Origin: a virus
Direction: 5' to 3' (one strand)
Length of the DNA stretch: 46,627 bases
Virus record (IMG/VR): IMGVR_UViG_3300013285_000024
Span: 1 to 46,627 of that record
The notes under the pieces were generated by a model. It searched no databases and had not been told where the DNA came from. It saw nothing but the letters and a program-made list of their open reading frames with translations. Each line of letters opens with the position of its first letter. Within the stretch, counting starts at the first letter, position 1. Shown here in pieces: positions 1 through 46,627 of this stretch. The translations under genes were made by a program, and so were the position numbers.

Positions 1-1178
1 ACACAAGTGGATCGCAGTCAGGGGTTCATTCTGTGTCCTCGCGGGGCATAAACATTGTTAGCCTAGCCAGCGCATCAGCCTGTCCTATAGTTCAGAACTT
101 TATTCTTGTCTCTGATACAAGCAGATATGTATTTGCTTTCGGGTGTAACGCTCTTGGATCGACTACCCAAGACCCCATGCAGATTCGCTGGTCTAACCAA
201 GAATCGGTAGTGGAATGGACTCCTGCCGCTACTAATACGGCGGGCGATCTCCGCTTGTCCCACGGATCCAAAATAGTAACCGCCATGCAAGCCCGCCAAG
301 AAATATTGGTATGGACTGACTCATCTTTATATTCCCTCCAGTATGTAGGCGCTCCCGTAGTTTGGGGTTCTCAATTGGTAGGCGATAACGTATCTATCGC
401 CGGAGAAAATGCCGTGGGCTACGCTAACGGCGTGGCATATTGGATGGGTGTGGATAAGTTCTATAAATATGATGGACGTACACAAACGCTGTCTTGTGAT
501 TTGCGTCAGCACGTATTTGAAAACATCAACAAAGACCAGTTTGACCAAGTTATGTCAGGAACTAACGAGGGCTTTAATGAAGTCTGGTGGTTCTACTGCT
601 CTTTAGGTTCTACTGTTGTTGACTCTTATGTTGTGTATAACTACCTTGAGCCAAATGGAAATGGCGGTGTTGGTGTTTGGTACTACGGCTCTATGGGCAG
701 AACGGCATGGCTTGACTCTGGTCTAAGCGATTACCCAATTGGCGCTACTTATGACAACAACCTTGTAAATCATGAAGTTGGGGTAGACGATAAGACTACA
801 GGAACAACCCTACCTATTGAGGCTTACATCACATCGGCTGAATTTGATTTAGATGATGGAGATAGGTTTGGATTTGTGTGGCGGGTACTTCCTGACATTA
901 CATTCCGTGGCTCTAGCGCAACTAGCCCGCAAGTCACCATGTATTTAAAGCCAATGCAAAACTCAGGCTCTGGATATAACAATCCTCAATCTGTGGGTGG
1001 TAACGCTTCCGCCACTATCACCCGCACAGCTGTTCTTCCGATTGAAGCATTTACTGGACAGATCTATACAAGGGTTAGAGGCCGTCAATTGGCTATGGAA
1101 GTTAGATCTACCGCAGAAGGTGTAACTTGGCAACTAGGCTCACCCCGTCTAGATATTAGGTTGGACGGCAGACGATGA
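1..1178 (+). CDS. tail/connector-type virion protein, 5' partial
   Basis: The reading frame is open through the left edge, so the true start lies outside the window; the GTG at 33 is only the first internal candidate. The visible 392 residues have the composition of a beta-rich structural protein, with many Gly, Ser, Thr, Tyr and Trp residues and few charged clusters. There is no signal peptide or membrane segment. The stretch SDTSRYVFAFGCN resembles proteins found beside the tail-tube genes of marine and freshwater podophages. It overlaps the next gene by ATGA, placing it in the late virion operon. The exact role (head-tail stopper, tail tube B-like or fibre attachment) cannot be fixed from sequence alone. 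Confidence 0.65.
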   Translation, partial: TSGSQSGVHSVSSRGINIVSLASASACPIVQNFILVSDTSRYVFAFGCNALGSTTQDPMQIRWSNQESVVEWTPAATNTAGDLRLSHGSKIVTAMQARQEILVWTDSSLYSLQYVGAPVVWGSQLVGDNVSIAGENAVGYANGVAYWMGVDKFYKYDGRTQTLSCDLRQHVFENINKDQFDQVMSGTNEGFNEVWWFYCSLGSTVVDSYVVYNYLEPNGNGGVGVWYYGSMGRTAWLDSGLSDYPIGATYDNNLVNHEVGVDDKTTGTTLPIEAYITSAEFDLDDGDRFGFVWRVLPDITFRGSSATSPQVTMYLKPMQNSGSGYNNPQSVGGNASATITRTAVLPIEAFTGQIYTRVRGRQLAMEVRSTAEGVTWQLGSPRLDIRLDGRR

Positions 1179-1525
1179 CATACATTGTTACCTCTGAATC
1201 CAAGATAAACAAGATCGCGGCACCAGCACTGCCTCTTGGCGGAGAGGAGTATTCCGCTCTATACCAAAACCAGTTTAATAATGTCTTGCGCCTGTACTTC
1301 AATCGTATACAAGGCATATTGGATCAACTTAGTACAGACAGCGGAATAATTCCGGCTTTAACCGTTTACACGGTGGTAACGTTACCAAGCGCCGCCACCT
1401 CTGGAGTAGGGGCTAGAGCATTTGTGTCTGATGCTTTAGCTCCGGTATTTGGCTCTACCGTAACTACAGGCGGGGCTGTAAAAACGCCGGTATATTCAGA
1501 CGGAACAAACTGGAAGGTCGGATGA
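1175..1525 (+). CDS. small tail-associated virion protein (116 aa)
   Basis: Starts on the ATGA overlap with the preceding gene. The N-terminal half (about 1-60) is helical, with QFNNVLRLYFNRIQ. The C-terminal half ends in a segment with SAATSGVGARAFVSDA followed by a VYSDGTNWKVG ending. This Gly/Ala-Asp-Gly-Thr-Asn-Trp type ending is common in short phage tail or fibre-associated proteins. No enzyme motif is seen. Its stop overlaps the start of the ACP-like gene by ATGA, so the two are probably translationally coupled. Confidence 0.65.
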   Translation: MTYIVTSESKINKIAAPALPLGGEEYSALYQNQFNNVLRLYFNRIQGILDQLSTDSGIIPALTVYTVVTLPSAATSGVGARAFVSDALAPVFGSTVTTGGAVKTPVYSDGTNWKVG

Positions 1526-1803
1526 ATTTCATAGAGCTGTTAAACAAAGTTGCCCGAGTTGCTCGCCCAGCTCACCATGAGTTTGTCCCTATTGAGCGCA
1601 TGGATGAGAGGTTTGAAGAGACTTGCTTTGACTCCCTAGACATGCTGATGATTGGCATGTTTATGGGCATGATCTATGACATACCTGATGAGATATCAAA
1701 AGAGTTCCAACCTGAGACTGTAGATGAGCTTTACGACTTCATCCAGTTGCATAAGACGCGCGATCCTGAGTCTATGGAATGGGCTCTGGAGCAGATTAAA
1801 TGA
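1522..1803 (+). CDS. acyl carrier protein-like protein
   Basis: 93 residues, acidic, with the hallmark ACP attachment motif DSLD at residues 37-40; Ser38 would carry 4'-phosphopantetheine. It is followed at the right spacing by the IPDEI signature (54-58) and a TVDELYDFI helix-4 signature (66-74). This matches the ACP order of an acidic residue-Phe stretch, DSL, helix II, IPDE and TV-x-dl-x-dyI. The length is slightly above the usual 75-80 residues because of extended ends. A GGAAGG-type ribosome site precedes the ATG. It overlaps both neighbours by ATGA, including the beta-ketoacyl synthase gene downstream, which strongly supports a functional ACP-KAS pair. The motif match is seen directly. 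Modification by a host phosphopantetheinyl transferase is inferred. Confidence 0.75.
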   Translation: MNFIELLNKVARVARPAHHEFVPIERMDERFEETCFDSLDMLMIGMFMGMIYDIPDEISKEFQPETVDELYDFIQLHKTRDPESMEWALEQIK

Positions 1804-2888
1804 TCCACCTAACGCACTACCGCACGGCCTACTCAACCACGGTTGAGCTGATGGAGGGGCCATTTCCCCAGAGGGTTCACTGGTTTCCAGAGACATACGC
1901 CCGCGTGAGTACTGGGATGTTTTATGCTCCTCACCGTATAGCTGAAAAGGTTCTAGACCCAGAGCTGGTCAAATCCCTACGCGAAAACCGCGTTGGCAAG
2001 ACTGCATTTATTCTTGCTTCAGGTAACGCCCACTTTGCCGGAATTAACCCACGCTCCAAGAAGCCTACAAGGTTATCCTATGAATACAAGTTCCTCCCCT
2101 TTTCCCTTACTCAGGTCTACGCTGGAAGAACGGCCCAAGCCTTGGGTGCTACGGATCATGTTGTTACCGATGCCACCGCCTGCGCGTCAAGCCTCAAAGC
2201 CCTTATGGATGTCCAAACCCTCATCAACCACTACGGGTTTAAAAGAGTAGTAGTTCTGTCGGTAGAAGACGCCGTATCAAACGCGGTACTAGAGTTCTTT
2301 GGTGAAGCCAGAGCGTCCCTGTCTCAAAAAGATGAGGAGCGCGGCATATTGCCATCAGCATTTGATGACACTAACTATGGGTTTAGGGTTGGCCAAGGCG
2401 CTGTGCTGGCGGTGTTTGAGGCTGACTCGGATAACCCACTGGCCACCCTTAAAGGGGCTTATACGGCTAGCGAAAATTACTCAAATGCTATCGGTCAGCG
2501 AGAAGACGGGCAGGGGTTTGTGCGTTCTATTGAGGGTGCTTTGCACGTTTCTGGCGCTGCTGCCGAACAGATTAAGGTGGTCAAAACCCATGGCACTGGA
2601 ACAAGTTCCAATAACGTGGCTGAAAAGGCCGCTTTAAATTACTGTTTAGGGGATTACATTGCAACGTCATACAAGGCTAAAATCGGACACACTATGGGCG
2701 CCAGTGGTTTGCTCGAGACATGTTTGCTAATTGATGACTTAAAACGTGGCGTTGTGCCAAAGATAGAAAACCGCACAACACATGACAACCAATTTCTTTC
2801 CTATGATGAATCTAACCCCGGTGGTTTGATTCTCAGCTTAGCCGCTGGCATGGGTAACGTGTATTCTGCAGCAATTCTGGAGATCTAG
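1800..2888 (+). CDS. beta-ketoacyl-ACP synthase-like enzyme
   Basis: 362 residues with all the catalytic hallmarks of a thiolase-fold condensing enzyme (FabB/FabF type). The nucleophile is Cys128 in TDATACASS, the first His is His264 in KTHGTGT, the second is His297 in KAKIGHTMGASG, and Lys292 lies five residues before it. A C-terminal GMGNVYSAAIL (350-360) takes the place of the usual GFGG-N-A strand. Bacterial FabF is about 410 residues, so this copy is compact, mainly at the N-terminus. The family performs Claisen condensation of malonyl-ACP with an acyl-enzyme. It overlaps the ACP-like gene by ATGA and is surrounded by virion genes, so it is probably expressed late. The substrate and product are unknown. 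It could also be a virion component or a chain-length-specific synthase. Confidence 0.85.
   Translation: MIHLTHYRTAYSTTVELMEGPFPQRVHWFPETYARVSTGMFYAPHRIAEKVLDPELVKSLRENRVGKTAFILASGNAHFAGINPRSKKPTRLSYEYKFLPFSLTQVYAGRTAQALGATDHVVTDATACASSLKALMDVQTLINHYGFKRVVVLSVEDAVSNAVLEFFGEARASLSQKDEERGILPSAFDDTNYGFRVGQGAVLAVFEADSDNPLATLKGAYTASENYSNAIGQREDGQGFVRSIEGALHVSGAAAEQIKVVKTHGTGTSSNNVAEKAALNYCLGDYIATSYKAKIGHTMGASGLLETCLLIDDLKRGVVPKIENRTTHDNQFLSYDESNPGGLILSLAAGMGNVYSAAILEI
2597..2610 (+). repeat. TGGAAC-AA-GTTCCA inverted repeat, coding copy 1
   Basis: Perfect 6-bp arms separated by AA, inside the ketoacyl synthase gene, where it encodes part of the HGTGTSSN region. One of six exact GGAAC-(AA/TT)-GTTCC copies in the window. 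In this position the coding constraint of a conserved motif may explain part of the match. Confidence 0.5.
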
Positions 2889-2889
2889 T

Positions 2890-3321
2890 ATGGCAATGGT
2901 AGACAGCAGGGAGAAGAAGCTCAATATCGCTGATATAGCTAATATCGCGTTAGAGAGTACTCGTTCCCAGCATTCTCCCAAAATAGCATTTCCAGCCATA
3001 CTAACCGAAATGTCCCAGCCCAATACAGACGTCAAACAAATGGGCAACACAGTCTTTATCCTTCATAAAGGGGATAACGGCCAAGGCTTCTTCAAAGCCC
3101 TAAACGCTGACAAGGCTCGTAACTTTGTAGAAAACAGCCGTCAATATGTGGTCTATGCCAAAAAGCTAGGCATGAACATGCTGGTCACGGAGTTTGAAGA
3201 TCCGGCAATAAGTACTTTATTCCACGCCATCTCTAAGAATCCTCCAATGCCGGGCATGGGGTTCAAAGAGTACAAACTGAAATCCGGCGGCAGGCGGATT
3301 GTTTTGAACTTAGGACAATGA
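2890..3321 (+). CDS. conserved phage protein, possibly GNAT-like
   Basis: 143 residues. A GGAG ribosome site sits 8 nt before the ATG, one base after the KAS stop codon. The central part (about 50-130) reads as alternating strands and helices and ends with GMGFKEYKLKSGGRRIVLNLG. This is reminiscent of the acetyltransferase-like internal proteins annotated in some podophages, but no clear acyl-CoA binding loop (Q/R-x-x-G-x-G/A) is visible. The position directly after ACP and KAS could suggest an acyl-transfer role. That is speculation. It may equally be a structural protein of the ejection module that follows. Confidence 0.5.
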   Translation: MAMVDSREKKLNIADIANIALESTRSQHSPKIAFPAILTEMSQPNTDVKQMGNTVFILHKGDNGQGFFKALNADKARNFVENSRQYVVYAKKLGMNMLVTEFEDPAISTLFHAISKNPPMPGMGFKEYKLKSGGRRIVLNLGQ

Positions 3322-3322
3322 T

Positions 3323-5221
3323 ATGGGTGCAGTAGCAGATGCAGTTTCCAGTGTCGGCGATGCGGTAAGTGACGTAGTCTCTTCCGTAGGAGATGTTGTC
3401 TCCGACGTTGGCAATGCGGTTGTTACCCAAGTTGTTGAGCCTGTAGTAAAGGCTGTTGATAACACCATCAAAGCAGTTGAAGCTGATCCAATTGGCGCCG
3501 CTGCAAAAATAACTGTAGCTATTGTTGCTCCCGAGTTCCTTCCTCTAGTTTCTGCTGCAGACACAATTGCCCACGGTGGAAGTTTAGAAGACGGCTTAAA
3601 GGCTGCCGCGACAACCTATGTAGCCCAAGGTGTTGCTCAAGGAGTTAGCAATTACGTTAATACCGGCGTAGACAGTGCTGCAGCTGCAAATACATACGGC
3701 ACAGATATAGGCTCTCAACAAAGTAGCATGTTGGCCGCTCAAGAAGCTGGCATGGGTACGGCCGGCGATGTTGCTGGAAACATAGCTGGCAAGATTGCTG
3801 GCGGTACAGCCGCTGGTATTATTCGCGGTCAAGACCCTTTGGTTGCACTTACAAATTCAGGAATTTCTGCTGGAACAGCTGCCGTTACAGATCAAATTCC
3901 CGGTTTCGAGAACTTATCATCAGGACAAAAAGCGGCAGTAAATGCTACTGTTGCAGCCACCTTAATGGGTGGAGATCCTTCCCAAGCTTTAGTAAACGCC
4001 GCAATCAATGCTGGTATTGGTGAAGCAAAAGCTCAGTATAAATCTGCACAGATGTCAGAAGTGGGCGGTACAAGAGGCCCTGACAATATCGATGTAGGAG
4101 GCGGATTTAATCCTGCTGCTGGATCCATAAGCTCAACCAATGAGCTTGCCGAACAAGTTATTCCCAAGGGTGTACAGGTTGCTGGCCCATTAGATGCCGC
4201 CTCCCTTAATAGGGTAGATGTATCTGGCGCGCCAATTTATGCTGATAGTCCCGCAGCCAAGGAATACAAACCCCCATTTGGTTATCGTCTATTGTCTTCA
4301 ACCGAAGCAGACAATAAACCAGCTGGTTCTTTTTACGATCCTACGACTAATGCTTGGTTAGCTCCTGACAATGAGGCTGTATCTGGGCTTCAACAAGAGC
4401 TAATGAAAGGGCCGGAAACAAAAACAGAAGAAACTAAAGCTGAAACAACAGCAATTCCAATTAAACCAAACGAAGTTCCAATAGTTGATACTGAATTTAC
4501 GCCTAACCTTAAAACAAGCCAAGAAGACTTCTTAGCGTCTATTGGTATTGATCCAAACTCCGTATCAAATATGCCAGCCCAACAAACAGATCCATTAGCT
4601 GACATCCTTCCGGTAACCCAACAACCTACATTGGCAGAGCTTTCAAAATCATTGACAAGTACACCAACTTCAACACCCGTGGCATCCGTTAAAGTTCCAA
4701 CATCTAGTGGATTTAACTTTGGAAATGCGGCTTTAATTGGCGGAGCAGCATTAGGTTTAGGTGCGTTGGCTAGTGACAGTTCAAGCCCAGCTGCACAAAC
4801 GGCTGCTTATAGACAGCAAGTTCTTAACTGGAATGCCCGCCAAGTTCAGCCTCCTATTGATGGCGCAGCTCAAGGTCAGGCCATGCTTGATCCACGATTC
4901 GTGTCTGCTGCTCACGGCGGCCTAATGTCTCTGGCTGGTGGCGGAACTCTTGGCGGTTACTCTGATGGAGGCCGTTTACTCAAAGGCCCCGGAGATGGCA
5001 TGTCAGACAATATCCCAGCTTCAATCAGCAACAAACAACCAGCTAGATTGGCTGATGGCGAGTTTGTAATCCCTGCTGATGTGGTATCTCATCTTGGAAA
5101 CGGCTCAACAGATGCTGGAGCTAAAGTTTTATACAAGATGATGGATCAAGTTCGCAGAGCCCGCACGGGAAACCCCAAGCAAGGCAAACAGATTAAACCC
5201 CAAAAATTTATTCCTAAGTAA
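3323..5221 (+). CDS. Ala/Gly-rich ejection-type virion protein
   Basis: 632 residues. The N-terminus (1-40) is an imperfect V-S-S/D-V-G-D heptad-like repeat suited to a helical bundle. Ala/Gly-rich helices follow to about 230, then Pro/Thr-rich linkers (340-480). The C-terminal block carries AAHGGLMSLAGGGT, GPGDGMSDNIPASI and LADGEFVIPADVVSHLGNGS. The last of these is recurrent in virion proteins of podo-like phages and is probably a folded C-terminal module. No signal peptide is seen. It is the first of three consecutive low-complexity proteins upstream of the giant polyvalent protein, the usual place of internal or ejection proteins. The biochemical role is unknown. Confidence 0.6.
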   Translation: MGAVADAVSSVGDAVSDVVSSVGDVVSDVGNAVVTQVVEPVVKAVDNTIKAVEADPIGAAAKITVAIVAPEFLPLVSAADTIAHGGSLEDGLKAAATTYVAQGVAQGVSNYVNTGVDSAAAANTYGTDIGSQQSSMLAAQEAGMGTAGDVAGNIAGKIAGGTAAGIIRGQDPLVALTNSGISAGTAAVTDQIPGFENLSSGQKAAVNATVAATLMGGDPSQALVNAAINAGIGEAKAQYKSAQMSEVGGTRGPDNIDVGGGFNPAAGSISSTNELAEQVIPKGVQVAGPLDAASLNRVDVSGAPIYADSPAAKEYKPPFGYRLLSSTEADNKPAGSFYDPTTNAWLAPDNEAVSGLQQELMKGPETKTEETKAETTAIPIKPNEVPIVDTEFTPNLKTSQEDFLASIGIDPNSVSNMPAQQTDPLADILPVTQQPTLAELSKSLTSTPTSTPVASVKVPTSSGFNFGNAALIGGAALGLGALASDSSSPAAQTAAYRQQVLNWNARQVQPPIDGAAQGQAMLDPRFVSAAHGGLMSLAGGGTLGGYSDGGRLLKGPGDGMSDNIPASISNKQPARLADGEFVIPADVVSHLGNGSTDAGAKVLYKMMDQVRRARTGNPKQGKQIKPQKFIPK

Positions 5222-5230
5222 GGAAATACC

Positions 5231-6481
5231 ATGGCACTACTATCATCATCAGGACTTACCGATACGCCCAGCTCGGCAAAGGTAACAGGCCCAAGCACCT
5301 TTACTCAACCTTACGTCTCTAATGTACTGGGTAAAGGTCAGGCGCTTCTTAATAACCCAGCTCCTCAATACACAGGCCAGTTAACCGCCGGTACTTCTGA
5401 ACTTCAAAACAAAGCATTTCAAGGATTGTCAAACCTGACTTTGCCGTCTACCATGACGACGGCCGGCACCAATCTTTTGGATATCGGCAATCAAGCAGCT
5501 GGAACAAGTTACAACCCCGTTGGTAGCGCATTTGATGCAAATGCTGTTCAGCAGTACATGAACCCATATCTGCAGAACGCGCTCAATCCACAGCTGGAGG
5601 AGGCCCGTCGTCAGTCACAGATTACTCAATTAGGTAATGCGGCCAAGTCAACTCAAGCGGGGGCATATGGTGGATCTCGTCAGGCCCTGATGGACACCGA
5701 GACTCAACGCAATTTAGGAACTAACTTAGCTACCATTACTGGTCAAGGATACAACACTGCTTACGATAAAGCGGCAACTCAGTTTAATGCTGATCAAGCC
5801 CGCAAGATTCAAGAAGCCCAGTACGGTACAGACGTAGGACTCAAAGGCCTATCTCAAGCCGCAACGGCAAATCAAGCCGCAGGAAATGTTGGAACTCAAC
5901 AAGCCCAATATGGATTGCAAAATCTTACAGCTTTGGGTGCTGCTGGAAATACTCAGCAAGCTCAAAATCAAGCTGGCCTCAATGCTCTGTATAACCAGTA
6001 CCTCGATCAAAGAAACTACCCCGGTACTCTATTAACCAATCAAGCCAACCTCATCAAAGGTATTGGCGGATCTACTGAAAGCACGTTCAACGCTAAACCA
6101 AGTTTCTTACAAAGCGCTGTTGGTACTGCGGCTAGTACTGCAGAGCTTATTAAGAACCTCAAGGCTTCTGGCATGACTGGAGATACGATTACTAACGTGT
6201 TGAAGTCTGCTGGCATTAACCCAAGTACTTTGCTAAATAAAAACTCAATCAATCCTGATCAAGTTCCTTTTGGATATTCTTTATCCCCAGATGGAACTTA
6301 CATAACTGATTCACAAGGCGGAAGATATACGCCCGGAGCTAATGGGGAACTCATTCCAACAGGCTCAACCGAGTCGCCTATCTACGATCCAAATGCTATG
6401 ACAGTTCCAGAGAATCCATATCCCGGATATAACCCAAATCAAACCGTGCCTGATGTCAACTTTGATCCCAATGCGCCTTAA
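5231..6481 (+). CDS. internal/ejection-type virion protein
   Basis: 416 residues rich in Gln, Ala, Asn and Thr. The block at about 110-165, with YMNPYLQNALNPQLEEARRQ followed by AGAYGGSRQALMDTE, is a pattern seen repeatedly in podophage structural proteins placed between tail and ejection genes. A long Gln/Ala-rich helical stretch follows (165-260). The C-terminal third is Pro/Asn-rich and probably disordered. AAGGAAATACC precedes the ATG. No catalytic motif is seen. The virion role is inferred from position and composition. Confidence 0.6.
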   Translation: MALLSSSGLTDTPSSAKVTGPSTFTQPYVSNVLGKGQALLNNPAPQYTGQLTAGTSELQNKAFQGLSNLTLPSTMTTAGTNLLDIGNQAAGTSYNPVGSAFDANAVQQYMNPYLQNALNPQLEEARRQSQITQLGNAAKSTQAGAYGGSRQALMDTETQRNLGTNLATITGQGYNTAYDKAATQFNADQARKIQEAQYGTDVGLKGLSQAATANQAAGNVGTQQAQYGLQNLTALGAAGNTQQAQNQAGLNALYNQYLDQRNYPGTLLTNQANLIKGIGGSTESTFNAKPSFLQSAVGTAASTAELIKNLKASGMTGDTITNVLKSAGINPSTLLNKNSINPDQVPFGYSLSPDGTYITDSQGGRYTPGANGELIPTGSTESPIYDPNAMTVPENPYPGYNPNQTVPDVNFDPNAP

Positions 6482-6493
6482 TAAGGAAATAAC

Positions 6494-8128
6494 ATGGCAA
6501 TCGAACCATCAAATTTAATTCAAGTTCAAAGCAGTCTTCAAGACCCATTAACGGTTAAGAATGAAGATCTGATCAAGTACGCCAATGGCTCAAACCCAGA
6601 GGTGCCGGCATTCCTTGCTTTGATTGAGATGAATCGTCGCAAGCAAATTGAGGAAGGTAGCACAGCGCTTGATACAACCAAAGGCACTATTAAAGACCAA
6701 GTCGCTGGATCTTTAACGGCTCCTCCTGCAGGCATTAACCCGGCGGCTAACCCATATACGGTTAACCCAGCTGCTGCACCAAACATGGTTAACCCTGCGG
6801 CCGCCCAGCCTGACCAAGGCATTACCCAACTACCCCAAGGCGTTAACCCAACTCAGGCTCCTCTTGTACAACAACCTTCTCCTGCAAGACCGGTCATGGC
6901 CGCTGGTGGTGGGCTAATGTCTTTGCCTGTCAATCACTTTAATCAAAGTAGTTACGCGGGTGGTGGCATTGTTGCGTTTGGCGATCCAACTTTAAACCCA
7001 GACGAACAGCAACTTGTTTCGTTTCCACAAGAACGCCCAAACAAACGGGTGCTAACTGACGCCCAGATTGCAGCAGAGTTAGCAAAGTCACAAGTGGCTC
7101 CTGTAGCGCCTACTCCAGCTCCAAAAGCCGGTTCGTATGAGTCAATCCTTGCTTCATTACCTCAAGCGCCTGAAATAACTTCTACTGCACCAGAGTCTAT
7201 TAATAGAGCTCAAGCTTATGAAGGCATCAAAGAAAGCCAGCGTTTAGCGGGCGTTGCAGAAGACCCTTACAAGGAAGTAAACAAACGACAAGCCGCTAAA
7301 GAAAAGCGCGAGCAAGAAGTATATGAGCGTGGCGGTATTGACCGTTTGATTGCTCAAGCTAGTGCATTTGCTAAAGCTGATCCAGCCCGTGGTATTGGAT
7401 ACCAAGGTGCCGTGGCTGCTGATGCTTCAGCGGTATTGCAAAAAGAACAAGACAGCATCCGCGACAAACAAGAAACTGCATCTATTGAGTTTCATAAGAG
7501 CATCGCTAAAGAAGAGGATGCCAAGCGCCGTGGTGATGCAGCTGGTGTTGAAGCCGCTGTTGCCGAAAGAGAAAAAGCCAAAAAAGAGTTTGATAAGCTT
7601 GCTATTGAAGGAGCTAAAGCTAAAAATGATATTGGAACTTTGGCGTATCACATATACAACACTGGAGAAGTTTCTAAAAACGCCGCAGAATCCAATGCAA
7701 ATACCAAGGCGTACTACGGCATTCTTGGGCAGCATTACAAAAATATTGATGAATTAGCGGCAGAAACAAAACCTTCCGCAGATGACAAAAAATTACTTAA
7801 AGTCCAATCTATAGTTAATGCTCATCCAGCAGTCAAAGCTATTGCTGATGCAATCAAACAAGGCACGATTGAACAAGGAACTCCCGAGTACTACGCCGCC
7901 CTTAAACGTATCAATGAGATTGCCAAACCTTTGTATGCCCAAGCTGGTTTAGATCTTCCTACAGAAGTTCAAGGAGATGTTGTAGATAGCCCAGTTAAAA
8001 AGCCAAGTTTATTTGATAGGCTATTTGGAAGCAGCCCAAAAGCGGTAACATCTACACCTGTTGGATCTAATATTCCAGCGGGTGCCACACCCCCTGAAGT
8101 ACAAAAAATCTTAGACAAATACAAATAA
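6494..8128 (+). CDS. Pro/Ala-rich virion protein, ejection module
   Basis: 544 residues. A Pro/Ala/Asn-rich repeat region (about 70-130) has recurring NPAA and VNP units. A glycine patch with AAGGGLMSLPVNHF and YAGGGIVAFGDP (136-163) follows, then a long charged helical region (230-430) that should form coiled coil, and a Pro-rich tail. The GGLMSL element is shared with the 632-residue protein two genes upstream, suggesting a common assembly or membrane-contact motif. An AAGGAAATAAC ribosome site precedes the ATG. The role as an internal or ejected protein is inferred from its position beside the giant protein. Confidence 0.55.
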   Translation: MAIEPSNLIQVQSSLQDPLTVKNEDLIKYANGSNPEVPAFLALIEMNRRKQIEEGSTALDTTKGTIKDQVAGSLTAPPAGINPAANPYTVNPAAAPNMVNPAAAQPDQGITQLPQGVNPTQAPLVQQPSPARPVMAAGGGLMSLPVNHFNQSSYAGGGIVAFGDPTLNPDEQQLVSFPQERPNKRVLTDAQIAAELAKSQVAPVAPTPAPKAGSYESILASLPQAPEITSTAPESINRAQAYEGIKESQRLAGVAEDPYKEVNKRQAAKEKREQEVYERGGIDRLIAQASAFAKADPARGIGYQGAVAADASAVLQKEQDSIRDKQETASIEFHKSIAKEEDAKRRGDAAGVEAAVAEREKAKKEFDKLAIEGAKAKNDIGTLAYHIYNTGEVSKNAAESNANTKAYYGILGQHYKNIDELAAETKPSADDKKLLKVQSIVNAHPAVKAIADAIKQGTIEQGTPEYYAALKRINEIAKPLYAQAGLDLPTEVQGDVVDSPVKKPSLFDRLFGSSPKAVTSTPVGSNIPAGATPPEVQKILDKYK

Positions 8129-8137
8129 GGAAACTAC

Positions 8138-11100
8138 ATGGCAGACATGAATGAGCTTTACAGCGCTCTGCAAAGAGCAGACGCAGCTGGAGATACTCAA
8201 TCTGCCAAGATTCTGGCTGACTACATACGCGGTCAAACTAAAGCTCCAGAACCCGGTCTTCCCTCTATTGCGCCAGTAGAGCCAGCTCCAGCGGCTGCAC
8301 CAGCAGCTCAAGCCGCTCCAACAGAACCAGCCGCTCCAATGGCTCCTAATGTGATGGATGCCCAAGCCTATAAAGCGGCATTGGAGAAGCGCAACCAAGA
8401 AAATCCAGAGCGTACAGTTTTAGGCACAGCCGTAGATGCTGGTATTACTCTTCTCAAAGGAGCTATTGGCTTGCCAGAAGCTTTTGTAGGCTTGGCAGAT
8501 ATTCCTAGTCGGGGCGCGTTGGGTAAGTTCCTTGAGCAAAATGGCTACAAACCCAAAGAAGCTAGTGCCATCTTAGATACCTACTTGTCTGAAGCACAGC
8601 AAGCGGCCAACCGTAAGGTAAGCGAGGCTAAAGGATTTGTTCCAACAGTCCAAGCTGCTTTACAAAACCCAAGCACTATTGCTACTTCTGTCGCCGAATC
8701 ACTACCTCAAATGATTGGTGGAGCTGGCATAGCTAGGGGTATATTGAAAGCTGCTCCTACAGTTGGCGGTGCAATTGCTGGTGGTCTTGGCGAAGGTATC
8801 TTAGGCGCAGGCTCTGCAGCCGAAGACATTCGCGCACAAAACGCAAACAAGTTACTAACTACAGAACAATCTTTGGCCGCGTTAGGAAGTGGTGCTGGCA
8901 CTGCATTGTTTGGTATAGCTGGCGGTCGTCTGGCTCAGAGGCTCGGCCTTGATGACGTACAGACCATGCTTGCAACTGGCTCTTCATTAGGCCCAGCCAA
9001 ATCAGTTCTTGACTTTAGTCGCCGCGCTATTGGCTCTGGAATATCTGAAGGTGTATTCCAAGAGATGCCACAGTCTGGTCAGGAAAAAATGTGGATGAAC
9101 TACGCCACAGACCGTCCTTTGATGGAGGGCGTACCAGAAGCCATGGGTATGGGAGCCGTCACTGGTTTCGGTATGGGCTTGCTGGGTGGCGGTGCTGGTG
9201 CGGCTGGCAAACAACCACAAGGCATTCAGCAACTGGTTCAACAGAATCAACAAATACTTGGTACTCCTCCGGCAGGCACTCAACCACCTGCCGCTTCACC
9301 TGCCGTTTCACCTGCGCCTCCATCTAACAGCCCAGTTGTTGGTACTACTACAGTAAATGTTGGCGGCAATATTCAAACAAAAGTTACGAGACAAGACGGA
9401 AGTGTAGATATTGATGGGGTACAGGTTGTACCTCCAACTGCGATTGCGCCTGCCGTTTCACCTGCCGAAGCCCCAAGCACTGACCTAGTCCAACAAACTA
9501 TTCCAGAAGCAGATACAAGCCAAGACTACGAAGCTATGTTGGCTGAACTTGAGCAGCAGATCGAGGGTAAACCCGCAGAAGCTGTACAAGAACAACCCCC
9601 TCAAGTGGAACAAGTTCCAACTGCAGGCCCTGCAGCTCCCGTTCAAGTTACCCAACCAGAAGCGCCAGCCGTTCCAATTACTCCTACAAGTGGCCCATCT
9701 GCGCCTGTAAAACAAGTCTTTGAAAAATCCAATCAATTAATGAACGACGAAGTTTCAAAGATTGATTCTGCAGAGAAGTTGGCGGTTGAATACTCAAACA
9801 TTAGACAAAGAAAAAATCCTCTTTCTGTAAATTTCCAAACAGATTCTGTGGCTATGCAAGGAGCTTTCCTAGAAAGATTTGCAGACAACAACCCAGAAAA
9901 AGCGGCTGAGTTTTCAGCGGAGTTAAAAGCTAATCCTGAAAAGTATTCTGACATATCTGGTATTTCTCCTGACTCAGTAAGATCAATAGGCTCACGGATT
10001 GATAAGCGCCTTGCGTTTAACAACGAGCAAGCCGCCAAAGTTCCAGAAACTACAACTGGCCCAGCCGCTCCTGTCAAAGTGGCGGAGCCTGCCGCACCAG
10101 AAGCACCGGCAGAAGTTACAGCCGGCCCAACTGAGCCAACTCAAGTGGCTGAACCTACTGCGCCAGTAGAAGTAACAGAACCTACCGCACCAGAGGCAGT
10201 AACTACTCCAGAAACGTCAACAGAAGAAAAGCCTGCAGAAGTTGCGGAGAAGCCTGCAGAGGCACAAGTAGAAGAGAAACCTACAGAAGGCCCAACCGCA
10301 CCTACGGGTGGCCCCGCTGCGCCCGTTAAAACAAAGAAAAAGCAAATTTGGTTTGTTGTTTATAAGACGGGAAATTTAGCTAGTAGCCGTGTAGATAATG
10401 TTGATTTAAACAGCGAGCAAGAAGCTAAAGAGTATTTAAACAAAACATTTACATCTCCTTGGCAATACAAGATTAGAGCCAAGACTATTGATGTTCCAGT
10501 AGAAGAGAAGCCTACAGGTGGCCCCGCTGCTCCAGCTGGCCCGAAAGAACCTAAGCCTCCAAAAGTAGAAATCTCTGAAGAAGAGAAAGCTAAAGCCGCA
10601 GAGGAAAAGGCTAAGGCCGAGGAAAAAAAAGCTAAGGCTGAAGAACAAAAGAAAAAAGTAGAAGAATTCAATAAGAATCCTATGAAGGTTGCCATGGAAG
10701 AAGGCAACGTGGATGCTGTTGCGTCTCTTCTGTATGGAAACGCCGTAGCCGAAGACCTAATGCCTGTCATCTTCCCTGATGAGATGTTGTTACGTATCCC
10801 TGTTTATTTAGGCAATGTATCGGATATTGAGGCGGCTTTAGGTAAGTACGGGTTCCGTATTACAGATCGGTCAGTCCAAGCAACTACAGATGACCCATCT
10901 TATACAGGCCCTGAGCTTGTAACTATTTCCGCGTTATACAAACCTGAGAAGGTAAGTATTCAAGGCGGTGGCGCTGAGTTTGTTAAAAACCGCAAAGGTT
11001 TAATTACCGCTCCTCCAGTACCTAAAGACGCCACAGATAGCCAGATCACCAAAATGCTAGATGCTGTGGCTATAGACAAGTTGCTTGACATCAATTCAAA

Positions 11101-14100
11101 CCCAGACAACTCGTTTGGAACAATGATGTACAAAGAGGGCGTTGTAAGCTATGTATTGCCTGCATCTGACTATATTCTTGCAGCTCTTAAAGATGCCAAA
11201 ATTGTTCGTATAACAGATAGAACGGGTAGCCGACAAGCTATCAAAATGGCTTTGGAAGCGGGCAAGCAAGATGAAGTTCAAATGCTTGTGCAAAATTATG
11301 TTGACGCACTTCAAAAACTACAGGAAGTCTTTGACTCTCACGCCCGTGTAGGAGATTTGGATCTTGCATTAAAAGAAAAATACGTTCAAGATGAAAATGC
11401 AAATTCGTCAACATTAAAGTACACGCTAGATGGTCTTGCTCTTCGTACCAAATTAAAAGTTAATAACTTAACTGGAATCCTTAACAAGATGTATGAGCTA
11501 TTTCCTAGCAATACTCAAGACTCAACTGATCAAACCAACCGAATCGTTAAAAAAGATGCTGAAGTACCACCAGAGTTAGGCAACATTATTCGTCGTGGTA
11601 TGCGTGATCACCGTCAAGGCCGTGACGTTGATACAAAAGACTTTGTAGATACGTTTGGAATGTTCCCCGGCGGTATTGACTTTGGTAACTGGGTTAACCA
11701 GAGCGAGCGCGCGGCTCACTTGAACGCTATCTATGACGCCATGTATGACTTGGCGGATGTTTCTGGTATCTCTCCAAAGATGCTTGGACTGGGCGAAAAG
11801 CTCAAAATGGCTATTGGAGCGCAGGGTAGAGGCGGTAGAACTGCAGCTCACTACTATCCCAAGTTAAACGAGATCAACCTTACCAAGACCAAAGGCGATG
11901 GATCGTTAGGACATGAATGGCAGCACGGCTTAGATTGGAATCTTCAACAAGAAGCCAACGGCAAAAAGTTGATGGACGGCACAGTTAACGTCCTTAAAAA
12001 TACGATAGACCCTGAGACAGTAGAAAACAATTTAAAAGCCATTTTGCGTGACACTGCTAACAGCACCGACAACCGCAACCTACCTCCTAAGAAGGCGTTC
12101 TTTGCTGCAATTACAAACCGCTCTTACTATGAGCAAGCGCCAATCTTTAGAAACTCATTTAAACAAACTCAGTACTTTAGAGATGCTCGCGCTTTAGACG
12201 AGAAAGAAGGTAAAACCCCTGCCTACTGGAGCTCCAACGTAGAACTGTTGTCTCGCGCATTTGAGTCTATGTTGTTTGATGCTTCCAAGGGTGGCTCGCC
12301 ATACCTTGTTGGCCCTACTGTTGCTGATGGATACATATCAAAGAAGAATGGTTACGGCGGAACAGCTTATCCAGCAGGCAAAGAACGCCCAGCTCTCAAT
12401 GAAATCTACAAGCAGATGCTTGAACAGATTGACCCAGAGACTCTGGCAGTCAAGACTTACAAGATGGAAACCAAGATTGTCTTTATTGAAGACTTGGGCT
12501 ATGCCGTCTTGGATCAGTACAACCTAGACTCAGGCACTTATGGTGGCTTGCAATGGTTTAAAGACCAAAAAGAAGCTGAAGAAACCAAAAAACTTCGCGA
12601 TGGTGAAGAACGTGTTTTGACTCCTGAAGCCATGCAGTTGAGCAAGGTCAATCAGCAAATCATTGACATGGCAAAGCGCGTTGATGTCATCATGGAAGAG
12701 ATGGGTCTATTTAAATGGCCTGAAATTAAAAACGGCTCAATGGCTGAGTCCATGTTCTATCACATGCGTCAAGGCTGGTGGCCAAAGAACAACCGCGAGC
12801 TGGCTGAGTACGGCATCAAAGCCTATTTGCAAAAGCCTGAGTTGCTTGGCTTTAACCCAGCCAAAGATCAGCGCGAGATAGAAAAGTACAAGATTGCAGA
12901 CTTTGAGGGTGACCGCGTCAAGCTCAAGCAGACTCAAGAAGACTTTGAGGCTGCAGCTGTACGCTTTGTCAGCCAAGTCATTACTGATATGAGAACTGAG
13001 GGATCGGATACAAAGGCTATCTACGATCACATTGTTGGCCTGTATCAGACCCAGCCTACATTGGATGTTCAGTCTGTCTTGAGTAAGACAAACAACGCCT
13101 ACTCTACGCCTCTGCCTATCGGTTACTTGGCCGGTATGCTGGCACAAGTTAAGTCCACCACTACAGTCCTAGACCCTACGGGCGGTAACGGAATGCTGGT
13201 GGTTGCGGCTAACCCACAAAACGTCACAACGATAGAGCTAGACCCACACCGTGCTAAAAACATGGAGCTAATGCAAATTGGTAACGTAATTGAAGGTGAT
13301 GCTCTTAAGAAAATAAATGACTTGAGAGATCAAGAGGTTGACGTAGTTTTAACTAACCCTCCGTTCGGTGCTTTATCAACTCCGGAACAAGTTCCATCTT
13401 GGACTGGCCAGAACTACAAGATTGGCACTCTAGATCAATTGATTGCGGCTAAGTCTTTACGGGCTATGGCTAACAATGGTCGTGCTGTATTGATACTTGG
13501 AGCACATCCTAAAGCTGGAACAGTAACCTCCACAGACCGTGTATTCTTAAACTGGTTATATGGTAACTACAACGTAGTAGACCATTATGAAATTGGCGGA
13601 AACTTATATCGTAAACAGGGTGCGTCTTGGCCGTTGCGCGTCCTAGTTATTGCCGGTAGAAACCAAACGGAAAACGCTTATCCAAGTGACTTCAACATCA
13701 GTCGGATAACTACATTTGATGAACTTTGGAGTAGATATGTTCAAACCAGTGATCGTAGCCAAGAAGTCGTGGTGGGTACCGGAAAAAAACAGCCAGTTAC
13801 TGGCGGTGCAAATCGACCGGCCGGAGGAGTATCAACAGGCGATACGCTGGAAGATGGAGAGCCTAGCGGAGGAGTGGGGGCTGGAGAGGTCGCTGGCGTC
13901 GGCGAACAATTACCTACAACAGGACGGGGCGCTGGAACTACCGCAGCCGGCGGACGAGGAACAGCTGGTGCAGCTGGTGCTGGAGAACAGCAGCCGGATA
14001 TCGGAAAAAATAAACGAGGGGGATCCAATACTGGCGAAGCCGGCAGCTCAGAAAGAGGCGCTGATAGCGGTAGAGGATCAGAAAATGAACTGGGAGGACT

Positions 14101-17100
14101 TTCTGACGTAGACCTAGACTCTATCTTTGATGAACTAGGTAAACCAGAAAAAGTTAAAGGCGGCCCACGCGCACCTCGAAGCGCTCCAAAAGAAGCTGGT
14201 GCTCCAAAAGCGCCAAGAACATCGACAACCAAAGGCCCAACAGTTATTCCAAAAGATTTGGAAGGCTTAGGTCTTGAGGCTTTACTTGATGAGTTGGATG
14301 TTGCCCTAAACGGAAAAGCTCCCGAGGTAACTAAAAAAACTACACCCGAAGACAGCCAAGCGCGCTTAGACAAGCAAGCTGAAGAGGCTATGGGTCGTAT
14401 TGCCCAGAACACCAAGAACACTAGCGACGACCCCAACAGCGGGCTGTACTCTAGAAAAGGTGATCAAGATTACGCCAACGTCCAACCAATCATTCAGAAG
14501 GTATGGAATGCTGTCGGAGAAAAGGTTAGCGATGCAAGCCAGCGTATCAAGCAAGTCTATGCTTTGCTGGTTACTAAATTTGGTGACGCCATCAAGGCTC
14601 ATCTACGCACGTTTGTGGACAGCCTGCGCGCAGTCGTGCAACGCCGCCCCAAGAACCAAACCCCAGTCCAAGCCGAACCTATTGATACTGAATCCCGCGT
14701 TGTCTACCTTGGTAAGTCACGCTTCTCTAGCGACGGCATCTACTTGCCACGCGCTCAGTCACAACACGCTTACTCAGCACTAGAAAACCTTGAAGCTCAA
14801 GTAGGAAGCATTGATGAGTTTGTAGCTAATGAGCTTGGGTATCCATCAGTTGAAAAGATGGCTAAAGGATTAGCTGGTTACCAAGTAGACGGACTAGCTT
14901 TGGCTATTCAAGCTAACAAGCTTGGTAAGGGCTTCATCATTGGGGACGATACCGGCGTGGGTAAAGGCCGTGCTGCAGCTGCCATGATTGTTTGGGCTAA
15001 AAAGAACGGGAAGATACCAATTTTTGTAACGCTCAGTGATTCCTTGTACACCGCGATGTATGAAGACTTGAGCAACATTGACCATGAAGATATCAGTATC
15101 GGCATGACCAACAATGAATCAATGATTCAAAAGAACATTGGTAACGGCCAGACTAAGGTTGTGTTTGAGAACAAGGGCAAAGCTGGCCCAGAACTTATGT
15201 CCTACATCACCAAGAACGGTGAGCTGCCTAAGGGCATGGATGTATTGTTTACAGCCTACTCTCAACTCAATGGCGGAGCGGGCTCTCCAGCTAGACAAGG
15301 TGCTATAGCTTCTTTAGTAGCCGCTGGCAAAGCCGTTCTTATCATGGACGAAGCCCATAACGCGGCTGGTATTCCAACTAACCCAGACTCCATGGGTCAA
15401 AACGCATTCTTCATGTCCCTGTTAACAGGCATTAACTTGTTGGGCAAAGAGAAGGACGCTCCTGAAGATTGGCAACCACCTCCTGCCGTGTATTTGTCTG
15501 CGACGTTTGCAAAACGCCCAGACAACATGCCTTTGTACATCCATACTAACTTGCGTTATGCAGCTAATACTCCAGAAGAGTTGACAGCCTTGTTCGGTAA
15601 AGGTGTGAAGACGGACGTATTGCAACAAGTTTCATCTGAAATGTTGGTTGAGTCTGGCTCTATGTTGCGCCGCGAGAGATCGTATGAAGGCGTGACGATG
15701 GATTTTGTTACAGACGAGGCTAACGCTCCCCGTGATATCCGTGAAGTAGATAAAGTTACAACCATCCTAAGAGCACTTGTCAATGCTGACCGCTCCCTCA
15801 AAGAATGGATGAAGTCGGCTGCAATTCAAGAAGAACTGATCAAAAAGTTTGGCCCACCCGGCGCAATGCTTGGAAAAATTGGCCCTACTGCATTTACTGA
15901 AGCCAAAGCCAACATGTTTACCTCTGTAGTTCACAACTACATTGGAACTCTACTGCTGTCTACTAAAACTCAAACCGCCGTAGACATGGTAGTGGACAAG
16001 ATGAACAACAATGAAAAGGTTGTTGTTGGTCTGCAGAATACAAACGGCAGTGCGCTAGATGACTTTGTTACAAAAAATGGCATCAAAGTTGGCGATGATA
16101 TTCCTAACTTTGGTTGGCAAACTTTGCTCCAGCGCGCAATTGACTCGACTAGAAAAGTTACATTGAAGTCGGCTACTGGTAATAAGAAAGACAACATCAA
16201 GATTGAAGTTCCATATTCAATGATGCCTTTATCAGTCAGGGCTGGATACGACAACTTAGCCAACATGCTCAAGGACTTCCAGTCCGATCTGCCTGTGGCT
16301 CCTATTGACTACATGCGTACTCAGCTTGAGAACAAGTATGTTTGGACGGTTGATGGAAAGACTCAAGTTGGAGATGAGCCTCCAGCTGGTGTTAAGGCTA
16401 GACACTTAGTGGTCAGGGAAATCACTGGACGCAATACTGCGGTAGATTACCGTGGCGATACTCCTAAGTACATGGCTCTAAACAACCCAGAGCGTGTTGC
16501 GATGATCTCCTCGTTCCAAAACGGTGAAGACTCACAGAACGGCCCAATCGATGTATTGATTATTAACTCTGCTGGTGCGACTGGTATTTCGTTACACGCA
16601 TCTACTGAGGCGTTTGACCAGCGTCCGCGCCACATGGTTGTGCTTCAGCCTCACGGAGACATCAGTGTCTTTATCCAGCTGCTGGGTCGTATTCACCGCA
16701 CTGGTCAGGTCGAGTGGCCATCGTTCACCATGCTGGCTACTGGCATCCCAGCCGAGAGACGTATCTTGGCTATGCTTCGTAAGAAGTTATCCAGCTTGAA
16801 GTCCAACACTTCGGGCGGTTCTAGTAGCACCAAGGTAAACGGCGTTGACTTCATCAATAGATATGGTGACGTCGCTACTGCTGAATACTTAAACGAACAT
16901 GCTGACATTCGAGAGTTCTTAGGCCAGCCTTTGTTTAACGATCCCGCAGAACAAGCTGGAACAGACTTGGCTCACAAAGCCTCTGGCACAGCTGGTCTAT
17001 TGTCCTCCTCAGATCAACAGGAGTTCTTTGACTCTATTGAGGCTAGTTACTTGGCTGAGATTGAGCTACGCAACTCTACAGGCACCAACGCCCTAGAGCG

Positions 17101-20100
17101 CCGCGTCCTTCCGCTCAATGCCGAGATGATCAAAGAGAACCTTATCGAGGAAGGTTTAGACAGTAATAACCCATTCTTGACTGATGTGGTGATGGCTCAG
17201 TTGAACGTGGATGTTATTGGCTCGATACCTACCCAGCAAAACATTGAGGACGATATTGCCCAAGCTTTAAACGGCCGTACTGCCCAACAAGTTGTAGAAG
17301 AGATTGACACAGAACTTAACACAATCTTTGTCGAGGTAAGAAACCAAATCATCTTAAAGCAAGGAGCTTTAGCTGAAGCAATTGCCGCCCCTGAAGCTAC
17401 CGAAAAAGACGTTGAAGTATTGACCAAGCAAAAAGAAGCTTTGGACATGCAGTTTGCTACTCTTGGTGAGCGTAGAGAAAGAACCTTGAGCGAGCTAAGA
17501 AACCAGTATGCAATTGGCACTGGCTTTGAATCGTTCATGCTGAATAATGTTCCAGCAAGTGCGGTTGTTATTGGTATCAAGGTAGACAAAACTAGGATTG
17601 GAAAGTCCAAGACTGGTAACCCATACTCACCATCTAACTTCCAAGTCATTTTTAAGCGCAACATTCCAGAGGGAAGAGTTGCTCCTACGCTGGCTACCTT
17701 GGAAGGCCCGAGCATTGACCAAAGCTCCTCATGGCGCAATCCTCCATTAGATCAGTGGTTTGCTCTCAAGTCAGTAACTGGTGGTCGCACTACTCGTTAC
17801 ATCGCACTTGGAAACATCCTGAGAGCGGCGCAGTTGTTTGACAAAGACGGTGGTGAGATTGCTAAGTTTACCCTGATGAATCAGACAGAGCCAGTCTCTG
17901 GTGTGATCATGCCCGCTAAGTACCAGCCTGTGGCTATTAGCGCACAGCCTGTCAGGTTGCGTAATCCTAATGCTGCCGTGCAATACACATTGGCGGCTTG
18001 GCAAAAGATTTTGCAAAACAAGTACGAAGGCACTCAAGTCGAAGAGTACAAAAACTTGGCAGACGTGTTGCAGCCACTTTTGTTGCCGAACCTGCCTGAT
18101 TTTAAAACGTTTACCGATCTTCAAAAAAGTACCTATACCAACGTCGTTATCCGTGGCACACAGAACCTGTGGACGTTAAGTTTGGATAGCTACAGGCCTC
18201 TTGGCTTTAGGTTATCTATATCTGGTGATGCGCCTAAAAAGTTTGTTACGTCTATCAAAGACATCTCTATGGCGAAGAAGGGTGGTCGCTATGAAATGTC
18301 CGGTGGAGCGTATATAGCAAACTTTGACAAAATAATTTCACTCATCAAACAGCTGCATAAGAGTTACCCAGCGACTGTGGAAGCTGACTTTGGTCAACTT
18401 GCCCGCGAGGTAATGAAAGTTGAGTTTGACGACAGCGAATCTAAGAAGGGCATGTTCTCTCGCGCGGTAGCCGAGGGCGGCCAAAGCGTTGAAGATGTTC
18501 AGTCTCAAATCGTACCGATCAAAGGTATCACTGTTAACGTCGTTCAATCTTCTGATGACCTGCCAGACCAGTGCGCGCCGTCTGATGTTGAAGGTGTGTG
18601 GTACTCGGGTAATACTGTTTACCTTGTAGCTGACAACTTACCTAATGCCCAGCGTGTTCAAGAAGTGCTGGCGCATGAAGCTATCGGTCACGCCGCGTTA
18701 GAAGCAATGCTTGGCAAGCAGTTGATGGGCTCTTTGGTTAAGAACGTCCTTACGCTAGAAGAGACTTCTAAGCTTGTTAAAGAGATTGCAGCTCAAGTAG
18801 ACCGCACACAACCCGGCCTGTCTGATGAGCGTCGCGCTAAAGAGATCGTAGCCGTCATGGCAGAGCGCGGTTTGTATGGTGGTTTAGTACAGCGTGTGAT
18901 TCAAGCTGTGCGTAGATGGCTCAGAGATGCTGGCTTCACAATTAAATTTGCCGACAGCGACATCTTGGCTTTGCTCAAGAACGCAGAGAAGTTTGCAGCT
19001 GCAGCAGACTCTGCACCTAAGTTGTTTGGAACTCCAGAGCCTTTTTTCTCTAGAAACTACCAAGGCGGCCCAGCTCCAGTAGCTCAGTGGTCATCGCCAG
19101 ACTCAACAACCATGACAAACATTGAGTATCAGCTGGCTGATAAGTTTGTTGACCTCAAGCACGTTATTCGCGAGATAGAGAAGGGCGCTGGAACAATTCA
19201 GGAGAACTTCGACGCCTATACAAAAGAGACGTTGATGCATGGTAGGGCGTCAGAGGCCATACAGGATTTCCTGAACAAAGAACTTCTGCCTGTCTTGAAA
19301 GATATGCGCGAGAAGAAGGTTACGCTGGCCGAGCTGGAGGAGTACCTCCATAACCGTCACGCTGAAGAGTACAACATCCAGATTGCCAAGATCAATCTAA
19401 CCATGCCGGATGGTGGATCGGGAATCTTTACCGATGATGCAAACATTTATCTAAACAATCTAACCCAAGACCAGAAGGACAAGTTTGAGGCGCTTGCTAA
19501 AGAAGTTGACGCTATCGTAAGAAAAACTCAGGGGGTTGTGGTTGAGGGTGGTCTAGAAACTCAAGAGACTGTTGACGTTTGGAATCAAACATACCCCAAC
19601 TATGTTCCTTTGAAGCGCGCAGACTTGGACTATGTCAACACCGGTAGCGGAGTAGCCAAAGGCATTCAAGTTAAAGGCCCGTTCAGTAAGAGAGCCATGG
19701 GTTCGCTCAAAGACGTTGTTGATATCTTCTCTAACATTGCTGTCCAGCGCGAGAAGGCTATCGTCAATGCAGAAGCAGCCAAAGTTGGCCGTGCTCTGTA
19801 TGGTCTAGTCATCAGCAATCCAAACCCCGGCTTTTGGATGGCCGTCAACCCTGACGCTATCAAGAACAAAAAGAAACTTCAAGATGAGTTGATCAAGCTT
19901 GGTCTAAACCCTACGGACGCACAGAACTTATTTCAAGAACCTAAGAGTCCAAGCATTGATCCTAAGACTGGGTTTGTTCGATACAAAGTCAACCCAACAC
20001 TTCGCGACAGTAAGAACGTAGTAGCTATCAAAGTCAACGGCAAAGACCGTTACGTTTTTTTTAATGGTAATGATCCACGCGCTTTGCGTATGGCTGAAAC

Positions 20101-21781
20101 ATTAAAGAACTTAGAGTCTGAGCAACTTGGAACTATTTTGGGAATTGTTGGTAGTGCAACTCGCTGGATGGCGGCGGTTAACACCCAGTACAACCCAGTA
20201 TTCGGCGCATGGAACTTCTTACGCGACGTTGGTTCTGCCACTATTAACCTGACAAACACGCCTCTTGCTGGTAAACAAGCACAGGTGCTCCTAAGCACTA
20301 TGCCCGCCATGGCAGGCATATACAAAGAGCTGCGCGCTACCCGTAAGGGCAAAACGGTTAGTTCACGCTGGGTGGATATCTACGACAGATACAGACATGC
20401 TGGTGGTAAAACTGGTTTTAAAGAACAGTTCAGCAAAGGTCAAAACAAATTAACCATTGTTGAAAGAGAACTTAAAAAACTTGATCGTGGTAACGCCAGA
20501 CAGATTGCCGATGGCATATTTGGTTGGTTGTCGGACTACAACGACACCATGGAAAACGCTGTTCGTCTAGCTGCTTTTGATATTGCAACTAAGTCTGTTG
20601 CAGATGGCGGTCTAGGTTTAAGCGAGCAAGAAGGCGCAGCTATTGCCAAAGACCTGACTGTTAACTTTAACCGAAAGGGTGCAGCCAGTAAGTGGGTTCA
20701 GGTTCTGTATGCTTTCTTTAACGCCTCCGTACAGGGCGGATTGAAAGTCGGCCGCACTCTCGCTGGCCCAGCTGGTCGCAAGATTATGATCGGTGGAGTG
20801 GTGGTTGGTATCATGCAAGCGTTGGCTATGGCCATGGCTGGCTTTGATGATGATGATCCTCCTGAGTTTGTCAAGGCAAAGAACTTTGTGTTCCCAACGG
20901 GCGACGGCACCTACAAAGTGTTCCCAATGCCACTGGGTTACAGCATATTTCCGGGAATTGGCCGCCTGATCACCGAATACATACTGGCTCAAAACGGCGT
21001 CATCAGCAGTAAGAAGGGTGCTTCTGATGTAGTGGTCGATATCATGTCGATGACTGTAGAAGCGTTTAATCCGCTTGGTTCTGGAAGCTTGTGGCAGATG
21101 GCTATGCCTACTGTTGCAGATCCTTTTGCCGCGATTGCTACAAACAAAGATGCGTTTGGACGTCCGATCTACAAAGAGGATCGTGCTACCAATCCAACTC
21201 CGGGCTACATGCGTTCACGCGAAAGTGCAAGTGCTGTCGGTCAGTTCATATCTGAGTTCTTAAACTATGTATCGTCTCCAGCTGGAACTAAATACACAAA
21301 AGGCCCTAACTTCTTAGACCTTACCGCTGATGAGATTGACTACCTTATTGGACAGGCAACGGGCGGAGTTGGTCGTGAGGTAATGAAAGCGGTTCAATAT
21401 GCTGGCGCTGTTGTTGAGGGCGAGACAGCTGAAGTGCCAACGTACAAAGTGCCAATCGTCGGTAAGTTCTTGGGAGAGACTGGATCTCCTGCGGCAATCT
21501 CAGCTAACTTCTATGACAACGTAACCCGTCTGGCAAAGCATGAGAATGAAATTAAGAGCCTGATCAAGAACAAGGAGCCTACTGCTGACTACAAGTCTGA
21601 GCATCCAGAGTGGAGATACTACAACAGGGCTAACTATTTAGAGAACCAGATCTCTCAAATCAACAAACAAATAAAAGTTGCTCAAGAGAAAGATCGGCCT
21701 GATGAAACAATACAGAAGATGAAGGATCGTAAGACTGCAATGATGAAGAAATTCAACGAGCAAGTTAAAGCGGCCCAATAA
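8138..21781 (+). CDS. giant polyvalent protein: methyltransferase-helicase-LPD fusion
   Basis: 4547 residues. Order: Ala/Gly-rich hydrophobic region (about 95-360); Pro/Ala/Glu linkers with repeated GPAAP units (490-810) that flank small globular beads; Lys/Glu coiled coil (815-850); LPD1-like region with HEWQH at 1259-1263; N6-adenine methyltransferase with DPTGGNG from 1679 and NPPF at 1740-1743; Gly/Ser-rich linker (about 1880-2000); Strawberry-notch-like SF2 helicase with GDDTGVGKGR at 2269-2278, DEAH at 2404-2407, SATFAKRP and GRIHRTGQ at 2850-2857; a second zincin-like motif HEAIGH at 3513-3518; LPD38-like C-terminal region with a hydrophobic segment near 4217-4235. Proteins of this class (for example DarB of P1) travel in virions and protect injected DNA. 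Here that role is inferred from domain content and from position as the last late gene. Confidence 0.85.
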   Translation: MADMNELYSALQRADAAGDTQSAKILADYIRGQTKAPEPGLPSIAPVEPAPAAAPAAQAAPTEPAAPMAPNVMDAQAYKAALEKRNQENPERTVLGTAVDAGITLLKGAIGLPEAFVGLADIPSRGALGKFLEQNGYKPKEASAILDTYLSEAQQAANRKVSEAKGFVPTVQAALQNPSTIATSVAESLPQMIGGAGIARGILKAAPTVGGAIAGGLGEGILGAGSAAEDIRAQNANKLLTTEQSLAALGSGAGTALFGIAGGRLAQRLGLDDVQTMLATGSSLGPAKSVLDFSRRAIGSGISEGVFQEMPQSGQEKMWMNYATDRPLMEGVPEAMGMGAVTGFGMGLLGGGAGAAGKQPQGIQQLVQQNQQILGTPPAGTQPPAASPAVSPAPPSNSPVVGTTTVNVGGNIQTKVTRQDGSVDIDGVQVVPPTAIAPAVSPAEAPSTDLVQQTIPEADTSQDYEAMLAELEQQIEGKPAEAVQEQPPQVEQVPTAGPAAPVQVTQPEAPAVPITPTSGPSAPVKQVFEKSNQLMNDEVSKIDSAEKLAVEYSNIRQRKNPLSVNFQTDSVAMQGAFLERFADNNPEKAAEFSAELKANPEKYSDISGISPDSVRSIGSRIDKRLAFNNEQAAKVPETTTGPAAPVKVAEPAAPEAPAEVTAGPTEPTQVAEPTAPVEVTEPTAPEAVTTPETSTEEKPAEVAEKPAEAQVEEKPTEGPTAPTGGPAAPVKTKKKQIWFVVYKTGNLASSRVDNVDLNSEQEAKEYLNKTFTSPWQYKIRAKTIDVPVEEKPTGGPAAPAGPKEPKPPKVEISEEEKAKAAEEKAKAEEKKAKAEEQKKKVEEFNKNPMKVAMEEGNVDAVASLLYGNAVAEDLMPVIFPDEMLLRIPVYLGNVSDIEAALGKYGFRITDRSVQATTDDPSYTGPELVTISALYKPEKVSIQGGGAEFVKNRKGLITAPPVPKDATDSQITKMLDAVAIDKLLDINSNPDNSFGTMMYKEGVVSYVLPASDYILAALKDAKIVRITDRTGSRQAIKMALEAGKQDEVQMLVQNYVDALQKLQEVFDSHARVGDLDLALKEKYVQDENANSSTLKYTLDGLALRTKLKVNNLTGILNKMYELFPSNTQDSTDQTNRIVKKDAEVPPELGNIIRRGMRDHRQGRDVDTKDFVDTFGMFPGGIDFGNWVNQSERAAHLNAIYDAMYDLADVSGISPKMLGLGEKLKMAIGAQGRGGRTAAHYYPKLNEINLTKTKGDGSLGHEWQHGLDWNLQQEANGKKLMDGTVNVLKNTIDPETVENNLKAILRDTANSTDNRNLPPKKAFFAAITNRSYYEQAPIFRNSFKQTQYFRDARALDEKEGKTPAYWSSNVELLSRAFESMLFDASKGGSPYLVGPTVADGYISKKNGYGGTAYPAGKERPALNEIYKQMLEQIDPETLAVKTYKMETKIVFIEDLGYAVLDQYNLDSGTYGGLQWFKDQKEAEETKKLRDGEERVLTPEAMQLSKVNQQIIDMAKRVDVIMEEMGLFKWPEIKNGSMAESMFYHMRQGWWPKNNRELAEYGIKAYLQKPELLGFNPAKDQREIEKYKIADFEGDRVKLKQTQEDFEAAAVRFVSQVITDMRTEGSDTKAIYDHIVGLYQTQPTLDVQSVLSKTNNAYSTPLPIGYLAGMLAQVKSTTTVLDPTGGNGMLVVAANPQNVTTIELDPHRAKNMELMQIGNVIEGDALKKINDLRDQEVDVVLTNPPFGALSTPEQVPSWTGQNYKIGTLDQLIAAKSLRAMANNGRAVLILGAHPKAGTVTSTDRVFLNWLYGNYNVVDHYEIGGNLYRKQGASWPLRVLVIAGRNQTENAYPSDFNISRITTFDELWSRYVQTSDRSQEVVVGTGKKQPVTGGANRPAGGVSTGDTLEDGEPSGGVGAGEVAGVGEQLPTTGRGAGTTAAGGRGTAGAAGAGEQQPDIGKNKRGGSNTGEAGSSERGADSGRGSENELGGLSDVDLDSIFDELGKPEKVKGGPRAPRSAPKEAGAPKAPRTSTTKGPTVIPKDLEGLGLEALLDELDVALNGKAPEVTKKTTPEDSQARLDKQAEEAMGRIAQNTKNTSDDPNSGLYSRKGDQDYANVQPIIQKVWNAVGEKVSDASQRIKQVYALLVTKFGDAIKAHLRTFVDSLRAVVQRRPKNQTPVQAEPIDTESRVVYLGKSRFSSDGIYLPRAQSQHAYSALENLEAQVGSIDEFVANELGYPSVEKMAKGLAGYQVDGLALAIQANKLGKGFIIGDDTGVGKGRAAAAMIVWAKKNGKIPIFVTLSDSLYTAMYEDLSNIDHEDISIGMTNNESMIQKNIGNGQTKVVFENKGKAGPELMSYITKNGELPKGMDVLFTAYSQLNGGAGSPARQGAIASLVAAGKAVLIMDEAHNAAGIPTNPDSMGQNAFFMSLLTGINLLGKEKDAPEDWQPPPAVYLSATFAKRPDNMPLYIHTNLRYAANTPEELTALFGKGVKTDVLQQVSSEMLVESGSMLRRERSYEGVTMDFVTDEANAPRDIREVDKVTTILRALVNADRSLKEWMKSAAIQEELIKKFGPPGAMLGKIGPTAFTEAKANMFTSVVHNYIGTLLLSTKTQTAVDMVVDKMNNNEKVVVGLQNTNGSALDDFVTKNGIKVGDDIPNFGWQTLLQRAIDSTRKVTLKSATGNKKDNIKIEVPYSMMPLSVRAGYDNLANMLKDFQSDLPVAPIDYMRTQLENKYVWTVDGKTQVGDEPPAGVKARHLVVREITGRNTAVDYRGDTPKYMALNNPERVAMISSFQNGEDSQNGPIDVLIINSAGATGISLHASTEAFDQRPRHMVVLQPHGDISVFIQLLGRIHRTGQVEWPSFTMLATGIPAERRILAMLRKKLSSLKSNTSGGSSSTKVNGVDFINRYGDVATAEYLNEHADIREFLGQPLFNDPAEQAGTDLAHKASGTAGLLSSSDQQEFFDSIEASYLAEIELRNSTGTNALERRVLPLNAEMIKENLIEEGLDSNNPFLTDVVMAQLNVDVIGSIPTQQNIEDDIAQALNGRTAQQVVEEIDTELNTIFVEVRNQIILKQGALAEAIAAPEATEKDVEVLTKQKEALDMQFATLGERRERTLSELRNQYAIGTGFESFMLNNVPASAVVIGIKVDKTRIGKSKTGNPYSPSNFQVIFKRNIPEGRVAPTLATLEGPSIDQSSSWRNPPLDQWFALKSVTGGRTTRYIALGNILRAAQLFDKDGGEIAKFTLMNQTEPVSGVIMPAKYQPVAISAQPVRLRNPNAAVQYTLAAWQKILQNKYEGTQVEEYKNLADVLQPLLLPNLPDFKTFTDLQKSTYTNVVIRGTQNLWTLSLDSYRPLGFRLSISGDAPKKFVTSIKDISMAKKGGRYEMSGGAYIANFDKIISLIKQLHKSYPATVEADFGQLAREVMKVEFDDSESKKGMFSRAVAEGGQSVEDVQSQIVPIKGITVNVVQSSDDLPDQCAPSDVEGVWYSGNTVYLVADNLPNAQRVQEVLAHEAIGHAALEAMLGKQLMGSLVKNVLTLEETSKLVKEIAAQVDRTQPGLSDERRAKEIVAVMAERGLYGGLVQRVIQAVRRWLRDAGFTIKFADSDILALLKNAEKFAAAADSAPKLFGTPEPFFSRNYQGGPAPVAQWSSPDSTTMTNIEYQLADKFVDLKHVIREIEKGAGTIQENFDAYTKETLMHGRASEAIQDFLNKELLPVLKDMREKKVTLAELEEYLHNRHAEEYNIQIAKINLTMPDGGSGIFTDDANIYLNNLTQDQKDKFEALAKEVDAIVRKTQGVVVEGGLETQETVDVWNQTYPNYVPLKRADLDYVNTGSGVAKGIQVKGPFSKRAMGSLKDVVDIFSNIAVQREKAIVNAEAAKVGRALYGLVISNPNPGFWMAVNPDAIKNKKKLQDELIKLGLNPTDAQNLFQEPKSPSIDPKTGFVRYKVNPTLRDSKNVVAIKVNGKDRYVFFNGNDPRALRMAETLKNLESEQLGTILGIVGSATRWMAAVNTQYNPVFGAWNFLRDVGSATINLTNTPLAGKQAQVLLSTMPAMAGIYKELRATRKGKTVSSRWVDIYDRYRHAGGKTGFKEQFSKGQNKLTIVERELKKLDRGNARQIADGIFGWLSDYNDTMENAVRLAAFDIATKSVADGGLGLSEQEGAAIAKDLTVNFNRKGAASKWVQVLYAFFNASVQGGLKVGRTLAGPAGRKIMIGGVVVGIMQALAMAMAGFDDDDPPEFVKAKNFVFPTGDGTYKVFPMPLGYSIFPGIGRLITEYILAQNGVISSKKGASDVVVDIMSMTVEAFNPLGSGSLWQMAMPTVADPFAAIATNKDAFGRPIYKEDRATNPTPGYMRSRESASAVGQFISEFLNYVSSPAGTKYTKGPNFLDLTADEIDYLIGQATGGVGREVMKAVQYAGAVVEGETAEVPTYKVPIVGKFLGETGSPAAISANFYDNVTRLAKHENEIKSLIKNKEPTADYKSEHPEWRYYNRANYLENQISQINKQIKVAQEKDRPDETIQKMKDRKTAMMKKFNEQVKAAQ
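9606..9619 (+). repeat. TGGAAC-AA-GTTCCA inverted repeat, coding copy 2
   Basis: Exact copy within the linker region of the giant protein gene, read as GAA CAA GTT CCA (EQVP). The same codon string occurs again at 13384, so codon choice for EQVP accounts for part of the repetition. Confidence 0.45.
13384..13395 (+). repeat. GGAAC-AA-GTTCC inverted repeat, coding copy 3
   Basis: Exact 12-nt core in the methyltransferase domain of the giant gene, just after the NPPF motif, again encoding EQVP. Confidence 0.45.
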
Positions 21782-22052
21782 TCCCCATCTCAAAGAAGAG
21801 GCCTATCGTTTTGCGGTGGGCGTCTTCCCACATATCTACGCGCTCTTGTTTTGACATCTTGGCGCCTTGATCCAGCTCCATGTGGCATCTGTAGCATAAA
21901 GATGCAATTCGGTAGTCGTGAGCCTTGAGCCCTCGTCCTTTGCCGTCGCGCAGCTGGTTGGAGTGCGCCGCTACTACAGTGCCGTCACTTGTTCCACAGT
22001 GTTGGCAAGGTAGCAAGCGGGCGGCGTCAGTCAGTTTCTTGTTCCGATACAT
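21765..22052 (-). CDS. DUF1364/YbcO-like putative nuclease
   Basis: 95 residues with a zinc-ribbon HNH-like arrangement. A C-x2-C pair (PCQHCG, Cys16 and Cys19) is followed by AAHSN, then a GKGRGLKAHDYRIASLCYRCHMELD block with C-x2-C-H (Cys53, Cys56, His57). This is the pattern of the DUF1364 family, whose E. coli prophage member YbcO has a nuclease-like fold. It is the last gene of the leftward recombination cluster. Its end overlaps convergently with the end of the giant gene by 17 bp, so no terminator fits between them. A role in recombination or DNA processing is inferred from the family and neighbours. Confidence 0.7.
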   Translation of the reverse strand: MYRNKKLTDAARLLPCQHCGTSDGTVVAAHSNQLRDGKGRGLKAHDYRIASLCYRCHMELDQGAKMSKQERVDMWEDAHRKTIGLFFEMGIIGPL

Positions 22053-22227
22053 CTTTGGGTGGTGGACTCTCTAAACATGGAAAACAAACCCATCGGTCTG
22101 TTCTGTAATCTACGACTCTTCCAGTATCTAAGTTCTTAGAATACTCGCAAGTGGCGCAGAACCTTTTTCCATACACCCTAAACGTCGGTTTTTCTTCGTT
22201 TTGGGATAGCAACGATTCCCTCCTCAT
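22027..22227 (-). CDS. small zinc-ribbon-like protein
   Basis: 66 residues from the ATG at 22227. The frame stays open upstream to 22326, but the extra residues look non-native and overlap a better-supported gene. Two C-x2-C pairs (FCATCEY and WVCFPCLES) about 20 residues apart form a likely zinc ribbon. It overlaps the genes on both sides. No strong ribosome site is visible, so start and expression are uncertain. A nucleic-acid-binding role is possible but not shown. Confidence 0.5.
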   Translation of the reverse strand: MRRESLLSQNEEKPTFRVYGKRFCATCEYSKNLDTGRVVDYRTDRWVCFPCLESPPPKDVSEQETD

Positions 22228-22369
22228 CTTGTTTTCGTGCGTCCATGTAGTAATCGGCGTAAATAAAAGCATCTTTCGTAACCTCAAAAGGATCTGAGTT
22301 CTTTTGGATAAGGCTAACCATGGCAAACATGGCGGCCAAATCCCGCAAGTTTTGGTCGTGGTCTGGCAT
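22178..22369 (-). CDS. small conserved phage protein (63 aa)
   Basis: Contains LRDLAAMFAMVSLI followed by a TKDAFIYADYYMDARK ending. This matches the short phage family with an LRD-x-F-A-A-x-x-x-x-x-LI start and an AY-x-YAD-x-ML-x-AR end. A second member is encoded at 26826-27014 on the other strand. The ATG follows directly on the TAG stop of the upstream gene, with a TTGGGGG ribosome site. Function unknown. Confidence 0.65.
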   Translation of the reverse strand: MPDHDQNLRDLAAMFAMVSLIQKNSDPFEVTKDAFIYADYYMDARKQDEEGIVAIPKRRKTDV

Positions 22370-22642
22370 CTATGCCCCCAATTGTTTGAGCTGAGTTGCC
22401 AACAGGTCGTTTAAGTACTTCCCGCGTATGGCAATATGCTCGATCTCCTTAATGGCGTCAATCTCTTTTATGGCGTCCTTGATGGCTTTGTTATAGCCAG
22501 CTTGGAAACTATCGTCGCCGTCCAAGATCATACAAATGGCGTCTCTAACAGTGCTAGAGGCCTTTCGTTCTTTAGCCAGCTCTTTAATTTTGTCGTAGTA
22601 CTCAACTGGTAAGTACACGCTATAGGGTACTAGGTTTTTCAT
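22370..22642 (-). CDS. ribbon-helix-helix-like DNA-binding protein
   Basis: 90 residues. The ATG at 22642 is preferred over the TTG at 22654 because GGAG lies 6 nt before it and it overlaps the previous stop as ATGA. The N-terminal VPYSVYLPVEYYDKIKEL strand-helix followed by a second helix (SSTVRDAICMIL) fits a CopG/Arc-type ribbon-helix-helix domain. The C-terminal half is a charged helix. It may regulate the divergent recombination genes. Target unknown. Confidence 0.6.
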   Translation of the reverse strand: MKNLVPYSVYLPVEYYDKIKELAKERKASSTVRDAICMILDGDDSFQAGYNKAIKDAIKEIDAIKEIEHIAIRGKYLNDLLATQLKQLGA

Positions 22643-23064
22643 TGGTTTCTCCAAGCCTCAAAACTGGCTTTTAGTCTGTTAAATAACTCGCGCGCCTCTT
22701 GATTGGTCTTGAGCTCCTTGCGGGACTCGATACCAATGTAGGAGTAAATCCACTCAGAACAAGCCTTCTCGTTCTTCTCCATGAGCCACTCCTTGGCGTG
22801 TAGCCAGTCCCAAAACTCAGGATCTCGGCAGAGGATACCGGCCATCTTCACGGCGTGATCTCCGGGGAACTCGTTCTCTCGGGTCATGGGTTGCTCATCG
22901 TCACCCAGACGAACCATCACGACAACGTAACGCGAGCCAACAAAGTCTCGCATCATTGCGTCTGGTAGCTCATCTGGGTGAACAGCCAAGGTCAGCACAT
23001 AGCCGTCCTTGGATTGTTTCAAACCCATCTTGACACCTTCAAACTGAATGGTGTTATCAGTCAT
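22639..23064 (-). CDS. conserved phage protein (141 aa)
   Basis: Not recognised. The N-terminal half has alternating strands (FEGVKMGLKQSKDGYVLTLAV) and an RYVVVMVRLGDDEQPM strand. The C-terminal half is helical with several Trp residues (FWDWLHAKEWLMEKNEKA). It sits between an ERF-associated small protein and the ribbon-helix-helix gene and overlaps both, so it probably belongs to the recombination operon. Confidence 0.6.
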   Translation of the reverse strand: MTDNTIQFEGVKMGLKQSKDGYVLTLAVHPDELPDAMMRDFVGSRYVVVMVRLGDDEQPMTRENEFPGDHAVKMAGILCRDPEFWDWLHAKEWLMEKNEKACSEWIYSYIGIESRKELKTNQEARELFNRLKASFEAWRNQ

Positions 23065-23317
23065 CCCATGGATCCTTTGCTGAAGATACTTCGCCTTCCT
23101 TCTTGTAGGTGTTGATCTTTAAGCCAACCTTGCGATTGCCGTCTTTGTCTTTGCTCACCCAAGCGTCAAGCTTGATGACAACGTGATCAGACTCAGCACT
23201 CTGAATGAGCTGTTTCATAAGCTCGAGCTCGATCTTGATATCGCCCGTCATGTCAGGCTGAATATCTTTCTTCTTGTACTTGTTCATCCACAAGGTGCCG
23301 CGATTTGGGTAGTCCAT
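23057..23317 (-). CDS. small conserved protein of the recombination cluster
   Basis: 86 residues. Starts MDYPNRGTLWMNKYKKKDIQPDMTG-type, then a strand-rich core with VVIKLDAWVSKDKDGNRKVG and an acidic KDPWDD tail. The fold (G-x-L-x-x-N-x-x-K, P-D-x-x-G, then W-V-S-K) resembles short phage proteins found beside single-strand annealing proteins. An acidic C-terminus is also typical of single-strand binding proteins, but the match is too weak to claim that function. Confidence 0.55.
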   Translation of the reverse strand: MDYPNRGTLWMNKYKKKDIQPDMTGDIKIELELMKQLIQSAESDHVVIKLDAWVSKDKDGNRKVGLKINTYKKEGEVSSAKDPWDD

Positions 23318-23320
23318 GGT

Positions 23321-24001
23321 TTACTCCTTAAAGGACAGTTTTTCTTTTTTAAACAGGTCGAGCAATTCATCGTACTGCTCGGGGTGCTCAACTTTGAGTT
23401 TGTCAAAGAGAGTTCGGTTCGTCTTAAAAATGTTCTGCACATCTTCAGCCGATTTGGTTAGCTCCAAACAAACCTTGGCTGCATCCATAACGATGTCGCC
23501 CCAGTTGGCTTCGGTGCTTTCAGTTACCTTTATCTCCCACTGAACCATGTCGTTCTTGAATGGTGGTGGGATAGGTAAAGGCTTTTGCTTTGGCTTGGGT
23601 GGATCGATCTTGATCGTTTCCTTTTTCTCTACTTGCTTCTCAGCGTCCACTGAATCGGCTTCGACGAGCTCGAGCGCTAACAACCAGAGGTACCTCCGAA
23701 TGTAGGTGTGTGTGCTACCAAGGAGCTGGATAGGCTGGCCTTTTGCCGCTTCTGCATAGACGATGGGAGTCGTGAAGACAACGGACGAACCGTCATCTGT
23801 ATCGTAGATTGTCAGGGTTGCGTTATCGCCAAAGCGAACAACACCGCACAGGCCTACTGCATCAAACAGCTTGTGGGCTGTAGGGATGAAGTCACCCAGC
23901 TCGTAATAGTTCCAACCGCCAAATGCGTTGTGGCCGGTTTTCTTGATTCCCGAGTTGACCAGCTCATGTCGCACGGCTTGGAGTTTTCTAAATACTGTCA
24001 T
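23321..24001 (-). CDS. ERF-family single-strand annealing protein
   Basis: 226 residues. The ERF core is recognisable: AFGGWNYYELGDFIPTAHKL at about 25-45 (family pattern G-G-x-x-Y-x-x-x-x-D), the LSDAVGL-type helix, a TIYDTDDGSSVVF strand pair, and LGSTHTYIRRYLWLLALEL (about 95-113), the conserved S-x-x-TY-x-RR-Y helix. The C-terminal part is Pro/Lys-rich, then helical. ERF proteins anneal single strands during phage DNA circularisation and recombination. The PD-(D/E)XK exonuclease encoded upstream in the same operon is the natural partner. Confidence 0.85.
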   Translation of the reverse strand: MTVFRKLQAVRHELVNSGIKKTGHNAFGGWNYYELGDFIPTAHKLFDAVGLCGVVRFGDNATLTIYDTDDGSSVVFTTPIVYAEAAKGQPIQLLGSTHTYIRRYLWLLALELVEADSVDAEKQVEKKETIKIDPPKPKQKPLPIPPPFKNDMVQWEIKVTESTEANWGDIVMDAAKVCLELTKSAEDVQNIFKTNRTLFDKLKVEHPEQYDELLDLFKKEKLSFKE

Positions 24002-24209
24002 GTTTTCTTTCTGTTAGACCGCGTTGATATTCCTCGTCCAGACGCTTTGAGAACATCTGCGAGACTAGGTGGAAGAAATTGATAGCGCTCTCTTCTGCGG
24101 CGCCATCAAACGTCATGACCCAGCCATTGAAGTCCAATGTTCCAATGATCTGTCCCTCTGGGTTGGTGAACTTCATGGTGTAGTCTGGTCGCATCTGTCT
24201 AACTTCCAT
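23988..24209 (-). CDS. hypothetical protein (73 aa)
   Basis: Not recognised. Strand-rich N-terminal half (YTMKFTNPEGQIIGTLDF) and a helical C-terminal half. The start shares a base with the previous stop codon and the end overlaps the ERF start by 14 bp, so it lies inside a tightly packed operon. Confidence 0.55.
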   Translation of the reverse strand: MEVRQMRPDYTMKFTNPEGQIIGTLDFNGWVMTFDGAAEESAINFFHLVSQMFSKRLDEEYQRGLTERKHDSI

Positions 24210-24574
24210 CAGAAGGGAAGTTCATCGTGAGCTGGACGACCAGCGCGCTTTTTAGGTGTGCCATCTTTCTTGTAGCCGTAGGGGGCAAGGCTTAGATTAA
24301 TTTCCGGAAACTTAATCTTGTTCAGCTTAGATGACAAATTTATTGAGTCTATCTTTGCGCGCAACTGCTTAATTTCGGCCTCAAGATCAGGCACTTTATC
24401 GGCTTCGATCTTTAAGTTGGCTTGGTAGTTTTCTTGAGCAGTTGTCTCCATTTCTGACAAAGTAATTTCATCGTCTATCCCTCGAGAAATTTGCTCAAGC
24501 AGTTCGTCGGTGTTGTGCCTGATAAGCTCCATGCACAAAAGGGCTTCGGCTTTTGTTAACTCTATTTCAATCAT
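24209..24574 (-). CDS. coiled-coil hypothetical protein
   Basis: 121 residues from the ATG at 24574. This start is chosen because GGAG precedes it by 7 nt and it overlaps the upstream stop as ATGA; the ATG at 24595 lacks both features. Residues about 35-85 form an acidic heptad-like helix (EADKVPDLEAEIKQLRAKID). The basic tail KKDGTPKKRAGRP could contact DNA, AT-hook-like. Function unknown. Confidence 0.55.
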   Translation of the reverse strand: MIEIELTKAEALLCMELIRHNTDELLEQISRGIDDEITLSEMETTAQENYQANLKIEADKVPDLEAEIKQLRAKIDSINLSSKLNKIKFPEINLSLAPYGYKKDGTPKKRAGRPAHDELPF

Positions 24575-24750
24575 GCTTTCACTCCATATTTCCATGGCCC
24601 TTTTGGGCCGGGTTTACGTTTCGGGGTGCCAACTAATTTGGTACCCCACTTGTGTAAGAACAGATAGTCCGTTCTGTACTCTGTCGGAGGCACCCATCCT
24701 TGGAGCCTCCATATCTTTTGACAATCAGGTTTACTGTTGTTGAAGAACAT
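24571..24750 (-). CDS. small basic hypothetical protein
   Basis: 59 residues from the ATG at 24750, which follows GGAGGAAT closely. The frame is open further upstream but overlaps the exonuclease gene. Trp-rich (IWRLQGWVPPTEYRTDYLF), with a Lys/Gly/Pro-rich tail (GTPKRKPGPKGPWKYG) whose motif resembles the tail of the next protein. No family recognised. Confidence 0.5.
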   Translation of the reverse strand: MFFNNSKPDCQKIWRLQGWVPPTEYRTDYLFLHKWGTKLVGTPKRKPGPKGPWKYGVKA

Positions 24751-25609
24751 ATTCCTCCCACTGTGAACAAAATGGGCGAACTGAACAGAAGTTAGCGCAA
24801 CGGGTTCTCTCACCAAGGCGCACTTCTATCTCGTAGTCTTTGCCGTACTCAGCCAGCTTGGCGTTGGCCTCTTCTTCTGTGGGGCAGACGTTCCTAGCCT
24901 TGACACCGCCCTTTTTCTTGACGGCGTAAGTGGTTTGCTTTTCCCACATCTCGTCTGGTGTACAAGCTGGTAGGTCTTCGCCTGTCTCTGACTCAAACAG
25001 GGCATTCGAGTGGAGGGTGATCCTGTCTTGGATGAACTTCTCGCGTTGCTCAAACGGCCATAGATTGATCGGTATGACCTTGATCGGGGCGTCTGGGTAG
25101 TTCTGCTTGACAGCTGCATCACGGCGACTCCAATCGCGGATCACGGCTACGATCTCCAGCTTGGTCACTGGAACTTGTTTCACCTTCTCAACCAGCCATG
25201 CGTAGATGTTGAGCTGGTACTCCCAGTCAATCTTCTCGTTCATGACCGACCAAGCAGCGCAGGTCTTGTAGTCGTTGATCGTGATAGAACCGTCTTCGTT
25301 GACGATCTGTAGGTCGATAGCGCCTGAGATGTTCCAGCCGTCTAAGGAGGTGCTGATACGCTCTTCGACTAAGTGGTTCTCGTCCTTGCCATGCTCGAGG
25401 ACGCCGTGGATCGCCGTGCCAAAGATAGACCAAACCATCTCTGTTACGTCGCTCTCGATCTTGTCCTCATGCTTCTTACGCAAGAGCACAATACGCGGGC
25501 TGTTGATGATCTCTGTGGCTGAGAGGTGTGCTCTGCCCTTAGAGTATGTGGGACGCTTCATGATGTTCACAAAGGTCTGGGGAAGGTTGAACTTGTTCGT
25601 GATGATCAC
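24731..25609 (-). CDS. PD-(D/E)XK exonuclease
   Basis: 292 residues from a GTG at 25609 with AAAGGAG 6 nt upstream. The frame stays open to 25651, but those codons cover the promoter. Nuclease motifs are in order: FGTAIHGVLE (His68), EERIS (Glu83), GAIDLQ (Asp99), NDYKT (Asp113 and Lys115) and YQLNIYAW with the QxxxY motif (Gln132, Tyr136). The C-terminus holds a Cys cluster (RCANFCSVRPFC). This resembles RecB/Cas4-type nucleases, but a complete four-Cys iron-sulfur set is not certain. As first gene of the operon with ERF, it likely makes 3' single-stranded tails for annealing. Confidence 0.85.
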   Translation of the reverse strand: MIITNKFNLPQTFVNIMKRPTYSKGRAHLSATEIINSPRIVLLRKKHEDKIESDVTEMVWSIFGTAIHGVLEHGKDENHLVEERISTSLDGWNISGAIDLQIVNEDGSITINDYKTCAAWSVMNEKIDWEYQLNIYAWLVEKVKQVPVTKLEIVAVIRDWSRRDAAVKQNYPDAPIKVIPINLWPFEQREKFIQDRITLHSNALFESETGEDLPACTPDEMWEKQTTYAVKKKGGVKARNVCPTEEEANAKLAEYGKDYEIEVRLGERTRCANFCSVRPFCSQWEEYVLQQQ

Positions 25610-25640
25610 GATTTGCTCCTTTAATGTAGAATGGCAACAC

Positions 25641-25670
25641 ATTGTACCCATGTTCTGTCATGTCTTGCAA
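25641..25670 (-). promoter_or_regulatory. sigma70-type promoter for leftward recombination operon
   Basis: On the minus strand TTGCAA (25670-25665) is followed after 18 nt by TACAAT (25646-25641), with an A-rich stretch just upstream of the -35. The predicted start near 25634 lies about 25 nt before the GTG of the exonuclease, whose AAAGGAG site lies between them. Confidence 0.6.
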
Positions 25671-25695
25671 GTTTTTTTATTTACCAAGGAAAAGT

Positions 25696-26160
25696 ATGCG
25701 AAAAATAGGTATCGACCCCGGCGTTTCAGGGGCTATCGTGGTGCTTTACAACGGGCAACCATCGGAGGCTTATCGAATGCCCATCATGAAGATTGGTAAA
25801 AGTTCCAGAGTGAATGCCAGCGCACTGGCCGCCATGCTTAGGCCTTATTCAAGTAGCTATGTTCCTGTGGAGGTTTGTGTAGAACAAGTGGGGGCAATGC
25901 CGGGGCAGGGGGTTTCATCGATGTTTAGCTTTGGGCATTCCTGTGGAGTAATCGCCGGCATATTGGGGGCTTTTGAGATGCGAGTGGAACTTGTTCCACC
26001 TCAAGCTTGGAAGAAGCGGGCTGGGCTTATTGGTACAGACAAAGATGCAGCCAGATCGCGCGCTATACAGATGTGGCCAGAGTGGAGGGAGCTCGATAAA
26101 AAGGGCGTTGGTCAGGCTTTCGCTGATGCAGCTCTGATTGCCTATTACGGTGTAGAATAA
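25696..26160 (+). CDS. RuvC-like Holliday junction resolvase
   Basis: 154 residues from the ATG at 25696, preceded by AAGGAAAAGT; the longer frame from 25642 lies over the divergent promoter. Acidic catalytic residues of the RuvC/RNase H fold are visible: Asp7 in KIGIDPGVSGA, Glu63 in VCVEQVGAMPGQG, and Asp144 in AFADAALIAYY. The SSMFSFGHSCGVIAGIL helix and PQAWKK motif are typical of phage RuvC-like enzymes. It would resolve branched recombination intermediates before packaging. Divergent from the exonuclease/ERF operon and followed by its own terminator. Confidence 0.85.
   Translation: MRKIGIDPGVSGAIVVLYNGQPSEAYRMPIMKIGKSSRVNASALAAMLRPYSSSYVPVEVCVEQVGAMPGQGVSSMFSFGHSCGVIAGILGAFEMRVELVPPQAWKKRAGLIGTDKDAARSRAIQMWPEWRELDKKGVGQAFADAALIAYYGVE
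25985..25998 (+). repeat. TGGAAC-TT-GTTCCA inverted repeat, coding copy 4
   Basis: Exact copy with flanking G and C extending the arms to 7 bp, inside ruvC (encodes VELVP). Near-copies lie close by at 25589-25598 (core GAAC-TT-GTTC) and about 25168-25179 (one mismatch), both inside the exonuclease gene. Confidence 0.45.
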
Positions 26161-26190
26161 ATTTCCGGTGATCGCAGTTGCCGTACTTAT

Positions 26191-26216
26191 CCCTAGCTTG
26201 TGCTGGGGATTTTTTT
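26191..26216 (+). terminator. rho-independent terminator after ruvC
   Basis: CCCTAGC (26191-26197) pairs with GCTGGGG (26202-26208), including one G-U pair, across a 4-nt loop. Seven T residues follow (26210-26216). Confidence 0.75.
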
Positions 26217-26225
26217 GTGTATAAT
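26198..26225 (+). promoter_or_regulatory. candidate promoter for the structured ncRNA
   Basis: A perfect TATAAT (26220-26225) lies 6 nt before the first base of hairpin 1 at 26231, the usual distance to a transcription start. The best -35 is the weak TTGTGC (26198-26203, 16-nt spacer), which overlaps the ruvC terminator. The -10 is strong, the -35 doubtful. Confidence 0.5.
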
Positions 26226-26230
26226 CCGAA

Positions 26231-26353
26231 CTGTTGCCGTAGGAAGCGACAGAGTAGTTAAAGCCGTTTACACATGCGTTCCGCTTTACCTAAGTACCGA
26301 GTGGTGTATTTAGGTAAGGTTCCTACCGGACGCAGTTGTAAGCGGCTTTTTTT
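26231..26353 (+). ncRNA. structured phage ncRNA with predicted 7-bp pseudoknot
   Basis: About 122 nt between a TATAAT box and a T-tract. Hairpin 1: 26231-26237 with 26246-26252 (7 bp, one G-U), loop 26238-26245. Long arm: 26260-26272 with 26337-26349 (13 bp, one G-U); then GCGT 26276-26279 with ACGC 26330-26333; CCG 26281-26283 with CGG 26327-26329 (one bulged U between); then 26284-26293 with 26310-26319 (10 bp); apical stem-loop 26294-26309. The only sizeable one-sided bulge, UUCCUAC at 26320-26326, is perfectly complementary to GUAGGAA (26239-26245) in the hairpin 1 loop. The 3' side ends in T7 (26347-26353), so the long arm doubles as terminator. All pairings were read directly. I recognise no named RNA family. 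Confidence 0.65.
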
Positions 26354-26483
26354 CGTCTGTACTTTCTACGCCAACCGTACTCCGCACGTTAGTAAGAGCC
26401 TGTATGGGCTGCGCGGAAGAGAACACGGAACCTCGGCGTGACCCGCGCCTCTGAGTAGAGAAATCGAAAAGAATAAACAGCGA
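26354..26483 (+). other. gene-free stretch with two mutually exclusive hairpins
   Basis: No supported gene. Two alternative folds share bases 26413-26416. One pairs TCCGC 26381-26385 with GCGGA 26413-26417 around an inner AGCC/GGCT stem (26397-26400 with 26407-26410). The other pairs GCGCGG 26411-26416 with CCGCGC 26443-26448 around CACG/CGTG (26424-26427 with 26437-26440). An A-rich stretch follows. This may be an untranslated leader of the downstream operon, but no ligand-binding class was recognised. Confidence 0.35.
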
Positions 26484-26497
26484 TGTAACTTGTTACA
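26484..26497. promoter_or_regulatory. operator-like inverted repeat TGTAAC-TT-GTTACA
   Basis: Perfect 6-bp arms with a TT spacer. Same architecture as the GGAAC-TT-GTTCC sites with a symmetric change in each arm. A 12-nt perfect palindrome TGGATGCATCCA follows at 26507-26518. Likely protein-binding sites upstream of the rightward operon, but the binder is unknown. Confidence 0.4.
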
Positions 26498-26527
26498 CAT
26501 ACCCCATGGATGCATCCAAAAATGCAA

Positions 26528-26605
26528 GGGAGGCGGATTGGCAGTCCGATAGTTGACTTAAAAACTCAACAATGCTCGCTGATAAAGAGCCTTGGCCCGC
26601 CTCCT
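26528..26605 (+). other. tRNA-sized cloverleaf-like element
   Basis: An 8-bp closing stem (26529-26536 with 26597-26604, plus a G-U at 26528/26605) encloses three hairpins: 26537-26541 with 26546-26550 (4-nt loop), 26552-26556 with 26566-26570 (9-nt loop) and 26574-26577 with 26587-26590 (9-nt loop). The size (78 nt) and four-way junction resemble a tRNA. However, there is no TTCRA T-loop, the middle loop has 9 and not 7 nt, and no CCA follows. It may be a decayed tRNA or an unrelated structured leader. Confidence 0.4.
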
Positions 26606-26644
26606 AGGGGAGGGAGGGTCAACGGGTAAGGTGTTTCAGACTTG

Positions 26645-26654
26645 GTGATATCAC
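26645..26654. promoter_or_regulatory. palindrome GTGATATCAC upstream of rightward operon
   Basis: Perfect 10-bp palindrome 31 nt before the first start codon of the small-gene operon. An operator role is possible. No convincing promoter was found between it and 26686. Confidence 0.3.
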
Positions 26655-26685
26655 AGATGACTTACAACATTTACATGAGGTGCAT

Positions 26686-26829
26686 ATGGTATATTCTGAT
26701 GACCAGCTGGACGACGACGAGTACGCTTGTCCCGTCTGCAATGGAGAGTTAGCAACACAACCGCATTGGAGCTATTGGTTCTGCGACACATGCGGCCATA
26801 AACAAACACTTGAAAGGGACGAGCCATGA
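26686..26829 (+). CDS. 47-aa zinc-ribbon protein
   Basis: ATG with GAGG 5 nt upstream. Starts MVYSDDQLDDDEYACPVCNG and contains two C-x2-C pairs (CPVC and CDTC) 17 residues apart, a compact zinc ribbon. The stop overlaps the next start as ATGA. First gene of the long rightward small-gene operon. Possibly a nucleic-acid-binding or transcription-affecting protein, but function unknown. Confidence 0.65.
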   Translation: MVYSDDQLDDDEYACPVCNGELATQPHWSYWFCDTCGHKQTLERDEP

Positions 26830-27014
26830 ATCAACCAGCATTTCCATCTGTGTCCATATCCAGTGGATACAGCGAAGGCATGACATTGCGTGATTTTTTT
26901 GCGGCACAGGCTTTGGCCGCTTTGATTGTTAGAGAGGGGAAAGAATCTTTTGTTGTTGAAGAGATAACCATTACGGCATATCAGTACGCTGATTCAATGC
27001 TGGAAGTGAGGTGA
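26826..27014 (+). CDS. small conserved phage protein (62 aa)
   Basis: MNQPAFPSVSISS-type start, then GMTLRDFFAAQALAALI and AYQYADSMLEVR. This is a very widespread short phage family (GMTLRD-x-FAA ... AY-x-x-AD-x-ML) of unknown function. Coupled by ATGA to the zinc-ribbon gene. The leftward protein at 22178-22369 is a diverged second member. Confidence 0.75.
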   Translation: MNQPAFPSVSISSGYSEGMTLRDFFAAQALAALIVREGKESFVVEEITITAYQYADSMLEVR

Positions 27015-27016
27015 GC

Positions 27017-27172
27017 ATGACACAAGAAGATATACAGAAAGCATGGAACATGATGTCTATGCACAACAGCGAATTGTTGCTGGAGAACGAGCGGTTGAAG
27101 AAACAACTTATGCAACAAAGTTTATGGTATGCAATCAAGCGTGCGTATCTAATTTGGAGGGGCAAAGAATGA
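27017..27172 (+). CDS. 51-aa helical protein
   Basis: ATG two bases after the previous stop. A single long amphipathic helix (IQKAWNMMSMHNSELLLENE, then RLKKQLMQQSL) with a basic C-terminus; likely coiled coil. Ends on an ATGA overlap. No family recognised. Confidence 0.55.
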   Translation: MTQEDIQKAWNMMSMHNSELLLENERLKKQLMQQSLWYAIKRAYLIWRGKE

Positions 27173-27393
27173 CACCAGAAGACGAAGCATTCAATGACAT
27201 TGAACGACAAGCCAAGCAGCGCAAGGAGGCGGTACTACAAGCCCTGCACGATGAGAACGAGCGCCTTGGCCTGTACGCAGATGCATATGGCGAGAAGCCA
27301 ACAAGGGCACAACTAATTGCAGAGGTTGCCGTACTGACTGAGTTGGTGCGTGTCTTGTCTGACAGAGTTGCTGAGTTGGAGAAGAACACATGA
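27169..27393 (+). CDS. 74-aa coiled-coil protein
   Basis: Starts on the ATGA overlap behind TTTGGAGGGGC; the same frame is open from 27043 but that part is a shadow of the preceding gene. MTPEDEAFNDIERQAKQRKE-type helix, then a leucine/valine heptad (LIAEVAVLTELVRVLSDRVA). Its last codons (LEKNT) are formed by the repeated GGAGAAGAACACATGA junction cassette. Confidence 0.6.
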   Translation: MTPEDEAFNDIERQAKQRKEAVLQALHDENERLGLYADAYGEKPTRAQLIAEVAVLTELVRVLSDRVAELEKNT

Positions 27394-27566
27394 ACAAACC
27401 AATCCCCGCAAAAGATGTAGGTACACACATTTGGAAAATCATAGAAGAGGTTGCCAACGAATACCCAGAAGAAGAGCGTGAAGAGCTTAAGGCTGTAATG
27501 CTTGGGCAACTAGGCATGGCTGTGTTTAACAAACCCGTGCTGGCAAAGGAGAAGAACAATGGCTAG
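27390..27566 (+). CDS. 58-aa acidic helical protein
   Basis: ATGA-overlap start behind GGAGAAGAACAC. MNKPIPAKDVGTHIWKIIEE then an acidic helix (EYPEEEREELKAVMLGQLG). No cysteines and no membrane segment. Overlaps the next gene by 8 bp. Unrecognised. Confidence 0.55.
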   Translation: MNKPIPAKDVGTHIWKIIEEVANEYPEEEREELKAVMLGQLGMAVFNKPVLAKEKNNG

Positions 27567-27852
27567 TGCAACTTTTGAAGACCATCCAACAGACCCTGAC
27601 AAGATGATATTGCGTAAGCCAAGGCTAGACCAAGGCGCAGACTACGAACGTGGATTCATTGACGGCATGATGTATCAAACACAGACCACTGTGAACAAAG
27701 CGGTTGATGCAATGTCAAAGCGCACATGGGTAGGTCTGACGGATGAGGAACTGTCCATACTTGGTGAAAAATTTACACATCCAGATGAAGGTATAGATGA
27801 AGTTGATTTTGGAATGGAAATACAAAGAATCTTGAAGGAGAAGAACAAATGA
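27559..27852 (+). CDS. 97-aa protein with TWVGLTDEE module
   Basis: N-terminal half contains DYERGFIDGMMYQ; C-terminal half RTWVGLTDEELSILGEKF and ends EIQRILKEKNK. The WVGLTDEE ... LKEKN module recurs in short phage proteins and reappears in diverged form in the proteins at 28001 (DWTGLTYEE) and 29071 (RTWVGLP). Function unknown. Translation probably coupled through the AAGGAGAAGAACAATG junction. Confidence 0.65.
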   Translation: MASATFEDHPTDPDKMILRKPRLDQGADYERGFIDGMMYQTQTTVNKAVDAMSKRTWVGLTDEELSILGEKFTHPDEGIDEVDFGMEIQRILKEKNK

Positions 27853-28004
27853 CCGATGAAAAACCAACATCTCGCCCCTGCCAATCGTGGTGGGATTGGT
27901 ATTTGTCACCACCAGAAAACTGGAATGAAAAGTATGGCGATGCTTTTGTTTGGACAGAACAAGAAAAAGCGTTGATGCAACAACTTAAGGAGAAGAACAC
28001 ATGA
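27849..28004 (+). CDS. 51-aa Trp-rich protein
   Basis: MTDEKPTSRPCQSWWDWYLS-type start, then NWNEKYGDAFVWTEQEK and a QQLKEKNT end from the junction cassette. Six tryptophans in 51 residues is unusual. Starts and ends on ATGA overlaps. No family recognised. Confidence 0.55.
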   Translation: MTDEKPTSRPCQSWWDWYLSPPENWNEKYGDAFVWTEQEKALMQQLKEKNT

Positions 28005-28243
28005 GAAAACCTACTGCATGGCTAAAAGAACTTGTGCCAGAAAAAGGAATGGAATGGCAAATAAAAATGACCTCCGTTGAAGAAATTGCCAAAGATTGGG
28101 GTGAGCCAGTCATACCACTTTACACAAAAGGTGACTGGACAGGATTGACCTACGAAGAGCAAGAAGAAATTGTTTTGGCGTCGCATTCAATTCGTGATGC
28201 CCTCATCAAAACGGATTTAAAACTCAAGGAGAAGAACACATGA
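28001..28243 (+). CDS. 80-aa protein with WxGLTxEE module
   Basis: MRKPTAWLKELVPEKGMEW-type start, then DWTGLTYEEQEEIVLASHSI and the cassette-encoded LKEKNT end. Shares the C-terminal module of the 27559 protein. Overlaps its neighbours by ATGA. Function unknown. Confidence 0.6.
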   Translation: MRKPTAWLKELVPEKGMEWQIKMTSVEEIAKDWGEPVIPLYTKGDWTGLTYEEQEEIVLASHSIRDALIKTDLKLKEKNT

Positions 28244-28458
28244 CACAAGATGAATTAAAAGTATTGATTGAAGACTTGCGCCTAAATCACGAGTTCTGCC
28301 CAAAAGAAGTTATTTTGCAGGCGGCAGATGAGTTGGAAAGAATGCAACAGGGGATTGAAACATTACACGCAATGTACGAACAGGTAAGCCGACAGCGTGA
28401 CGAGTTGATGGATGCACAAAGATCAATGGTCACGGCTATGCGCGGGAGGATGCAATGA
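28240..28458 (+). CDS. 72-aa helical protein
   Basis: MTQDELKVLIEDLRL-type start followed by AADELERMQQGIETLHAMYE and QVSRQRDELMDAQRSM heptads. The pattern of an AADELERL-type helix is common in short phage proteins. Likely a coiled-coil dimer. Function unknown. Confidence 0.6.
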   Translation: MTQDELKVLIEDLRLNHEFCPKEVILQAADELERMQQGIETLHAMYEQVSRQRDELMDAQRSMVTAMRGRMQ

Positions 28459-28559
28459 CACCAGAACAAATGAGTTATTTTGGCTATGGCTTTTTACTTG
28501 GTGGTTTATTTGTTGTATTGCTTGGTATGTTCATTGACGAAATTAAGAGGGACAAATGA
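28455..28559 (+). CDS. 34-aa single-span membrane protein
   Basis: Starts on the ATGA overlap behind GGGAGGATGC. MTPEQMSYFGYG-type head, a hydrophobic helix FLLGGLFVVLLGMFI (about 13-27) and a charged DEIKRDK tail. Membrane insertion is clear from composition. It could be a holin-like or membrane-altering peptide, but position among early small genes argues against a dedicated lysis role. Confidence 0.55.
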   Translation: MTPEQMSYFGYGFLLGGLFVVLLGMFIDEIKRDK

Positions 28560-28777
28560 TTTATACAACATTTAAACAGTGGGTCAAAGGTCGCTTTCTT
28601 GAAACAGGAGAGCCACGCAAGCAAGCATATTCAAAAGATGAACTTGCATTGATTGAGATGGGTTGGGGATATGGATATGACGCTGGTGTAGAAGCAGAGC
28701 GTGAGGCGTGTCTGAATTTGGCTGATTCGCTTGGTTGGGTAAATGTTGACCACATCCGAGCAAGGGGACAAGCATGA
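28556..28777 (+). CDS. 73-aa hypothetical protein
   Basis: MIYTTFKQWVKGRFLETGEP-type start, then ALIEMGWGYGYDAGVEAERE. The G-W-G-x-GYDAG-x-x-AERE motif is recurrent in small phage proteins. Ends in the GGGGACAAGCATGA junction. Confidence 0.55.
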   Translation: MIYTTFKQWVKGRFLETGEPRKQAYSKDELALIEMGWGYGYDAGVEAEREACLNLADSLGWVNVDHIRARGQA

Positions 28778-28908
28778 TTGAGAAACAAGAAACAGCCAGA
28801 GCATGGTGGCTTGGTAGTTCCCTCAAAGAGTACACCGATGCGTTGCAGGAATTGAGTGATAGATTAAAGAAGGAGTCAGAGCAAGGGGACAAGCATGAAC
28901 CAAACTAG
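28774..28908 (+). CDS. 44-aa hypothetical protein
   Basis: ATGA-overlap start behind AAGGGGACAAGC. MIEKQETARAWWLGSSLKE then an amphipathic helix. Overlaps the next gene by 14 bp. Unrecognised, supported mainly by spacing and ribosome site. Confidence 0.45.
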   Translation: MIEKQETARAWWLGSSLKEYTDALQELSDRLKKESEQGDKHEPN

Positions 28909-29074
28909 AGAGCAATACATAGAAGGCGCAAAGAACAACAGCCTGTATTGGGCGGAGCGGTCTTATGAAACTAACGGTGACTCCCAACTTACGTACACCA
29001 TGCTCTTTCAGTGGGCTATGGGTGACGAACTGTTTGGAGAACAGTGGGACAACTGGGAAAGGAAACAAGCATGA
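28895..29074 (+). CDS. 59-aa hypothetical protein
   Basis: ATG behind AAGGGGACAAGC. Aromatic and acidic: NSLYWAERSYETNGDSQLTY, FQWAMGDELFGEQWDNWE. Ends on an ATGA overlap. No family recognised. Confidence 0.5.
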   Translation: MNQTREQYIEGAKNNSLYWAERSYETNGDSQLTYTMLFQWAMGDELFGEQWDNWERKQA

Positions 29075-29406
29075 TGGAAGATAAAAAGCAGGAGCCTGTG
29101 GCGTGGATGCACGTTATGGACAATACTGAAGGACTTAAAGCCAACGGCACAGGGATTGTTTCAATTACGCAAAAAAGAAAACATCCATTTGGAAAAGCGG
29201 GAGTAGATTTTTCCAAGAGTTACCCAGTTACATCAAAACCTCTCTACACCACACCACAACAACGCACATGGGTTGGGCTACCCACAGTAGTAATCCTAGA
29301 CATTTACGCAGAGACCTTGGAAGAACACCGTGGCGGGTCTATGCCTGACGGACAGATAGCATTTGCTAAAGCCATAGAACAAGCACTAAAGGAGCGCAAC
29401 ACATGA
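29071..29406 (+). CDS. 111-aa EPVAWM/TTPQQRTWVGL protein
   Basis: ATG at 29071 behind AAAGGAAACAAGC, preferred over the upstream GTG at 29044. N-terminal QEPVAWMHVMDNTEG, central PLYTTPQQRTWVGLP and the C-terminal IAFAKAIEQALKERNT form the layout of a widespread phage family (EPVA ... LYTTP ... WVGL ... AIE-x-LKE). The C-terminal half is the same module as in the 27559 protein. Function unknown. Confidence 0.65.
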   Translation: MMEDKKQEPVAWMHVMDNTEGLKANGTGIVSITQKRKHPFGKAGVDFSKSYPVTSKPLYTTPQQRTWVGLPTVVILDIYAETLEEHRGGSMPDGQIAFAKAIEQALKERNT

Positions 29407-29555
29407 CTGAAGAAGACGATGACATCCAAGATTACAAAAAGCCTTGGCAACCATTGAACTGGGGCGATATGCCTGTGGGTCAAGAGAACAATTTTGATTT
29501 TATAGAAGGCGCAAGGTGGGCAGAAAAACAATTAAGGGAGAAGAACAATGCTTGA
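29403..29555 (+). CDS. 50-aa acidic protein
   Basis: MTEEDDDIQDYKKPWQPLNW-type start and DFIEGARWAEKQLREKNNA end. ATGA start, cassette-derived end, 8-bp overlap with the next gene. Unrecognised. Confidence 0.5.
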   Translation: MTEEDDDIQDYKKPWQPLNWGDMPVGQENNFDFIEGARWAEKQLREKNNA

Positions 29556-29649
29556 AACAATTGCATGGGCAGTTTTGTTTATGTGTCTTGGCGGGGCAAT
29601 TGTTGTGATTGTCGGTGTAGCAATCTTGATGATAAGTAGCGAAGAATGA
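29548..29649 (+). CDS. 33-aa single-span membrane protein
   Basis: Almost entirely one hydrophobic helix (AWAVLFMCLGGAIVVIVGVA then ILMI) with a short acidic end. Behind AGGGAGAAGAACA. Second tiny membrane peptide in this operon, after 28455-28559. Confidence 0.5.
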   Translation: MLETIAWAVLFMCLGGAIVVIVGVAILMISSEE

Positions 29650-29825
29650 AAAAAGAAGACTTAGTAAGCCTGTTAAAACTAACTGGCGTAGACGGAAACG
29701 CTCTAACTCTAGCTATGAATGCCTACGACATTGGGTATGAAGAAGCAAAGTACGAAGCAATAAAACAATCACCAATTATTAAAGCGGAGGATAAGAGTGA
29801 GAACAAAGAAGCAGGCAATCGATGA
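29646..29825 (+). CDS. 59-aa hypothetical protein
   Basis: ATGA start. MKKEDLVSLLKLTGVDGNAL then YDIGYEEAKYEAIK and a charged tail. The G-Y-x-x-G-x-E/D-AE-type helix resembles that in the 28556 protein. Overlaps the next gene by 29 bp. Confidence 0.5.
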   Translation: MKKEDLVSLLKLTGVDGNALTLAMNAYDIGYEEAKYEAIKQSPIIKAEDKSENKEAGNR

Positions 29826-30021
29826 AGCCTATAGCGAATACATGGCAGCCGTAGCGAACCTGCGAGTTCATGAGGCTAAGTGGCAGGCAGCTTGGGATGC
29901 AGCTCCTAACGCATTCCTATCATGGGAGCAGCACAAAAAGAACCGACCACAGCGCACAGAAGTAATTCAGAAGTGGATCAAGGCAAGAGATTTTTATAAC
30001 AAATTAAAGGAAAGAAAATGA
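29797..30021 (+). CDS. 74-aa helical protein, GTG start
   Basis: GTG preceded by GCGGAGGATAAGA, a strong ribosome site. RTKKQAIDEAYSEYMAAVAN and a Trp/Lys-rich helical remainder. Ends on an ATGA overlap with the ParB-like gene. Function unknown. Confidence 0.6.
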   Translation: MRTKKQAIDEAYSEYMAAVANLRVHEAKWQAAWDAAPNAFLSWEQHKKNRPQRTEVIQKWIKARDFYNKLKERK

Positions 30022-30836
30022 TCAAACTGGAGTTGGGAAAGATTAGGCTTGACGGCGGCACCCAGCCCCGCAAGAGCATTAGTGAAGAGGCGGTAAGGAA
30101 CTACACAGAAGTTCTGTTAGACGGCGTAAAAATGCCTCCTGTTACTGTTTTCTTTGATGGCAAGCACTACTGGCTAGCTGACGGATTTCACCGCTACCAC
30201 GCACACAAGGCGGCTGGTTTTAAAGAGATTGAGTGCGAACAAATAAATGGCACCAAACGCGCTGCTTTTATTTTCTCGCTTGGCGCAAATGCCACACATG
30301 GTATGCCTCGTACTAATGAAGAGAAGCGCGATACAGTCATCACGGCCTTGACTGATCCTGAGATATGCGAGATGGACGACAGGAAGATAGCCAAGATTTG
30401 TAATGTGAGTCATATGACCGTCGGTCGCCTTCGCAAGGAGTTTGATTTACAGAAAGCTCCCAAGCCACCCAAACCACCTAAAAAAGGCGGTAAGCCCCAG
30501 ACTCCTAAGCCTCCACCAGCGCCGCCACCAAAGACTGAGCCTGAATACGATTCCAAGGAGGATATGCTCAAAGAGATGGCGGTCGAGCATCAAGAGTTAG
30601 CGCAAGAAAACACCAAGCTTAAAGACCAGCTGGCTATCAAACAGCTTCCAGCTACTCAAAAAGCCAAGGCTGAAGTTGAGGCCACCATAGGCTCTTTGCG
30701 TAAAGAAGTCTCAGACCTCGAGGCACTGTTGCGTTCTGTTACCTCATCAAGGAACGATTACCAGCAAAAGAATGCTGACCTACTGAAACAAGTTACATAT
30801 TGGAAACGCCGTGCAGAGAAGGCAGAAAAGGCTTAA
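30018..30836 (+). CDS. ParB-like nuclease-domain protein with coiled-coil tail
   Basis: 272 residues. The N-terminal ParB/Srx-fold domain shows TQPRKS (15-20) and LADGFHRYHAHKAAG (53-67), the conserved DG-x-HR-x-x-A loop. A helix-turn-helix (RKIAKICNVSHMTVGRLRKE) follows near 130-150, then a Pro/Lys-rich linker (KPPKPPKKGG) and a coiled coil from about 190 to the end. Such proteins bind DNA and, in some cases, hydrolyse CTP. In phages they often sit beside replication genes, as here directly before a helicase. A role as initiator or origin-binding protein is inference. Confidence 0.75.
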   Translation: MIKLELGKIRLDGGTQPRKSISEEAVRNYTEVLLDGVKMPPVTVFFDGKHYWLADGFHRYHAHKAAGFKEIECEQINGTKRAAFIFSLGANATHGMPRTNEEKRDTVITALTDPEICEMDDRKIAKICNVSHMTVGRLRKEFDLQKAPKPPKPPKKGGKPQTPKPPPAPPPKTEPEYDSKEDMLKEMAVEHQELAQENTKLKDQLAIKQLPATQKAKAEVEATIGSLRKEVSDLEALLRSVTSSRNDYQQKNADLLKQVTYWKRRAEKAEKA

Positions 30837-30839
30837 TCG

Positions 30840-32315
30840 ATGTTAGAACTCAGACCTCACCAAACAGATGTGGTGCAGAAAATAGACGAGGGTTTTGCAG
30901 ACGGACACAGATGCCAGCTGCTGTACGCCCCCACGGGATTTGGCAAGACAGAGGTAGCCATGGCTATCATGAAAGAGCTGTCTGCCAAATATAAGAAGAC
31001 AGCCATGGTGCTTGATCGTATCGTGCTGGTGAACCAAACCAGTACGAGGTTGGCGCGCTACGGCATCAATCATGGCGTCATGCAGTCAGACCATTGGCGG
31101 TATCGCCCGATGGAGCGCATCCAAATCTGCTCTGCCCAGACTTTGGAGAAGCGCGATACCTTTCCTGACATCGACCTCATGATCATTGATGAGTGCCATG
31201 TCCAGCGTAAAAGCGTGATTGACTATGTCAAGAACAACCCTAGCCTCAAGGTAATCGGATTGACTGCCACGCCGTTCACCAAGGGGCTTGGTAACACTTA
31301 CTCAAATGTGGTTGGAGCTAAGTCCACGGGTGATCTGATCGAGAGTGGCTGGCTGACACCGCTCAAGATCTTTATCGCTAAAGAGATTGACATGACGGGC
31401 GCCGACAAGAATGCATTCGGCGAGTGGAAAGAAGAAGAGGTAACCAAGCGCGGTATGCAGATCACGGGGGATATCGTCAGCGAATGGATCAAAAACACAA
31501 ACCAACTTTTTGGTGGCCCGAAAAAGACTGTGGTGTTTTGTGCTGGTGTGGATCATGGTCGTGACCTTGAGCGTCAATTCAAAGAACAGGGTTTTAACTT
31601 CGTAGCCATCTCGTATAAAGAGGATGACCAGTTCAAAGCCGACGCCATTGAGGAATTCAGCAAGCCTGATTCCGATATTCATGGTCTGATAGCCACAGAC
31701 ATACTGACCAGAGGTTTTGACGTCCCTGATGTGATGATTGGAGTCTCTGCCAGACCTTTTTCTAAGTCCTTTAGTTCTCATGTCCAGCAGATGGGGCGCA
31801 TCATGCGTCCGTTTGAAGGCAAGAAGTTTGGCGTCTGGCTAGACCATTCAGGCAACTATCTGAGGTTTCGCAATGATTGGGACAAGTTATTCAGCGAGGG
31901 GGTGACTGATCTTGATGACAGCGTTGAGAAGACCAAGAAGGAGCTGACCGAGAAAGAGAAGGCATCAGCCAAGTGTCCAGCTTGTAGCTCCCTGTGGATT
32001 TGGTTTAGTAATATCTGCGGTTTCTGTGGGCATGAAAAACGCCTCAAGCAAGTAGTTACTGTGGCTGGCGAGCTCCATGAGCTGGGCATGACCAGTAGAC
32101 AGGCTCTTGCAGAGAATCAGAACTTCTACTCTGAGCTTCTGTACTACGCAAAGTCTAGAGATTACAAAGATGGATGGGCTGCATTTAAGTACAAAGAGAA
32201 GTACGGATACTGGCCTAATGGCTTACAAAAGACCACCCGACCCACTTCAGTTACCACCGCAAACTACATTAAGTCAAGGAATATAGCGTGGTCAAAAGCA
32301 AAGGCGCGTGTATGA
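30840..32315 (+). CDS. SF2 DEAD/DECH-box helicase
   Basis: 491 residues. Motif I APTGFGKT (30-37), motif II DECH (117-120), motif III TATP (142-145) and motif VI QQMGRIMRP (316-324) are in order. After the second RecA-like domain comes a zinc finger with Cys379, Cys382, Cys393 and Cys396 (CPAC ... CGFC). This layout fits the phage UvsW/ResIII-like group of DNA helicases. It likely acts in phage replication or fork remodelling with the ParB-like protein and the primase encoded beside it. The end overlaps the next gene by ATGA. Confidence 0.85.
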   Translation: MLELRPHQTDVVQKIDEGFADGHRCQLLYAPTGFGKTEVAMAIMKELSAKYKKTAMVLDRIVLVNQTSTRLARYGINHGVMQSDHWRYRPMERIQICSAQTLEKRDTFPDIDLMIIDECHVQRKSVIDYVKNNPSLKVIGLTATPFTKGLGNTYSNVVGAKSTGDLIESGWLTPLKIFIAKEIDMTGADKNAFGEWKEEEVTKRGMQITGDIVSEWIKNTNQLFGGPKKTVVFCAGVDHGRDLERQFKEQGFNFVAISYKEDDQFKADAIEEFSKPDSDIHGLIATDILTRGFDVPDVMIGVSARPFSKSFSSHVQQMGRIMRPFEGKKFGVWLDHSGNYLRFRNDWDKLFSEGVTDLDDSVEKTKKELTEKEKASAKCPACSSLWIWFSNICGFCGHEKRLKQVVTVAGELHELGMTSRQALAENQNFYSELLYYAKSRDYKDGWAAFKYKEKYGYWPNGLQKTTRPTSVTTANYIKSRNIAWSKAKARV

Positions 32316-32509
32316 GAGCCACCGAGATGAATAATAGAGAGTTGGCAGATTTAGCCTACGACTGTGGCATCTTGGTGCTCACAAAGATGGTTTTCGATGT
32401 GAGGTCTAAGAAGTTTGTCTTCGATGGTCATGTGCTGGAGGGCGATTTGATAGCCTTGAAACAATTTGCACAGCAAGTAGCGAGATTGGAGCATGAAGAT
32501 GAGTTTTGA
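32312..32509 (+). CDS. 65-aa hypothetical protein of replication cluster
   Basis: Start on ATGA overlap (GTG at 32288 also possible). NNRELADLAYDCGILVLTKM then FDGHVLEGDLIALKQFAQQV. Soluble, helical. Located between helicase and primase, so likely replication-linked, but not recognised. Confidence 0.55.
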   Translation: MRATEMNNRELADLAYDCGILVLTKMVFDVRSKKFVFDGHVLEGDLIALKQFAQQVARLEHEDEF

Positions 32510-33284
32510 GAGTTTCGCAATCGAGCATGGCCTACTGATAAATGGCCTCGAGCTAAACAAATGGATCAGGGTTGGCACAGTAGATCACCCACAAAAGAAG
32601 AATGGCGCGTACATCTTCGATGGTCAAGCTGGCGCGGTGATTAACTTCGCAGTCCACGATAAGCACCAAATCTACAAGTCCACATCAAACTATGTTTACG
32701 ACCCTCATGCTGTAGCCATGCGCCAGCAGTTGCAGAAGGAGCGCTTCGAGCGACAGGAGAAAGCCCAGCGAAAAGCAGCTTACATCATTAGCCAAACTAC
32801 GCAGTCCCGCCACCCGTACATGGTTAGGAAGGGCTTCGATATGAACTTATCGGTGTGGAAAGAGTTACTCGTGGTGCCAATGCGCGTTGGCTCTTTGCTA
32901 GTAGGTTGCCAATTAATAGCCCCAGATGGTGTTAAAAAATTCCTGACAGGACAGATTACCAAAGGAGCTAGCCTCGTGATCGGGAAAGAAGGGCGCGATA
33001 TCGTGTGCGAGGGGCTGGCAACAGGGATGTCCGTGCGTCGTGCGATGAAACATTTGCGCGTTCCAGCTCAAATCCATGTGTGTTTCTCGGCAAACAACAT
33101 GGTAGATATAGCCTCGAGCTTGGTAAATCCGCTGGTTATCGCGGATAACGACGAGACAGGCGTAAGAAGTGCCAAAAAAATAGCCTCGACCTATTGGCTA
33201 GGCGAGGCTGGGGAAGATTTCAACGATACAGAACAGAGACTTGGAACTGTGGAGGTTGCCGAGTCTCTGCGTGGGTTTCTCTAG
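32499..33284 (+). CDS. TOPRIM-domain primase-like protein
   Basis: 261 residues from the ATG at 32499, which has GGAG 7 nt upstream; the ATG at 32493 is only 1 nt from it. HPYMVRKGF (106-114) is the linker motif of phage primases. The TOPRIM catalytic residues are Glu171 in VCEGLATGMS and Asp216/Asp218 in IADNDETG. An N-terminal Cys zinc-binding module is absent, so template recognition must differ from classical DnaG, or the protein may act as a partial primase. No polymerase or replicative helicase is fused. Convergent with the next gene, overlapping it at the stop codons. Confidence 0.75.
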   Translation: MSFESFAIEHGLLINGLELNKWIRVGTVDHPQKKNGAYIFDGQAGAVINFAVHDKHQIYKSTSNYVYDPHAVAMRQQLQKERFERQEKAQRKAAYIISQTTQSRHPYMVRKGFDMNLSVWKELLVVPMRVGSLLVGCQLIAPDGVKKFLTGQITKGASLVIGKEGRDIVCEGLATGMSVRRAMKHLRVPAQIHVCFSANNMVDIASSLVNPLVIADNDETGVRSAKKIASTYWLGEAGEDFNDTEQRLGTVEVAESLRGFL

Positions 33285-33760
33285 ATTGCTTTGATTGCGT
33301 ACTTCTTGATAGAGTATTTGACTGCTTCGTGCCATACGCCCAGTGCGTCAACGATGCTGGCAAAGTCTCCAGAGTCTAGCTCCGACATATCTTCGCCTTC
33401 GCTGTATCTGAGTACAAAGTCTGTCACATCTTCGTCCCCCACTTTGGCTACATTGCGCCCGTATGCTTTTACAAAAGCTTTGCGTTCGTTATCGTCCATT
33501 ATGGTTTTGCCTCCATTGTCATATTTAAAATCTAAATCAACGCTCATAAAGTACAGCGACCGCCCATCTTTCAGCTCTACATAACAAAATGGATGATCGT
33601 CGGGGTCGGCTGGATCGTCGCCATAGGTTGCGCCTTCCAGCTTTTCTGCGGTGATGTAGGAAACATCGACTTGCGTGTCGTAATTTTTAAAAGCTTTAGA
33701 TGCTGGCACAGCTAGCCCTTCTTCGGCTAAGTCGGCTCTCATGGTAATGATGGTTTTCAT
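33281..33760 (-). CDS. hypothetical protein (159 aa), last of leftward operon
   Basis: Acidic protein without recognised domains. Strand-rich middle (FCYVELKDGRSLYFMSVDLD) and helical C-terminus. ATGA start overlap with the upstream gene. Probably an early host-takeover or accessory protein by position. Confidence 0.55.
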   Translation of the reverse strand: MKTIITMRADLAEEGLAVPASKAFKNYDTQVDVSYITAEKLEGATYGDDPADPDDHPFCYVELKDGRSLYFMSVDLDFKYDNGGKTIMDDNERKAFVKAYGRNVAKVGDEDVTDFVLRYSEGEDMSELDSGDFASIVDALGVWHEAVKYSIKKYAIKAI

Positions 33761-33981
33761 GTTGCCCCCAAATCAGGATATAAAGCATCGATAGCACTTC
33801 CAATGACATCCCAATTGATCCCATAGTTAGCGTCGTGCGATCTAACAATCAGCTCCATGACCTCCAAGATTTGCGTTTCGGTTAGTCTTGCATCCATATT
33901 CTCAGCCACCGATTGAATGTCGTCTGCATCCCAGCGGTCAACGATTGACGGATGGCCGTTTTCAATAACTAGTTTTGCCAT
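33757..33981 (-). CDS. hypothetical protein (74 aa)
   Basis: MAKLVIENGHPSIVDRWDAD then helical VAENMDARLTETQILEVMEL. The start shares a base with the preceding stop (TAATG). A common small-phage-protein pattern (W-x-x-x-DI-x-S-x-A-E) of unknown function. Confidence 0.6.
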   Translation of the reverse strand: MAKLVIENGHPSIVDRWDADDIQSVAENMDARLTETQILEVMELIVRSHDANYGINWDVIGSAIDALYPDLGAT

Positions 33982-34196
33982 TATTTGCCTTTCAAAGTTG
34001 TAATAAGTTCCAATATGTCTTTGTCCACGATATCCATAGATTCAAAAGATCCCCAGTCTTCTTCCCAAACTGCCAAAAATTCAGCACACTCGCTGGTTAC
34101 CTCTTCGGATAACGCCTGATCAGGATCACCAGCTTGAGCTTGCACTCCCAGCTCGTAAGCGCGCTCTATCATCTCTATTAGCTTGTCTAGTTTCAT
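33981..34196 (-). CDS. hypothetical acidic protein (71 aa)
   Basis: MKLDKLIEMIERAYELGVQA then strongly acidic helices with two Trp. ATGA start. Unrecognised. Confidence 0.55.
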   Translation of the reverse strand: MKLDKLIEMIERAYELGVQAQAGDPDQALSEEVTSECAEFLAVWEEDWGSFESMDIVDKDILELITTLKGK

Positions 34197-34360
34197 GCTG
34201 TTTGCTCCACATTAATGATCACCCAGTCAGCTTGCCCGTCGGGCTTAAAGCTACCGCCATAAGCATCTTTGCCTAGAGCAAAGGCCTCATCTTCAGATTC
34301 AGCCTCAATCTCGAGCGTGTAATAGCTCAAGCTAGAGGCCGTGATTTTGTATTTATTCAT
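34193..34360 (-). CDS. 55-aa DpnD/PcfM-like small protein
   Basis: ATG at 34360 with AAAGG 6 nt upstream. NKYKITASSLSYYTLEIEAE followed by SEDEAFALGKDAY matches the short strand-strand-helix pattern in which a YKI-x-x strand is followed by E-V/I-E-A-x-S-E-x-E-A. Function of the family is unknown. Ends on ATGA. Confidence 0.55.
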   Translation of the reverse strand: MNKYKITASSLSYYTLEIEAESEDEAFALGKDAYGGSFKPDGQADWVIINVEQTA

Positions 34361-34763
34361 TGGTACCTTTCGACATTTTGGATAGCACCGAAAGCTGTTG
34401 GCCTATGCCCAAGCCAGCTAGCGGTGTGCTCTTGTTTGAAAAACCAGTCGCAGCCGATGCATAAAATTTGCCCGCGAGAATCGTGGTCGGGCGGTTTTTG
34501 TACTTCGACAGTTGTTTGGCGGTAGTCTTTGCCCACTCTGCGCGCCAGCTGGTCGAGCGACGCAAAAGGGAGCAATCGTATGGCTCGAGGATTTGGTCGG
34601 GTTGAACTACCCCATGCTGGGCAGAGAGAATCAGTATGTCGGCATCAGCTCGGAACGCGGATTTAACCGCGAGCTTGAAAGCTTGGCCTTGATACAGATC
34701 CACAGCTTTCGCGGGATAGCTCAATTTAGACTCGGAACAGGCGATCAGAAAAAGCTTTCTCAC
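34353..34763 (-). CDS. DUF6884-like protein
   Basis: 136 residues. LFLIACSESKLSYPAKAVDL then LYQGQAF, ILILSAQHGVVQPDQILEPY and a W-A-x-x-x-x-x-x-L helix. This is the C-S-x-x-K ... A-x-DLY-G-x-x-F ... LSA-x-HG-V/L-x-x-P-x-x-x-x-x-PYD pattern of a family frequent in phages. The fold is thought to resemble YaaA-type or nucleoside-binding proteins, but the activity is not established. Within the leftward accessory operon. Confidence 0.65.
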   Translation of the reverse strand: MRKLFLIACSESKLSYPAKAVDLYQGQAFKLAVKSAFRADADILILSAQHGVVQPDQILEPYDCSLLRRSTSWRAEWAKTTAKQLSKYKNRPTTILAGKFYASAATGFSNKSTPLAGLGIGQQLSVLSKMSKGTNE

Positions 34764-35056
34764 TTAACGCCTCCATCTTCTTGCAAAGAATAGGTTTCGT
34801 ACAAGTGGCTGGCAATCTCTGTCCAGTTGACATCCAAAAGAAACAGCATCGCGAGGTCATTGGCTAAGTTCTTTGTGAATTTGGTAGATTCACGCACTTC
34901 AATTTCAGCGTACATTCTTAGCTCTTCCCATAGCCAATCACGCATATTGGCCTGATCGTCGGGGAAATGGTCGTAGGGATCAAATCCATCAAAAAGCTTA
35001 AAGAAGATAAATTGCGTGGCGTGGTTTGACCAGCCACCATGTTGTTGCGCCATCAT
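34760..35056 (-). CDS. DUF7249-like conserved phage protein
   Basis: 98 residues. HGGWSNHATQFIFFKLF at the N-terminus and the C-terminal FTKNLANDLAMLFLLDVNWTE-type region match phage proteins with a G-W-x-N-x-x-TW ... A-x-x-L ... VDW-x-E-I-A layout. ATGA start on the stop of the upstream gene. Function unknown. Confidence 0.55.
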   Translation of the reverse strand: MMAQQHGGWSNHATQFIFFKLFDGFDPYDHFPDDQANMRDWLWEELRMYAEIEVRESTKFTKNLANDLAMLFLLDVNWTEIASHLYETYSLQEDGGVK

Positions 35057-35205
35057 TCGGTTTTCCCTTCGTCGGTGTAGTCATAGTCGGAAATGGTTTC
35101 TTCTACTACTTCAAAGCTAAGAGTACGCAAGCCTTCGAATGTCTCGACAACATCGTATTTAATGCCAGCTTTGTCAAGATATAAATATAGATCTAATGCT
35201 TTCAT
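35053..35205 (-). CDS. 50-aa hypothetical protein
   Basis: The ATG at 35205 is chosen because GGAGGAATAAAC precedes it; the frame is open to 35301. MKALDLYLYLDKAGIKYDVV then an acidic end. Small alpha/beta protein, unrecognised. Confidence 0.55.
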   Translation of the reverse strand: MKALDLYLYLDKAGIKYDVVETFEGLRTLSFEVVEETISDYDYTDEGKTE

Positions 35206-35207
35206 GT

Positions 35208-35381
35208 TTATTCCTCCTCCTCGATTCGCTCGTCTGTATCTGCTTGGGTGTAATAGCTTAAAAATCTCGGGTTGTATGTGGATAGCACTTCGTCTTTGCA
35301 CTTAAAGCAGACTCGGGCTAGCGGTATGCCTCGTCCGTCGTTCTCCCACCAAGACTCTTCTTTTGTGTGATCGCATCTCAT
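35208..35381 (-). CDS. 57-aa Cys/His conserved phage protein
   Basis: ATG at 35381 behind AAAGGATAAAAAC. CDHTKEESWWENDGRGIPLA then RVCFKCKDEVLS. The C-x-H ... DGRGIPL-x-RVC-x-x-C ... L-x-x-Y-x-P layout belongs to a widespread small phage family, a likely zinc-binding fold of unknown function. Confidence 0.7.
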   Translation of the reverse strand: MRCDHTKEESWWENDGRGIPLARVCFKCKDEVLSTYNPRFLSYYTQADTDERIEEEE

Positions 35382-35392
35382 GTTTTTATCCT

Positions 35393-36037
35393 TTAATGAA
35401 GTTTGTAAGAGACAACTGCAGAGCTCCAGCAAGCGCGACAGTCTCGGCATTCACCGCCTTGAGCTGGCGCCTTGCATTCCTTGCCCAAGGGTTTATTAGT
35501 ATGGACATTGGAGACAGTCACATTCTTGATGCCTTTGAGCGATTTTGGAACAAGTGCCAATTTATCGGGGAACATAGCCGAAAGCCGAACGATTAAGTTC
35601 TTCGGCAACGAGCCGTGCTTCGCGATGTAGCTTTTAACTACAGCGTATTCCCGCGTCGGTAACCAGTGCTTGGTGCGTGGTGTCAGCTGGGCAACGCAAG
35701 CGATTTTCTCCAAGTGCCAAAGGCCTTGAAGATCACCAGCGTCATGCCACCGAAAGTAGCTGTCAGCACCAATCAGGCTAACGATTGCATCCACCCAGCT
35801 TGGATCGCTAAGTGAGTCGAGCCGAGCAAACTGAGCGGGTTTCACGCGGTTAGCGTAAAGCGCGTACAGGCCTTTGTCAGCGTAACAGCTGGAGCACACT
35901 GAGCCAGCTTGTTGAGCCATTTTGTAGCCAGTCTTACAGGCCTCGGTTGGGAGGCTGTAAGACTTGCAAGGCATCTTGCTCGTTTGAGTGAGCGAGCCAC
36001 AGACGGCCTGAGCCGTCTTGATCGAGATCACTCTCAT
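35393..36037 (-). CDS. gp88-like conserved phage protein
   Basis: 214 residues. SKMPCKSYSLPTEACKTGYK followed by SVCSSCYADKGLY, RWHDAGDLQG and HWLPTREYAVV reproduces the pattern of the phage gp88-like family, in which a Cys-rich core suggests metal or cluster binding. C-terminal Cys residues (GGECRDCRACW) extend the cluster. No experimentally defined activity is known to me. Starts on an ATGA overlap. Confidence 0.7.
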   Translation of the reverse strand: MRVISIKTAQAVCGSLTQTSKMPCKSYSLPTEACKTGYKMAQQAGSVCSSCYADKGLYALYANRVKPAQFARLDSLSDPSWVDAIVSLIGADSYFRWHDAGDLQGLWHLEKIACVAQLTPRTKHWLPTREYAVVKSYIAKHGSLPKNLIVRLSAMFPDKLALVPKSLKGIKNVTVSNVHTNKPLGKECKAPAQGGECRDCRACWSSAVVSYKLH

Positions 36038-36240
36038 CTAGCGTCAACTCGCAAAGGCGTGTCGGCATTAGCTGTGTGCGTCACTGTGAAGGAGCGCATC
36101 CATTCCAACAGCGCGTCCTTTGCCTCGTAGCGAGTCATACCAAATTCCTCTTGGAGGTATGAGCCAGCTCCAAACATATTGGTTTCGCCTGAGTCGCGGA
36201 GCTCGAGTAAAAACTCGTGGATTTCTTGTTTGGTAGGCAT
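36034..36240 (-). CDS. 68-aa hypothetical phage protein
   Basis: EIHEFLLELRDSGETNMFGA then SYLQEEFGMTRYEAKDALLE. The N-M-F-G-A-x-x-YL-x-EEFG pattern is shared by many small phage proteins. Function unknown. Confidence 0.65.
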   Translation of the reverse strand: MPTKQEIHEFLLELRDSGETNMFGAGSYLQEEFGMTRYEAKDALLEWMRSFTVTHTANADTPLRVDAR

Positions 36241-36242
36241 GG

Positions 36243-36428
36243 TTAGGCTGCTTTCTTAAATGGTGTGAGGAGGGCTTCAGCGCGTCCAGCTGAGATCAAA
36301 TGACGCGCCTCTGTGCGGTCGTGCGGTTTTTCTTTTTCCAGCATGGATCGAATGGTGAACGCAATAGTCGGGTGACCGCGCTCGTACTTGTAGCCAGCTT
36401 GGAAGTAGTCGTGCTCGGTGTAAATCAT
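36243..36428 (-). CDS. 61-aa hypothetical protein
   Basis: ATG at 36428 with AAAGGAG 7 nt upstream; the frame is open to 36461. MIYTEHDYFQAGYKYERGHP then helical. Unrecognised, good ribosome site. Confidence 0.6.
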   Translation of the reverse strand: MIYTEHDYFQAGYKYERGHPTIAFTIRSMLEKEKPHDRTEARHLISAGRAEALLTPFKKAA

Positions 36429-36489
36429 GATAAAACTCCTTTGTGTTGAACAAGACCGCATCTCTGCGGTTTCGGCTAATCAAGCCTCA

Positions 36490-36780
36490 TCAGTTGCCCT
36501 GTGCGTCAACGACAGCTTGCGCGTCGCCCCGAGTTAGTCCCTCTTCTTCGAGTGCGGTAACGCGCGCCTCGTAGTCATCATCAGTTTTGTGGATTTGCGC
36601 GTGGATCTCGTCCAGCTGGGCGAGCATTTGTTTGCGTGTGCCTGTGTATCCCATCTTCTTCAGGATCTTCACAATCGATACGCCCCGAGAAACTTTGAGC
36701 CCACTCATCTCGAGCTTGAGCCCCTGTCTCAGTGTCATGAGTCGGAACAGCTCAATGTTGTCTTTACCTGTGATGATCAT
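36490..36780 (-). CDS. conserved phage protein (96 aa)
   Basis: MIITGKDNIELFRLMTLRQG then LKLEMSGLKVSRGVSI. This N-terminal signature recurs in many phage genomes; the rest is an acidic coiled coil. ATGA start. Function unknown. Confidence 0.65.
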   Translation of the reverse strand: MIITGKDNIELFRLMTLRQGLKLEMSGLKVSRGVSIVKILKKMGYTGTRKQMLAQLDEIHAQIHKTDDDYEARVTALEEEGLTRGDAQAVVDAQGN

Positions 36781-37076
36781 GATTTGTCTCCGTAATAAAA
36801 CTTGTTGGCCAATGAATGCAAGACTTCGCGTGGTTCGGTGTCGAATGCTCCGAACTCGGAGACATTCTCTAGAACTAGTTCCGCCTGTGTGAGTGCCTCA
36901 CCCATTGAGTCGCACTGGTTGAAGGCGTCAGCGATGTGTTTGTTTAGGTAGTCAGCCACCAGCTCGACGAACTTCATATCTGTGTACAAGTGCCATGCGC
37001 GCGGTGTTAAGTGAAGGGTTATCGATTTAGTGACAACCATGTATCGATCCGATAGAGCTCCATATTCAGTTTTCAT
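36777..37076 (-). CDS. hypothetical protein (99 aa)
   Basis: Soluble alpha-helical protein (RAWHLYTDMKFVELVADYLN). Its start overlaps the end of the upstream gene by 11 bp. No family recognised. Confidence 0.55.
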   Translation of the reverse strand: MKTEYGALSDRYMVVTKSITLHLTPRAWHLYTDMKFVELVADYLNKHIADAFNQCDSMGEALTQAELVLENVSEFGAFDTEPREVLHSLANKFYYGDKS

Positions 37077-37368
37077 TGGATGCCTCCCTGTTTACAAACA
37101 TCGCGTCCAATAGGTGCCAGCGCGCGTAATTGCGTATTGGTGAGTCGTTGTTGGTGTACGCCTCAGTGATGTTGATAGTCCAGTTCGCAGACTTTGCGCG
37201 CTCGAGATAGGCATTCGCGTCGCAATCTTCTTCGAGAAAGACTTTGTCGCCCTTGATATAAGAATACTCAGAGGGAATGATCCCTAAAGCCATTATGTCT
37301 AGCACTGGTACTTCGAGCCAGCCATGTGAAGGATCAGCGTGGAAGGTGAGCTTGCGTGTCTCAGACAT
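37066..37368 (-). CDS. conserved phage protein (100 aa)
   Basis: ATG at 37368 inside the end of the upstream gene. KLTFHADPSHGWLEVPVLDI and YSYIKGDKVFLEEDCDANAY match the HADPGHGWL-x-V ... YSY ... YLEEDCD layout of a broad small phage family. Function unknown. The frame is open to 37395 but lacks support there. Confidence 0.7.
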   Translation of the reverse strand: MSETRKLTFHADPSHGWLEVPVLDIMALGIIPSEYSYIKGDKVFLEEDCDANAYLERAKSANWTINITEAYTNNDSPIRNYARWHLLDAMFVNREASNEN

Positions 37369-37552
37369 TGTCGTAACTCTCAAAGTGCATAGCAATCAAG
37401 GCCTTGGCGGATTCAATGTGAGCCATGTAGCGGACTTTGATCTCTAAGCATTGCTGGTAAGTGCCGTAGCAAATGATCTCGTAGCTAGGCCTTGGTGTCT
37501 CGTCTTTACAGACGATTACATTGCCATTTCTGTTTGACTGAGCGGTATACAT
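37361..37552 (-). CDS. 63-aa hypothetical protein, first of leftward operon
   Basis: ATG behind AAAGGAGTCTAG. MYTAQSNRNGNVIVCKDETP then YEIICYGTYQQCLEIKVRYM. First gene after the promoter at 37605-37634, with a leader of about 50 nt. Unrecognised. Confidence 0.6.
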   Translation of the reverse strand: MYTAQSNRNGNVIVCKDETPRPSYEIICYGTYQQCLEIKVRYMAHIESAKALIAMHFESYDNV

Positions 37553-37604
37553 CTAGACTCCTTTAAGGTAGGTTTGTTAGGCACAACACATGACTAACAC
37601 CTCT

Positions 37605-37634
37605 ATCATGTATGGTATGTGTATGGTTTGTCAA
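37605..37634 (-). promoter_or_regulatory. strong promoter of the leftward early operon
   Basis: On the minus strand a perfect TTGACA (37634-37629) and CATGAT (37610-37605) with an 18-nt spacer. The conserved 30-nt element at 37660-37689 lies about 25 nt upstream of the -35. Confidence 0.6.
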
Positions 37635-37659
37635 GCATTATTTTTATAGGGACTTACCC

Positions 37660-37689
37660 TGTAATACTTTTAGGGTGGAACTTGTTCCA
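37660..37689 (-). repeat. extended operator-like element, copy A
   Basis: On the minus strand TGGAAC-AA-GTTCCA, one base, then CCTAAAAGTATTACA. The same composite occurs at 39096-39125 on the plus strand, 15 of 15 identical in the second part. The placement upstream of the early promoter suggests a regulator-binding site or second promoter. Confidence 0.6.
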
Positions 37690-37724
37690 GTTTGCAGCGC
37701 TTTTTGTAATGCTTGCGTTTGCTG

Positions 37725-37892
37725 TTATAGGGTGCGAGCGAGCTTGTCCCTATCGAGCTTGAGTGCATCCAACTCGGCTTGAGCGCGCGCGCGGATCTCA
37801 GCTTGGCGTCGGTCGTGGTCGTTAGAGAGCACAGCTCCCAGAGCACAGAGCGCGAAGGATAGATAGCCAAGGGTAAGGATTAGATAGATCAT
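37725..37892 (-). CDS. 55-aa membrane-anchored coiled-coil protein
   Basis: N-terminal hydrophobic helix (MIYLILTLGYLSFALCALGA, then VL) followed by a charged helix QAEIRARAQAELDALKLDRD. This is a one-span anchor with a short coiled coil, the general shape of small spanin-like or membrane accessory proteins, though shorter than typical Rz. Ribosome site weak. Lies upstream of the early promoter and runs leftward toward it. About 120 nt of control DNA separates it from the small terminase gene. Confidence 0.5.
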   Translation of the reverse strand: MIYLILTLGYLSFALCALGAVLSNDHDRRQAEIRARAQAELDALKLDRDKLARTL

Positions 37893-38015
37893 GGGTGTGT
37901 CCAGTAGTTACATAGACATAGACTGGCACAGCTGGTAAATGTAAGGGTGCTTTGCATTCCAGCGCGGGTTTGGTTATGCTTGTGGTTATTCCTCAGATAT
38001 ACCTACGGAAACACA

Positions 38016-38783
38016 ATGCCACAGAAACTAACGCGCGCGCAGATTAAAGAAGGGTTAGAGCAGATCCCGATAGAGAGCTTGCTAAGTAGCGGAGCCAATA
38101 AGAAAGCCAACTTAACCACTAAGCAAAGGGAATTCGCCCGCAATCTCGCACTAGGTAAGACTAAAGCACAGAGTTACAGAGACAGCTATAACACTAAGGC
38201 AAGTGTCAAGACTCAAGGGGATAACGCTTGTCGCCTGAGTCGCGATACCCGAATACAAACGGAAGTCGAGGCGTACCAGCTGGCAATAGAGGCAGAGAAA
38301 CATAGAACTCCTACTCAATTGAAGGCATTGCTGGTGCAACAGCTGGTGCAACACAGCTTGGATGATGACTTCCCACCGAGCGCAAGAGTACAGTGCTTAC
38401 GCTTGCTAGGCCAACTCTACGAGGTCGGAGCATTCGTTGAGCGCAAAGAGATCACGACAGTCAATCGCAGTACAGATATCAGAGCGCGGTTACTGGCAAC
38501 GCTTGGAACAGCTATCGATGTGGATGCTAAACAGATAGAAGACAACAGCGCGCAATCTTTGCTAGCGGAACTTGCGCCAGCTCCAGCCTCTACGATTAGT
38601 GATCCCAGCGACCCCACCGAGGGGGCAGACCCCCAAATCGACGGGCGCGCGTGGGTGTCTGTATTACATACTATTCCAGACAATCGATCAGAACAAATTC
38701 CACAAAAATTTTCAGAAAAAAGCTTTCGGGGGGATGCTTCTGAAATTGGCCAGACTACAGAGAAGTTTGAGGATATGGATTAG
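38016..38783 (+). CDS. terminase small subunit-like protein
   Basis: 255 residues from the ATG at 38016; the GTG at 37947 is less likely. Basic N-terminus and a helix-turn-helix-type segment LTTKQREFARNLALGKTKAQ followed by SYRDSYNTK, as in small terminases (L-x-x-x-Q-x-x-F-x-x-x-x-x-x-G-x-x-x-x-x-AY). Helical oligomerisation region to about 160 and a Pro/Asp-rich disordered tail. It lies about 0.8 kb before the large subunit gene, with three small genes between. Role in DNA recognition for packaging is inferred from the family. Confidence 0.7.
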   Translation: MPQKLTRAQIKEGLEQIPIESLLSSGANKKANLTTKQREFARNLALGKTKAQSYRDSYNTKASVKTQGDNACRLSRDTRIQTEVEAYQLAIEAEKHRTPTQLKALLVQQLVQHSLDDDFPPSARVQCLRLLGQLYEVGAFVERKEITTVNRSTDIRARLLATLGTAIDVDAKQIEDNSAQSLLAELAPAPASTISDPSDPTEGADPQIDGRAWVSVLHTIPDNRSEQIPQKFSEKSFRGDASEIGQTTEKFEDMD

Positions 38784-38784
38784 G

Positions 38785-38813
38785 CCCCCTTGTGTTTTCT
38801 GATACAAAAGGGG
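38785..38813 (+). terminator. possible hairpin after small terminase gene
   Basis: CCCCTT can pair with AAGGGG around an AT-rich loop; a weak T-rich run follows only after GTGGGGGG. It may attenuate transcription between the small terminase and downstream genes. Weak support. Confidence 0.25.
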
Positions 38814-38840
38814 TGGGGGGTATATTTTTGGAGAAACGCG

Positions 38841-46627: not shown

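Follow-up and report, generated by a model that had tools for sequence, protein, structure and literature searches.

Related systems described so far

Acyl carrier proteins (ACPs) encoded by phages have been reported for Alteromonas phage R22Y (PMC11705849), Erythrobacter phage R6L (PMC5463345) and Vibrio phage R16F (PMC10152775). In the accessible parts of these reports, no condensing-enzyme partner of the ACP is mentioned. Genes for fabF, fabG and fabZ have been assigned to viruses or prophages (PMC8224337, PMC10653327, PMC12783922). One of these cases is a prophage set with the bacterial gene order fabG-acpP-fabF (PMC8224337). Overall, a viral takeover of host lipid synthesis has so far been suggested mostly by single genes.

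Here, we analyze a locus from an aquatic phage (IMG/VR virus record IMGVR_UViG_3300013285_000024, 46,627 bases, hereafter referred to as the window). It codes for a predicted ACP that is directly followed by a predicted beta-ketoacyl synthase (KS). Unlike the prophage set, it is devoid of fabG, and its KS belongs to a separate, phage-only clade. The carrier and its matched condensing enzyme occur together in every assessable locus and in hundreds of viral contigs, and they are far from cellular enzymes in sequence.

A preliminary description of this DNA had considered the arrangement as a candidate for a new system. This still applies to the paired family as such, for which no description was found in a full-text literature search (most subscription journals being outside its reach). 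It does not apply to the components, as phage ACPs and viral fabF are in print, and relatives are named FabB or 3-oxoacyl-ACP synthase in UniProt and GenBank. Two database entries are members of the same family and carry automatic gene names only. One is MW202545 (Caudoviricetes sp., Manatee Spring), with a KS that is 67% identical and an ACP that is labelled hypothetical protein. The other is UniProt A0A6J7X0R1 ("FabB"), with a KS that is 69% identical.

Gene layout of the window

The window is assigned to a tailed phage because a terminase, a portal protein, a primase, a helicase and a Holliday resolvase were found elsewhere in it. The combination of tail and ejection genes suggests a podovirus. 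The features of the locus are listed in Table 1. The two ORFs with their ATGA overlap, and the position of the pair downstream of a tail gene and upstream of ejection genes, had already been recognized in the preliminary description, and both points are correct for this window. The ACP start is, in turn, overlapped (ATGA) by the stop codon of the preceding small gene. Further downstream, the 416-aa protein matches PHROG 4287 (DNA ejection protein, E 3.6e-7).

Table 1. Features of the ACP-KS locus (positions refer to the window).
Feature	Position	Strand	Basis
Virion structural (tail) protein, PHROG 3287	33..1178	+	PHROG match, E 3.2e-44; upstream of the pair
Small gene, C-terminal parts swapped in relatives	1175..1525	+	ORF call, comparison of relatives
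Acyl carrier protein (ACP), 93 aa	1522..1803	+	Family profile, predicted fold, invariant Ser38
Ser38 codon (tcc), presumed 4'-phosphopantetheine attachment site	1633..1635	+	Sequence, invariance
ATGA stop-start overlap of ACP and KS	1800..1803	+	Sequence; same overlap in 144/168 loci
Beta-ketoacyl synthase (KS), FabF-like, compact, 362 aa	1800..2888	+	Pfam, NCBIfam, PDB, AlphaFold2, Foldseek
Cys128 codon, nucleophile (E. coli FabF C163)	2181..2183	+	Invariant in 81/81, residue map
His264 codon (FabF H303)	2589..2591	+	Invariant in 81/81, residue map
Lys292 codon (FabF K335)	2673..2675	+	Invariant in 81/81, residue map
His297 codon (FabF H340)	2688..2690	+	Invariant in 81/81, residue map
143-aa associated gene (cl3), no family match	2890..3321	+	Co-occurrence with KS loci
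Two virion/ejection-type proteins, 632 and 416 aa	3323..6481	+	Cluster conserved downstream

Relatives of the small gene were found in loci L155, L160, L168, L201 and L222. They keep the N-terminal part, and their C-terminal part is replaced by long unrelated modules, as in a modular receptor-binding or tail-tip protein. Elsewhere in the window, a single ORF (8138-21781, + strand, 29% of the window) codes for a 4547-aa polyvalent protein. Its domains are LPD38 (7.7e-38), LPD1 and a helicase of the Strawberry-notch type, and there is a weak match to a type I methyltransferase. A Gene product 88 family protein (PF17338, 7e-21) is encoded at 35393-36037 on the - strand.

The acyl carrier protein

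The 93-aa protein is assigned as an ACP, based on its family profile, its predicted fold and the invariant Ser38. The ACP signatures that had been noticed previously are present (D37-S38-L39-D40, I54-P-D-E57 and TVDELYDFI), and Asp37 and Ser38 are invariant across 81 viral homologues. An HMM search had been proposed as a check for both proteins. It was positive for the KS (see below) and gave a mixed result for the carrier: taken by itself, the protein of the window matches no Pfam family, a kind of result that the preliminary description had named as evidence against its reading, but PF00550 is matched by 7 of 41 relatives (best 1.8e-4). When the family profile was compared to the PDB, the best matches were ACPs (top 1.6e-4). 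The AlphaFold2 model (pLDDT 89) shows the helical shape of a carrier, and Ser38 is at the start of helix II (residues 38-52). Carrier proteins are also the top matches in the fold search, with probabilities up to 0.98 and with E-values of 0.1 and above, as small helical folds give such weak values. On sequence, membership in the ACP family is weaker than that of the second protein in the KS family.

The recognition helix is atypical. It is mostly hydrophobic and has a mean of 1.8 acidic residues among 14, compared to 5 in E. coli AcpP. Host FAS enzymes may therefore handle the phage ACP poorly. The odd helix suggests that the carrier has a private partner.

The condensing enzyme

The 362-aa protein is assigned as a FabF-type ketosynthase by profile and fold, and, with its catalytic residues being intact, condensing activity is predicted. 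Both Pfam domains were detected (PF02801, 7.5e-17; PF00109, 2e-10), and both are above the curated cut-off (61.9 and 41.1 bits versus 20.8). The protein also matches PHROG 35856 (unknown function, 3e-38). The family profile retrieves FabF from the PDB at 6e-28. The AlphaFold2 model has a pLDDT of 89 and a pTM of 0.91.

The triad Cys128-His264-His297 and Lys292 had been pointed out before, and they align with the catalytic residues of FabF. These four residues are invariant in the 81 viral homologues and in 29 diverse sequences. When aligned to E. coli FabF (literature numbering, with the first Met omitted), the phage KS retains C163, H303, T305, T307, K335, H340 and E349. Fold, catalytic residues and the equivalents of Thr305/Thr307 and Glu349 are thus common to the phage KS and FabF/FabB (beta-ketoacyl-ACP synthase II/I).

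In other respects, the phage KS differs from these enzymes. It lacks about 40 N-terminal residues, and the GFGG gate is replaced by GMGN. FabF F400 corresponds to Met351, H268 to Asn229 and T270 to Ile231. In FabF, H268 and T270 are linked to malonyl binding, while F400 is the substrate gate. Because positions for malonyl binding and gating are changed, the activity of the phage KS may be slow or different, or it may consist of acyl transfer instead of decarboxylative condensation. The match to the NCBIfam model for fabF (TIGR03150) has an E-value of 3.7e-29 but only 101.6 bits, far below the equivalog cut-off of 493.75. The phage KS is outside FabF proper, considering this score, the GFGG motif, Phe400, His268 and Thr270 that are not kept, and its position in a separate clade.

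Pairing, spread and selection

The pairing of the two genes is obligate. The ACP gene is directly upstream of the KS gene in 168 of 168 assessable loci (those not cut by a contig end), to which the Manatee Spring phage MW202545 adds one more (169 in total). Some of the 168 loci are overlapping stretches of one contig, so that they do not represent 168 independent genomes. The first 80 loci are from distinct contigs, and the ACP gene precedes the KS gene in all 80.

KS relatives occur in at least 563 viral contigs. Weak KS matches in the phage collection (below 30% identity, on contigs that lack annotation and bear the names of Listeria, Enterococcus and other hosts) were excluded, as they look like bacterial sequence.

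Purifying selection on both genes is strong, with dN/dS values of 0.02-0.12 for the KS and 0.005-0.05 for the ACP. With its phage context and dN/dS well under 1, the pair belongs to the phage auxiliary metabolic genes. As only two small proteins are involved, the question of which acyl product a phage needs can be tested directly, and the pair can serve as a metagenome marker for such phages.

Proposed role and dependence on host enzymes

Partner enzymes were searched for in related viral records, with positive controls. A phosphopantetheinyl transferase and a FabG-type reductase were not found in 31 records, and a FabD-type transferase, FabA/Z, a PlsC acyltransferase and a 4HBT thioesterase were not found in 13 of these 31; the records are fragments or of unrated completeness and may be partial. 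With these six enzyme families being negative in records that may be partial, the idea that further FAS genes are located elsewhere in the phage records was rejected. Host enzymes would thus have to serve the module.

Phages that carry the pair probably make or redirect acyl chains in the bacteria that they infect, with a putative product and a putative benefit for the phage. This had been suggested in the preliminary description and is still the best reading. More specifically, we give slightly better than an even chance to the proposal that ACP and KS constitute one module that, during infection, extends the fatty acid synthesis of the host by a branch under phage control, either for elongation or for diversion. 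The changed malonyl-binding and gating positions of the KS and the mostly hydrophobic recognition helix of the ACP speak against this proposal. In this scheme, a host phosphopantetheinyl transferase would convert the ACP to its holo form at Ser38, and malonyl and acyl groups would be attached by host enzymes. With Cys128 and His264/His297, the phage KS would then condense these groups, and a beta-ketoacyl chain would form on the carrier of the phage. Host reductases and dehydratases might finish this chain, or it might stay as it is.

Variable genomic context

In most loci, the gene order is that of the window: tail protein, small gene, ACP, KS, 143-aa gene and ejection protein. However, phages with a tail protein that is 62-77% identical to that of the window are mostly devoid of the pair: the KS is found in none of the 53 that have enough downstream sequence. 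Locus L198 represents an empty site, where the small gene is directly followed by a gene related to the 143-aa one. On the tree of tail proteins, presence of the pair changes 9 times by parsimony, and at least four of these changes are forced by strong branches. Some of the changes could be due to exchange of the tail gene.

In eight loci (L061, L066-L068, L070, L071, L078 and L299), the pair is away from virion genes and is found in a DNA-metabolism module. There, it is followed by a small gene with no assigned function, then by DUF3310 and, at a greater distance, by genes for DUF2800 exonucleases. It is preceded by an SNF2 helicase wherever the contig extends that far. On the KS tree, five representatives of these loci group in a single clade (SH-aLRT 93).

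The linkage to the virion operon that had been described previously thus holds for the window and for most loci, but not for this clade, and the idea of a pair that is firmly tied to the virion operon was rejected. The clean absence in relatives of the tail gene, together with the placement in the DNA-metabolism module, identifies the pair as a mobile two-gene unit that has moved between modules. Its use therefore cannot depend on virion neighbours. A location that is devoid of such neighbours suits a metabolic role.

These data bear on an alternative that was raised in the preliminary description, namely that the pair acylates a virion protein. In its wider form, the pair would acylate a virion or ejection protein, or build a lipid part of the particle, and would be aided by the 143-aa neighbour. 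The window and most other loci, where the pair is flanked by tail and ejection genes, are consistent with this, as is the distribution of the 143-aa gene, which is found downstream of the KS in 145 of 153 KS-positive loci but in only 10 of 53 loci without KS. However, the 143-aa gene is absent downstream of the pair in the whole DNA-metabolism clade, close relatives of the virion operon manage without the pair, and no phage acyltransferase was detected among the families tested. As the pair has moved between modules, its position does not require virion acylation. We consider this alternative unlikely.

The 143-aa protein itself has neither a family match nor an acyltransferase match in family scans. 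By eye, it had first been guessed to be an acyltransferase like T7 gp13 (GNAT-like). This assignment was rejected, as hhalign profile-profile comparison gave a probability below 1% and the family scans were negative. The conserved protein family has GNT, NAD and NS motifs and is strongly associated with the pair, and distant homologues occur in phages that lack it. In locus L076, an extra gene (9100-9756) for a 218-aa protein without a Pfam or PHROG match is located between the KS and the 143-aa gene. In two loci without KS (L216, 5500-6093; L222, 7485-8087), a distant homologue of the 143-aa protein is followed by a conserved protein of some 200 aa, which resembles a cupin on visual inspection only. 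When a relation to defence systems was checked with PADLOC, there was no match for the ACP, the KS or the 143-aa protein.

Other products and other uses

The module might make a small diffusible or regulatory compound (a beta-keto acid, a pyrone or a signal) rather than a membrane fatty acid. In a Foldseek search, the solved fold nearest to the KS was that of the actinorhodin ketosynthase/chain length factor (1tqy, E 6.8e-23, TM 0.81 by query length, 20% identity); there is no gene for a chain-length-factor partner beside the phage KS. The altered substrate gate of the KS fits such a role, and so does the odd recognition helix of the ACP, with its hint at a private carrier. Yet, many FabF structures are among the Foldseek matches and score almost equally. 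Neither a tailoring enzyme nor a thioesterase was found among the families tested. This reading is, in our opinion, improbable.

Alternatively, the pair might act as a brake on lipid synthesis of the host. Phosphopantetheine or malonyl groups would be sequestered by the carrier, or malonyl-ACP would be decarboxylated by the KS. A KS with catalytic residues kept and gating residues changed is compatible with this, and a carrier that is encoded in a late operon might be produced in large amounts. However, conservation of the KS extends well past the active site (mean column identity 69%), which, together with the fixed pairing, suggests more than a sink. We regard a brake as distinctly unlikely and retain the elongation or diversion branch as the preferred reading.

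Origin of the phage KS

The phage KS form one clade, which is split from the cellular KS tested (SH-aLRT 100). The tree has long branches, so that the depth of the split cannot be read as a date. A genome scan for bacterial copies returned one phage-type KS, from a contig of a Balneolaceae MAG, and one distant KS. In 28 genomes around this MAG, cellular KS score at most 91 bits, compared to 569 bits for the phage-type copy. Neither the clade split nor the scores of cellular KS give any sign of a recent gain of the KS from the host.

An origin of the genes from contaminating bacteria or from a wrongly binned FAS operon of the host, which might come to mind because the prophage set mentioned above keeps the bacterial gene order, is refuted by the fully supported clade split, by the low scores of cellular KS and by the phage genes that flank the loci in contigs across many data sets.

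It is tempting to speculate that the pair is an old, phage-only minimal acyl synthase with a private carrier, separate from all cellular KS tested. It would be a sealed two-gene cassette that, in different phages, changes places between virion operon and DNA-metabolism module, and it would give rise to a product which the host does not make. We put this reading forward as tentative and rather doubtful.

The contig of the Balneolaceae MAG (L110, JAGYJQ010000016.1) has phage neighbours around its phage-type KS and is either a prophage or a mis-binned phage.
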